DNA from: an uncultured Desulfovibrio sp.
GTDB taxonomy: Bacteria > Desulfobacterota > Desulfovibrionia > Desulfovibrionales > Desulfovibrionaceae
Direction of reading: 5' to 3'
NCBI GenBank assembly: GCA_900541395.1
Contig: UQJT01000015.1
Coordinates: 1 to 50,932 of the forward strand
DNA: 50,932 nt
Shown: in pieces, positions 1 to 50,932 of the stretch
Numbering within the stretch: position 1 is the first letter of the stretch
How the letters are laid out: the number at the start of each line of letters is the position of its first letter
Made by a program: the position numbers and the translations under genes
Notes under the pieces: model-generated
The model's database searches: none
Seen by the model: the letters and a program-made list of their open reading frames with translations, nothing else
What the model was told of the DNA's origin: nothing

Positions 1-97
1 TCATTTCGCCTGAAAAGCGTGGTTTTCAGGCCGGCGCGGGCGGCCGCTCCCGCGGCCGCCGGAGCGCTTGCCGTTTTCAACGGCAAAGCGATCTAAA
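1..97 (+). repeat. Dispersed three-hairpin repeat, copy A (left-truncated by window edge)
   Basis: This is copy A of an intergenic repeat seen three times here. Two stem-loops are visible: an 8-bp stem (9-16 with 23-30) and an 11-bp stem with one bulged A (65-75 with 79-90). The last 50 bases match copy C at 34885-34935 almost exactly. The right end overlaps the stop codon of fhs (93-95, minus strand), so the repeat forms the start of the fhs 3' region. Confidence 0.8.
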
Positions 98-1859
98 AAA
101 TCCCCTTGACCCGGCCGGTGTCGACATCGACATCGATACGGCGGAAAGAGGGGCTGGAACCGGTGCCGGGCATAAGATTGACAGTGCCCGCCACGGGCAC
201 CACAAAGCCCGCGCCCCCGTACAGCAACACGTCGCGGACGCGCAAGCGCCAGCCCCGGGGTTCTCCTTTGCGGTCGGGGTCGTCGGACAGGGAAAGGTGG
301 GTCTTGACCATGCACACGCCCAGCCGGGAAGCGTCGTCGCGCTTCTGGAAGGCGGCCAGTTTGGCCGCCGCCTCGGGCGTGTAGTCCACGCCGTCCGCCC
401 CGTACACCTCGCGCGCCACCAGATCGATGCGTTCGGCAAACGGCGTGTCCCAGCTATACAAAGGCATGAACGAAGGGGTCTCGCGGCAGGCGTCCATGAC
501 CGCATCGGCCAACTCCTGCGCGCCCTCGCCCCCCCGTTCCCAGTGATGGGACACGGCCACGCGCGCGCCCTCGGCCTCGCACAATTCGCGTATTTTGGCC
601 AGCTCCGCCCTGGTGTCGCCCACAAAGGCGTTGATGCACACCACGGGGCGCACGCCCGATTTTTTCACCGTGCGGATATGGTGCAGCAGGTTGCAGCATC
701 CGGCTTCCACAAATCCCACGTTTTCCTTGCGGTATTCGTCGGGCAGGGGCCGCCCCGGCCGGGGCGCGGGGGCGCCGCCGTGACTTTTCAGGGCGCGCAC
801 CGTGGCCACCACCACGGCGGCGTCGGGAGCCAGACCGCTGTAATGGCACTTGAGGTTCCAGAACTTTTCGTAGCCGATATCCGCGCCGAAGCCGGATTCC
901 GTCACATGGTAGTCGCTGAGTTTGAGCCCCACCAGATCGGCGGTTACCGAGCTCTGCCCCAGGGCGATATTGGCGAAGGGCCCGGCGTGGACGAACACGG
1001 GCTGCCCCTCGATGGTCTGGATCAGATTGGGCTTGGCCGCTTCCACCATCCAGGCGGTCATGGCGCCGTCCACCTGCAGGTCGGCGGTGGTGACCGGCAC
1101 GCCCGCCCGATCATAAGCCACGATGATTCGCCCCATGCGTTCACGCAGATCGCGCAAATCCCTGGCAATAGCCAGAATGGCCATGACCTCGGACGACACC
1201 GCAATATCGAAGTGCGACTGCATCAGGAAGCCGTCGCTGCGGCCGCCCATACCGATGACGATGTGCCGCAAAGCCTGGCAGCAATAATCCAGAACCCAGC
1301 CCATGCTGACGTTGGTCGGGTCGATGTTGAGCCGTTTGCGACCCGACAGACGCAACAGGGTTTCGTCGTCGTAGTTGCGCTCGTGCTGCATGCGCGAGGT
1401 CAGGGCCACCATGGCCAGATTGTGGGCGTTCATGACCGCGTTGATATCGCCGGTGAAGCCCAGGGAATACTGGGTGAGGGGGATGCACTGGGACAGTCCG
1501 CCCCCGGCGGCCGACCCCTTGACCCCCATAGTGGGGCCGCCCGAGGGCTGACGGATGGCGGCCGAGGCCGATTTGCCCCGCTTGGCCAGCCCCTGCACCA
1601 GGCCGATGGTGGTGGTGGACTTGCCCTCGCCCAGCGGCGTGGGGGTGATGGCCGTGACATCCACATACTTGCCGTTGGGACGCGAGGCCAACCTTGTCAA
1701 CACAGCCCGGTCGTCCACCTTGCCCATGAATTTCCCGTAGGGCAGAAGCTCGTCATCCTCAAGCCCGAGTTCGCTTCCCAAGCGGCTTATGGTCTTCATA
1801 CGGGTTTCCGCGTCCTGCGCGATTTCCCAGTCGGCAAACTTCTTGGGGTCCAGCACCAT
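93..1859 (-). CDS. fhs: Formate--tetrahydrofolate ligase
   Basis: Cytoplasmic enzyme that joins formate to tetrahydrofolate using ATP, giving 10-formyl-THF for purine synthesis, formyl-Met-tRNA and C1 metabolism. The 588-residue product has the family's usual length. The ATP-binding loop TPLGEGKST lies at about residues 74-82, and family stretches such as QPSGGPTMGVKG and RLNIDPTNVSMGW follow. The ATG at 1859 has AAGGAG seven bases upstream. It stands alone: repeat copy A covers its stop codon and copy B lies just upstream of its start, so the gene is bracketed by two directly oriented repeats. No riboswitch was recognised in its leader. Confidence 0.97.
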   Translation of the reverse strand: MVLDPKKFADWEIAQDAETRMKTISRLGSELGLEDDELLPYGKFMGKVDDRAVLTRLASRPNGKYVDVTAITPTPLGEGKSTTTIGLVQGLAKRGKSASAAIRQPSGGPTMGVKGSAAGGGLSQCIPLTQYSLGFTGDINAVMNAHNLAMVALTSRMQHERNYDDETLLRLSGRKRLNIDPTNVSMGWVLDYCCQALRHIVIGMGGRSDGFLMQSHFDIAVSSEVMAILAIARDLRDLRERMGRIIVAYDRAGVPVTTADLQVDGAMTAWMVEAAKPNLIQTIEGQPVFVHAGPFANIALGQSSVTADLVGLKLSDYHVTESGFGADIGYEKFWNLKCHYSGLAPDAAVVVATVRALKSHGGAPAPRPGRPLPDEYRKENVGFVEAGCCNLLHHIRTVKKSGVRPVVCINAFVGDTRAELAKIRELCEAEGARVAVSHHWERGGEGAQELADAVMDACRETPSFMPLYSWDTPFAERIDLVAREVYGADGVDYTPEAAAKLAAFQKRDDASRLGVCMVKTHLSLSDDPDRKGEPRGWRLRVRDVLLYGGAGFVVPVAGTVNLMPGTGSSPSFRRIDVDVDTGRVKGIF

Positions 1860-2338
1860 CAGGCTTCTCCTTGAAAAAAGAGCAGTTGACCTTGAAATGT
1901 TCCATCTTCAACGCATGTTGCTTTTGAAATTGGACAATTTCAAAAGCAACGCGGGCGTCATTTCGCCTGAAAAGCGTGGTTTTCAGGCTGGCACGGGCGC
2001 CCGCTTCCGCAGTCGCCGGGCCGTTTCAGGGGAAAACGGTTTTTAAAGCCAGACTGCCTGAAACGCCCGCCGGATGGACGAAAAAAGCGCGTTTTGTTTC
2101 GGCGCCCCCGGCTTTATACCCTCTCTTGCCTCGGATAGCCATGCCCGGAGGAGGGAAAAATTCCAACGGTCCTCCCCTTGGGCGCTTCGGCCCGGTCAGC
2201 CTGAAAGGGCGTTCGCCGTCCGCCGGGCATGCGCCCGGCCGCGAAGCCGAGCCGTCTCCAGCCGGGGATAATCGCTTGCTTTCAGCCTTCAGACAGGTCA
2301 AAGTGCGTTCGTCACTCAATTTGTTTCCGGAGTCCGCC
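1860..2338. other. Intergenic region without a gene, holding repeat copy B
   Basis: No convincing gene is present between the divergent fhs and DUF3298 genes. The left half carries repeat copy B. The right half (2048-2338) is GC-rich, with hairpin-prone stretches around 2160-2270. An open frame runs through from 1976 into the next gene, but that gene's signal peptide fixes its start at 2339. Confidence 0.6.
1917..2047 (+). repeat. Dispersed three-hairpin repeat, copy B
   Basis: This copy opens with a perfect 16-bp stem (1917-1932 with 1935-1950, 2-base loop). An 8-bp stem follows (1966-1973 with 1980-1987) that is identical to the one in copy A. The third stem-loop is degenerate: CCGTTT and AAAACGG near 2022-2040. 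It has the same orientation as copies A and C. Confidence 0.8.
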
Positions 2339-3118
2339 ATGTCCGTCATCCGTTTTGCGCCCTTCCGCTGCCTGTGTCTGCTGAGTCTGGCCCTGGCGCT
2401 GTTCGCTTCCTCGGCCGTCGGTGAAGAGCCGAGCCCGACGGCGGAAAAAGAAGCCAACGTCATCCGCCGTACGACTGAATTCGTGGATATCAACGCCTCG
2501 TGGCCGATAGTGGGCATTGCTCGGGTGGACGACGAATCGCGCGCCTTCGTGACCGGCCTGGCGGACAGGTTCGAGCAGGAAATCGAGGCTCTGGCCGCTG
2601 AGCCCGGCGTGGAGGAAATTGCCCACCTTTTTCCGTATGAACTGTCCATCTCCCATGAAGCGACCTATCCTTCCCCCCGTGTGGCGAGCATCCTGTGGAA
2701 CATCTGGAGCTTCACGGGCGGAGCTCACGGTATGCTCGACATCGTGGCCAACAATTACGACCGCTCCACCGGTTACCCTCTGTTGCTGGAAGACCTGTTC
2801 GTGGACCCGGATCTGGCTGTGCTCCAGTTCAGCAAGGCGGCCCGCCGCGTTCTGGCCGAACCGGACGAGGGCTCGGAGGACGGCGCGGGCATCCCCGACG
2901 AAATGCTTATGGCCGGAACCGAACCGGTGGAAGACAACTTCCGCACCTTCATCGTCATCCCTTCGGGCATCCGCCTGCATTTCCAGCCCTATCAGGTGGC
3001 CCCCTGGGCCGCCGGGCCGCAAACCGTGGATGTTTCGCTGGACGAACTGCAGGCGGCCAAACCCAACCCGGAATTCTGGGACGCCGAGGCTCCGGCCGGA
3101 GAAACCAGCAAGCCTTGA
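2339..3118 (+). CDS. Exported DUF3298 (RsiV-like) domain protein
   Basis: A 259-residue protein with an N-terminal signal peptide: basic start, hydrophobic core to about residue 24, then a likely cleavage before EEPSP. The rest matches the DUF3298/DUF4163 fold found in RsiV-like anti-sigma factors and PdaC. The diagnostic TGGAHG motif falls at about residues 126-131, and the C-terminal signature LHFQPYQVAPWAAGP is near residue 220. No sigma factor gene is adjacent and there is no cytoplasmic anti-sigma segment, so a periplasmic stand-alone role is more likely than sigma regulation. Its substrate is unknown. The frame is open upstream to 1976, but the signal peptide and GGAG at 2329 support ATG 2339. 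Confidence 0.8.
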   Translation: MSVIRFAPFRCLCLLSLALALFASSAVGEEPSPTAEKEANVIRRTTEFVDINASWPIVGIARVDDESRAFVTGLADRFEQEIEALAAEPGVEEIAHLFPYELSISHEATYPSPRVASILWNIWSFTGGAHGMLDIVANNYDRSTGYPLLLEDLFVDPDLAVLQFSKAARRVLAEPDEGSEDGAGIPDEMLMAGTEPVEDNFRTFIVIPSGIRLHFQPYQVAPWAAGPQTVDVSLDELQAAKPNPEFWDAEAPAGETSKP

Positions 3119-3235
3119 CACGACAGGCCGCGACGGGTCCGGTACAAGGATAGTTCGGGCCCATGACGGGACGCGCCCCATAGGCAACACATTTTGGAAG
3201 GGCGTCCTATCCCGTGCGGAGCCCGGGGAGCTTCC

Positions 3236-3715
3236 ATGACCAGACCCTCGACCCGCCTGGCCTACGCGCGCCACATCGGCCCGTATTCCGCCGACGGCGT
3301 GACCGCCGCCTGAACCCGTATCGTGCCCCGGGGGCTGCGCCGGGGTTGTCTGCGGCCCGGCGGGTTATCCGTGGGCATCGGTTGGGACAACCCCGAACTC
3401 ACGGAACTATGCCGCTATGACGCCCGCGTCGTCGTGCCGGACGGCACGGCGCTTGATCCGGCCGATCCGTCGGATCAGGGCATCGGACTCCAAACCGTGG
3501 AAGGCGGCTTGTACGCCTGTTACCGGCGCATGGTCGGCCGCGCCCAATTTTCCGAAGCCCTGAATGAGCTGTTCGGCATCTGGCTGCCGCACAGCGGCTA
3601 CAAATGCGTGGGGGCTCCCCTGGAAATATATCACAATACTCCGGGCGACGCCGACGGGCCGAACGCGATGCGGGACGTGAGCCTGTGCGCGCCGGTGCGC
3701 TCTCTGAACGGCTGA
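3236..3715 (+). pseudogene. GyrI-like (SbmC/AraC effector-binding) domain protein interrupted by in-frame TGA
   Basis: From ATG 3236 the frame reads 25 codons, meets TGA at 3311-3313 and then continues open to 3715. Across the stop the product is about 159 residues, the length of stand-alone GyrI/SbmC proteins. It keeps family features: an N-terminal RHIGPYS segment, GIGWDNPE, GGLYACY, and APLEIYHN near the C terminus. The family usually has Trp at the interrupted position (GAAW), so TGG to TGA is the simplest explanation. No helix-turn-helix is present. A restart at GTG 3323 could make a 130-residue fragment lacking the first strand. Readthrough or sequencing error are the alternatives. Confidence 0.7.
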
Positions 3716-3793
3716 CGGACCGCCCGGCGGCTTGAGCGTCGCGGGCAATCCGTCCGGGATGGACAATCAACATAAAGAGAGACGGCCCGGCGG

Positions 3794-3835
3794 AAAAAGC
3801 GAGAGGCCCAAGGATATTTTTATACCCTTGGGCCT
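3794..3835 (-). terminator. Rho-independent terminator after tRNA-Met
   Basis: A perfect 10-bp stem (3804-3813 with 3826-3835) is followed, in the minus direction, by a T tract at 3798-3794. It lies 14 bases beyond the 3' end of tRNA-Met. Confidence 0.75.
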
Positions 3836-3848
3836 TCCTGACTTTTTG

Positions 3849-3925
3849 TGGTAGCAGGGGGGAGATTTGAACTCTCGACACTACGGGTATGAACCGTATG
3901 CTCTAACCAACTGAGCTACCCTGCC
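3849..3925 (-). tRNA. tRNA-Met (CAT anticodon), elongator type
   Basis: A 77-nt cloverleaf on the minus strand. It begins GGCAGGG, has the D-arm AGCTCAGTTGGTTAGAGC, the anticodon loop TTCATAC with CAT, and the T-arm GAGTTCAAATCTC. CCA is encoded. The first acceptor pair is G-U, with the remaining six canonical. This suggests elongator Met rather than initiator; a lysidine-modified Ile tRNA with CAT anticodon cannot be excluded from anticodon alone. Confidence 0.93.
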
Positions 3926-3950
3926 ACAGGCGACCGTGTCGCAAGAGAGG

Positions 3951-3979
3951 CTTATAGGGCAAGTCCGGAATTTTGACAA
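3951..3979 (-). promoter_or_regulatory. Sigma-70 promoter of tRNA-Met
   Basis: On the minus strand, TTGTCA (3979-3974), a 17-base spacer and TATAAG (3956-3951) lie 25 bases before the tRNA. The match to the consensus is good and there is no other gene for it to serve. Confidence 0.65.
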
Positions 3980-4059
3980 GCATTTTTTGTTCGTTTTGGT
4001 TCCGAACCATCCCCACGCGACGGCAAGCGCTTCCGGGCCCTTTTTTTGATTGGACCGAC

Positions 4060-4869
4060 TCAGCGCACCAGGAACCAGTAAACCGGGATGATGAGCAACA
4101 ATCGGTACACGGCGAAAGGCCGCAAGGTTGTGCGTCCGAGCAGGGCGATAAAAGTTTTGATGGCCGCCACGGCGGACACGAAGGCCACCAGGGTGCCCAC
4201 CACGAAAAAGGGCAGGTCCGCCGCGCTGAACAGTTGAAACGACTTGAGCAGGTCATAGCCCGCCGCGCCCACAATAAGCGGCACGGCGGCGATGAACGAA
4301 TATTCGGCGGCCACCTCGCGCCGCAAGCCCAGCAACATCCCTCCCATGATGGTCGAGGCGGAACGGGAAAAACCCGGCCACAAGGCCAGACACTGGAAGC
4401 ACCCCACGCCGAGCGCCTGACGAAACGAAAGCTGATCGAGGCCGCTCGCGGGATGGACGCGGGCAGGGTTGCGGGCCACCCGCCACTCCACCAGCAACAT
4501 GCACACCGCGCCGACGCCCAACGAAGCGACGACGCAGGCAGGCGAAAACAACGACTTGATGAAACCGTCGGCCGCCAGACCGAGAAGCGCCCCCGGCAGC
4601 GTGGTCGTCACCAGCAGGGCAATGCCGCGCGGCCCGGAAAACGTCCGGTCGGACCGGGGCCGCAGCAAGCCCCGGAAGCGCCCCCAATACAGGAGCAATA
4701 CGGCCAGGATGGCCCCGAACTGGATGACGATTTCAAACGTGGCCGCGCGGGGGCCGGACAGGCCGAGCGCGTCCCCGACCAGAATAAGATGGCCGGTGGA
4801 CGACACGGGCAGAAATTCGGTCAGTCCCTCCACCAGACCCAGCAGGGCCGCTATCCACAAACTGTCCAT
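4060..4869 (-). CDS. uppP: Undecaprenyl-diphosphatase (BacA family)
   Basis: Integral membrane phosphatase that recycles undecaprenyl pyrophosphate to the monophosphate lipid carrier for peptidoglycan and polysaccharide export. The 269 residues are almost entirely hydrophobic, with about eight membrane segments. Both family motifs are visible: EGLTEFLPVSSTGH at residues 14-27 and PGFSRSAST near residues 164-172. The ATG at 4869 matches family N termini. A GTG at 4884 overlaps the tetR stop as GTGA, but its ribosome site would be too close. It lies downstream of the TetR gene in the same direction and is probably co-transcribed, so lipid-carrier recycling may be under that regulator. Confidence 0.93.
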   Translation of the reverse strand: MDSLWIAALLGLVEGLTEFLPVSSTGHLILVGDALGLSGPRAATFEIVIQFGAILAVLLLYWGRFRGLLRPRSDRTFSGPRGIALLVTTTLPGALLGLAADGFIKSLFSPACVVASLGVGAVCMLLVEWRVARNPARVHPASGLDQLSFRQALGVGCFQCLALWPGFSRSASTIMGGMLLGLRREVAAEYSFIAAVPLIVGAAGYDLLKSFQLFSAADLPFFVVGTLVAFVSAVAAIKTFIALLGRTTLRPFAVYRLLLIIPVYWFLVR

Positions 4870-4880
4870 AAGAAAACCGT

Positions 4881-5474
4881 TCACTCCTGTGCGTTGGCGC
4901 GCCCGCCGAGCGCCCGCTCCACAAAGCGCAGCGTTTCCTCGTACAGATGGGGCACGGTGTAGGCGTAGGGGGTAAGAACCCGGGTACGGTTGGCCCCCAC
5001 CATAAGCGACACAATAACCTGGGCCGTGGCGGCCGCAGCCAGGGTGGGCAGACTGCCGTCCTCCATGCCGCGCTGAAGTTCGGCTTCGAGCACGTTGTGC
5101 ACTTCGGCGAACTTGCGCAGCATGATATCGCGATCTTCGTTGACCTTCATATCGCTGTAGGGGGAGCACCGCACCAGAACCAGCCAGTTGGACCCGGGGT
5201 CCACGGAAAAGTCCAGATAGGCCCGGCAAAAATGCAACACGCCCTCGCGCCCGGTGGGAGCGTCGGCCACGGCAGCCCGCAACACGGTAAGAAAGCGATC
5301 CAGCACGTCCAGGCCCGCCGCCAGAAACAATTTTTCCTTATTGCCGTAATGATGGGTCAGCAGCCCCAACGCGACCCCGGCCCGGTCGGAAATTTTTTTG
5401 AACGTGGTTTCCGTAAAGCCGTATTCGCCAAACAGCTCTTTGGCCGCCTGCAGCAGCGCCTCTTTTTTGGTCAT
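4881..5474 (-). CDS. TetR/AcrR family transcriptional regulator
   Basis: A 197-residue repressor-type protein. The N-terminal helix-turn-helix covers about residues 5-50: ALLQAAKELFGEYGF, then KISDRAGVALGLLTHHYGNK. The C-terminal ligand-binding domain is variable and its effector cannot be predicted. The ATG at 5474 gives the standard short lead into helix 1; an upstream start at 5549 would add a proline-rich tail absent from the family. The stop is 12 bases before the uppP start, so the two form a transcription unit. It probably regulates this unit and may respond to a membrane-active or cell-wall stress signal (inference). Confidence 0.85.
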   Translation of the reverse strand: MTKKEALLQAAKELFGEYGFTETTFKKISDRAGVALGLLTHHYGNKEKLFLAAGLDVLDRFLTVLRAAVADAPTGREGVLHFCRAYLDFSVDPGSNWLVLVRCSPYSDMKVNEDRDIMLRKFAEVHNVLEAELQRGMEDGSLPTLAAAATAQVIVSLMVGANRTRVLTPYAYTVPHLYEETLRFVERALGGRANAQE

Positions 5475-5761
5475 GGCCACCCCGCCCGCCGTCTGTATAA
5501 AGGTATCCGGGCCGGTCGGGGCCGGTCCCGCGCTTCCCGGCGGCGGCATCCGCCCGGAAAGACGTCGATATAATCAGGGTTCTTGTGCCCTACCCGGCCC
5601 TAAAAAACAAGCGGGCAACACCGTGGAGCCCCTTAGGAAATCAAAATTTTGTCCGATTTCCCATTTTGACCTTCCGCGGTTAATGAGATAGGAACATCGC
5701 GAGAATCGGCGGCGTTCTTTATCCGGCATCGCCGTTTCCGTATCGGAAAAGCGAGCAGCGC

Positions 5762-6610
5762 ATGTTTCTTGTCATAGGTTATGTCATCGTCATCGGGTCC
5801 GTGCTCGGCGGCTTCATGATGGAAAGCGGCAACCCGGCTCTGATCTGGCAGCCCGCCGAGTTCGTCATCATCGTGGGGGCCGGGCTGGGAGCGTTTTTCG
5901 CATCGCAGACCAAATATTCCTGGGGACTGGTCATGCGCAGCATGAAACGCGTGGCCTCCGACCCCGGCATGAGCAAGGCCCGGTATCTGGAAGTCCTGGC
6001 TCTGCTTTATACCATTTTCAACAAAATGAACCGTGACGGCCCCCTCAGTCTGGAACAGGATATCGAAAAACCCGAGTCCAGCGCCCTGTTCAACAAATAC
6101 CCCACCATAGCCAAAAATCCCCGGGTGGTGAACTTTATCGCCGACACCCTGCGCGTTTATGTGACCACAGGCGATCAGAACGAAATCGAAAGCCTGATGA
6201 AGCTCGACATGCACATCACGCGGGAGGAAGACCTCATCCCGGCCCACGGCATCGCGCACATGGCCGAATCGCTGCCCGGCATGGGCATTGTGGCCGCCGT
6301 TCTGGGCGTGGTGCTCACCATGTCCATGATCAATGAGCCGCCGGAAATTCTGGGGCACCACATCGGCGCGGCCCTGATCGGCACTTTCATCGGCATTTTG
6401 TGCTGCTACGGCATTTTCGGCCCCCTCGGCGACAAGCTGGAACGCTTCGCCAATGAAGAACATTTTTACTACAACGCCATCAAGGAGGCCGTGGCCGCCT
6501 CGTTGCGCGGGGCCTCGCCCATCATTGCCGTGGAATACGGACGGCGCTCCATTCCCCAGACCTATCGTCCCGGCTTTTCCGAAATGGAAGAGCATGTGAG
6601 GAAGGGATGA
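5762..6610 (+). CDS. motA: Flagellar motor stator protein MotA
   Basis: A 282-residue inner-membrane stator subunit that, with MotB, couples ion flow to flagellar rotation. There are four membrane segments: two at the N terminus (about 3-25 and 30-50) and two after the cytoplasmic loop (about 180-200 and 205-230). The conserved prolines appear in AESLPGMGI and IFGPLGDKL. The long loop between segments 2 and 3 has the charged MKLDMHITREED region that contacts FliG in homologues. The stop overlaps the motB start (ATGA), so the pair is translationally coupled. Ribosome binding at motA is weak. No flagellar sigma-28 promoter was recognised. Confidence 0.93.
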   Translation: MFLVIGYVIVIGSVLGGFMMESGNPALIWQPAEFVIIVGAGLGAFFASQTKYSWGLVMRSMKRVASDPGMSKARYLEVLALLYTIFNKMNRDGPLSLEQDIEKPESSALFNKYPTIAKNPRVVNFIADTLRVYVTTGDQNEIESLMKLDMHITREEDLIPAHGIAHMAESLPGMGIVAAVLGVVLTMSMINEPPEILGHHIGAALIGTFIGILCCYGIFGPLGDKLERFANEEHFYYNAIKEAVAASLRGASPIIAVEYGRRSIPQTYRPGFSEMEEHVRKG

Positions 6611-7317
6611 GCAGCGCCTGGAAAGTGGCCTACGCCGACTTTGTGACCGCCCTCATGGCCTTTTTTCTGCTTATGTGGGTGCTCAATATGGTGCCGCCCG
6701 AAACAAAACAGGGACTGGCCGAATACTTTGCGGAGGAAGCCACCCTTCAGACCAGTTCCACCTCGCCCATATCCAATAATTCCCTGGTCAACGCCACGGA
6801 CCGCCTGGATTTGCGCAATACTCCCCTCACCGAGCTGCAAAAATCGCAACTGGCCATCATTCAGAAACTGCAAAGCATGATTATGGCCGACGCCGTTCCG
6901 CGCAGCGCGTCGGGCATCTCGTCCGACGACATCGGCGTGCAGCTCAGGGTCAACAGCGACGCCATGTTCGACCCCGGCTCCACCGACCTGACGGACTCGG
7001 GCCGCAAAGTGCTGGACAGCGTTCTGGACGTCCTGCGGGAATATAACGTCTACCTGGTGGTGCGCGGGCATGCCGACGCGGTGGAGTCCGCTCACTCGGC
7101 CTACGCCTCGCCGTGGGACCTGTCCGCCGCCCGGGCGGCCGCCACCGTACGCTATCTGACGGAGCGAGGCATCACGCCCACCCGCCTGCGGGCCGTGGCT
7201 TACGCCGATACCCGTCCCGTGGAGCCGGGCACGTCCGAGGCGAGCCTGCGCCGTAATCGCCGGGTGGAATTTTACTTCCACCGGCCCGAAGCCGGAACCG
7301 CCAGCATGGAATATTAG
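6607..7317 (+). CDS. motB: Flagellar motor stator protein MotB
   Basis: A 236-residue stator subunit with a very short cytoplasmic tail and a single membrane helix. That helix carries the essential ion-channel aspartate at D11 in AYADFVTALM. The C-terminal OmpA-like peptidoglycan-binding domain spans about residues 115-230, including VRGHADAVES and NRRVEFYF. Together with MotA it forms the ring that anchors to the wall and drives rotation. The start overlaps the motA stop by four bases. A strong terminator follows at 7363. Confidence 0.93.
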   Translation: MSSAWKVAYADFVTALMAFFLLMWVLNMVPPETKQGLAEYFAEEATLQTSSTSPISNNSLVNATDRLDLRNTPLTELQKSQLAIIQKLQSMIMADAVPRSASGISSDDIGVQLRVNSDAMFDPGSTDLTDSGRKVLDSVLDVLREYNVYLVVRGHADAVESAHSAYASPWDLSAARAAATVRYLTERGITPTRLRAVAYADTRPVEPGTSEASLRRNRRVEFYFHRPEAGTASMEY

Positions 7318-7362
7318 CGATCCTTATTTTCCCCCGGCGGGGCAAGCGACTTCCCAAGACGG

Positions 7363-7391
7363 CGGCCCGTGTGGAACACGGGCCGTTTTTT
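7363..7391 (+). terminator. Terminator after motAB
   Basis: A perfect 10-bp stem (7363-7372 with 7376-7385) is followed by a run of six T. It lies 46 bases past the motB stop and just before the convergent gene's stop. Confidence 0.85.
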
Positions 7392-7393
7392 AT

Positions 7394-7966
7394 TTACTTC
7401 CGGAGCAGATGGAAATGGGAGAGCCCGCCTTTCAGACAGGCCTGAAACACGCGTTCGCCTTCGCCGCCGTGTCCGGCCAGCATATCCTCGGCCCGGGCGA
7501 TATCGCGCACACCCCGCCCGGTCAGAGCCAGAGCGGCCATGCGTCGCAGTTTATCCGCCACACGGGGATGCGATTCCAAAAGCGCCAGCACCCGCTCCCG
7601 CTGGGGATGTTCATCCACGCTTACCCCGCCCCGCTCGTCCAGTCCGATGACCAGACGTTCGCCGCGATCGACGCCCGCGCCGTCAAGCAACGCATACAGG
7701 CTGTCCAGCGCCTCCGCCTGCATGGCGTCCAGCGCCTCTTCCACCTCGGCTTCCCCCAGGGGGGCGCCGGTTCGCTTCAGAGCTTCCAGCGTCTCCGGCC
7801 AGGTTTCCGTCAGGTCCGTTATCCGGCGGGGGCCTTCGCCGAAGCGGACGGACGCGTCGTCATCCATATCCACCCCGTCCGCGAGCTTGCATTCCGTGCC
7901 GTTTGCCCGGCGGGAACGCACCGCCAGCATGGACGGCGATAGACCAAAAGGAAATTCCGGGGCCAC
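7394..7966 (-). CDS. Conserved-looking hypothetical cytoplasmic protein
   Basis: I do not recognise this family. The 190-residue product has no signal peptide, membrane segment or metal motif. It is acidic and mostly helical, with a Glu-rich helix around EAEVEEALDAMQAE and a C-terminal half rich in Arg/Leu/Ala helices ending HFHLLRK. The GTG at 7966 is chosen because GGAG lies six bases upstream; the in-frame GTG at 7972 directly abuts that GGAG. It is convergent with motAB and divergent from the AI-2E-type permease gene. Codon usage matches its neighbours, which supports it being real. A flagellar role is only suggested by position. Confidence 0.6.
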   Translation of the reverse strand: MAPEFPFGLSPSMLAVRSRRANGTECKLADGVDMDDDASVRFGEGPRRITDLTETWPETLEALKRTGAPLGEAEVEEALDAMQAEALDSLYALLDGAGVDRGERLVIGLDERGGVSVDEHPQRERVLALLESHPRVADKLRRMAALALTGRGVRDIARAEDMLAGHGGEGERVFQACLKGGLSHFHLLRK

Positions 7967-8127
7967 AGCCACCTCCGGGGAATATTTTGCCTGAGCGCTT
8001 CCCTGTTCCGTTCTCTAGCAAATACAGTGCCAGCGATACGCCGACCCCGCCGGGGGCGCGCGGCCCATTCTCCACCCCTCGACAAGCGTCTTCCCCCCCC
8101 GTACAATATCGCAAAACCGGAGGGCCC

Positions 8128-9168
8128 ATGCCTCGTATCCTTGCCCTGCTGGCGCTGCTGGCCTGGCTGATCATACTTTCGCCCTATCCCGCCACCGTTT
8201 TTATGGGCGGGGCCGCGGCCTGTCTGTCGTTGCCCGTCTATCGTTGGCTGCGCGCCCGCATGAGCCGCATAGTCGCGGTTTCCGTCTATTCCACGGGGCT
8301 CTGCGCCTGCCTGCTCGCTCCCTTCGTCGTCGTCACCGTCCTGGTAGCTCCCCAGGCCGTGGCGGGCGTACGCCGTCTCAACGAATGGCGGGCCTCGGGC
8401 TGGGCCATTTCGCCCCGACTGGCCGAAACCTTCGACAGCGTGTGGAACTGGCTGATGAAGGTGCCCGGACTCAGCGACTGGCTCACCGAGGTAAGCGACA
8501 ACCTCAGCGCGATCATCAACTCCTCCATTAAAACCGCGGTCAGCGGAGGGCTGGGTCTGGCCGGAAGCACCATGACGGCCGTGTGGCTGGCTTTTCTGTT
8601 CGTCGTTCTGGCCGGTCTGGGCGTGGTGTACGCCCCTACCCTGCACAAGCTTACCCTGCGCGTGACCCAGTTGCCCGAAGCCTCGCTCAACCGTTTCATC
8701 CTCACCCTGCGCAACGCGCTCCGGGCCGTGTTCATCGGACTTATCTTCGTACCCATCATTCAGGGTACGCTGACCGGCGTCGGCCTGCGTCTGGTGGGCG
8801 TTTCCGAACCCGCCTTCTGGGGGCTGCTGGCGGCCTTCGCGGCGGTTATCCCCGTGGTGGGCACGGCCCTCGTCTGGGCTCCTCTGGCCCTGGTGCTGTG
8901 GATACAGGGCTCGCCGGGCGCGGCCCTGGGTTTGGCCGCCTGGGGCTCCATCGTAGTGGCCGGTTCGGACAACCTGGTCCGGCCCTACCTGTTGAAAACC
9001 GGCATTGAGGCACCCATGTTCGTGTTGCTCCTGTCCATTCTGTGCAGCATGGCGGCCCTGGGCTTTGTGGGCTTAGTGGCGGGTCCCGTCCTGGTGGCCC
9101 TGGGGCAGCGGGCTCTGGCCGAAAGCGACATTCTCAAAAGAGAAGCCGAGCGCCGTTCGCAGCCATAG
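8128..9168 (+). CDS. AI-2E family (YdiK/TqsA-type) membrane permease
   Basis: A 346-residue integral membrane protein of the UPF0118/AI-2E transporter family. Two N-terminal membrane helices and a third near residues 55-75 are followed by an amphipathic extracytoplasmic segment (about 85-145). Clustered helices make up the C-terminal half, including the family stretch FVPIIQGTLTGVGL and the re-entrant AVIPVVGTALVWAP. Members export small molecules or ions, and the substrate cannot be read from sequence. ATG 8128 has GGAGGG four bases upstream. It is monocistronic, with a terminator-like hairpin immediately after. Confidence 0.85.
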   Translation: MPRILALLALLAWLIILSPYPATVFMGGAAACLSLPVYRWLRARMSRIVAVSVYSTGLCACLLAPFVVVTVLVAPQAVAGVRRLNEWRASGWAISPRLAETFDSVWNWLMKVPGLSDWLTEVSDNLSAIINSSIKTAVSGGLGLAGSTMTAVWLAFLFVVLAGLGVVYAPTLHKLTLRVTQLPEASLNRFILTLRNALRAVFIGLIFVPIIQGTLTGVGLRLVGVSEPAFWGLLAAFAAVIPVVGTALVWAPLALVLWIQGSPGAALGLAAWGSIVVAGSDNLVRPYLLKTGIEAPMFVLLLSILCSMAALGFVGLVAGPVLVALGQRALAESDILKREAERRSQP

Positions 9169-9176
9169 CCCTGACG

Positions 9177-9214
9177 CCGAAAAGCCCCCCGCTTTCCTGC
9201 AGGGGGCTTTTCGG
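9177..9214. terminator. Bidirectional terminator-like hairpin
   Basis: A 13-bp perfect stem (9177-9189 with 9202-9214) whose arms end in four A and four T. It separates the permease gene from the convergent zinc-ribbon gene and could stop transcription in both directions. Confidence 0.6.
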
Positions 9215-9235
9215 CATAGCCGACCCACGCGGGAA

Positions 9236-9472
9236 TCAGGCGAAATCAGGGTCCACAGCGGCCCGGCCGTTGTTCAACATCAATTTGATGTACTGCACGC
9301 TGCGCTCGTCCACCGGCACAATGGGAAACGGGCGGCCGCAGGCGTCGCACTGGGCCATAGCCGGTTGTGTGGGAGAAAGCAGGGCCACCTGACGGCGGCA
9401 CGACGGGCACCGGTAAAAAAACAGAATCTCCATCCCCTCGGGGCTGGCGGGCTGTATGGGGCGCTGTGACAT
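9236..9472 (-). CDS. Small zinc-ribbon protein
   Basis: A 78-residue protein with two CxxC knuckles, CPSC at residues 22-25 and CDAC at 42-45, spaced as in a single zinc ribbon. No other domain fits. Such proteins usually bind nucleic acid or act as small adaptors, but the partner is unknown. ATG 9472 has GAGGA five bases upstream. It lies downstream of gpmI on the same strand, 79 bases away, and may be the last gene of the rsfS-gpmI unit. Confidence 0.75.
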   Translation of the reverse strand: MSQRPIQPASPEGMEILFFYRCPSCRRQVALLSPTQPAMAQCDACGRPFPIVPVDERSVQYIKLMLNNGRAAVDPDFA

Positions 9473-9551
9473 GCTGTCCTCGCGAAAAAAAAAGTGAGAC
9501 GCGCGAAGTCGGGCGCGCCGCCGACAAACCGCCTTGAGGCGGATGCGTTCG

Positions 9552-11090
9552 TCAGGCCGGAAGCTGCGCCAACACGTCGCCGCTCATGGGCTCGGGCCGG
9601 GGCACGCCCCACAGAGACAACAGCGTGGGCGCGATATCGCCCAGTTTGCCGCCCCCGATCAGTTGCACGGAACGGCCTCCCCGCTCCTCGATAATCAATG
9701 GAGTGCGATTGGTGGTATGGGCTGTCTGCGGCGCGCCGTCGGGGCCGATCATGCTCTCCACATTGCCGTGGTCGGCGGTAATGCACAACCTGCCGCCCGC
9801 TCCCAGCACGGCCGACTCGATACGGCCCAGACACGCGTCCACCGCTTCGCAGGCCGCGATCGAGGCATCCAGCACGCCGGTGTGCCCGACCATGTCGGGG
9901 TTGGCAAGGTTGCACACGGCAAAGGCGTACTGGCCGCTGCTCCAGGCCCGGATCAATTTGTCCGTAACCTCGCGGGCGCTCATTTCCGGCTTGAGGTCGT
10001 AGGTGGCCACATCCTTGGGCGACTGGACCAGGATGCGATCCTCGCCGGGGAACGGTTCTTCCCGTCCTCCGCTGAAAAAATAAGTCACATGGGCATATTT
10101 TTCCGTTTCGGCGATGCGCAACTGCTTGAGCCCCAGGTCCGCCACCACTTCTCCCAGAGTCTGGACCAGATTTTCCTTGCGGAAGGCCACCGGCGCCGCA
10201 AGCGAGGCGTCGTAAGCGGTCATGGTGGCCAGGCCCGCCAAATCCGGCCGCGCGCCCCGGTCAAACCCGTCAAAATTGTCGTTGATGAAGGCGGCCGCCA
10301 GCTCACGGGCACGGTCGGCCCGGAAGTTGAAAAAGAATACCCCGTCGCCGGAGCGGATCTCAGCCTCGGCCGGGTCCAGGCACACCCGCGGCTTGATAAA
10401 TTCGTCGGTTTCGCCCGCCGCGTAAGCGGCGCGCAGAGCGGCAGCGGGGTCGTCCACGCGTTCGCCCCGGCCGTGCGCCAGCAGATTCCAGGCCGTTTCC
10501 ACCCGATCCCAGCGTTTATCGCGATCCATAGCGTAAAAACGGCCGCACATCGTGGCCAGGCGAGCGCCCGTGGCTTCCAGCGCGGGCCGCAGGCGTTCCA
10601 CATAACCCGCGCCGCCGGTGGGGGCGGTGTCGCGCCCGTCCATAAAGGCCTGAACCAGGGCCGGCACCCGCTGTTCCTGAGCCAGCTTGAGCAGCGCGAT
10701 CAAATGCTCGATATGGCTGTGCACGCCGCCGTCGGACAACAGGCCCAAAAAGTGCAGCCGTCCGCCCCGCTCGCGCACGGCCGCGCACAGCTCGAGCAGC
10801 ACGGGGTTGCGGAACAGATCGCCGCTTTCCACGGCCATATCGATACGGGTCAAATCTTGATACACCACGCGCCCCGCGCCGATATTCAGATGGCCGACCT
10901 CGGAATTGCCGATAAACCCCTCGGGCAGGCCCACAGCCCGCCCCGAGGCGGCCAGCGAGGTCACGCCCGGCAGGGCCAGAAGGCGGTCCAGATTGGGCGT
11001 GCGGGCCAGAGCGGCGGCGTTGCCCGGCCCGGCCGGGGCCAGACCGTAACCGTCCAAAATCAACAACAAAGTAGGAGTGAGGCCGGTCAT
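9552..11090 (-). CDS. gpmI: 2,3-bisphosphoglycerate-independent phosphoglycerate mutase
   Basis: Glycolytic and gluconeogenic enzyme that interconverts 3- and 2-phosphoglycerate using two manganese ions. The 512 residues match the family length. The metal-binding LILDGYG is at about residues 10-16, with Asp13. The phosphoserine nucleophile is Ser63 in GNSEVGH. The second metal site includes ITADHGN near residue 440. The ATG at 11090 shares one base with the rsfS stop, which indicates translational coupling; the longer open frame to 11198 lies inside rsfS and adds an unlikely basic tail. Confidence 0.96.
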   Translation of the reverse strand: MTGLTPTLLLILDGYGLAPAGPGNAAALARTPNLDRLLALPGVTSLAASGRAVGLPEGFIGNSEVGHLNIGAGRVVYQDLTRIDMAVESGDLFRNPVLLELCAAVRERGGRLHFLGLLSDGGVHSHIEHLIALLKLAQEQRVPALVQAFMDGRDTAPTGGAGYVERLRPALEATGARLATMCGRFYAMDRDKRWDRVETAWNLLAHGRGERVDDPAAALRAAYAAGETDEFIKPRVCLDPAEAEIRSGDGVFFFNFRADRARELAAAFINDNFDGFDRGARPDLAGLATMTAYDASLAAPVAFRKENLVQTLGEVVADLGLKQLRIAETEKYAHVTYFFSGGREEPFPGEDRILVQSPKDVATYDLKPEMSAREVTDKLIRAWSSGQYAFAVCNLANPDMVGHTGVLDASIAACEAVDACLGRIESAVLGAGGRLCITADHGNVESMIGPDGAPQTAHTTNRTPLIIEERGGRSVQLIGGGKLGDIAPTLLSLWGVPRPEPMSGDVLAQLPA

Positions 11091-11530
11091 CACGCGTGCT
11101 CCCCGCGCCCGGCTTCGCCGCCAGGAAGGCCCCCGGGCAGGGAGGGGGAAGCGTTGCCCGGTCCCGCCGGGACCTCCAGCGGCTCGGCTCCGCGCCACAG
11201 GCTTTCCAGGTTGTAAAGTTCGCGCACCGGCTCCTGAAAAATATGGACGATGATGTCGTTAAGATCGGCCAGAACCCACATGCCGCCCTGATATCCTTCC
11301 ATGCGCAGAAATTCATAGCGCTCGCGGTCGCACAGTTCCAGCAGGCCGTCGGCCAGACTGCGGGCGTGACGGGCCGACGAGGCCGAGGCGACGATGATCG
11401 CGTCGGTGAGAGGGTTGCCCGCCAGCTCGAACGCCGCCACGTCGCGGGCCTTGTGTTCGGTCAGCCAGGCCAGAATAACGCCGGCCTTGTCCCTGGCCGG
11501 AATGGTCGAAAACTTTTTTTCTTGGGTCAT
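11090..11530 (-). CDS. rsfS: Ribosomal silencing factor RsfS
   Basis: A 146-residue member of the RsfS/YbeB/Iojap family, which binds ribosomal protein L14 and blocks subunit joining when nutrients are short. The core (about residues 10-115) shows the typical AFELAG, DAIIVASASS and LADLNDIIVHIF blocks. The last 30 residues are a Pro/Gly-rich tail beyond the usual fold. ATG 11530 is chosen because GAGGAAG sits just upstream; in-frame starts at 11551 and 11572 are possible. It is coupled to gpmI by a one-base overlap. Confidence 0.9.
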   Translation of the reverse strand: MTQEKKFSTIPARDKAGVILAWLTEHKARDVAAFELAGNPLTDAIIVASASSARHARSLADGLLELCDRERYEFLRMEGYQGGMWVLADLNDIIVHIFQEPVRELYNLESLWRGAEPLEVPAGPGNASPSLPGGLPGGEAGRGEHA

Positions 11531-11886
11531 GCCTTCCTCGTGCTGAGCGATCATGGGGTTATCAGACCTCATCGGATGTACTCCATTCCTGTCGGCAGCG
11601 CAAACGCCGCGCGCCGCCGCAAAGCAGGCGCATCTTATGCGCGTTTGCCCTTATGGCGCTGCGACGGCAGCGCCCGAAGCCGCGGACGCCCCCTGAATCC
11701 GGAGTCGCGGGATGCGGTTGCGCCGTCGGATCGGCTTTCAAGCTTGTTCATGACAATCAACTTGGATTGTTGGATTTTATATTTAGATATGTCTGCCCCG
11801 ACCGCCGTCTGACGCCTTGACCGGGCTGGAAAAATGGGGCAAGCAAAAAGCGTTTTCGACTGGTAGCCAACAGGAGTGATTATCCT
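11531..11886. other. Divergent intergenic region, no gene seen
   Basis: The region separates rsfS (minus) from the phenylacetate-CoA ligase gene (plus). A short AT-rich patch at 11740-11790 probably holds promoters, but no clear -35/-10 pair was found. A long minus-strand open frame here is a shadow of the ligase gene. Confidence 0.5.
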
Positions 11887-13197
11887 ATGATGTTTCAGCC
11901 CGATCTGGAAACGTTGCCGCGTGAGGAGCTTGAGGTTCTTCAACTGCGCCGCTTGCAAAACCAGTGCGCGCGCGTGTACGCCAACGTGCCGTTTTACCGC
12001 CGCCGCTTTGAAGAGATAGGCATTACTCCCGAGGACATCAAGTCCCTGAGCGACCTGAAACTTCTGCCTTTTACCGAAAAGCAGGACATGCGCAACAATT
12101 ATCCTTTCGGATTGTTCGCCATGCCTCGGGAAAACATCGTCCGTCTGCACGCCTCCAGCGGCACCACGGGCAAGGCCACGGTGACCGGCTACACCCGGCG
12201 CGACATCAGCAACTGGGCGGACTGCATGGCCCGCAGTCTGGCCATGGCCGGGCTGTCGGCCAAAGACATCATCCATGTGGCCTACGGCTACGGCCTGTTC
12301 ACCGGCGGCCTGGGCGCCCACTACGGCGTGGAACGCCTGGGAGCCACGGCCATTCCCGCCTCGGGCGGCTCCACCAAGCGGCAGGCCCAGCTTATCCGCG
12401 ACTTCGGCACCACCGGCATCTGCTGCACGCCCTCGTACGCGCTGCATGTCTACGACGCGGCCGTCGAACAGGGCATCGACATCAAGCAACTGCCTTTGCG
12501 TGTAGGCGTGTTCGGCGCGGAACCCTGGACCGAGGAAATGCGCCACGACATGGAGCAGAAAATGGGCATTCAGGCCCTGGACGTGTATGGACTGTCCGAA
12601 ATCATGGGGCCGGGCGTGGCTATGGAGTGCGCCGAGGGCCGCAACGGCCTGCATATTCAGGAAGACCATTTCCTGGCTGAAATCATCGACCCGGTGACGG
12701 GCGAACAATTGCCCCTGGGCGAACGCGGCGAACTGGTCATCACCACCCTCACCAAAGAGGGCATTCCGCTCATCCGCTACCGCACCCGCGATATTACCAG
12801 CCTGAGCCACACGCCCTGCTCCTGCGGCCGCACTTTCGCCAAGTTGCATCGCTTCACGGGGCGCACCGACGATATGCTCATCATCCGGGGCGTCAACGTC
12901 TATCCGTCCCAGATCGAATCCATCCTGCTGGAAACCGAGGGCGTGTCGCCCCATTACCAGATTATCGTCACCCGCGAGGGCGCGCTGGACAACGTGGAAG
13001 TTCAGGTGGAAGTGTCGGGCAGCAATTTCTCGGACACCATCAAGGACCTGCAACGCCGCGAAAACGCCATCCAGAAAACCATCAAGGAATTTCTGGGCAT
13101 TACTTCCAAGGTGCGTCTGGTGGAACCGCGTACCATTCAGCGTTCCGAAGGCAAAGCCGTGCGCGTGCTCGACAAACGCGCCAAGGCCGACGCGTAG
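11887..13197 (+). CDS. paaK: Phenylacetate--CoA ligase family protein
   Basis: Adenylate-forming enzyme that activates phenylacetate or a related aryl acid to its CoA thioester using ATP. The 436 residues are the usual length. The AMP-binding loop SSGTTGKAT is at about residues 90-98, the YGLSE motif near residue 237, and [13 protein letters not shown] leads into the C-terminal domain near residue 335. In sulfate reducers such ligases commonly sit next to indolepyruvate oxidoreductase genes and serve aromatic amino-acid fermentation; no such partner is present here, so it stands alone. CAGGAG at 11870 precedes the ATG. The substrate is inferred from family only. Confidence 0.9.
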
Positions 13198-13221
13198 ACG
13201 CCCTTCCCCTTTTCACGCCAG

Positions 13222-13252
13222 GGCCTTCCAGAACATTCCGGAAGGCCTTTTT
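13222..13252 (+). terminator. Terminator after phenylacetate-CoA ligase gene
   Basis: An 8-bp GC-rich stem (13222-13229 with 13240-13247) is followed by five T. The next gene starts 17 bases later. Confidence 0.8.
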
Positions 13253-13268
13253 ATACCGGAGAGACGGC

Positions 13269-13964
13269 ATGATCGATGCTCACGTCCATATCGCCCCCGG
13301 CGGAGGAGGCTCCGGTCTGCTCCCCGCCGAGGCGCTGCGTCTGGCCGCGCTGCGCGGCTTTCGCGCGGTGGGACTCATCGTGCGGAGCGACGGCGGCTTC
13401 GACGTTTCGCTCCGCCTCCTGAGCGAACGGGTACAAGGCCTGAGCCTGTTCGTCAATGTGGAGGCTTTTGTGGGCGTGGAACTGGTCCACGTGCCCCCCG
13501 CCCTGCTGCCCGATGCCGTGACCGAGGCTCGGCAGGCGGGCGCGGAGCTGGTTCTGGTTCACGGCGAAAGCCTGGCCGACGCTGTGGCCGAGGGGACCAA
13601 CCTGGCCGCCGTGGAGGCCGGGGCCGACATCCTGGCCCATCCCGGCCTGATCGACGATCAGACGGCCGCCTACGCGGCGGAAAAGGGCGTGGCCCTGGAG
13701 CTTTCGGCCTGCCCCCGCCACGGCCTGACCAACGCCCACGTAGCGGTCATGGCCGAACGCCACGGCTGCATGTTGGCTCCGGGCGGCAATGCGCGCACGC
13801 CGGAAGAATTTTTGCGTCTGCCGTCCTGGGACGCCGTATGCCGGGGCGCGGCCCTGTCCGACGCCGCGCGGGAACGCTTCCGCAACGATGCGGCAACACT
13901 GGTGAAACGCTTTATGGATGCGCGCCGGAAAACTTTACGGGAAAAAAGCGTGTTTTCCGCTTGA
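13269..13964 (+). CDS. PHP-domain metal-dependent phosphoesterase-like protein
   Basis: A 231-residue protein opening with DAHVHI (Asp3, His5, His7), the first metal-binding motif of PHP phosphoesterases. Later candidates are H99 in VLVHGES, H119 in ILAHPGL, and CPRHGLTNAHV near residue 148. The size and motif order fit the group annotated as histidinol phosphate phosphatase domain-containing proteins. No histidine biosynthesis genes are nearby, so the substrate is unknown. GGAGAG lies six bases before the ATG. Its last codons overlap the tRNA-Thr promoter. Confidence 0.8.
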   Translation: MIDAHVHIAPGGGGSGLLPAEALRLAALRGFRAVGLIVRSDGGFDVSLRLLSERVQGLSLFVNVEAFVGVELVHVPPALLPDAVTEARQAGAELVLVHGESLADAVAEGTNLAAVEAGADILAHPGLIDDQTAAYAAEKGVALELSACPRHGLTNAHVAVMAERHGCMLAPGGNARTPEEFLRLPSWDAVCRGAALSDAARERFRNDAATLVKRFMDARRKTLREKSVFSA

Positions 13965-13989
13965 CGATCGGGTGCCCCCCTGCTAATTA
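13961..13989 (+). promoter_or_regulatory. Sigma-70 promoter for the tRNA-Thr/tRNA-Pro pair
   Basis: TTGACG (13961-13966), a 17-base spacer and TAATTA (13984-13989) lie 21 bases before tRNA-Thr. The -35 element overlaps the stop codon of the PHP gene. Confidence 0.7.
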
Positions 13990-14010
13990 ACCTCTTCGCC
14001 GATGGGGAAC

Positions 14011-14086
<76 letters not shown>

Positions 14087-14108
14087 GAGATTCCCCCCGG
14101 TATAGAGT

Positions 14109-14185
14109 CGGGATGTAGCGCAGTCTGGGAGCGCACTTGAATGGGGTTCAAGGGGTCGGAGGTTCAAATCCTCTCATCCCGACCA
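14109..14185 (+). tRNA. tRNA-Pro (GGG)
   Basis: A 77-nt cloverleaf. Acceptor CGGGATG pairs with CATCCCG, the anticodon loop ATGGGGT carries GGG between CTTGA and TCAAG, and CCA is encoded at 14183-14185. It lies 22 bases after tRNA-Thr and is probably co-transcribed with it. Confidence 0.95.
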
Positions 14186-14661
14186 GAAATTTAGGACTTA
14201 TGGTGAAAGCCGTAAGTCCTTTTTCTGTTTAAGCTGTCGCCTCCGGCGGCTGCTTGCCGCCGCGGGCAAGTTTCATCAGTAAGTTCAGCTTCGGCAATCC
14301 GCGGCCATATTCCGAAGAAGTATCGCCGGACGCTTCCGCCACGCCGCAGAAAACCGGCCGGGTCATGCAAGAGATAAAAGCGACGAAAAATTGAAACCAG
14401 GCGGGTCAATCCTGTCAGGATGCCTGAGAAAAGAAGAAGTAAAGCATGCTCGCCTTGCCGGTTCCGAAAGATTGCCTTTGGAATGCGTTTCGGCAGGAAA
14501 ACTTTGAGTCACTATCTTTACGGCAAGTCGACATATATTTCGTATAGTTTAAACAATCAAACACAGATCGCAACGGAGCGCGCGAAAATTCAAGCGCAAG
14601 GCGTTCTTTTACTCGACATCCGGCGCGCAAACTCCGGCCGATGCGGCCCGCGCGCATCCCG
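14186..14661. other. Gene-free region after tRNA-Pro
   Basis: No convincing gene is present. After the tRNA terminator the sequence is of mixed composition, with open frames that lack ribosome sites and family resemblance. No integrase remnant or second copy of the tRNA-Pro 3' end was seen. Confidence 0.5.
14193..14225 (+). terminator. Terminator after tRNA-Pro
   Basis: An 8-bp stem (14193-14200 with 14213-14220), with the T tract TTTT following. It begins 8 bases after tRNA-Pro. Confidence 0.8.
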
Positions 14662-15033
14662 TCAACGGGCGAGATGAGTCACCAAACCGTGAACGAGTTG
14701 CAGGCTGGCAGGTGAAAGCCCTGGCAACAGGTCAATAATTTCCTTAATTTGATCTTTGTTGTCCGCGCTGCCCATATACTCGAAGAGGCTGGCGACGGAC
14801 ACATTCAACACCTGAGAAATTTTTTCCAGGGTTTCCAGAGTAATATTCGCCTGTCCATTTTCAATCAGGCTCACATGTCCATAGGTTATGCCCGCCGTCG
14901 CCCCAAGGTCGCTCTGGGTCATTTCCTTCTGCAGTCTCAATTCACGTATACGCTTGCCCATTATGGCTCGTAGCGTTTGCGCTTGAGCAGTATCGAGGCC
15001 ATCTTTTTTTCGCGTTTTTCTGGCTCTAACCAT
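14662..15033 (-). CDS. XRE-family helix-turn-helix regulator
   Basis: A 123-residue protein. It has a basic N-terminal extension (RKTRKK) and a Cro/C1-type helix-turn-helix at about residues 29-85 (RIRELRLQKEMTQSDLG, then YGHVSLIENGQANITLETL). A short C-terminal helical segment follows. No peptidase or toxin domain is fused and no partner gene is adjacent. The ATG at 15033 faces a very AT-rich gene-free stretch containing inverted copies of TATAGTTAC, which could be operators. By position it may control itself and the nearby autotransporter locus (inference). The island-like setting suggests acquisition by transfer. Confidence 0.85.
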   Translation of the reverse strand: MVRARKTRKKDGLDTAQAQTLRAIMGKRIRELRLQKEMTQSDLGATAGITYGHVSLIENGQANITLETLEKISQVLNVSVASLFEYMGSADNKDQIKEIIDLLPGLSPASLQLVHGLVTHLAR

Positions 15034-16163
15034 AGAAACAAACCTCTTTTTTCTGACTATAGCTGAATATCACAACAATGTAAATTTTATTTTTAAACAT
15101 ACCCAGCCTAGTAACTATACAAATATTTTTCATTTTTTAATTTAATACTGCATTAAACAATTTTATACAAATAAAATATCTTCATTATTTGTTCTATTAT
15201 AAATGCTGTTTATATAATTATAGTTACAACCATATACCCTTATGTTGCATCAATATATAAGTTTTATATAAAAATACAATATTTTGCCATCTCATATATA
15301 AAACATATTGTATAATACACCAAGAACTATACGTATGTTTTATACAAGTTTATGACCAGTAAATTATGCACCTGTAAAGAATTGAAAGTAAGCATATCTA
15401 TATTTGCATTGAATCAAGTATGCTCCTTGAAAAAAATGATAATCATACATTTAAAATCAAAATATTCCTAAATGTTGCCACAATATTTCTGCCATATTCC
15501 ACAAATTCCTCGCCCTATCTCCCCTGTTTCCAAGAAACCATGAAGGGTCTATTTTTCACTTCGGTCTTTTGTATATTGTCGACAGACGACAAAATATCCC
15601 GTTAGAATCCCGACAGCCTTTTCTGCATACGCGGCCGCCCTTCCGGTTGTCGGAGCATATCGAATTCACAGGAACCAAGCGCCATTACGCCAATCAAACG
15701 AGGCATCCGGCGAGCCGACGGAAAATATCGCTCGAAACGAGCGTGTTGCCCGAAAGCTCTCCTTCACGCTGCGGAACGGGGCGGTCCCCTCCGAATGCGA
15801 AGCGGGGAGCCGCCGCAGGCCCCCGGGCGCAGCCCGCCTCCGCCCCGAAAACGTCTCCCGAACGTCGAGGCGGCAGAGCGGACACGCCACACTCAGAAGC
15901 TGCAACTTTTGTAGCACCATGCGCGCCCATTTGGAAACAAAAAAATAAAATAAATTTTATTCCTATAGTTATAAAAGAACACACCAAATATTTTTCCCGG
16001 CATGAAGGAGAGTCGGCTTATAGCGGCCACCCAAACGGGCATGCCGCCGCCCGACTTCCCGGACGACGGGCGGCGGAGCGGCGTGAGCGTGATTCCGGAG
16101 CTTGCCCGGAATGGGGCGGGCGACTACGGTTATAGGCAGCGGTGCCCGCAGGGGGCCGAACCG
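15034..16163. other. Gene-free AT-rich patch followed by GC-rich non-coding segment
   Basis: Bases 15040-15600 are strikingly AT-rich compared with the GC-rich window and hold no gene with a ribosome site. The motif TATAGTTAC occurs inverted at 15111-15119 and direct at 15219-15227, with a near copy at 15964-15972. TTTTATACAA-like strings recur near 15173 and 15338. Bases 15600-15930 return to high GC with only improbable open frames. A short AT-rich block at 15935-15995 precedes the 3' end of the broken autotransporter gene. Confidence 0.6.
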
Positions 16164-18344
16164 TCAAAACGTGACGCGCAGGGCCGCCCACATGACATCG
16201 TCGCTGGAACGGCGCCGTTCTTCCCGCATGTATGAAAGGCGCAACCCCCAGTCTCGTCCGCCGGGAAGGGCGCGTCCGAATTCCAGGCCGGTGCGGACGA
16301 TGAGAGCGTCGTTTTCGCGCGGACGCGAATGCCCCCGGAACGACGGGCAAACGCCCCCGTCCATCCTGCCTTCGGTAAAGGAAGCCACACTGCGGAGCCG
16401 ACGGCCGCCGTAGTCGTGCCTCCCCCCCAGTTCGAGCGTCGGAGTCAGGTGCGCGGATTCCGTGAGACGGAACCGATAATCAACGGAGGCCCCGAGCATG
16501 GACGTAAAAAATCGTGTATGACGGCCCTCCGTCCGTGTGTCGAAAGGACCGCCGTGTTCCGTTACCCCCGGCTGACGCAACCAGATGTGGCGGACGGAAG
16601 CCGCGGGAGCAATGCGTCCCCGTCCCAGAAAAGTCAGGTCGTAGGCCGCCTCCAGCCCCACGCTCGAGATGTGGTGGGCAAAGGCGCTTTCACTGCGGCC
16701 CAGACCGGCGGGATTGCGACGCAACGTATTGCCGTGCCTGGAATAGGCTCCGTCCAGCGTGAAGCGCGGGCCTTGGGGAACGGCATAGCGCGAGAAGACC
16801 CCGAAATGTCTGGACGAGCTTTCGGCGTCGGCGTTTATGCCCCGGAAGGAAGTATCCGTATGCGTATAGCCGCCATAAGCCCCGACGCTCCAGTTTGAGC
16901 CGAGGGTCCAGTCCAAACCCAGAACAAAGCCGTTGGAGTCGGCGTCGTATCCGGCGTATCCCCGGCGGGCCTCGGCGCTTTGACCGAAGCTGCCCAGGTA
17001 CCCGCCCCACAGACGCAAACCGTGGTCTTCCGCCGGGGCGGGGCCTGCGGCCCGGCTGTCCGCCCAAGACATGCGCCGGGCCTGTTCCACCACCCGCCGG
17101 TGCGTATCCAGGCTCACCCAGCCCAGGGTCAGCACCGCCTCGGGCGGCACCGAGCCCAGGTCCGCTTTAAGGCGATCAAAAGCGTCGCCGCTCAGAATAA
17201 TCCTGAGTCGATATAGAAGCTGTTGTTCAGGACCAGCTTTGTCCCATCCGCGTTGGCCAGGAACGAGGTGCGCTGATCCGCGTCCGCCGTCAGACTGACG
17301 GAACCGCCCCCCGTGCCGATATAAAACACGCCGCCTTTGCCCTCGGCGTAGTTGTTGAGGAAAAATCCGTTTTTGATGGTGGTGTCGGTTCCGGATATGC
17401 CGCCCGCGATGTCTCTCCCCGCATACAGGCCGCCGCTGTCCGCTCCGGCCTGATTGGAGAAAAAGCGGGAGTCGACAAGTCCGCCGCTCAGGCCGTCCGC
17501 CCCCAAGTACACCCCGCCGCCCCGCAGACCGGCGACGTTCTCGCTGAAGTCGACGTTGGCGATGCCGTTTCGCACGCTGCCCGCGTATACCGCCCCGCCT
17601 CCGCCCTGAAGAGCGCTGTTCCGCGCGAAAGCGGTCCCGACGATGCCGCCATTGTCCAGATAGATGCCGACGCCCGTTTGATACCCCGCGCTGTTGCGGA
17701 TGAAAAACGCGTAGTCGGCCAGGGAACCGGTGAAATCACCGCCTACGTAGAGGCCGCCGCCGTGATTCCCGGCCTTGTTGTCGGCGAAATAATTGGCGCT
17801 GACGTCGCCGCTGAAAGCTCCGGCCACATACATGCCCCGCCTTGGCCGCCGGCGGTATTGGAGTCGAAATGGGCATCGCCGTTCAACCCTCGGATGCCGC
17901 CGGAAAAACTTCCGCTCAGGTATACCCCGCCGCCGTTGGCGGCCTGGTTGCCGCGAAACGCGGAATTGACATTCCGGCCGAGAGGCCCCCGGCCAGCAGC
18001 GCGCCGCCGTTACCCGTGGTCCGGCCGTTGCTCATTTCTATGTTGGCGACTCCGCCCAGGCCCGTCGCGCCCATGTCCATGAGCCGAAACGTGTTGTTGC
18101 CGAGCACCATGCCCGCTTGCCCGTCGAGACTGAGGCCGTCTGTACTTCCGCCGACAGGCCCGGTCAGAACAAGATTCGCGCCGGGCGGCGTCAGTTGAAG
18201 AACGCCGTCGACGTTGCCCGCGTCCTTGAGAGCCGCGTCCAGGGAGGCGGTATCCGTGAACGAGGCCGCCAGGACGGCCGGAGCCCACCAGCACGACAGA
18301 ACCATAAGGAACCAAAGACCAAACACGGTTTTGCGAGGCGACAT
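16164..18344 (-). pseudogene. Autotransporter adhesin with three frameshifts
   Basis: Read from 18344, the N terminus has a signal peptide and the start of a passenger domain. The passenger is built of roughly 28-30-residue repeats of type GGGLYVGGDFTG followed by FxxNxA, a parallel beta-helix pattern like that of Pmp-type adhesins. The C terminus (from about 17170) is an autotransporter beta-barrel ending in RVTF. The gene is split by three successive one-base losses, near 17965, 17836 and 17205, each beside a G run. Restoring all three gives about 727 residues in one frame. Intact pieces are 18344-17916, 17833-17192 and 17150-16164. Decay is most likely; sequencing error or slippage phase variation are alternatives. 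It lies in the accessory patch with the XRE gene. Confidence 0.8.
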
Positions 18345-18467
18345 GAATACATCCTTTTAGGCCGGAAGTCGGACATGGCGGACGCGGCCGGGGGTTGCCC
18401 GCGCGCGACGCTATGCCGAACCTAAAGGAAAGCCGCCGCTTTTTGTATGAGTATCTCCCTTAACGAC

Positions 18468-18502
18468 AAAACCGCCGATCCCCGACGGGCTTCGGCGGTT
18501 TT
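18468..18502. terminator. Terminator between yebC and the autotransporter locus
   Basis: A 10-bp stem (18468-18477 with 18493-18502) carrying A and T runs at its ends, suited to either strand. It lies 19 bases beyond the yebC stop. Confidence 0.75.
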
Positions 18503-18521
18503 CACAGGCGAAACGCCGCGC

Positions 18522-19265
18522 TTAATCTTCGGGCTCGAAATCCTCGGGCAACTCGAAGTTGAAGTATACGTTCTGCACGTCGTCCAGATCTTCCAGCGCG
18601 TCGTTGAAGCGCATGAGCTTACGGGCCGTTTCGGCGTCCACGGCCACGGTGGTTTTGGGCACCATAGCCAGGGCGGCCGATTCCATCTCCACGCCCTGCG
18701 TTTCCAGAGCTTCACGCACGGCGTTGAAGTCCGTCATGGCGGTGTGGATTTCCCAGGTATCGCCCTCGTCCTGCACGTCGTCGGCTCCGGCCTCAAGGGC
18801 CAGACCCATCACCGCGTCCTCATCGGGATATTTTTCCTTGCTCAGCTCAATGACGCCCAGGCGATCGAACTGAAAGGCCACCGAGCCGCTTTCGCCCATG
18901 TTGCCGCCATGCTTGGTAAATACGTGCCGCACTTCGGCTACGGTGCGGTTTTTGTTGTCGGTGGCCGTTTCGACGATGACGGCCACCCCGCCCGCGCCGT
19001 AACCTTCATACATGATTTCGGTAAGATCGCCGCCCGCATCCTGACCGGTGCCCTTGCGGATGGCGGCCTCAATCTTGTCTTTCGGCAGGTTGACGGCCTT
19101 GGCGGCCGCTATGGCGGAACGCAGCCGGGCATTGCCCGCCGGGTCGCCACCGTTCTTCGCGGCAATGATGATTTCCTTGGCGGCCTTGGTGAAGGCCTTG
19201 CCCCGCTTGGCGTCCTGCGCGCCCTTGCGGAGCTTGATGTTGGCCCATTTGCTGTGTCCTGACAT
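18522..19265 (-). CDS. yebC: YebC/PmpR family probable transcriptional regulator
   Basis: A 247-residue member of the YebC/PmpR/TACO1 family. Homologues bind DNA or aid translation of proline-rich stretches. The N terminus [21 protein letters not shown] is invariant in the family, and the central [17 protein letters not shown] and C-terminal acidic segments also match. The ATG at 19265 has GGAGG nine bases upstream, and that site lies inside the last codons of rlmE. rlmE-yebC therefore looks like a coupled pair. A terminator follows at 18468. Confidence 0.95.
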
Positions 19266-19269
19266 AAAC

Positions 19270-19893
19270 TCAAGCCTCCGAACGATTTTCGCCCCCGACG
19301 GGAGCGCTTTTGAACCCCAGGCCAAGCTCGAAAATTTCTTTGCTCTCGGCGCGGGAACTATTGGGTTTGAAGGTTTTAACGCTGTCGAAACGCGCCCGCA
19401 CGGCCCGCGCCAGCTCCTGAAAATCCGGCCCCATGAAAATTTTGGCCACAAAACGGCCGCCCGGCTTCAACCAGCGGTCGGCCACCGCCACAGCCTCCAG
19501 GCACAGTTCCAGCGACCGGGCCTGATCGGTAAATTTCGTCCCCGTGGTACGCGGCGCCATATCGCTCATCACCAGATCGAAAGGCCCCGTTTCGTCCAGC
19601 AGAGCCTCGAATTCGGGCGTGCGCTCAAACACGTTCTCCCGCAGAAAGGTTACATTGGCCGGAAACGCGGTTTCGGTGGACTGAAGATCGCAGGCCAGCA
19701 CCAGCCCCCGGGGGCCGACACGTTCGGCGGCGTACAGGCTCCACGACCCGGGGGCGGCCCCCAGGTCCAGGACCTTCATGCCTGCTTTCAACAGGCGGAA
19801 CCTTGCGTCCATTTCCTTCAGCTTGTACACTGAACGGGCGGGATAGTTCTCGCGTTTCGCCTTCAGAAAATAGTGGTCACGATATGTTTTCAT
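19270..19893 (-). CDS. rlmE: 23S rRNA (uridine-2'-O-)-methyltransferase RlmE (FtsJ/RrmJ)
   Basis: A 207-residue SAM-dependent methyltransferase that 2'-O-methylates U2552 in the A-loop of 23S rRNA during late 50S assembly. The SAM loop DLGAAPGSW is at residues 43-51. The catalytic K-D-K-E set is visible as Lys24, Asp111, Lys151 and Glu186. The length is typical. Its 3' end carries the ribosome-binding site of yebC, five bases before that gene's start. Confidence 0.95.
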
Positions 19894-19956
19894 GGTCGAT
19901 CGGCGTTATCTATCCCATTTCTTTGCCGTAGCCAAGTGGCAAGTCGGGGCGTATCC

Positions 19957-21609
19957 ATGTCGCTGCCCTTTCATCCCCGCATTCGGGATAGCCTGAACCG
20001 TCCCCGAACCCTGGCTACCGGTCCGGAATCCTTTGAATTTTTAACGTGGTCCCCGATCGGGGACAATCCTGATGCGAGCGCCGCGCGCACGGGGGCCGCT
20101 CTGGTGCTCGGCCTCGGCCCGTGCCCCGCGGACGCGGCGCGCCTATTGGAAGGACGCACCGGGGCGGACGAGGACGAACGCGAAACGGCGGCCCCGGACG
20201 CGGCCGTTCCCCTGGCCGCCCGGCGCCAGGTGGCCTGGGTGGAATGCCCGGACTTCGAACGGGCCCTCGCCGCCGGCGGAGCCGAGCCGCTTCCTCCGCC
20301 TCCGCATTGGGTACGGCTCACCCCGGACGAAGCCCTGCGCTTTGCGGCCGAAACCCGGCCCGCCATATGGACCTACCGCCAGGCCCGCCGCCTGTTTCCG
20401 GACTTCTGGGCGCCGCTTTTCGGCCGCCTGGAGGCCTCCGCGACCACGCCCGGCCTCCGCCGCGCGGCCCGAACGGTGCTGCTGCCCGGCGGCCCCCGCG
20501 ATCTGCTGCATCTGGAACTGTGGGACGCGTTGACGGCCGAAGGATATCAGCCTCTGGCTCCGCCCCGGGCCGGTCGTCAGGGGGCCTCTCTGGTCCGACG
20601 ACTGGAGGCGCGCCCCCCGGCCTTCTGCCTGTCCGTCAATTTAAGAGGATTGGACCCCGGCGGCGAAACCTTCCATCTGCTGGAGGCCCTGGGCGTGCCC
20701 GTGGTCCTGTGGTTTGTGGACAACCCCTGGCATATCGTCTCCGCTCTGCGCCTGCCCTGGTGGAAAAAAGCCGTCCTGTTCGTCAGCGACGCCACCTTTA
20801 TTCCCGAATTGCGGCGGCACGGAGCGGAGCGGGTCTATCCCTTGCCTCTGGCGGCCTCGCCCCTGTTCCGCCCCCGCGCCGACCCGGCGCTGCCCGCGGG
20901 CGCCCGTGTTCTGTTTGTGGGGCGTTCGACCTTTCCGGGCCGGGATGCCTTTTTCGGCGCGTCTCATCCCCCCGTCGAGCTGTCACGTCGGGCCGAAACT
21001 CTGCTGGAGCGCGGAGGTCGCCCCGACTTCCACTGGTGGACCGAGGAAATGGGCCTGGACACCCTATGGCCCGGCCACGCCGTACGCGCGGCCGGAGCCG
21101 GGGCCGAAGCCTGTTCCTTGCTCCACCGCGCCCTGTGGTTGAAAAAAATGGCTCCCGCCGGACTGGTCGTGGTGGGCGACAAAGGCTGGAAACATCACCT
21201 GCCGCCCGGGCCGCCGGAAACGCCGTTGCTCCCGCCGGTGGACTACTATACCACACTCCCCGGTCTGTATCGAGCCGCGTCCTATACCTTCAACGTCACC
21301 AGCCTGCTTTTGCCCGGCGGCCTGACCCAGCGCCACTTTGACGTATGGCGGGCCGGAGGTTTTTTGCTTACCAACCGTACGGACGGACTCGACATTTTTC
21401 CGCCCGAACTGGTCGACCCGATTACTCTGGACGCCGAGTGCACGCCGCAGGAATGTATATCCCGTCTGGAGCGTCGGGCCGGAACCCGCCGCGAGCTTCA
21501 GAATGCATGGCAAAAAATTCTTGATGAATCCCACACTTACCGACATCGTATCCGATTTATGGTCGAATGTCTTGCCGAATCGCTTGACGGAAGCGGCGCA
21601 TCTTTATAA
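19957..21609 (+). CDS. CgeB-like glycosyltransferase (DUF3880 plus GT1-type C-terminal domain)
   Basis: A 550-residue soluble protein. The central part (about 225-290) has the CgeB/DUF3880 pattern, with LSVNLRGLDPG, then VVLWFVDNPWHI and DATFIPELRRHG. The C-terminal part (about 400-540) resembles the Glyco_trans_1_2 family, with LPGLYRAASYTFNVTSLLLPGGLTQRHFDVWRAGGFLLT. Such proteins glycosylate surface polymers or flagellin in this group, and the acceptor is unknown. The first 200 residues are Ala/Pro/Arg-rich and poorly conserved-looking. ATG 19957 is chosen; an upstream in-frame start at 19873 overlaps the divergent rlmE gene. Confidence 0.8.
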   Translation: MSLPFHPRIRDSLNRPRTLATGPESFEFLTWSPIGDNPDASAARTGAALVLGLGPCPADAARLLEGRTGADEDERETAAPDAAVPLAARRQVAWVECPDFERALAAGGAEPLPPPPHWVRLTPDEALRFAAETRPAIWTYRQARRLFPDFWAPLFGRLEASATTPGLRRAARTVLLPGGPRDLLHLELWDALTAEGYQPLAPPRAGRQGASLVRRLEARPPAFCLSVNLRGLDPGGETFHLLEALGVPVVLWFVDNPWHIVSALRLPWWKKAVLFVSDATFIPELRRHGAERVYPLPLAASPLFRPRADPALPAGARVLFVGRSTFPGRDAFFGASHPPVELSRRAETLLERGGRPDFHWWTEEMGLDTLWPGHAVRAAGAGAEACSLLHRALWLKKMAPAGLVVVGDKGWKHHLPPGPPETPLLPPVDYYTTLPGLYRAASYTFNVTSLLLPGGLTQRHFDVWRAGGFLLTNRTDGLDIFPPELVDPITLDAECTPQECISRLERRAGTRRELQNAWQKILDESHTYRHRIRFMVECLAESLDGSGASL

Positions 21610-21809
21610 AAAGAATTGTTCCTGATAAGAAATCATTGCACCGCTCATCCCCTCCCGTTTAACCTGAGCGGACCGACTCCGGCTCGGCACAGGCAACCCG
21701 CAGGATTCCCCGTTGCAAGATTCTACGGACTTGTCAGACTTAAACGGCGGACGATCTTCATCCTGACCGACTTCAACAAACGCACAATGTTTAACGGAGG
21801 CCAATATCC

Positions 21810-22190
21810 ATGACCAATCAGCATGAAGTGTACAAATGCATGCATTGCGGCAACATCGTCGAGGTACTGCACGGCGGCGGCGCGCCTCTGGTATGCTGCG
21901 GCGAGGAAATGAAACTGATGAAACCCGGCACCACCGACGGCGCGTTGGAAAAGCACGTGCCCGTCATCGAAAAGACGGCCGACGGCTATAAGGTGCTGGT
22001 GGGCGCGGTGGCCCATCCCATGACCGAAGAACACTATATCGAGTGGATCGAAATCATGGCCGACGGCCGCACCTACCGCAAATTCCTCCACCCCGGCGAC
22101 GCGCCCGTGGCGGAATTCCGTCTCAAGGCCGACAAGGTGACGGCCCGCGAATACTGTAATCTGCACGGCCTGTGGCAGGCCGAAGGATAA
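21810..22190 (+). CDS. dfx: Desulfoferrodoxin (two-iron superoxide reductase)
   Basis: A 126-residue class I superoxide reductase that reduces superoxide to hydrogen peroxide without releasing oxygen. The N-terminal rubredoxin-like FeCys4 centre uses Cys10, Cys13, Cys29 and Cys30. The catalytic Fe(His)4Cys centre uses His49, His69, His75, His119 and Cys116. The family EKHVPV loop has Glu47 and Lys48, which guide superoxide. GGAGG precedes the ATG by seven bases. It opens the dfx-rub-roo cluster; rubredoxin downstream is the natural electron donor. Confidence 0.97.
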
Positions 22191-22263
22191 CGCTTCGCTT
22201 TTTTTTCGGATGTTTTTTCACAACGGCATCCATAACCCTTTTACCATGACTGGAGTAACGACC

Positions 22264-22425
22264 ATGGATCAGAAATACGAATGCGCTGTGTGCGGCTATG
22301 TGTATGACCCGGCGGAAGGCGATTCCATGAGCGGCATCGCCCCGGGCACCAAGTTTGAAGACCTGCCTGACGACTGGGTATGTCCCGTGTGCGGCGCGCC
22401 CAAGTCCCAGTTCAACCCGGCGTAA
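22264..22425 (+). CDS. rub: Rubredoxin
   Basis: A 53-residue one-iron electron carrier. The iron ligands are Cys7 and Cys10 in CAVCGY and Cys40 and Cys43 in CPVCGAPK. Conserved aromatic and acidic residues YVYDPAEGD and DLPDDWVCP match typical short rubredoxins. GGAG lies eight bases before ATG 22264; an in-frame ATG at 22210 would add an atypical tail. It can donate electrons to both neighbours, desulfoferrodoxin and Roo. Confidence 0.97.
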
Positions 22426-22505
22426 CGCTTACGGCGGCCGTGCGGGAAAAGTTTTTCCGCGCGGCCGGTGAGCGTTGGGAGACAACGGCGATCATGCCGG
22501 CGTCC

Positions 22506-22531
22506 GGGGAGCGGAGGCTCCCCCTTTTTTT
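22506..22531 (+). terminator. Terminator between rubredoxin and roo
   Basis: A 7-bp GC-rich stem (22506-22512 with 22517-22523) is followed by seven T within eight bases. It would reduce readthrough from dfx-rub into roo, so roo may be expressed at a lower level or from its own promoter. Confidence 0.75.
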
Positions 22532-22594
22532 CACCGGACGGAGGCCCTCATCTCCGCCCGCCGACCCGCACTTGCGATTACGGAGCTTTCGGTC

Positions 22595-23809
22595 ATGCAA
22601 CCTGTTCTTCTGAAACCCGACATCTATTGGGTGGGCGCGGTGGATTACAACCTGCGCAACTTTCACCACTACAGCCGCTCTCCCCTGGGCAGCACTTACA
22701 ACGCCTATCTGGTGCGCGACGAAAAAACCGTATTGTTCGACACCGTAAGCGCCCATTATTACGACGAACTGGTGGAGCACATCTCGGCTGTGGTCGAACC
22801 GTGCAAAATCGACTACATCGTATGCAATCATCTGGAGCAGGACCACTCCGGCGCGCTGCCCCGCATTGTGGAACTGTGCCGGCCTGAAAAAATTTTCGTG
22901 TCCCCTCTGGGACAGAAATCCATCACCGGCATTTTCAACACCGAGGGTTGGCCCATCGAAGTGGTCAAGGACGGCGACCGCCTCAACATCGGCCGACGCA
23001 ACATCACCTTCCTCGAAACGCGTATGCTGCATTGGCCCGACAGCATGGTTTCCTATCTTGAGGAAGACAAGGTCCTCATCAGCAACGATATTTTCGGCCA
23101 GAACGTGGCCACCTCGCGCCGTTTTGTGGATGAATACGACCGCTCTTTGCTGCTGCGGGCCATGAAGGACTATTACTATAATATTGTCCTGCCCTACTCG
23201 CCCATGACCCTCAAAGCCCTGGACCGCATCGCCTCGCTGGGGCTGCAATTCGACGTCATCGCCCCGGACCACGGGCTTATCTTCCGCACTCAGGAAGACA
23301 TCGACTTCGTGATCCGCAGTTACCGCGAATTTGCGGAACAGAAGCCCAAGCTCCAGGCCGTCATCGCCTATGACACCATGTGGTCGGCCACCGAACGCAT
23401 GGCCTGCGCGGTGGGCGACGGTCTGGACGACGAAGGCGTGCCCTACCTGCTCATCGACATGCAGCACAATCACTACAGCGCGGTGATGAACGCCCTGGCC
23501 GACAGCGGCGCGCTCATCCTGGGTTCGTCCACCCGCAACAACATGCCCATGGTCAACATGGTGGCCCTCATGGCCCACGTCAAAGGCCTCAAGCCCCAGA
23601 ACCTGGTGGGCGCCAGCTTCGGCGCCTACGGCTGGTCGGGCGAGGCCCCCAAAATGATGGCCGAGGAACTGAAGGCCATGAAGGTGGACGTGGTGGGCGA
23701 GCCTTTGAAGGTCGCCTTTGCACCCAAGGCGGACGATCTGGCCAAGGCCCGCGCCCTGGGCGCGGAAGTGGGCCGCGCGCTGAAGGAAAAAATCAAGAAC
23801 TTCCAATAG
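22595..23809 (+). CDS. roo: Rubredoxin:oxygen oxidoreductase (flavodiiron protein)
   Basis: A 404-residue flavodiiron protein that reduces oxygen to water and, in many members, nitric oxide to nitrous oxide, taking electrons from rubredoxin. The N-terminal metallo-beta-lactamase domain (1-250) holds the diiron ligands His79, Glu81, Asp83, His84, His146, Asp165 and His226. The C-terminal flavodoxin domain (about 252-400) binds FMN, with YDTMWSATERMA as the phosphate loop. GGAG lies nine bases before the ATG. A terminator separates it from rubredoxin, and cydAB follow on the same strand. Confidence 0.96.
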   Translation: MQPVLLKPDIYWVGAVDYNLRNFHHYSRSPLGSTYNAYLVRDEKTVLFDTVSAHYYDELVEHISAVVEPCKIDYIVCNHLEQDHSGALPRIVELCRPEKIFVSPLGQKSITGIFNTEGWPIEVVKDGDRLNIGRRNITFLETRMLHWPDSMVSYLEEDKVLISNDIFGQNVATSRRFVDEYDRSLLLRAMKDYYYNIVLPYSPMTLKALDRIASLGLQFDVIAPDHGLIFRTQEDIDFVIRSYREFAEQKPKLQAVIAYDTMWSATERMACAVGDGLDDEGVPYLLIDMQHNHYSAVMNALADSGALILGSSTRNNMPMVNMVALMAHVKGLKPQNLVGASFGAYGWSGEAPKMMAEELKAMKVDVVGEPLKVAFAPKADDLAKARALGAEVGRALKEKIKNFQ

Positions 23810-23944
23810 TCCCGACGCTTATCCGACGGAGTCGGAGCCGAGCTCCGGCTCCCGTCGGGCGGACGCGCCCGGTATCCGCGGGGCGTCCTTGAAAGCGCTT
23901 CCATTACGATGGGTGGAAACCTGTCTGCAACGCACGCCCGCACG

Positions 23945-23960
23945 GCGGACGGCCGTCCGC
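23945..23960. promoter_or_regulatory. Perfect 16-bp palindrome upstream of cydA
   Basis: GCGGACGGCCGTCCGC is a perfect 8+8 palindrome, ending 58 bases before the cydA ATG in a 209-base gap. It could be an operator or part of a hairpin. The surrounding sequence is GC-rich, so chance is possible. Confidence 0.35.
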
Positions 23961-24018
23961 TCGCGGCCGCCGGAACGGATTTCGCCTGAGGCCGTTCCCA
24001 TCAGGCAAAGGGGAACTT

Positions 24019-25383
24019 ATGGATGTCATTCTGTTGTCACGCCTGCAATTTGCGGTGGCTGTCTTCTTCCACTTCATTTTCGTGCCGCTGACGCTGGGGA
24101 TCACCGTTCTTTTGGCGATCATGGAAACTCTGTACGTCCGCACCGGGGATGAAACCTACAAACGCATGACCCGGTTTTGGGGCAAGCTGTTCCTCATCAA
24201 CTTCGTGCTGGGGGTGGTCACGGGCATCACCCTGGAATTCCAGTTCGGTACCAACTGGTCCCGCTACTCGGCCTATGTGGGCGATATTTTCGGCTCGTTG
24301 TTGGCCATTGAAGCCACGGTAGCTTTCTTTCTCGAATCCACCTTTGTGGCCGTGTGGGCCTTCGGCTGGAACAAGGTCGGTAAAAAACTGCACTGTTTCG
24401 CCATCTGGGCCGTGGCCGCGGCGGGCAACCTGTCCGCCGTGTGGATCATCCTGGCCAACGGCTTCATGCAGAATCCCGTGGGCTACACGTTGCGCAACGG
24501 CCGGGCTGAATTGGAAAACTTTTGGGCCGTGCTGACCAACCCCTATGCCTGGGGTCAGTTTTTCCACACCGTGACCTCGTCGTGGATGCTGGCGGGCTTT
24601 TTCGTACTGGGCATCTCGGCCTGGCACCTGGCGCGCCGCAACGAGGGCGAACTGTTCCGCAAGTCGGTGCGCATCGCCGCGCCCTTCACCCTGATCATGG
24701 CCCTGCTGGTGGCCGTGGCCGGGCATCAGCAGGGCATGATCGTGGCCGAATACCAGCCCGCCAAGCTGGCCGCCATGGAATCCCACTGGGAAACCGGCAG
24801 CAACGTGCCCATGTATGTGCTGGCCTGGCCCGACGAGGAAGCGCGCCAAAACAGCGTCCAGGCCATTCCTCTGCCCGGCGTGCTCAGCTTCATGGCCTTC
24901 GGAAACTTCCACGCCGAAGTGAAGGGACTCGACGCGTTTCCGGCCGACGACATCCCGCCCGTGCTGCTGTCCTTCCTGTCCTTCCGGCTCATGGTGGCGC
25001 TCGGCGGGCTCTTTATCCTTCTGGCGGCCTGGGCTTGGCTCAAACGGGGCGACCTGGCCTCGTCGCCTCTGCTGACCAGACTGCTGGTCTGGCTTGTTCC
25101 TCTGCCTTACATCGGGATTATGGCGGGGTGGATGTTGGCCGAAGTGGGACGTCAACCCTGGATCGTATACGGCCTGATGCGCACCTCCGACGCGGTATCC
25201 CCGGTGCCCGCCTCGTCGGTGGGGCTGTCGTTGCTGGCTTTTATCGTGATCTATACGGCCCTGGGCATTCTCGACGTCTATCTGCTCATCAAATACGCCC
25301 GCAAGGGTCCCAAGGCCGACACGACCGGCAGCGTCGGCGCCGACGATACGACCGGCGCCCTGTCCGACAACGCGGGAGCATAA
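24019..25383 (+). CDS. cydA: Cytochrome bd oxidase subunit I
   Basis: A 454-residue integral membrane subunit of the quinol oxidase that reduces oxygen to water with high affinity. Haem ligands are visible: His18 near the N terminus, His183 in FFHTVTSSW, and a Met in the GWMLAEVGRQPW region. The acidic pair Glu98 and Glu106 of the proton path is present. The Q-loop is of the short type. The C-terminal tail (about 430-454) is Gly/Asp/Thr-rich. AGGGGAA lies six bases before the ATG. It forms an operon with cydB three bases downstream and probably protects the anaerobe from oxygen. Confidence 0.97.
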   Translation: MDVILLSRLQFAVAVFFHFIFVPLTLGITVLLAIMETLYVRTGDETYKRMTRFWGKLFLINFVLGVVTGITLEFQFGTNWSRYSAYVGDIFGSLLAIEATVAFFLESTFVAVWAFGWNKVGKKLHCFAIWAVAAAGNLSAVWIILANGFMQNPVGYTLRNGRAELENFWAVLTNPYAWGQFFHTVTSSWMLAGFFVLGISAWHLARRNEGELFRKSVRIAAPFTLIMALLVAVAGHQQGMIVAEYQPAKLAAMESHWETGSNVPMYVLAWPDEEARQNSVQAIPLPGVLSFMAFGNFHAEVKGLDAFPADDIPPVLLSFLSFRLMVALGGLFILLAAWAWLKRGDLASSPLLTRLLVWLVPLPYIGIMAGWMLAEVGRQPWIVYGLMRTSDAVSPVPASSVGLSLLAFIVIYTALGILDVYLLIKYARKGPKADTTGSVGADDTTGALSDNAGA

Positions 25384-25386
25384 GCC

Positions 25387-26412
25387 ATGCTGGTAACAAT
25401 CTGGTTCCTTCTCTGGACCCTGCTGTGGGCCGTCTACTTCATTCTGGACGGCTTCGACCTCGGTTCGGGCACGTTGATGCCCTTCCTGGCCCGAAACGAC
25501 ACGGAAAAACGCTACATCTACAATGCCTCGGGGCCGTTCTGGGACGGCAACGAAGTGTGGTTGATCACCGCCGGGGGCGTAACCTTTGCCGCCTTTCCCC
25601 TGGCCTACGCCACCATGTTCAGCGCCCTGTACGCCCCGCTGCTCATCCTGCTTTTCGCCCTTATCTTCCGGGCGGCGGCCTTCGAGTTCCGCAACAAGGT
25701 GCAGTCCGACGGCTGGCGGCGACTCTGGGATATATGCCTGGTTCTGGGCAACTTTCTGCCCGCGTTGCTGCTGGGCGTGGCCTTCGCCAACCTGTTCCGG
25801 GGCATTCCCATCGACGCCGACGGCGTATATCACGGCTCCATCCTTACCCTGCTCAATCCTTACGGGCTGGCGGGCGGCGTGCTGTTTGTGCTGATGTTCG
25901 CCTTCCACGGCGCGCTGTGGCTGGAACTGCGGACCGTAGACGAGCTGCGCGAACGAGCCCGCAAAGCGGCCTTCATCATCTGGCCTCTGCTTTTGTCCAT
26001 GACGTTGCTGTTCATCGTCCTTACGGCGGTATACACCAATACCTTCGCCACATTCCGCAGTCATCCGGTCATGTACGTGGCGCTGGTGCTGGCCGTGGCG
26101 GGCCTCGTCGCCGCTCGGCTGACCCTGGGCAACGGGGCCATGCTGGCGGCCTGGCTGTGCAGCGCTCTGTTCATCCTGGGCGCAACCTTCTTCGGCGTGC
26201 TCGGCATGTACCCGAACCTGATCATTTCCAGCCTCGACCCGGCCTATAGCGTGACTCTGGCCAACGGAGCTTCCAGCCCGCTGACTCTCCAGATCATGCT
26301 TGGTGTGGCTCTGGTGGCCGTACCCGTGGTTATCCTGTACCAACTGTGGGTATATGTGGCCTTCGCGCGCCGTCTCACCCCCGAAGAACTGGGATCGGAT
26401 CACGCCTACTGA
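25387..26412 (+). CDS. cydB: Cytochrome bd oxidase subunit II
   Basis: A 341-residue membrane subunit that pairs with CydA. The N terminus WFLLWTLLWAVYFILDGFD and the following GNEVW segment are conserved in the family. About nine hydrophobic helices are visible. It starts three bases after the cydA stop and ends at a strong terminator. No cydX or cydDC genes are seen in the window. Confidence 0.95.
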   Translation: MLVTIWFLLWTLLWAVYFILDGFDLGSGTLMPFLARNDTEKRYIYNASGPFWDGNEVWLITAGGVTFAAFPLAYATMFSALYAPLLILLFALIFRAAAFEFRNKVQSDGWRRLWDICLVLGNFLPALLLGVAFANLFRGIPIDADGVYHGSILTLLNPYGLAGGVLFVLMFAFHGALWLELRTVDELRERARKAAFIIWPLLLSMTLLFIVLTAVYTNTFATFRSHPVMYVALVLAVAGLVAARLTLGNGAMLAAWLCSALFILGATFFGVLGMYPNLIISSLDPAYSVTLANGASSPLTLQIMLGVALVAVPVVILYQLWVYVAFARRLTPEELGSDHAY

Positions 26413-26439
26413 GCCCGATTCCGGCATATATCCCATAAT

Positions 26440-26475
26440 GCAAAGGGCCGCCTTCATCCGAAGGCGGCCCTTTGC
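26440..26475 (+). terminator. Terminator after cydAB
   Basis: A perfect 14-bp stem (26441-26454 with 26461-26474) with a 6-base loop. The right arm ends in TTTG, so the T tract is weak but the stem is strong. Confidence 0.75.
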
Positions 26476-26664
26476 GCTTTCCCTCGCGGCATATTGTCAA
26501 CGCTTACGGCAGCTTCATCATTGTTCCTCGCGCGGCTAACGTCCTAGAATATTTTGTCGTTGAAAATACCTGTCCCCACCAGGCCTTATGTTCGGGCCCG
26601 AGGGGTTCACGCCTGAAGCCGGAGCGTTACGCCGCAAGAGCAGTTCGACTTGGGCTTCGGCATA

Positions 26665-26701
26665 AGCGGCTGTAGCCTCGCTATGCTTGCCGACAGCCGC
26701 T
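26665..26701. repeat. Inverted repeat forming a stem-loop
   Basis: AGCGGCTGT at 26665-26673 pairs with ACAGCCGCT at 26693-26701, followed by five A. It is an isolated structured element in a gene-free gap, with function unknown. Confidence 0.45.
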
Positions 26702-26883
26702 AAAAATGCGGCGGCGCCAGAGGAAGGACGGCGCGGCGCCCTCGGCCGTCAGCGCGAAGCGCTCCACGGATAAGGAGAGCGGAAGTCTCGCCTTGTTCGG
26801 CTCCGCGGAGCATTTCAATGGCGAAATGCCCTAACCTGAAAAAACAGACGCCCTCGCCCGGCGAGAGCGCAAGGAGCAGACCC

Positions 26884-27861
26884 ATGAGCCTTTTTCACAA
26901 AGACAAACCGTTCCTCACCCCGGACACCCAGGCCTTCATTGATGAACTGGCCCGACGAAAGACGCCCGCCGTCAACGATCTGTCCCCCCAGGACGCCCGC
27001 AAACTGTTGTCTCAGGCCCAGGCCAATCCCAAAAAACTGATGCCCGCCGAGATCAAGGACCTGGACCTGAAAGTGGGGCCCACCGGCACGGTGTCCACCC
27101 GCTTTGTCCGACCCGAATCGGCCAAGGGGAAACAGCCCGTTATTCTCTACATCCACGGCGGCGGATGGGTCATGGGCGACAAGCACACCCATGAACGCCT
27201 GATCCGCGAACTGGCTCAGGGCGCACAGGCGGCCGTGGTGTTTCCGGACTACACGCCTTCGCCCGAGGCACAGTTCCCCGTCCCCCTGGACCAGATCGAC
27301 GCCGTGTTCACCCACGTTATGGACAACGCTGCCCAGTACGACTTGGACCCCACCCGCGTCGCCTTCGCCGGCGACAGCGTGGGCGGCAACATGGCGGCGG
27401 CCATGACTTTGCGAGTCATGGACCGCAAAGGCCCCAAGCCCTGCTTCCAACTTTTGCTCTATCCGGTGACCGACGCCGCTTTCGACACCGACAGTTACAA
27501 AGAGTTCAGCGACGGTCCCTGGCTGACCCGCGACGCCATGAAATGGTTTTGGGATCAGTACGCTCCGGACGAAGACAAGCGCAAGGACTTCATGGCCTCG
27601 CCTCTGAGGGCCGCCACGGAACGCCTGAAGGGCCTGCCCCCCACCCTGATTATCACCGACGAAAACGACGTGCTGCGCGATGAGGGCGAGGCTTATGCCC
27701 GCAAGCTCATGCAGGCGGGTGTACCCACTGCCTGCGCACGCTATCTGGGCGCCTGTCATGACTTTCTGATGCTCGACGCCCTGGCCGACACGGCCCCGGC
27801 CCGGGCCGCTCTGCGTCAGTGCTGCAACGAACTGCGGCTGCACTTGCATGGCGCGGACTAG
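26884..27861 (+). CDS. Alpha/beta-hydrolase, hormone-sensitive-lipase type esterase
   Basis: A 325-residue carboxylesterase of the HSL family. The oxyanion-hole motif HGGGW is at residues 91-95. The nucleophile is Ser165 in GDSVGG (GDSAGG in most relatives), and the triad is likely completed by Asp262 and His292. There is no signal peptide, so it is probably cytoplasmic. The N-terminal 60 residues form the usual helical cap. AAGGAG lies eight bases before ATG 26884. The substrate, likely a short-chain or acetylated ester, cannot be told. A perfect hairpin follows its stop. Confidence 0.88.
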   Translation: MSLFHKDKPFLTPDTQAFIDELARRKTPAVNDLSPQDARKLLSQAQANPKKLMPAEIKDLDLKVGPTGTVSTRFVRPESAKGKQPVILYIHGGGWVMGDKHTHERLIRELAQGAQAAVVFPDYTPSPEAQFPVPLDQIDAVFTHVMDNAAQYDLDPTRVAFAGDSVGGNMAAAMTLRVMDRKGPKPCFQLLLYPVTDAAFDTDSYKEFSDGPWLTRDAMKWFWDQYAPDEDKRKDFMASPLRAATERLKGLPPTLIITDENDVLRDEGEAYARKLMQAGVPTACARYLGACHDFLMLDALADTAPARAALRQCCNELRLHLHGAD

Positions 27862-27885
27862 GCGCGCCCGGGCGCGGCGACGAAC

Positions 27886-27907
27886 AGGGCCGGGGTTCCC
27901 CGGCCCT
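27886..27907. terminator. Strong hairpin after the esterase gene
   Basis: A perfect 10-bp GC-rich stem (27886-27895 with 27898-27907) with a 2-base loop and no T tract. It is followed six bases later by the GC-rich repeat. Confidence 0.5.
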
Positions 27908-27913
27908 CGGGCC

Positions 27914-27975
27914 GACGGCGCACTCCGCTTCGCGGCGTTTACGTCGCCGACGGCGACAGGAGCCGCCGGGCGGGG
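27914..27975 (+). repeat. GC-rich 3'-end repeat, copy 1
   Basis: A roughly 62-base segment sharing most positions with 34085-34147, about six differences in the first 44 bases. It lies between the stop codon of the dipeptidase homologue (28031) and a strong hairpin (27886-27907), the same order as copy 2 after ygiW. Confidence 0.6.
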
Positions 27976-28030
27976 ATGCGCGACGGCACGACGCGCAAGG
28001 GAAGGGCAGACAGGAAAAATGCGGCGCAGT

Positions 28031-28993
28031 TCAACGCCATACCTCACTCATGAGACGCAACGCGTTGCCCGAACAAATTTTATCCATCTCGGCGGAGCCG
28101 ACATGACGTTCCAGCGCGTCCGCCAGCCGTGGCAGTCCCGCGTAATCCTCGAATTCCAGAGTACCCGGAACTCCGTCGAAGTCCGATCCCAGGGCCAGGG
28201 CCTCCACGCCCGCCTTATCGCGGATATGCAGGGCGTGGCGCACCACATCGTCGATGGTGGTATGGAGGCTGCCCTCGCGTAGAAAACGCGGGCAGAAATT
28301 GACCCCCACCACGCCGCCTTTGTCGCCCAGGATGCGCAACTGCGCGTCGGTCAGACAGCGGGTGTGCCCGCTGAGGGAACGGGCGCAGGAATGCGATGCC
28401 ACAAAAGGCGCGGAGGACACGCGCGCCACATCCGCAAAACCGCCGTCCGACAGATGCGAAACATCCACGATCATGCCCAGTTCGTTCATGCGCCGCACCA
28501 CTTCCACGCCGAAGGGCTTGAGCCCCCGCCTCATCCGTTCCGGCTCGGCCGCATGGGGCCAGGCCAGTTCGTTTTCATGATTCCAGGTCAGGGTCATGAG
28601 GCGCACGCCGTCCGCATACAGCTCGTCCACCCGTTCCAGGCGGCCTTCAAGAGCCGCCGCGTCTTCCACGGACAACACGGCCGAAATGCGGCCCGCCGCC
28701 GTGTTGGCCCGGATATCGTCCATGTCGGCGGCCGGGGCAACGGCGTCCGCGTTGGCCGCCATCTCTCGCTGCCATACCGCCCGATACCGCTCGTAAAAAG
28801 CATGAGGCTCCAGAAAACCGCCCGGCCTCTCCGAAGCTTCCCGACCGGTGGGGATGAAAAGGGCGAAAAACTGGACCCAGGCCCCGCCCCGCTTCAGTTT
28901 GTCCAAATTGATATGCCCCTGCGATGTGCGCAGAATATCGTCGTCATCCCGTGTCAGTGTGTCGCAATGCAGATCGACGAAACGCATGCCCAT
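28031..28993 (-). CDS. Membrane-dipeptidase (M19, renal dipeptidase) family protein
   Basis: A 320-residue metallopeptidase homologue of the amidohydrolase-like fold. Metal ligands are visible: His9 and Asp11 in VDLHCDT, a Glu in VLSVEDAAAL, and histidines in VDVSHLSD and ASHSCARS. A conserved Asp is in LGSDFDG. Members cleave dipeptides, often with D-residues. No signal peptide is present, so it is cytoplasmic. In-frame ATGs occur at 29002, 28993 and 28987; GGAG is ten bases before 28993 but only one before 29002, so 28993 is preferred. It is convergent with the esterase gene. Confidence 0.9.
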   Translation of the reverse strand: MGMRFVDLHCDTLTRDDDDILRTSQGHINLDKLKRGGAWVQFFALFIPTGREASERPGGFLEPHAFYERYRAVWQREMAANADAVAPAADMDDIRANTAAGRISAVLSVEDAAALEGRLERVDELYADGVRLMTLTWNHENELAWPHAAEPERMRRGLKPFGVEVVRRMNELGMIVDVSHLSDGGFADVARVSSAPFVASHSCARSLSGHTRCLTDAQLRILGDKGGVVGVNFCPRFLREGSLHTTIDDVVRHALHIRDKAGVEALALGSDFDGVPGTLEFEDYAGLPRLADALERHVGSAEMDKICSGNALRLMSEVWR

Positions 28994-29172
28994 GCGAACC
29001 ATACTCCGAATTTTCTAAAATACGTTATTGCAGCCTACGCCTGTCCGGACGACACGCAGGCTCATCTCCGCCGGGACTGGGAAAAAGCTCTTGAGGGGCT
29101 GTCGAAAGCCCGCCAAGGCGGCCGCGCTTCCAGTCGGGCGAAGGCAGGCTTCGATCACGACAGGCGGAAACA

Positions 29173-29203
29173 AGCCGGAACAAACCAAGAGTTTGTTCCG
29201 GCT
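29173..29203 (-). terminator. Hairpin after the chemoreceptor gene
   Basis: A perfect 12-bp stem (29173-29184 with 29192-29203) with a 7-base loop. It lies 47 bases past the chemoreceptor stop and reads toward a short T-rich tail. Confidence 0.65.
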
Positions 29204-29249
29204 CTGCAGGTTAAAGCGCAATTTCAACCGCGCCTCGCGGCCCCGATGC

Positions 29250-31289
29250 TCAAGCGTTTTTCATGCCCTCGATGAGCTCGCTCAGGTTGCGCGCCTGGTC
29301 CACCAGGCTTTCCACAGCGCGGGACGCCTGATTCATGGCCTCGCTGGTCTCGGCCGAAACGGCGTTGACGTCCTCCAACGCTTGCCGGATATGCTCGCTG
29401 GCCGAAGTCTGTTCCTCGCTGGCCGTGGCAATGGCCCGCACCTGTCCGGCCGCGCCGTCCACCATGTTCACGATTTCGGTCAGCGCCGTTCCGGAAGTCC
29501 GGGCCTTGGCGGCGGCGGATTCGATGGAACCCACGGCCGCATCCACGCTGGCGGTGTTGCGATCGGTGGCGGCCTGTATATCGCGCACGGCATGGGCCAC
29601 ATTGTCCGTGGCCTGAGCGGTTTTTTCCGCCAGTTTACGCACTTCGTCGGCCACCACGGCGAAACCGCGTCCGGCCTCGCCCGCCCGCGCCGCTTCAATG
29701 GCGGCGTTCAGCGCCAGCAGATTGGTCTGATCGGCAATATCGGTGATCACGCCCAGAATGCGGCTGATGGCCTGCGTCTGTTCGCCCATAGCGTGCATGT
29801 CGTCCTTGAGTTCCAGGGATTGAGCCTGTACGCGCTGCATTTCAGTCATCACCTCGCGCACCAGTTGCTCGCCGTCCACGGCCTTCTGCCGGGCCGTGGC
29901 CGACATATCAGCGGCCGAAGCCGCGCTGCGGGCGACGTCCTCCACCGAATCGGCCATGCCCTGCATGGCTTCGGCTATTTCCTGCAGACTGGAACTCTGA
30001 TGCCGGGCTCCTTCCTCCGAATGCAGAATGTGCCCCGACAACTCTTCCGAGGCGGCGGACACTACGCCGGTCACCTCGTCGAGACGCCGGGCCGCTTCCA
30101 TCATTCCCTCGCGGCGCGAACGCTCGGCCGCGTGGCGGCTTTCCTCAGCTTCGGCCACGGCCTGATTGGCGCGCGCCGATTGTTCATGCGCCTCACGAGC
30201 CCGGTCTTCGCTGGTGGCGATCATGGTTCGCAGATTGCCCACCATGCGCCGCAGAGCGTCGGCCAGCGTGCCCAATTCATCCCTTGACTGCAGGGTCAGT
30301 TGCTCGTCCAGATTGCCTCGGGCCACGGTTTCCGCAAAGTGCACCGTGCGGCCGAGGCGTCGGGTCACGCCGCGTACCACCAGCAGAATAACCAGACAGA
30401 AAAGCACCACGGAAACGCCGCTGCCGATCAGCATGGTCCGCATGATGTCGGACATCGAGGCGTACACTTCATCATCCCGCACCTTGACGATCAAAGTCCA
30501 GTTGGTGCGCGGATCGGTACGGAACACGGCGGTCCAGTCTATATTGCTCCAGGTGTAGGACAGGCTGCCGTCCCGTTGCGCCACCATCTTGGGCGTCAAA
30601 TCCGTGGGCTTGACCGGTGCCATGACCTGGTTTTTATCAGGATGGGACATGATTTCACCCACCCCGGTGGCCACAAAGGCAATGCCCTGCTCGCCGATAC
30701 GCACGGGCGCCACGTATTCGTCAGCCAATTTCTGGAAATTGACCATGCCGAGCACCACACCCGCGGGCGTGCCGTTGATGAGGATGGGCGCTCCCATGGG
30801 AACCAGAGCCGTGTGGTCCGGGCCGGCCTCGGCCGGTCCCACCACGGGTTCGGAAGCGTCCAGCACGGTGCGGAAAAAGGGTTTATCGGCCAGAGAACTG
30901 CCCAGGGCGTCGGGCACAGTGGAAGCTATCACCTGCCCCGAGGCGTCGGTCAGATATACGGCCGCGAATATGCCGTCCCGCACAAAAGGCCGGTTGCGCA
31001 GGGAAAGATGCACCTGCTCGCGATTGGTTTCCAAATCAAAGCCCGGCTGTGTCAGCATACGGACAACCGGCGTGATGGACCCCATGTTGGCGAGATCGCG
31101 GGTCAGACTGTCCACCATGCCGTTCAGGCCGATGCTGACGCCCCGCAGTTCAGCGTCCAAAGTCTGCCCCACCGATACACGCAACGCCTGATTCACGCTG
31201 CGCGATACGCCCCAGGTCATGGCGGACAGGATAAATATAAACAGCACAATGATCGGAAGAAGGATTTTCCCTTGCAAATTCAGCCTCAT
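29250..31289 (-). CDS. Methyl-accepting chemotaxis protein with periplasmic Cache-type sensor
   Basis: A 679-residue inner-membrane chemoreceptor. An N-terminal helix (about 8-30) leads to a periplasmic dCache-like domain (about 35-275) with [13 protein letters not shown] and [14 protein letters not shown] segments. A second membrane helix follows (about 285-310), then HAMP (about 310-365) and a long signalling coiled coil. The hairpin tip carries the conserved [19 protein letters not shown] and [13 protein letters not shown] stretches. Its ligand is unknown. The ATG at 31289 has AGGGGG upstream; an in-frame start at 31316 is possible. No che genes are adjacent, so it is an orphan receptor feeding the flagellar system. 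Confidence 0.93.
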
Positions 31290-31537
31290 CCCGTTTCCCC
31301 CTGCTAAAAACAGCATTAAAATAGGGTAAAGACTCCAGTCTTCACCACCATAGTTCCCATATCATTTTATAGTATTAGTTCTTGTTTTCCGACAAATTTT
31401 TTATCCTGTCAAGAATGCGGCCGGACGAATTCTCCAACTTGAATTCAAACATTCTTTTTTCAGTCGAATTCGTCTCTCCGCCGAAGGGCGGTCTGCGAAG
31501 CAACGACAGGCGCAGCGCCGTGGCGCAGTCGGGTTGC
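31290..31537. other. Upstream region of the chemoreceptor gene
   Basis: The first 150 bases are AT-rich and probably hold the chemoreceptor promoter on the minus strand. No confident -35/-10 pair was fixed and no intact gene was seen. Confidence 0.4.
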
Positions 31538-31748
31538 ATGATGCCGGTTCTGCCCCCGGAAGAAGCGGAAAAATCAAACGCGTGGCTGTGGAGGGCCGAC
31601 GGGGGACTACCGTGTACCCTACCATGCGAACAACGCGGTCGCCAATCCGCCCGAAGTCTACAGCCTGCGTGGCGACTTTCAGGGGGACTGTGAACGCTGT
31701 ATCGTGGGGCGCGCAGTGTGGCTCCGGGCGGACATCAGTGAAAAATAA
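31538..31748 (+). pseudogene. Short frameshifted gene remnant of unknown family
   Basis: From ATG 31538 the frame reads 21-22 plausible codons (through NAWLWRADG). It then becomes poor after a run of five G at 31601-31605. Removing one G joins it to a second coherent frame (DYRVPYHANNAV, then DFQGDCERCIVGRAVW) that ends at TAA 31748, giving about 69 residues. Both halves have natural amino-acid composition, unlike the other frames. I do not recognise the family. The N-terminal part of a longer gene may be missing. It lies just before tRNA-Ser. Confidence 0.4.
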
Positions 31749-31846
31749 CCGCATTGCGCGGCGCGCACGAAGCTCGGCTCGTCACGGTGTTTTCCTCGAA
31801 AGCATCCGGCGGGTGCGCCGACCGGGAAAAGGGAATAACTTTTAAA

Positions 31847-31875
31847 TTGAATATTCCCCACGGATACAGTACGAC
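31847..31875 (+). promoter_or_regulatory. Possible promoter of tRNA-Ser
   Basis: TTGAAT (31847-31852), a 17-base spacer and TACGAC (31870-31875) lie 31 bases before tRNA-Ser. The spacing is right but the -10 element is weak. Confidence 0.35.
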
Positions 31876-31906
31876 TCAAAAGTCGCCGACACGCACGGCG
31901 CACCGC

Positions 31907-31996
31907 GGAGGGATGGCAGAGCGGCTGATCGCGGTGGTCTTGAAAACCATTTAGGGTTTACGCCCTACGGGGGTTCAAATCCCTCTCCCTCCGCCA
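31907..31996 (+). tRNA. tRNA-Ser (TGA)
   Basis: A 90-nt class II tRNA. Acceptor GGAGGGA pairs with TCCCTCC, the anticodon loop CTTGAAA carries TGA, and the long variable arm TAGGGTTTACGCCCTA is typical of Ser. CCA is encoded at 31994-31996. Confidence 0.95.
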
Positions 31997-32006
31997 AACA
32001 AGAATT

Positions 32007-33341
32007 TCAGAATCGGCACCGAAAGCGGACGTAAAACACATTGCCGCCGTCGGGACCGGGACGATAATTCACCGCCCAGCCCAGATGTTCACAGGCCCGG
32101 CGCACCAGGGCAAGCCCCAGTCCGCTGCCGGGCGTGCCGTTGCCGCCGCGTACGCCGCGCTCGAACAGACGTTCGCGCAAATTTTCGGTTATGGGCGGAC
32201 CGCCGTCCTCCACAATCAATCCCTCGGCGTCCAACCTCAGCACCACTCCCCCCGTCTCGGCGTAGCGCAGGGCGTTGTCCAGCAGATTTCGCACCACCAG
32301 ACCGGCCAGTCCGGCATGTCCCCGCACGACGATGCCGGGAGCCGCATCGATTTCAAAGGCGAGCCCCCGCCGAGCGAAGGCTTGCTCCACGGCATTCGCC
32401 TGCGCGCAAACCAAAGCGGTCATATCCAGCGGTCCCCTTTCCAGTTGCTCCGGACGCCGGGCCAGCAGAAGCAGCGTATTGACGGTTTCGCTCATGGAGT
32501 CCACCGTACGCGTCATGCGGGCCAAAATGGACGCGTCCGGCCCGCTTTCCATAGATCGGCCGGCCTCCAAAATTTCCAAGCCGCCCCGCAATACGGTAAG
32601 CGGCGTGCGCAATTCATGGCTGACATCCCCGGTAAACAACTGCTCACGGACCAGAAAGGCGCGCAGTTCCCCTTCCCGCTCGGCAAAGGCGCGGGTCAAC
32701 AGACCAACTTCATCCCGACGGTCAAGCAACTCCGGCGTATCACCCGGATTTTCCCCGTCCCTGATTCGCCGGGCCAGGGTCAGCAAGGGGCCGGATATAC
32801 GTCGACCCAACGTCAGACCGAACACGACCGCCGCCAACAATCCTCCCGCCGCGCATAACAGGAAAGCCTGGAGCAGGACTTCCTCGAGATCGTCAAAATC
32901 ATCGATTTTGCCCACCAGAACATATTCCCTCCCCTGCTTGGAACGCCAGGACAATGCATAACGCTCGCTTTCCAAGCGGGTCAGGCGGGGTTTGCCGCGC
33001 TCCGGGGCGGGAATATATTTGGTGGGGCCCGCTCCATCCCGATAAATCTTGATATCCATGTCGTCGGCAAGCTGCGCCAATACGGCAGCCGCCGCCTCGT
33101 CGCCGTCCCGGTCGACTTCGGCCACAAGTTCCAGCACGGGTTCGAGATGCCAGCGTACGAGGTAGACGCTGAGAGCGTGATAGGCCCCCCAGGCCAGGAC
33201 ACCGAATACCAGACTCTCCAGAAGAGCCAACGCGAGGAAGGCGCCCGCCATGCGTCGCCGCAGCGAACCGGAAAAAAAAACGGTCGCCCATGTGATCGGG
33301 CGCCTCGGCCGAGACCGCCGCTCAGTCACGGTACGCCTCAT
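32007..33341 (-). CDS. Sensor histidine kinase (QseC/PmrB-like)
   Basis: A 444-residue membrane sensor. Two membrane helices (about 31-55 and 155-178) flank a periplasmic domain of about 100 residues rich in acidic and aromatic positions. HAMP follows (about 178-230), and the phosphoacceptor His242 lies in the H-box SHELRTPL. The ATPase domain shows the N-box NLLDNALRYAE near 355 and a G-box GTPGSGLGLALV near 410. Its start overlaps the end of the response-regulator gene by 20 bases, so the two are coupled. The signal is unknown; the resemblance to QseC rests on layout and the neighbouring ygiW gene. Confidence 0.92.
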   Translation of the reverse strand: MRRTVTERRSRPRRPITWATVFFSGSLRRRMAGAFLALALLESLVFGVLAWGAYHALSVYLVRWHLEPVLELVAEVDRDGDEAAAAVLAQLADDMDIKIYRDGAGPTKYIPAPERGKPRLTRLESERYALSWRSKQGREYVLVGKIDDFDDLEEVLLQAFLLCAAGGLLAAVVFGLTLGRRISGPLLTLARRIRDGENPGDTPELLDRRDEVGLLTRAFAEREGELRAFLVREQLFTGDVSHELRTPLTVLRGGLEILEAGRSMESGPDASILARMTRTVDSMSETVNTLLLLARRPEQLERGPLDMTALVCAQANAVEQAFARRGLAFEIDAAPGIVVRGHAGLAGLVVRNLLDNALRYAETGGVVLRLDAEGLIVEDGGPPITENLRERLFERGVRGGNGTPGSGLGLALVRRACEHLGWAVNYRPGPDGGNVFYVRFRCRF

Positions 33342-34023
33342 CCGGAAGCGTCAAGCCGTAACCGACGTGAGGCACGGTGCGCAACAGGGGAACAGCGAAA
33401 GGCTTGTCCAGAACTCGGCGCAGTTCGTGGATATGCGTACGCAACGCGTCGCTGTCGGGCGGAGAATCTCCCCATACGGCCCGCTCCAGAGCCTCGCGCG
33501 GAACGACGCGGGGCGCAGCGCGCAACAGTTCGCCCAATAAAATAAAGCCGGTAGGGCTGAGACGCAGAGGACGGCCGTCACGACTGGCCGTATGCGCGGC
33601 TTCGTCCAGCTCTACGCCGCCCAGCCGCACAACGCCCCCGCCCTGTCCGCCGCGCGCCCGTCGCACCAGGGCCCGCAGGCGGGCGTCCACCTCTTTCAGG
33701 GAAAAGGGCTTGACCACGTAGTCGTCCGCTCCGCAGTCCAGACCGCTTACCTTATCGGCCACGGTATCCCGCGCGGTGAGCATGAGTACGGGCGTGGCGT
33801 CGCCGTACTCGTCGCGCAGGCGGCGGCATACGGTCAGGCCGTCCAGCCCGGGCAGCATAACATCGAGCAGGATGACGTCAAAACTTCCGGACCTGGCCCG
33901 CTCCAGTCCGGTTCGGCCGTTGTAGGCGCAATCCAGCTCGTACCCCAGCGGTTCAAGAAAGGCATACAGATTGGCCACGATATCCGGATTGTCCTCAATA
34001 ATAAGCGCCCGTATGCCTTCCAC
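33322..34023 (-). CDS. OmpR/PhoB-family response regulator
   Basis: A 233-residue two-domain regulator. The receiver (1-120) has the acidic pocket Glu10-Asp11, the phosphorylation site Asp54 in ILLDVMLPG, and the conserved Lys in VVKPF near 104. The C-terminal winged helix (about 135-230) carries LSPTGFILLGELLRA and RTHIHELRRVLD. The start is GTG 34023, with AAGGAGGG four bases upstream; no ATG fits. It is coupled to the kinase gene downstream and lies behind ygiW across a terminator. Confidence 0.93.
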   Translation of the reverse strand: MEGIRALIIEDNPDIVANLYAFLEPLGYELDCAYNGRTGLERARSGSFDVILLDVMLPGLDGLTVCRRLRDEYGDATPVLMLTARDTVADKVSGLDCGADDYVVKPFSLKEVDARLRALVRRARGGQGGGVVRLGGVELDEAAHTASRDGRPLRLSPTGFILLGELLRAAPRVVPREALERAVWGDSPPDSDALRTHIHELRRVLDKPFAVPLLRTVPHVGYGLTLPDEAYRD

Positions 34024-34048
34024 GCTTCCCTCCTTGCACCCCCGGGCT

Positions 34049-34079
34049 AAAAAAACGGGAGGAACTCGCGTACCTCCCG
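34049..34079 (-). terminator. Rho-independent terminator between ygiW and the response-regulator gene
   Basis: On the minus strand a 7-bp stem (34079-34073 with 34062-34056) is followed by seven T (34055-34049). It should stop most transcripts from ygiW before the regulator gene. Confidence 0.85.
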
Positions 34080-34084
34080 AAACT

Positions 34085-34147
34085 GACGGCAAACTCCGCT
34101 TTGCGGCGTTTGCGCCGCCGACGGCGGCGAAGCCGCCGCCGGCGGGG
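34085..34147 (+). repeat. GC-rich 3'-end repeat, copy 2
   Basis: A second copy of the roughly 62-base repeat at 27914. It lies between the ygiW stop (34166) and the terminator at 34049-34079, with a five-base gap to the hairpin (six in copy 1). Confidence 0.6.
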
Positions 34148-34165
34148 TTGAAACGCTTTTCAATG

Positions 34166-34570
34166 CTACCGGATGATTTCCAGAACGTCCACATCCAGTT
34201 CACGTCGGCCGAAATGCTCGACATCCACTTCTCCGTGCAGGCGCACGGTGTTCTGCGGGGTCACGGTACGGTCGGCGAACTTCTTACGGTCGATGTCCAC
34301 CTGGATCTTGCCGGTTGAATCTTCAAAAATGTACTTGTCCTTGGCACCGACGATCTTTTCCACGATGCGGCCTTCCACGGTGCAATAGGTGTCGTCCCAA
34401 GCTTTCATGGCATCGGCCGCGGTGCTGCACTGAGCATTGGCTCCAGGGCCCTGAAAGCCGCCGCCCATACCCATCTGGGAGGACGGTTGCGTAGCGCCGG
34501 GCCCTTCAAAAGCGGCGAAAGCGGGGACGGCCATAGCCAGGGAAAGAGCGAAAGCGAGCAGATAACGCAT
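34166..34570 (-). CDS. ygiW: YgiW/YdeI-family periplasmic OB-fold (BOF) stress protein
   Basis: A 134-residue exported protein. It has a signal peptide cleaved after AFA (about residue 19), a Gly/Met/Gln-rich linker (about 20-48), and a BOF-type OB fold (about 55-132) with YCTVEGRIVEKI, KYIFEDSTGKIQVDID and LDVDVLEIIR. Relatives in enterobacteria are linked to peroxide, metal and cationic stress and sit beside qseBC. Here it heads a set with a QseBC-like regulator pair in the same direction. GGAG lies seven bases before the ATG, and a PmrA/QseB-type box is 72 bases upstream. Confidence 0.9.
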   Translation of the reverse strand: MRYLLAFALSLAMAVPAFAAFEGPGATQPSSQMGMGGGFQGPGANAQCSTAADAMKAWDDTYCTVEGRIVEKIVGAKDKYIFEDSTGKIQVDIDRKKFADRTVTPQNTVRLHGEVDVEHFGRRELDVDVLEIIR

Positions 34571-34641
34571 GATAAATCTCCTTTGTCGGCATGATGATAC
34601 GTCCTGATCAATCAAGACAAAGGCATCATGCGCGAAATGGG

Positions 34642-34658
34642 GTTAAGAAAATGTTAAA
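34642..34658 (-). promoter_or_regulatory. PmrA/QseB-type direct-repeat operator
   Basis: On the minus strand TTTAAC-N5-CTTAAC gives two half-sites 11 bases apart, the layout of PmrA/QseB boxes. It lies 72 bases upstream of ygiW and would allow the linked response regulator to control ygiW. The match is by pattern only. Confidence 0.5.
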
Positions 34659-34795
34659 CCGCGTGGCGCGCGGACTATTCCCCATTTAAAACCCGCCACG
34701 GCCACGGCGCAAGGAGAGACTCGGAACCGCCCCTGATAGTGTAGCCCCGCTCCGTGGCCGATGAAATCGTGAACGCGACGAATCTGGAGTATTTT

Positions 34796-34935
34796 GCTTG
34801 TGAAATTATCCAATTTCAAAAGCGGCGCTGCCGTCATTTCGCCCGAAAAGCGTGTTTTTCAGGCTCATTCGACGCGGGCGTCCGCTCCCGCGGCCGCCGG
34901 AGCGCTTGCCGTTTTCAACAGCAAAACGCTCTAAA
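34796..34935 (+). repeat. Dispersed three-hairpin repeat, copy C
   Basis: The most complete copy. It has stem 1 (34796-34807 with 34812-34823, one mismatch), stem 2 (around 34842-34864, one mismatch) and stem 3 (34901-34913 with 34917-34930, small bulge). It lies 86 bases beyond the grpE stop, in the same orientation as copies A and B. Confidence 0.8.
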
Positions 34936-35020
34936 ATAAATCGCAAAGGCGCGCCACGGCTTGCGCCGCGTGCGCGGAGAATTGAGGATGGCGGGCAAAG
35001 GGCGCTTCAAAAAAAGCCCG

Positions 35021-35611
35021 TTACACCTGGGCGTTGAAATGGCGGGAGGAACGGGCGCTGACGATGACCTTGGCCGGGCGAAGAAGGCGGTCCTTTAAAG
35101 TATATCCTTTCTGCATGACGTGCAGAATGCGGCCCGCTTCGTGCTCCGGGCTTTCCTCCTGGCCGATGGCCTCGTGCAGCGCGGGATCGAACTCTTCACC
35201 CACGGACCCCACAGGTTCCAGTCCATGTCGCTTTACCGCATCGAGCAACAGCTTGCGCGTCATCTCCACGCCGGTCAGCATGTCCTTGCAGGCTTCGGAC
35301 TGGCCGCCGTATTGCAGAGCCAGATCGAGATTGTCCAGTGTGGGCAGCAAATCACCCAGCACGTTTTCCGTAGCGTAACGCGTCTGTTCGTCTTTTTCCC
35401 GCTGCAGACGCTTCTTGAAATTTTCCATTTCGGCCAGGGCGCGCAAACGCACTTCCTCAGCCTCGGACGCCACGTCGCAGGAAGGGCATATACGCTGCTT
35501 GCAGCTTTCCAGAAGCTCCTCGTCCAGAATTTCCTGAGGCTCCTGAGGAACCCCTTCTTCCACAACAGGACTGGTGGTTTCTTCAGGGGCCTGGTGATGA
35601 TGTTCGCTCAT
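35021..35611 (-). CDS. grpE: Nucleotide exchange factor GrpE
   Basis: A 196-residue cochaperone that drives ADP release from DnaK. The N-terminal 55 residues are acidic and disordered-looking and contain CPSC. A long coiled coil follows (about 50-110, RALAEMENFKKRLQREKDEQ), then the beta domain with EFDPALHEAIG and MQKGYTLKDRLLRPAKVIV. AAGGAG lies eight bases before ATG 35611. Upstream there is a sigma-70-like promoter but no CIRCE element, hrcA or dnaK gene in view, so heat-shock control is not evident. Confidence 0.96.
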   Translation of the reverse strand: MSEHHHQAPEETTSPVVEEGVPQEPQEILDEELLESCKQRICPSCDVASEAEEVRLRALAEMENFKKRLQREKDEQTRYATENVLGDLLPTLDNLDLALQYGGQSEACKDMLTGVEMTRKLLLDAVKRHGLEPVGSVGEEFDPALHEAIGQEESPEHEAGRILHVMQKGYTLKDRLLRPAKVIVSARSSRHFNAQV

Positions 35612-35640
35612 TATAGAACTCCTTCCTGAACAGTCTCCGA

Positions 35641-35669
35641 AAGGTAGGAACGATGCGGCGGACTGTCAA
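35641..35669 (-). promoter_or_regulatory. Sigma-70-type promoter of grpE
   Basis: TTGACA (35669-35664), a 17-base spacer and TACCTT (35646-35641) on the minus strand lie 30 bases before the grpE start. The perfect -35 box argues against the overlapping 62-residue open frame being a gene. Confidence 0.6.
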
Positions 35670-35867
35670 GAGGGCCGGACAGAAGCGTGATAATGCCCTC
35701 GCTCCGCAGCGACGGGAATACATCGTCCGAAGCCGCGGGTTTCATGGAAGCGCCACGCTGATTTACCGCCGGATCGGCGCTTGGCGGCCATGAGGGCATT
35801 TTCCTTCAAAAATGCTCTACGCTCTGATTACGCGGGCGGGGTCGAATGAATGCGGGGTGAGGTCGTC

Positions 35868-36809
35868 TCACGAAGGAACGCGGCCCCGCGTCAGCCCGTA
35901 AAGCTGCGTGGCCATATAATCCAGCACCAGTCCCGGGTTGACCTGGGCCTGCAATGCTTCCTGGCAACGGCTGAACAGATCGTCCGCAGCGGGCAGCAGG
36001 GCTTCGGGGATGCGGCCGAAGGGGGCGGCCAGCCGCCCGCCCGGCCGCCCGGCCAGGCGGGCGGCCAAAGCTTTTTGGGCGACGAGCACCACTTCCTGCC
36101 CGCCGGCGGCGTCCAAGCCGCCTTTGACCGCCGTTTTTTCAAACCAGCCCGCGCCCCGCTCCAGAAACAGCGCCAAAGCCTCCTCCCATTCGCGCAAGCC
36201 TCCGACGGAGGCCGCGGCGGGGTCCGGCCAAGGCAACGTGACCACCCAGCCCCGAGACACCAGGGTGGGCAACAGCCGTTCGCGCTGAGGAGCGGTGAAC
36301 ACGAAACAGGTATCCGGGCAGGGGTCCTCCAGAACCTTGAGCAGAGAATTGGCGGCCTCGATACCCAAAGCCTGGGCCTCGGCCATGACGATTACCCGTT
36401 TACGCCCGAAGCGCGGGGGCTCGCCGAGCAGGGGACGGAGGGCGCGCACCTCGTCGATTTTTATACTGCCCGCCCGACCGTCCAGCAGCAAGAGGTCGGC
36501 AAACATGTCCGCCCCCACACGCAGGCAGCCCGAACACGCCAGGCAGGGCGCGTCTCCATCCCGTTCGCAATTGAGCAGGGCCGCCCACCACAGGGCCAGA
36601 GCCACGCGCTCGCGCGTAGTTCCTCCCTCCAAATGAAGAAGCTGCGGAGGCGTCCGCCGCAACCCCGCCAGCAGGGAGCGAGGGCGCTTCAAGCCCTCGG
36701 CCAGGGCCGGAACGAACGCCGCGCCCGCCTCGTCCGGGGTGGGCAGACGTTCAATTTCAGCCTTCGGCCGAGGAGTCGCGCTTTTTTTCACGGTTTTGGC
36801 GGCAGGCAT
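35868..36809 (-). CDS. holB: DNA polymerase III subunit delta'
   Basis: A 313-residue clamp-loader subunit. It has the AAA+-type fold without an obvious Walker A lysine, as is usual for delta'. The zinc-binding Cys cluster appears as NCERDGDAPCLACSGC near residues 80-95. Sensor-type sequence VMAEAQALGIEAANSLLKVLEDP is near residue 140, followed by FVFTAPQRERLLPTLVSRG. The first 25 residues are a basic Lys/Pro tail. It is monocistronic here, lacking the tmk neighbour often seen. Confidence 0.9.
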   Translation of the reverse strand: MPAAKTVKKSATPRPKAEIERLPTPDEAGAAFVPALAEGLKRPRSLLAGLRRTPPQLLHLEGGTTRERVALALWWAALLNCERDGDAPCLACSGCLRVGADMFADLLLLDGRAGSIKIDEVRALRPLLGEPPRFGRKRVIVMAEAQALGIEAANSLLKVLEDPCPDTCFVFTAPQRERLLPTLVSRGWVVTLPWPDPAAASVGGLREWEEALALFLERGAGWFEKTAVKGGLDAAGGQEVVLVAQKALAARLAGRPGGRLAAPFGRIPEALLPAADDLFSRCQEALQAQVNPGLVLDYMATQLYGLTRGRVPS

Positions 36810-36879
36810 GATTCGTCCTCAAAATGGAAAGGAATGAAAGACCATGTGCGAAACGGGACTTCGGGGAAGGCAGGCCCCC

Positions 36880-37764
36880 TCACGGGACGCATACCACAAC
36901 GGGAGCGCCGTCGGCGCTATCGGGGTACCAATGGTACCAATCCTTCATGAGGTAATAGTACCACTCCACAGCGCCGTCGTACAAGGAGATGATCCTGACG
37001 TCTTGGTCGTCGCCGTCGCCGCATGCCTTGCCGGTCCAGTAAAGAAAAAAGCCGGAGCCGTATGCGTCATCCCGCCATCCCGCCGCATGGGCCGCGCCGT
37101 ACCGTGAACGGCCCGCCACGGCGTAAAGTTGTTCTTCCGTCGGAAGCCTGGTTTGGGGCTGATAATAACCGGACATATCCACATCCCAGGTTCCGCCGCA
37201 GGCTTTCACCGCTTCGCGCCATGTGGACGCCCCGTGGGGCGGGCCCGCGAACGCCGCGAGCGGGCCCGGCCCGAAGTGCACTTCCGTTGTCGCTTCGTAA
37301 GTTTGTCCGCCTATGGTTGTTACCGCCTTCACCGTCACCTTTCGTTCTCCCACAATGTCCGTCAGAAAAGCCCTGACACCGGTGGGGGGAGTGCCCTCCA
37401 TTTTTGATCGGTCATTTTCCGAAGCGGACAGCGAAGGGGCGGACTTGCCCCAATACAGGCCGTTCAGCAAAGTTCTGTCGGAACGCGCCCAAGCCTTGGC
37501 GGAGACATAGGAAGCTTCCACCGTCCATCTCACTGTTCGCGGGTCAAGCGCGACATATACTCCCCCCGCCAACCACATCACCGTTATTTCCGCCGTTTGG
37601 GCGGCGGAAACGAAAGGTTCCCCGGCTATGTCGCAGGACAGAACAATCCGGCGAGCCTCTGCCTCGCGGGGGGAACAGGCCGGAAGAAAAGCGGGCAGAC
37701 TCAACATGAAAATCAGCAGCCAAGCGGACGCCGTCCGCCCGGCTCGCGGGCGATCATGCTTCAT
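36880..37764 (-). CDS. Lipoprotein with C-terminal invasin-type adhesion (DUF823-like) domain
   Basis: A 294-residue protein. It has a lipoprotein signal peptide (lipobox LPAC, Cys30), then an Ig-like segment (about 40-165) with VKAVTTIGGQTYEATTEV. The C-terminal part (about 165-294) resembles the adhesion domain at the tips of invasin/intimin-like proteins: FGPGPLAAF, TWREAVKACGG, RLPTEEQLYAVA, GWRDDAYGSGFFLYWTG and a final VVVCVP. Such domains usually end giant outer-membrane adhesins, so a small lipoprotein carrier is unusual. It is predicted to be membrane-anchored. ATG 37764 has GAGAG upstream. It is monocistronic between holB and purA. Confidence 0.7.
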   Translation of the reverse strand: MKHDRPRAGRTASAWLLIFMLSLPAFLPACSPREAEARRIVLSCDIAGEPFVSAAQTAEITVMWLAGGVYVALDPRTVRWTVEASYVSAKAWARSDRTLLNGLYWGKSAPSLSASENDRSKMEGTPPTGVRAFLTDIVGERKVTVKAVTTIGGQTYEATTEVHFGPGPLAAFAGPPHGASTWREAVKACGGTWDVDMSGYYQPQTRLPTEEQLYAVAGRSRYGAAHAAGWRDDAYGSGFFLYWTGKACGDGDDQDVRIISLYDGAVEWYYYLMKDWYHWYPDSADGAPVVVCVP

Positions 37765-37902
37765 GCTCAGTTCTCTCGAAAGCAATGAGTCTCCACTTCT
37801 CAACGGAACAGGAAAAATCGCTCGCAGAAAAACGCGTCTTCCCATCCACGGACGCCGACGCACCTCTCCGGATTTTGTCGTATCTGCTTTTACAAGCAGA
37901 TG

Positions 37903-39180
37903 CTAGCGTCGAATGGTCTGGTGCCGATCGGGTCCCACAGAAATAAAGGAGGCGCGCACCCCCATAAGTTCCTCGACGCGCTCGATGTAACGCCGGGTAT
38001 TGGCGGGCAACGCTTCCCAAGTTTGGCACGCGGAAATGTCTTCGTCCCATCCGGGCAAGGTTTCATACAGCGGCGTGACGCGGGCCAGGGCGTTGGGCGT
38101 TTGCGGAGGATACTGAACCTCCTGCCCCTGGAATTTGTAGCCCACGCAAATCTGGATATGCTCCAGACCGCCCAGCACATCCACCTTGGTCAGGGCTATG
38201 GCCGTCGGCGCGCACAGTCGGGCCGTTTCGCGCAGAACCACGGCGTCCAGCCAGCCGCAGCGACGCACACGCCCGGTGGTTGCGCCGTATTCGCCGCCCT
38301 TCTGCTGCAAGTGCATGCCGACAGGACCGTCCAGTTCGGTGGGGAAAGGGCCGGCCCCCACCCGAGTGGTATAGGCTTTGACGATGGCTATGCGGGTATC
38401 GATGGAACTGCTGGGCACGCCCGAGCCCACCGATGCGTTATCCGCTATGGTATTGGACGAGGTTACATAGGGATAAGTACCGTGGTCCACATCGAGCATG
38501 ACGCCCTGAGCGCCTTCAAAAAGGGCCTTTTTCCCCTGAACGGCGCCGTTCAGAACAACCGAGGTCACGTCGGCCAGATAGGGCAGAATGCGGGGAGCCA
38601 GGGACATAAGCTTGCCCTGCACTTCGTCGGGGTCCATAGTGGGGATGCCGTACAGGGCCGAGAACAAGACGTTTTTTTCACGCAGAGCCTCGGTCACCTT
38701 GCGCCGCACCAGGCCGGGTTCGGCCAGATCGCCCGCGCGAATGCCGATGCGGGCCTTCTTGTCTTCGTAACAGGGGCCGATGCCGCGCCCCGTGGTGCCC
38801 AGGCGGGCTTCGGCGCTGTGCCCCTCGCGTGCGGCGTCGATGGCGCGGTGATAGGGCATGATGAGATGAGCCTTGGGGCTGATCATAAGCCGCTCGGGGC
38901 TGACATCGATGCCCTTGGCCGCCAGAGCGTCCACTTCCTCAAGGAAGGTTTCCGGATCGAGCACCACCCCGTTGCCGATGACGCACACCTTGCCGTGGTG
39001 CAGGATACCGGAGGGAATAACGTGCAGAACATAGCGCTCGCCGTCCACAATGACCGTATGGCCGGCGTTGTTGCCGCCTTGAAAGCGGACGACCATATCC
39101 ACTTCGCCGCTCAGAAGGTCGACTATCTTGCCCTTTCCCTCGTCACCCCATTGCGCACCGATAACGGTCATGTTGCCCAT
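37903..39180 (-). CDS. purA: Adenylosuccinate synthase
   Basis: A 425-residue enzyme that condenses IMP with aspartate using GTP, the first committed step to AMP. The GTP loop WGDEGKGK is at residues 11-18, with catalytic Asp13. NNAGHTV near residue 40 supplies the catalytic His. STGRGIGP-like (here TTGRGIGPCYEDK), the TTRVGAGPFPTE signature and ALTKVDVLG also match. AAGGAG lies seven bases before ATG 39180; a second ATG at 39171 is possible. The gene stands alone between the lipoprotein gene and the ATP synthase terminator. Confidence 0.97.
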   Translation of the reverse strand: MGNMTVIGAQWGDEGKGKIVDLLSGEVDMVVRFQGGNNAGHTVIVDGERYVLHVIPSGILHHGKVCVIGNGVVLDPETFLEEVDALAAKGIDVSPERLMISPKAHLIMPYHRAIDAAREGHSAEARLGTTGRGIGPCYEDKKARIGIRAGDLAEPGLVRRKVTEALREKNVLFSALYGIPTMDPDEVQGKLMSLAPRILPYLADVTSVVLNGAVQGKKALFEGAQGVMLDVDHGTYPYVTSSNTIADNASVGSGVPSSSIDTRIAIVKAYTTRVGAGPFPTELDGPVGMHLQQKGGEYGATTGRVRRCGWLDAVVLRETARLCAPTAIALTKVDVLGGLEHIQICVGYKFQGQEVQYPPQTPNALARVTPLYETLPGWDEDISACQTWEALPANTRRYIERVEELMGVRASFISVGPDRHQTIRR

Positions 39181-39368
39181 ACGTTCGCTCCTTGCGGCGA
39201 ACACGCCGCACGACAGTGAGAAAAAAGAAGCCCGTCGCGCCGGACGTGCCAAGCCATTTTTATACGGGGCTTTGCAAGCAGCGTCAACCGACATTCCTTT
39301 AAGCACAAAGCCGGATTTCCCGTCGGCACCGCTGCCGGAAACGAAGGCTCGTCCGTCGGCAAGCACGC

Positions 39369-39402
39369 AAAAAGAGAGGGGACGGTCCGAAAACCGTCCC
39401 CC
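39369..39402 (-). terminator. Terminator of the ATP synthase operon
   Basis: A 9-bp stem (39402-39393 region with 39386-39378) is followed on the minus strand by CTCT and five T. It lies 27 bases past the atpC stop. Confidence 0.8.
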
Positions 39403-39429
39403 AGGGATGTTCACAGGCAAGGAGAGAAC

Positions 39430-39834
39430 TCAGCGGCTGGCGACGTGAATGCGCCCCACCGCACGCTGCAAAGCGGCCGTGGCGCGTATCAAGTCCACAT
39501 CGGCCTTGCCGGGCTTGGCTTCAAGCCGGGCCTGCGCCCGTTCCAGGGCCTGCTGGGCGCGGTCCACGTCGATGTCGGAAGACAATTCCGCAGCTTCCGC
39601 CAGGATACTCACCTTGTTGTCCGATACCTCGGCAAACCCTCCGGCCACGAACGCCCAATGGGTTTCCGCGCCCTGCTTGTAATAGAGTTCGCCTATGGAC
39701 AGCGCGGCCAAAAGGGGAATGTGCCCCGGCAGAACGCCGAATTCGCCATCGACGCCGGGAGCGCCCACATAGTCCACATTCGCTTCGAGCACGACCTTGT
39801 CGGGCGTGACGATTTCAAGGCGGAGCGCTTCCAT
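39430..39834 (-). CDS. atpC: F1 ATP synthase epsilon subunit
   Basis: A 134-residue subunit of the F1 central stalk. It has the N-terminal beta sandwich ([34 protein letters not shown]) and a C-terminal helical hairpin rich in Ala, Glu and Arg that can inhibit ATP hydrolysis in homologues. It is the last gene of the operon, nine bases after atpD and followed by a terminator. Confidence 0.96.
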
Positions 39835-39843
39835 GCCGTTCTC

Positions 39844-41268
<1,425 letters not shown>

Positions 41269-42147
41269 CTACTGGCTTTGCAGCGCGTTGGCGCCGCCGA
41301 CGATATCCATGAGGTCGTTGGTGATCGAGGCCTGGCGCGTCTTGTTGTACAAGAGGGTCAGAGACGCGATCAAATCGTCACAGTTGCGCGTGGCGTTGTC
41401 CATAGCGGCCATGCGGGCCGCGTTTTCGCTGGCGGAGGTATCCAGCAGGCCGCGGTACACCTGTACGTTCACGTAGCGGGGCAAAAGCTCGGCGAGCAGG
41501 ACTCCCACTTCGGGTTCGTACACGTATTCGGCCTCCGACGCGGCGTCCACGCCTTCCGCCGGAGTGGGCACCACGGGCAGCAGCGGCAACGCGGTCGCCA
41601 CCTGCCGGGTCATGCTCACGAACTCGCTGTATACCAGATGCACCTCGTCCGCGTCATGTTCGGTATACAGGCGGGACAGAATCGCGCCCAACTGCACGGC
41701 CAACGCATAATTGAAACTGCCCATGACATCCACGAAAGAATCGAGCAGTTCATACGACGTCTTGCGCACCGCGTCGCGACCTTTGCGGCCCACGCACACG
41801 AACTTGACGGCCAGACCTTCCGCTTCCTTGGCTTTGGCCAGGCGCAGAGCGGCGGTGATGAGGTTGACGTTGAAGGCCCCACACAGGCCGCGGTCCGAAG
41901 TCACCAGCAAGATGACCGCGGTCTTCGGCTTGTCGTGGACCTGGAGCAGCGGGTGGGCCGCCCCCTCGGTTCTGGCCGCAAGGTCCCCCAGCATGCTTCC
42001 GAACTTCTCGGCATAGGGCCGGAAACGCTCGATGCGCCCCTGAGCCCCGCGCAGCTTCGACGAGGCCACCATACCCATGGCCTTCGTGATCTGCTTGGTC
42101 TTGCCGACGCCGGCAATCTGGAGTTTGACGTCTTTCAACGAAGGCAT
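41269..42147 (-). CDS. atpG: F1 ATP synthase gamma subunit
   Basis: The 292-residue rotary shaft subunit. The N-terminal helix MPSLKDVKLQIAGVGKTKQITKAMGMVASSKL and C-terminal helix RMAAMDNATRNCDDLI form the coiled coil that turns inside the alpha-beta ring. The central SDRGLCGAFN is conserved. It starts four bases after the atpA stop. Confidence 0.97.
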   Translation of the reverse strand: MPSLKDVKLQIAGVGKTKQITKAMGMVASSKLRGAQGRIERFRPYAEKFGSMLGDLAARTEGAAHPLLQVHDKPKTAVILLVTSDRGLCGAFNVNLITAALRLAKAKEAEGLAVKFVCVGRKGRDAVRKTSYELLDSFVDVMGSFNYALAVQLGAILSRLYTEHDADEVHLVYSEFVSMTRQVATALPLLPVVPTPAEGVDAASEAEYVYEPEVGVLLAELLPRYVNVQVYRGLLDTSASENAARMAAMDNATRNCDDLIASLTLLYNKTRQASITNDLMDIVGGANALQSQ

Positions 42148-42150
42148 GAG

Positions 42151-43665
<1,515 letters not shown>

Positions 43666-43668
43666 GGC

Positions 43669-44220
43669 CTACTCACCCCTCTTGATGGATTCCCTGAGGT
43701 TGTCGAGTTGCGCACGCAGGCTTGCGTCCAGCACCGTATCGCCGATTCTGAGCACGAGGCCGCCCAGAATGGCCGGATCGACGGCGTAGGCAAGTTCCAG
43801 CTTGCGCCCGGTTTGAGATTCCAATTGCGTCTTTATGGCGGCCTTGCGCGCGTCGTCCAATTCCACAGCCGTGGTAAGAACGCCGCGACTGAGGCCCTTG
43901 GCCTCGTCCAGAAGGGCGCCGTAATCGGCCGCGATGGCCGCGATCAAGGACAGCCGGTCCTTGTCCGCCAACAGCTCGACGAAGCGCCTTTCCACGGAGC
44001 CCCCGCCCGCCGCTTCCAGCAGGGAGAGCGCCACTTTTTTCTTTTCCTCCACGGTGAGCACGGGGTTGCGGAATACGTCCGCCAGCGGACGCGACTCCTC
44101 CACCGCCTCGCCCAGAGCGTTCAGGGTCGCCCCATACCGCTCCATGTCCGCCATACCCGACTCCTTGCCCAGGGCAAAGAGTGCGGAAGCGTAACGACGG
44201 GCTACGACATTGCCGATCAC
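43669..44220 (-). CDS. atpH: F1 ATP synthase delta subunit
   Basis: The 183-residue stator subunit linking F1 to the b subunits. The N-terminal helical domain (RRYASALFALGKE) and C-terminal part (KLELAYAVDPAILGGLVLRIGDTVLDASLRAQL) match the family. It begins with GTG 44220 and overlaps the atpF stop as GTGA, indicating coupling. Confidence 0.96.
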   Translation of the reverse strand: MIGNVVARRYASALFALGKESGMADMERYGATLNALGEAVEESRPLADVFRNPVLTVEEKKKVALSLLEAAGGGSVERRFVELLADKDRLSLIAAIAADYGALLDEAKGLSRGVLTTAVELDDARKAAIKTQLESQTGRKLELAYAVDPAILGGLVLRIGDTVLDASLRAQLDNLRESIKRGE

Positions 44221-44786
44221 TGGAGCACCACCTTGGTCAGCGAGTTGTCGATCAGCTTCTGCTGCGCGGCCGCGTCGAGCCGGTCAGCAAGCCCCTTTTC
44301 CACGGCCGCCACAATGTCGTCCGCCATGCGGGCGCGGATGGCGTCCAGTTCGGCCTTGCCTTCCTGTTCCGCGCTGCGACGGGCCTGCTCCACGATATGA
44401 GCGGCCTGGCGTTCGGCATCGGCCAGAATGGCGGCCTTGAGCTGTTCAGCCTGAACGCGCCCCTCTTCGAGCAGGGCTTTGGCCTCGGCTTCCACCCCGG
44501 CCACGCGACGTTCCACATCGGCCAGATGGGCGGCTGCTTCTTTTTTGAGGCGGTCCAACTCTTCCATCTCGGTAATGATGGAGGCACGGCGGCCTACGAA
44601 ATACTTTTTGATCAGCCCCCCGGCCGCGTACCAGATAATACCGAGGAAAATGAGAATGTTGACCAGGCGCAAAGCGAAGTTGCCCCAGGGCAGCCCCTCG
44701 TGCTCCAATTCGGCCGGTTCCGCGAAGGCGACCACGGTCGTCAACAGCACCAGAGCGCAGGTCATGATTACGGTTTTGATTCGCAC
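44217..44786 (-). CDS. atpF: Fo ATP synthase subunit b
   Basis: The 189-residue peripheral-stalk subunit. An unusual extra N-terminal hydrophobic stretch (residues 3-22, ending VVAFAEP) resembles a signal peptide. It precedes the usual membrane helix (about 36-58, RLVNILIFLGIIWYAAGGL) and a long charged coiled coil. This extension is common in deltaproteobacterial b subunits. The start is GTG 44786 with AAGGAG six bases upstream. It pairs with the shorter b' subunit encoded just upstream. Confidence 0.94.
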   Translation of the reverse strand: MRIKTVIMTCALVLLTTVVAFAEPAELEHEGLPWGNFALRLVNILIFLGIIWYAAGGLIKKYFVGRRASIITEMEELDRLKKEAAAHLADVERRVAGVEAEAKALLEEGRVQAEQLKAAILADAERQAAHIVEQARRSAEQEGKAELDAIRARMADDIVAAVEKGLADRLDAAAQQKLIDNSLTKVVLQ

Positions 44787-44890
44787 GCCGTTCTCCTTCC
44801 TGAACAGTGCGGCCTCAGGCCGCCGCTCAATGATCCCGCCGAGGCCCGCAGGCCCGGCCCGTCCGCACGGACGCGAACGTGTTTCTGGCG

Positions 44891-45310
44891 CTAGGCGCCC
44901 AACAGCTTGTCGACGGCCAACCGCGCGTAATCGCCCACCTGCGCGTCCAGTTCGCGCCGGGCGTCGGCGCTTTCGGCATGCAGACGGTCGGCGGCCTCGC
45001 GTCGGATGACGCGGGCTTCCTCACCGGCGCTCTCCAGACGACCCTGAGCGTCTTTTTCCCCGGCTTGCTTGGCTTCGTCGCGGACGGCGGCCATTTCGGC
45101 CCGAGCCCGAAGCAGGCGGGCCTCGTAGGCTTCCAGCTTGCGGGCGGCCTCGTCGTTCAGGCTGCCGGTATCGCCGCGAAGCCCGTCGTTGCGGGCGCGG
45201 CGCTCGGCCATGACCCGCCGCACCGGGCCGATGATGAGCCAGTTGAGCAGCGCCAGAGTGACAAGAAAGTTCACCAACTGGAACAGGAGGGTTATGTCGA
45301 GGCTGATCAC
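44891..45310 (-). CDS. Fo ATP synthase subunit b'
   Basis: The 139-residue second b-type stalk subunit. One membrane helix (about 5-25, DITLLFQLVNFLVTLALLNWL) is followed by a highly charged coiled coil that would pair with AtpF. The start is GTG 45310 with GGAGG nine bases upstream; an in-frame ATG at 45337 adds residues unlike the family. The 104-base gap to atpF is the longest within the operon. No a (atpB) or c (atpE) gene is in the window, so they must lie elsewhere. Confidence 0.92.
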   Translation of the reverse strand: MISLDITLLFQLVNFLVTLALLNWLIIGPVRRVMAERRARNDGLRGDTGSLNDEAARKLEAYEARLLRARAEMAAVRDEAKQAGEKDAQGRLESAGEEARVIRREAADRLHAESADARRELDAQVGDYARLAVDKLLGA

Positions 45311-45532
45311 GCTGAAAATCCTCCGGCCGGTACACAACGAGACAGCGCTTGCGCAAGCGCCGCAATCAACGCTGTCCCCGGCAATTGTTAGGGAGCCGTA
45401 TCGAAGTGTCTCTAACTGTTTTCTTTTCTCTTGTCAAAGCCCTATGCGCTTTTTTCGCGCTTTCTCGGCAAACGCGCTGGGGGCGCGCCATGCAGCGGCT
45501 TGTGCGCAAAAGAACGAATTTCGTATCCGCCG

Positions 45533-45916
45533 TCACTCCCCTTCGGGCAGGGCTTCGGCCCCTCCCGGCAGGGGCATGTCGCCTCCGACGGGCTCACGTA
45601 TGTGGATCGCCCCCTCCAACACGGCCCCTTCCTCCACCACCAGCACGGGGCTGATGATGGTGCCGTTCAGCACGCCGCCCCTGTGCACCAACACCCGGCG
45701 TTTGGCGCGCACCTCGCCGGTAAAGGAACCGGACAATTCCAGTTCGCCCACGTCCAGGCTGCCTTCGATGACCGAATCCTTACCCGCGCGGAGCACGCCG
45801 TCGGAGCTGATTTCGCCGCTGAACATACCGTCCACGTGCACGGCGCCCTGAAAGGTCAGTTTGCCCTGATAGGCCGTCCGGGCCCCCATGTAGGCGTTTA
45901 CTTCATCCTTGCTCAC
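45533..45916 (-). CDS. Bactofilin (polymer-forming cytoskeletal protein)
   Basis: A 127-residue protein with a central right-handed beta-helix of short repeats (KLTFQGAVHVDGMFSGEISSD, then VIEGSLDVGELELSGSFTGEV). A Pro/Gly/Glu-rich tail follows. Bactofilins polymerise without nucleotide and organise cell-wall enzymes. The start GTG 45916 has AAGGAG seven bases upstream; ATG 45940 also fits the frame but has a weaker site. It lies between rodA and the b' gene, an order I associate with Desulfovibrio-type genomes, linking wall shape and ATP synthase genes. Confidence 0.92.
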   Translation of the reverse strand: MSKDEVNAYMGARTAYQGKLTFQGAVHVDGMFSGEISSDGVLRAGKDSVIEGSLDVGELELSGSFTGEVRAKRRVLVHRGGVLNGTIISPVLVVEEGAVLEGAIHIREPVGGDMPLPGGAEALPEGE

Positions 45917-45946
45917 AGACCGACTCCTTGCCGACAACATGGTTGA

Positions 45947-47059
45947 CTATCCTTTGAATACGAAACGGCGCATGGACACGTTGAGCACAATACCCAGGAG
46001 CGCGCAGTTGACCATCATGGCGTTGCCCCCATAGCTGATGAAGGGCAAAGGCATACCCACCACGGGCATCAGGCCCACCACCATACCAATGTTGACGATG
46101 ATCTGCCAGAAAAAATAAAAGAAGATTCCGGCCGCCAGGGTGCTGCCGAAGCGATCCTTGGCGTCGCGCACGGTGTTGTAAATGGCGCACAAAAACAGAC
46201 AGAACAGCGTCACCAGCGCCATGCAGCCCGCAAAGCCCCACTCCTCGCCCAGCACGGCGATGGCGAAGTCGGTGTGTTTTTCGGGCAGAAAGCGGAGCTG
46301 GCTCTGCGTTCCCGCCTGAAAGCCCTTGCCGAACAGCTCGCCGGAACCGATGGCGATCTGGGATTGGATGATATGATAACCCGCGCCGCGCGGATCGCGC
46401 GTGGGGTCCAGAAAGGTCAAAATACGTTCCTGCTGGTAGTCGTGGAGCACAAACCAGCCCATGGGCAGCAGCAGAGGCACCGCCACCAGGCATACGCGCA
46501 ACACGCGCCATTTCACGCCGTGGAACAGCACCATGCCGCCGAGCAGCACCAGCACGGTAAGCGCCGTGCCCAGATCGGGTTGACGGACGATAAGCGCAAA
46601 CGGTACGAGTCCGATGCACAACACCGCGCCCAGGCGCTTCCAGCCCAGGGGTTCGCCGTTTTTGGACAGGGCCTTGGCCCCCATGATCAGGACGGTGAAT
46701 TTGGCCAGTTCGCTGGGCTGAAGGTTGAGAAAGCCCAGATCGATCCAGCGCTTGGCCCCGTATACGGTTTTGCCGAAAAACGGCACCAGACACAACAGAA
46801 TGATGACCGTCACGTAGGCGGGCACGGCCATACGCTCAATCTGGCGATAGCTGATCAGTGTGCAGGCGATCATGGCCCCGAGCCCCATCAGCCCCCAGAT
46901 AAGTTGTTTCTGGTAGTAAGGCGACAGGCTGATGCCGTCCTCCACGCGCACGCCGCTGGCCGAATACAGATTGACGATGCCCACCACAAACAGCAACAGG
47001 GCCGAAATGACCAATCCCCAGTTGATATGGAGCAAAAGGCGACGGTCGGGCATGGTCAT
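45947..47059 (-). CDS. rodA: Rod-shape peptidoglycan glycosyltransferase RodA (SEDS family)
   Basis: A 370-residue polytopic membrane enzyme that polymerises lipid II during cell elongation, normally with PBP2. About ten membrane helices are visible. SEDS motifs include KRWIDLGFLNLQPSELAKF near residue 105 and RQPDLGTALTVL near 165. The catalytic-region stretch HTDFAIAVLGEEWGF is near 275, and GMPLPFISYGGNAM near 335. ATG 47059 has AAGGAT six bases upstream; a longer frame to 47125 is possible. The mrdA (PBP2) gene usually upstream is not here: a gene-free region and the Crp/Fnr gene lie upstream instead. Confidence 0.94.
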   Translation of the reverse strand: MTMPDRRLLLHINWGLVISALLLFVVGIVNLYSASGVRVEDGISLSPYYQKQLIWGLMGLGAMIACTLISYRQIERMAVPAYVTVIILLCLVPFFGKTVYGAKRWIDLGFLNLQPSELAKFTVLIMGAKALSKNGEPLGWKRLGAVLCIGLVPFALIVRQPDLGTALTVLVLLGGMVLFHGVKWRVLRVCLVAVPLLLPMGWFVLHDYQQERILTFLDPTRDPRGAGYHIIQSQIAIGSGELFGKGFQAGTQSQLRFLPEKHTDFAIAVLGEEWGFAGCMALVTLFCLFLCAIYNTVRDAKDRFGSTLAAGIFFYFFWQIIVNIGMVVGLMPVVGMPLPFISYGGNAMMVNCALLGIVLNVSMRRFVFKG

Positions 47060-47404
47060 GAATATATCCTTGAGAGGGCCGATGGGGCGGAAGATGGGAA
47101 CGGACGCGGGCATCACCCGCATCACCCCGGCTTTTTACCCGTTTTTTTAAATTTTCTCTACCCCTGGCTTTCGAGACTTTTTTCTTCCATCAACCGCCGG
47201 AAGCACGCGCATCAGCGATCGTGGAGCACGCCGCGAAGGCGCATCGCGGCTTGGCCGCGTGCGTATGAAGCTGAACGGCGAGCGGCCGAATGGCGCACGC
47301 GCGTCAGCGCGTATGCGAGACATTGGGCCGCTCCTCGCCCCCTCCATGCCGTGCTCCACGCGGTGGGGAGGGCTCCAAGCTCGCTACGCTCGCGGCTCCG
47401 TCGA
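47060..47404. other. Gene-free region with a 141-bp inverted-end element
   Basis: No gene is present between rodA and the Crp/Fnr gene. The region is GC-rich, with several hairpins, a 141-bp unit bounded by 11-bp inverted repeats, and a further self-complementary stretch near 47366-47400. Confidence 0.55.
47220..47360. repeat. 141-bp intergenic unit with 11-bp inverted ends
   Basis: CGTGGAGCACG (47220-47230) and CGTGCTCCACG (47350-47360) are perfect inverted repeats. The interior contains further stem-loops, for example around 47285-47315. It resembles a miniature inverted-repeat element or a long hairpin. No second copy was seen in this window. Confidence 0.45.
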
Positions 47405-48067
47405 TTAATGGGGATGCGTGTGCAATCTGAAGCGTCGGCCGCGGGTTTCGACCAAGCCCTCGGCCCTCAGGCGGGAGAGCACCGTGGACATGGCGCTGCG
47501 TTCCACGCACAAATAATCGGCCAGCTCGGCCCGAGTGAAGGGAATGGTGAACTCGTCCGCCCGTCCTGCCGCTTGCTCCTCCAGATAGGACAGCAACTTG
47601 TCTCGCGTGCTTCGTTTGCTCAGGTGCCCCAGGCGACGGTTGAGGAACAGGTTTTTATCCGCCAGCACAGTCAGCATATTGGCGATCAGCCGGGAATGAC
47701 AGGCGCAGGTGGCCGAGCACCCTGTGGCAATGCGACCGGGTTCGATAAGCAGGACTTCGCAGGGCGTCATGGCCAGGACCGAGACAGGCAGCGTCGCCCC
47801 GCCCGCACAGGCGAAGGCCTCGGCAAACAACTCTCCGGGGCCCGCTCCGGCCAGGATGGTCCGGGTGCCGTCCTCGTCTTCCCGGATGATCTGAACTTTT
47901 CCCTCCAGCACCGCGCCCAGGCGCTCGGCCGCCTGTCCGGCCCATAAAATGCGTTCCTCCGGTTCATAACGGCGGCGCACGGCGTTCAGGCAGCCGAGCA
48001 TACGTTCCGCTTCTTCCGGTGAAACACTGCGAAAAAGCGGAATTTTTTTTAAAATTTCCCGGTCCAT
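47405..48067 (-). CDS. Crp/Fnr-family regulator, probably HcpR-like
   Basis: A 220-residue regulator. The N-terminal cyclic-nucleotide-type beta barrel (about 5-115) includes LEGKVQIIREDEDGTRTIL and GELFAEAFA. A dimer helix follows, then a winged helix (about 165-215) with TRAELADYLCVERSAMSTVLSRL. Cysteines at 87, 103, 117, 121 and 123 (a CxxxCxC cluster) could bind a redox or haem group. It is divergent from the ferredoxin-hcp pair, the position of HcpR in Desulfovibrio, so it probably controls nitrosative-stress genes (inference). ATG 48067 has GAGGAT upstream. Confidence 0.85.
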   Translation of the reverse strand: MDREILKKIPLFRSVSPEEAERMLGCLNAVRRRYEPEERILWAGQAAERLGAVLEGKVQIIREDEDGTRTILAGAGPGELFAEAFACAGGATLPVSVLAMTPCEVLLIEPGRIATGCSATCACHSRLIANMLTVLADKNLFLNRRLGHLSKRSTRDKLLSYLEEQAAGRADEFTIPFTRAELADYLCVERSAMSTVLSRLRAEGLVETRGRRFRLHTHPH

Positions 48068-48098
48068 GCCTATCCTCGGGCGGGTAAAGAGAGCAGAT

Positions 48099-48114
48099 GT
48101 CAGTCGCGACCGAC
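48099..48114. promoter_or_regulatory. Near-palindrome, site 1 of three between the Crp/Fnr gene and ferredoxin
   Basis: Seven of eight base pairs match across the centre at 48106.5. The perfect core is GTCGCGAC. Its half-site layout differs slightly from sites 2 and 3, but its centre is exactly 32 bases from site 2. Confidence 0.4.
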
Positions 48115-48130
48115 GACGGATTTTCAAAAC

Positions 48131-48146
48131 TGTCGACGTTGCGACA
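48131..48146. promoter_or_regulatory. Palindromic operator candidate, site 2
   Basis: TGTCG-N6-CGACA has the 5-6-5 layout of Crp/Fnr-family operators. Its centre is 48138.5, 32 bases from both neighbouring sites. Confidence 0.55.
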
Positions 48147-48162
48147 CTCTAACCTGACTTTT

Positions 48163-48178
48163 TGTTGGAAAAACAACA
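48163..48178. promoter_or_regulatory. Palindromic operator candidate, site 3
   Basis: TGTTG-N6-CAACA has the same 5-6-5 layout, centre 48170.5. It overlaps a possible ferredoxin promoter (CTGACT at 48154, 17-base spacer, CATACT at 48177). Confidence 0.55.
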
Positions 48179-48278
48179 TACTTTTTCGTCCACGTCCAGT
48201 ACTCTGCATGTCACGAGCCCCTCGCGCGCCGGCGTCCGGCGCATGCAGCGAGCATTTTCGGGCTTCGGAAGGAGATCC

Positions 48279-48923
48279 ATGAAACGCAGAATCATCGTCA
48301 TCGACGAAGGGGCCTGCACCGGTTGCGGCCTGTGCGTCACGGCCTGCCACGAAGGCGCCATAGGCTTGGAAAACGGCAAGGCCCGGCTACTGCGGGAAAA
48401 CTATTGCGACGGACTGGGCGACTGTCTGCCCGCCTGCCCGGCCGGAGCCATAGCCTTTGAGGAGCGCGAAGCACCCGCCTACGACCATGCGGCCGTCCTG
48501 GCGGCCAAACGGGCCGCTTCCGCCCTGTCTCCGGTCCCTGTCCGCCCCGCCGGCGGAGATACTCTGCTCCACTGGCCCGTGCAGCTTAAACTGACGCCGG
48601 TCAAAGCGCCCGCCTTCCGCCGCGCGGAACTGCTGCTGGCGGCGGACTGCGCGGCCTACGCCCATGCCGCGTTTCATGACGATTTCATACGCGGCCGGGC
48701 GCCCCTTATCGGCTGCCCCAAGCTGGACGGAGTGGACTATGCCGAAAAGTTGACCGCCATTCTGCGCGACAACGAGGTAATCGGCCTGACCGTAGCCCGC
48801 ATGGAAGTGCCCTGTTGCGGCGGGTTGGAACAGGCCGCCCGGCGCGCCCTGGCGGCCAGCGGGAAGGTTCTGCCTCTGCGTGTGGCGGTGCTGACTACCG
48901 ACGGACGAGTCCTTGAGCAGTGA
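48279..48923 (+). CDS. 4Fe-4S ferredoxin-type protein paired with Hcp
   Basis: A 214-residue protein. The first cluster motif is Cys13, Cys16, Cys19 and Cys23. A second motif in NYCDGLGDCLPACP offers only Cys43, Cys49 and Cys53, so the fourth ligand must come from elsewhere or the cluster differs. A C-terminal domain (about 100-214) carries GCPKLDG and VPCCGGLEQA, typical of Hcp-associated ferredoxins. It is probably the electron donor to Hcp. GGAG lies five bases before ATG 48279. Its stop is 38 bases before hcp, so the two form an operon. Confidence 0.88.
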   Translation: MKRRIIVIDEGACTGCGLCVTACHEGAIGLENGKARLLRENYCDGLGDCLPACPAGAIAFEEREAPAYDHAAVLAAKRAASALSPVPVRPAGGDTLLHWPVQLKLTPVKAPAFRRAELLLAADCAAYAHAAFHDDFIRGRAPLIGCPKLDGVDYAEKLTAILRDNEVIGLTVARMEVPCCGGLEQAARRALAASGKVLPLRVAVLTTDGRVLEQ

Positions 48924-48961
48924 GTCGTTTTGTTCCTCAACCTTTTCCCAAGGAGATTCCC

Positions 48962-50515
48962 ATGTTTTGTTATCAATGCGAACAGACGGCCAATCACACC
49001 GGCTGCGCCGGGCGTGCCGGCGTATGCGGCAAAAGCGCGGAGGTGGCCGATCTGCAGGATGAGCTGACCGGTACGCTCATTACCTTGGCCCGCACGGCGA
49101 ACGAATTGCCTTCCCCGGCCCTGGGGGTCATCCGCGACGGCTTGTTCGCCACCCTGACCAACGTCAACTTCGACGGCGAGTTCATCCGGAAGCTGACCGA
49201 CGACGCCCGCGCCCACATCCGCGCGCAGACGAACGGACGGGATGAAGCGGCTTACGCCATGGAACGGGTGTGGAAAGAGCCGGACGAGGATATCCGTTCT
49301 CTCAAATCGTTGTTGCTGTTCGGCCTGCGCGGCATAGCGGCGTATGCCTGGCACGCCCGCGTCCTGGGGAAGGAAGACGCCGAAACCGACGCCTTCCTGC
49401 GCCGGGCGCTGGCCGCCGTGGGCGAAGACCACAGCGTGGAGGAGCTGCTTGAACTGGCGCTGGAGGCCGGGCGCGTCAACCTGCACTGTATGGAAATCCT
49501 GGATGAGGCCAACACCGGAGCCTACGGCACCCCCGCGCCGAACACGGTATCCATGACGGTGGCCAAAGGGCCTTTTATCGTGGTAACCGGCCACGATCTG
49601 CACGATCTGCATCTGCTGTTGGAACAGACCAAGGACAAGGGCGTGGCCGTTTACACTCACGGCGAAATGCTGCCCGCCCTGGGTTACCCGGAACTGCGGG
49701 CCTACCCGCACCTCAGGGGGCACTTCGGCACGGCCTGGCAAAACCAGCAGAAGGAATTTGACGGGCTGCCCGCTCCGGTGCTGTTCACCACCAACTGTCT
49801 GATGCCGCCCCGGGCAAGCTATTCCGACCGGGTGTTCACCACCGGAGTGGTGTCCTTCCCCGGCGCAACCCACATCGGAGAGGACAAGGACTTCAGTCCG
49901 CTTATCGCCAAGGCCCTGGAACTGGGCGGTTATCCCGAAGATCGAACTCTGAGCGGCGTCAACGGCGGAACCAGCGTCACCACCGGCTACGGCCACGGAA
50001 CCGTATTATCGGTGGCGGATAAAATTGTGGAAGCGGTGAAGGCGGGAACCATCCGCCGCTTTTTCCTGGTGGGCGGCTGCGACGGAGCCCGGCCCGGCCG
50101 CAACTACTATACCGAATTCGTGCGGCAGGCTCCTCAGGATACCGTGATCCTGACCCTGGCCTGCGGGAAATACCGCTTCAATGACCTGGACCTGGGCACC
50201 GTGGGCGGCCTTCCCCGGCTGTTGGACATGGGGCAATGCAACGACGCCTACGGAGCCGTCAAAGTGGCGGGCGCTCTGGCCGAAGCCTTCGGTTGCGGCG
50301 TCAACGATCTGCCGTTGAGCATGGTGCTCTCGTGGTATGAGCAAAAGGCGGTGTGCATTCTGCTTTCCCTGCTTTATCTCGGTATCCGGAACATGCGCCT
50401 GGGGCCCTCGCTGCCCGCTTTCCTGTCGCCGGGCGTGCTGAAGCTGCTGGGGGAACGCTACCAACTGACCCCCATCACCACGCCGGAAGCGGACCTGAAG
50501 GCCATGCTGGCCTGA
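48962..50515 (+). CDS. hcp: Hybrid cluster protein (hydroxylamine reductase)
   Basis: A 517-residue metalloprotein that carries a 4Fe-4S cluster and a hybrid 4Fe-2S-2O cluster. It acts in nitric oxide and nitrosative-stress defence and can reduce hydroxylamine. N-terminal ligands are Cys3, Cys6, Cys15 and Cys22. Hybrid-cluster ligands are likely among GHDLHDL, HGEMLPALGYPEL, TTNCLMPP, LACGKYRF and GQCNDAYGA. AAGGAG lies seven bases before ATG 48962. A hairpin follows that also lies within the end of the convergent glycosyltransferase gene. Confidence 0.96.
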   Translation: MFCYQCEQTANHTGCAGRAGVCGKSAEVADLQDELTGTLITLARTANELPSPALGVIRDGLFATLTNVNFDGEFIRKLTDDARAHIRAQTNGRDEAAYAMERVWKEPDEDIRSLKSLLLFGLRGIAAYAWHARVLGKEDAETDAFLRRALAAVGEDHSVEELLELALEAGRVNLHCMEILDEANTGAYGTPAPNTVSMTVAKGPFIVVTGHDLHDLHLLLEQTKDKGVAVYTHGEMLPALGYPELRAYPHLRGHFGTAWQNQQKEFDGLPAPVLFTTNCLMPPRASYSDRVFTTGVVSFPGATHIGEDKDFSPLIAKALELGGYPEDRTLSGVNGGTSVTTGYGHGTVLSVADKIVEAVKAGTIRRFFLVGGCDGARPGRNYYTEFVRQAPQDTVILTLACGKYRFNDLDLGTVGGLPRLLDMGQCNDAYGAVKVAGALAEAFGCGVNDLPLSMVLSWYEQKAVCILLSLLYLGIRNMRLGPSLPAFLSPGVLKLLGERYQLTPITTPEADLKAMLA

Positions 50516-50529
50516 CGGACGTTTTCACC

Positions 50530-50932
50530 TCACACGCCGGGAGGCCGCAATTGCCAGCCTCCCGGCGTCCACAGCAGATGGGGGTTTTGGAAGGGCGGGC
50601 TTTCCCGCAGCAGGCCGGACCAACGCGCGGCAAAAATTTCGCCCGCCACTCTGGGGACTTCGACACGAGGGGTGAGAAAATCCGCGTCGGGCAGCACCAC
50701 GGAGCGCAACCCGTCTCCGTTCAGCGCCCGCAGACAGAAATCCGCGTCGGCCAGATCGCCGCAGGCCGCATCAAAGCCGCCCAGACGCTCGAATGTTTCC
50801 CGGCGACAGCACAGGCCCGTCAGGGGGACGGCAAACGCGCTCCGCATCAGGTGCGCCTGCCGGAAATACCCCCCCGCCTCCACATGCAGCCCTGCATACG
50901 CGGGGCACAGCGTCAAACGCCCTTCCCCGCCC
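50530..50932 (-). CDS. Glycosyltransferase family 2, C-terminal part (runs off the window)
   Basis: The frame is open to the right edge, so only about 134 C-terminal residues are seen. TGLCCRRETFERLGGFDAA followed by DLADADFCLRALNGDGLRSV is the typical acceptor-side region of GT-A (family 2) enzymes, including the ED-type DAD motif. The TTG at 50916 is unlikely to be the real start. It probably works on surface glycans. It converges on hcp with a 14-base gap. Confidence 0.75.
   Translation of the reverse strand, partial: GGEGRLTLCPAYAGLHVEAGGYFRQAHLMRSAFAVPLTGLCCRRETFERLGGFDAACGDLADADFCLRALNGDGLRSVVLPDADFLTPRVEVPRVAGEIFAARWSGLLRESPPFQNPHLLWTPGGWQLRPPGV
50535..50567. terminator. Hairpin between hcp and the glycosyltransferase gene
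   Basis: A perfect 10-bp stem (50535-50544 with 50558-50567). It begins 20 bases past the hcp stop and includes the last codons of the opposing gene. There is no T tract. Confidence 0.55.

Follow-up and report, generated by a model that had tools for sequence, protein, structure and literature searches.

A probable family of IS630-linked, four-hairpin MITEs in Desulfovibrionaceae and its occurrence at stop codons

The repeat that occurs three times in the window, the whole stretch of 50,932 nt of DNA analysed here, very probably represents a new family of IS630-linked MITEs built of four hairpins, a variant within a known type of element. We regard it as very probable that it is a MITE with ends recognised by IS630, which inserts at TA, preferably Y-TA-R, and for which stop codons are suitable and harmless targets. 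The sequences themselves show TA at both edges, two empty sites, ends in common with an insertion sequence, covarying hairpins and a location at stop codons. Mobilisation in trans is predicted from these features; the bias towards stop codons may reflect target preference together with tolerance by selection, and any part that the hairpins play in RNA stability or termination is conjecture. In the proposed mechanism, an IS630-family (Tc1/mariner-type) transposase, supplied in trans, would recognise ends of the form 5'-TA-GAGC.. / ..GCTC-TA, excise the MITE and insert it at a TA (preferably Y-TA-R), the TA being duplicated. Since the first base of the element, next to the TA, is G, a TAA or TAG stop entered at its TA would be rewritten as TAG with the protein unaltered, and stop codons would thus be suitable and harmless targets; the 3' untranslated RNA would then begin with the four-hairpin body.

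The three copies described in an earlier, sequence-only reading of the window are all present, on the + strand and with identical module order. That reading had the loci right, and we amended its bounds to 1-95 (copy A), about 1909-2044 (copy B) and 34785-34933 (copy C); its three stem-loops were also found, but a fourth, GC-rich one sits between its second and third. An 18-base core occurs three times against 0.06 expected, a count reached in none of 100 shuffles. A profile of 32 copies, which included B and C and left out A, found three places in the window with E < 1e-20, copy A at 3.2e-22; the next-best places are reverse readings of C (8.4e-6) and B (1.6e-4), and the remainder have E >= 0.11. 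As had been described, copies A and C are each located on the 3' side of a minus-strand gene, fhs (at 0 nt) and grpE (at 88 nt), respectively; copy B is located between divergent genes.

Copy C (34785-34933, +; covariance model 151.2 bits over model positions 1-149) gives the full length of about 149 bp. Its left end reads TGGAGTATTTTGC vs TAGAGCATTTTGC in most copies, and its right end CGCTCTA. Its four modules, all on the + strand and assigned by alignment, are H1 at 34796-34823 (GCTTGTGAAATT / AATTTCAAAAGC, with one mismatch), H2 at 34841-34864 (GCCCGAAAA / TTTTCAGGC, with a 6-nt loop), the GC-rich H3 at 34877-34898 (with a T.C mismatch) and H4 at 34899-34932, which includes the right inverted end GCTCT; H1, H2 and H4 do not belong to the lowest-energy fold, which pairs the two ends of the copy. 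Copy A (1-95, +) is truncated by the window start and lacks its 5' end (90.6 bits, model 50-149), with H2 at 8-31, H3 at 39-60, H4 at 66-89 and the target TA at 94-95, all on the + strand. The neighbour it has entered is fhs, encoding formate--tetrahydrofolate ligase (93-1859, -; PF01268, 747.8 bits), whose TAG stop codon (93-95, -) consists of the target TA and the element's first G. Copy B (1909-2044, +) has decayed ends (100.8 bits over 1909-2043); it retains H1 at 1917-1950 (15 bp) and H2 at about 1963-1991 on the + strand, with H3/H4 altered.

Other repeats were encountered in the window. Two small TAGAGC-like near-palindromes, at 35791-35819 (-) and 26806-26833 (-), could be short versions of the element that have decayed, the former, TAGAGCATTTTTGAAGGAAAATGCCCTCA, being identified as a possible relative by its sequence. 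A second repeat pair of 42 nt, 88% identical, lies at 27914-27955 and 34085-34126 (GACGGC..CTCCGCTT.GCGGCGTTT..). A segment at 2966-3069, in a DUF3298/PdaC-type gene, has matches at several places close to one another in genome G002 (C3:226076, 226966 and 227171) and one in Desulfovibrio sp. ZJ369 (genome G001).

In relatives of the window copies, e.g., L001 and L020, the lowest-energy fold is a chain of four hairpins, H1-H4, with a weak stem enclosing H2. Copy A folds as H2-H3-H4 (z -3.4), copy B forms H1 and H2, and among seven copies folded together six have z-scores of -4.5 to -9.5, copy C being the weakest at -2.5. The covariation that the sequence-only reading had put forward as a check is present: across 32 aligned copies, 27 of 51 pairs show changes on both sides and pairing holds in 86.5% of cells. 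Computed on the lowest-energy fold of the aligned copy L001, a choice that favours the structure over the slid controls, covariation scores 0.256, whereas the slid controls reach 0.059-0.081 and shuffles 0.112. The weak one of the five shuffle measures is that of further pair types, which 12 of 500 shuffles reached. The unguided RNAalifold prediction for the 32 copies differs in part: it pairs the two ends and retains H3 and H4 incompletely (32 pairs, 18 with both-side change).

These data bear on an explanation in which the four hairpins serve the host, as a structured RNA or as an element of mRNA 3' ends (a stabiliser, terminator or protein-binding site), and mobility was only the means of spread; we consider it unlikely. 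The both-side changes, the excess of covariation over the slid controls and the folding z-scores would all fit it, as would an H2 loop, RCGYGG, that is mostly constant across subfamilies while the stem changes, an excess of G.T over A.C in H2 (31 to 13) and in the stem enclosing it (39 to 8), and insertions at stop codons, which put the element in mRNA. Against it, the H1-H4 stems of 123 distinct copies show no overall one-strand RNA signature (G.T 111, A.C 140; p 0.077): the helices disagree, with H1 (22 to 39) and H3 (17 to 42) leaning the opposite way, although reading in both directions would blur such a signal. Moreover, copies are patchy between genomes, and an Rfam search of the window at the gathering score returned four tRNAs only, the repeat having no family match. 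The structured RNA of the sequence-only reading is a lesser possibility, with neither an overall one-strand signature nor an Rfam family. A different account, in which hairpin symmetry is kept by DNA processes (arm copying in replication) or by the transposition reaction and not by RNA function, is a possibility to be taken seriously, though we lean away from it. It accords with the way in which, within ZJ369, the H2, H3 and H4 arms have been replaced as matched pairs by quite different, still matching sequences, with extra hairpins in some copies, and with the about equal frequency of G.T and A.C cells overall. However, arm copying alone would leave the largely constant H2 loop unexplained, and the lean of H2 and its enclosing stem to G.T also speaks against it.

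The reading of the repeat as a MITE draws on its edges as well as on its being short (149 bp), non-coding and dispersed. Edges were counted in 78 distinct full-length copies from related Desulfovibrionaceae: TA stands at the left edge in 62, at the right edge in 63 and at both in 52 of the 78, the base before the left TA being C/T in 91% and that after the right TA A/G in 84%. Terminal inverted repeats (TAGAGC / GCTCTA) are present in most copies; the perfect repeat is short, which speaks against the reading, and similarity beyond it is partial. Two empty sites with one TA each were recovered, one at the fhs stop in G002, considered below, and the other in a comparison of two related viral contigs (L230 against L232). 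In one contig, an element at the stop of a 193-aa gene is flanked as AAGCC-TA-[element]-TA-AAGG; its relative, 93% identical in the protein next to the site, reads AAGCG-TA-AAAG, with a single TA at the same stop and without the element. Over the element, the occupied contig is identical to a place in G002. Given the TA edges, the empty sites and an IS630 element with the same ends, the mobile non-autonomous element that the sequence-only reading had listed among its possibilities is the one borne out.

The candidate partner is an IS630-family insertion sequence. PF13358 has nine matches in ZJ369 and 12 in G002; many of the IS630 matches in ZJ369 lie at contig ends, so that copy number there is probably underestimated. 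The matching insertion sequence is about 1 kb long, with TAGAGC-type ends and a 310-aa ORF that scores 196.5 bits against the NCBIfam IS630 model (cut-off 100). In ZJ369, its right ends in L189 and L008 begin TAGAGCATTTTGCTTTT, which is the element's left end, 17 nt being identical; other ends of the insertion sequence are less exact, and those in G002 fit the element less well. Close to IS630 relatives in G011, G028, G047 and G061 there are ends that read TAGAGCNNTTT, assigned by position only. Copies of the insertion sequence in L005, L193 and L008 adjoin an H4-type arm ending GC before TA (one side seen), and the element copy L023 occupies the equivalent place of an H4-type hairpin (both sides seen), which suggests that element and IS630 copies have shared a target at H4-type arms. 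From these common ends, the element is probably moved by an IS630 transposase. At the level of whole genomes, a PF13358 search of the element-bearing G018 and G056 gave no match, and among the 61 genomes of the genus the element is found in 21 and the transposase in 17, with a co-occurrence in seven that is not above the 5.9 expected by chance.

The TA edges and IS630-matching ends also stand against REP/BIME-type palindromes moved by a RAYT (Y1 transposase), which we judge highly improbable. The repeats do share with such systems an intergenic, palindromic character and mosaic combinations, and Y1 transposases are found in 12 of the 18 genomes searched; yet the element-bearing G034, G018, G049 and G021, partly draft genomes, have no Y1 match, and the 'REP-like' label of the sequence-only reading is, in the RAYT sense, not upheld. 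An IS630-linked MITE remains the preferred reading, and the distribution of its copies was followed among related genomes.

A degenerate pattern of the core occurs at 24 loci in genomic contigs (22 in ZJ369, one in another Desulfovibrionaceae member and one in a Legionellaceae MAG) and in two viral contigs; the Legionellaceae match (L024) was discarded, being a palindrome without the element's ends. In a DNA search, ZJ369 matched at 41 places and G002 at 48, a number of these being the reverse reading of one palindrome. At E <= 0.001, 21 of the 61 genomes of the genus have matches, many covering H3 or the first 21 bases only, and at E <= 1e-6, 19 of the 297 genomes of the order do, the scoring of two candidates per genome making this a measure of presence and not of copy number. 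The covariance-model search that the sequence-only reading had suggested, with a model built from 32 copies, returned 74 matches at E <= 0.001 in 1.25 Mb, with rough E-values and with matches that partly overlap and partly include the model-building copies: three in the window, 48 in 400 kb of ZJ369, and 12, five and six in 200 kb each of G018, G002 and G056. Part of these matches are smaller or related elements, and the same search of 200 kb of G007 gave none. The repeat has dispersed copies in related Desulfovibrionaceae, and recent spread is indicated in ZJ369, where five separate sites carry one and the same 149-bp sequence.

ZJ369 also has smaller palindromes with the same ends, of 29, 36-38 and 50 bp, some of those listed being the H4 end of a composite. 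The 50-mer corresponds to H1 in closed form and the 36-38-mer likewise to H4, so that the composite would seem to consist of two small palindromes placed around an H2-H3 core. A separate composite family of about 141 bp in ZJ369, TAGAGCAGATTACCTTTGACTTTT.., has the same ends and its own hairpins (L291 7656-7796, L295 14205-14344), with shorter forms of 86-87 bp (L293 18115-18201, L277 18402-18487). The sequence TAGAGCATTTT may resemble rhizobial RIME repeats.

The relation to stop codons emerges from 74 distinct copies flanked by 180 nt or more. In 25 of them the stop codon of a called gene is formed at the edge TA, as TAG in 24 and as TAA in one (L086); when the flanks are joined to give the empty site, an in-frame TAA/TAG results in 22 of the 25 and TAT in three. 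Among non-coding TA sites of 76 control loci (from ZJ369, G002, one viral contig, the window and the Legionellaceae L024), 115 of 3050 (3.8%) lie in stop codons, and 45 of 459 (9.8%) when only YTAR sites are counted. The excess of 25/74 has binomial p-values of 2.6e-14 and 1.5e-6, respectively, with the 74 test copies including genomes beyond the control loci.

A survey of 20 stretches of 20 kb (400 kb) of ZJ369, with genes called by a codon-score caller and not taken from annotation, found TAG|AGC at the end of 27 of 294 closed genes and in 27 of 85 TAG stops; 25 of the 27 genes have an element-type end, mostly that of smaller relatives. The 113 element-type ends of the survey comprise 25 at stops, 79 in non-coding DNA and nine in called coding sequences, several of these nine probably being chance. 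Counting elements of any size, TA sites are occupied at 25 of 157 stops and at one of 90 positions 1-30 nt downstream (p 1.3e-4); farther out, occupancy is 8/154 at 31-80 nt, 6/186 at 81-150 nt and 12/669 on the 5' side. With empty sites restricted to YTAR, the comparison becomes 25/56 at stops vs 1/12 at 1-30 nt downstream (p 0.022), and the stop excess over 31-80 and 81-150 nt has p 0.11 and 0.056. A crude scan located the second TA edge in 12 of the 27 genes, of which 10 restore TAA/TAG and two read TAC. Of the 27 genes, 20 were compared with NCBIfam; 16 of these have a match, and in 15 of the 16 the matched model reaches to within eight positions of its C-terminal end (urease alpha, 572/572), the exception being a partial phosphate transporter. 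At L284 14882-14970, one cluster of small elements is bordered on both outer sides by TAG|AGC stops, those of two convergent called genes.

The same survey was extended to five other samples, four of 200 kb and the window, with the gene caller retrained for each genome. ZJ369 with a retrained caller has 26/151 stop sites occupied vs 14/433 downstream (p 7e-8), and G018 4/86 vs 6/340 (p 0.12). No stop-codon bias is seen in the 200-kb samples of G002 (0/75 vs 2/271) and G056 (0/53 vs 3/324); in the 200 kb of G007, 0/55 stop sites and 0/254 downstream sites are occupied. The window has 0/17 vs 2/94, copy A being missed since its end reads TAGATC. Of the five genomes sampled, the genome-wide stop-codon bias is strong in ZJ369 only.

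Such a pattern could in principle be only selection for harmless sites near 3' ends, a TA-R target preference or a gene-calling artefact. TAA and TAG meet a TA-R preference automatically, the contrast weakens when empty sites are limited to YTAR, a codon-score caller was used, and G002 and G056 are without the bias. Nevertheless, the near-vacancy of TA sites 1-30 nt downstream of stops, compared with those at the stops, which persists in the YTAR-only comparison, argues against this reading, as do the urease alpha, dapB, nifS and other proteins that reach their model ends at the element's edge. So too does the count of TAG stops followed by AGC, 28 of 80 in ZJ369 vs 0 of 33 in G007, whose sample has no covariance-model match. 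On balance, such a reading is rather doubtful, and we favour a MITE for which stop codons are acceptable targets.

A single orthologous gene illustrates the point. The window derives from a third species, its fhs DNA being 74% identical to that of both ZJ369 and G002, and the fhs proteins of the three species align to the last residue. At the stop, G002 reads TTT-TAA-CCC, without an element; ZJ369 reads TTT-TAG-AACATTTTTTGATT.., with a different 50-bp palindrome of the same style; and the window reads TTT-TAG-ATCGCTTTGCCG.., which is copy A. Hence, at a single orthologous stop codon, two species have insertions of different members and the third has an empty site. For ZJ369, and for individual copies elsewhere, there is good support for the entry of elements into stop codons and the re-creation of the stop.

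Several known systems share parts of this arrangement, as far as the consulted portions of their descriptions go. RUP of Streptococcus pneumoniae (about 107 bp) likewise has TA at its termini and a partner, IS630-Spn1, inferred from ends in common (PMC2229807, PMC3049150); it differs in host, the likeness is one of description, and those portions mention neither a four-hairpin composite nor stop re-creation. The Nezha MITE of cyanobacteria, from yet another host, was similarly assigned to ISNpu3-like elements via common ends (PMC3049150). The Correia/NEMIS elements of Neisseria (about 107 and 155 bp) have TA termini and structured transcripts, but are described with 24-bp terminal repeats and are associated with RNase III and IHF (PMC2229807). 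BOX of streptococci is a modular composite predicted to fold on transcription (PMC3049150), in which, by that account, the number of boxB modules varies, whereas here four positions are mostly fixed, stem sequences are swapped and some copies have extra hairpins. ISY100, as described, belongs to the same IS630/Tc1-mariner transposase superfamily as the insertion-sequence partner and is autonomous (PMC2170065); the matching insertion sequence here is about 1 kb with a 310-aa ORF. A literature search, covering few subscription journals, recognised neither the element nor stop-codon re-creation.

The system is a tangible example of a transposable element with an end so matched to the genetic code that stop codons tolerate its insertion. 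The assembly of multi-hairpin MITEs could be explained by such a set of IS630 ends, exchangeable hairpin modules and small palindromes. Orthologues that either have or lack a preformed hairpin 3' untranslated region provide a natural experiment on 3' ends: 27 of the 294 sampled ZJ369 genes are concerned, which by extrapolation would be about 200 genome-wide if the sample is representative. We therefore put forward, tentatively and with confidence short of even, a stop-codon-specialised transposon system in which IS630-mobilised elements, from 29-bp palindromes to four-hairpin composites, would re-create TAG through TA-GAGC and so make their insertion silent, and in which the mobile hairpin 3' untranslated regions of ZJ369 (8-9% of sampled genes) may control mRNA 3' ends.
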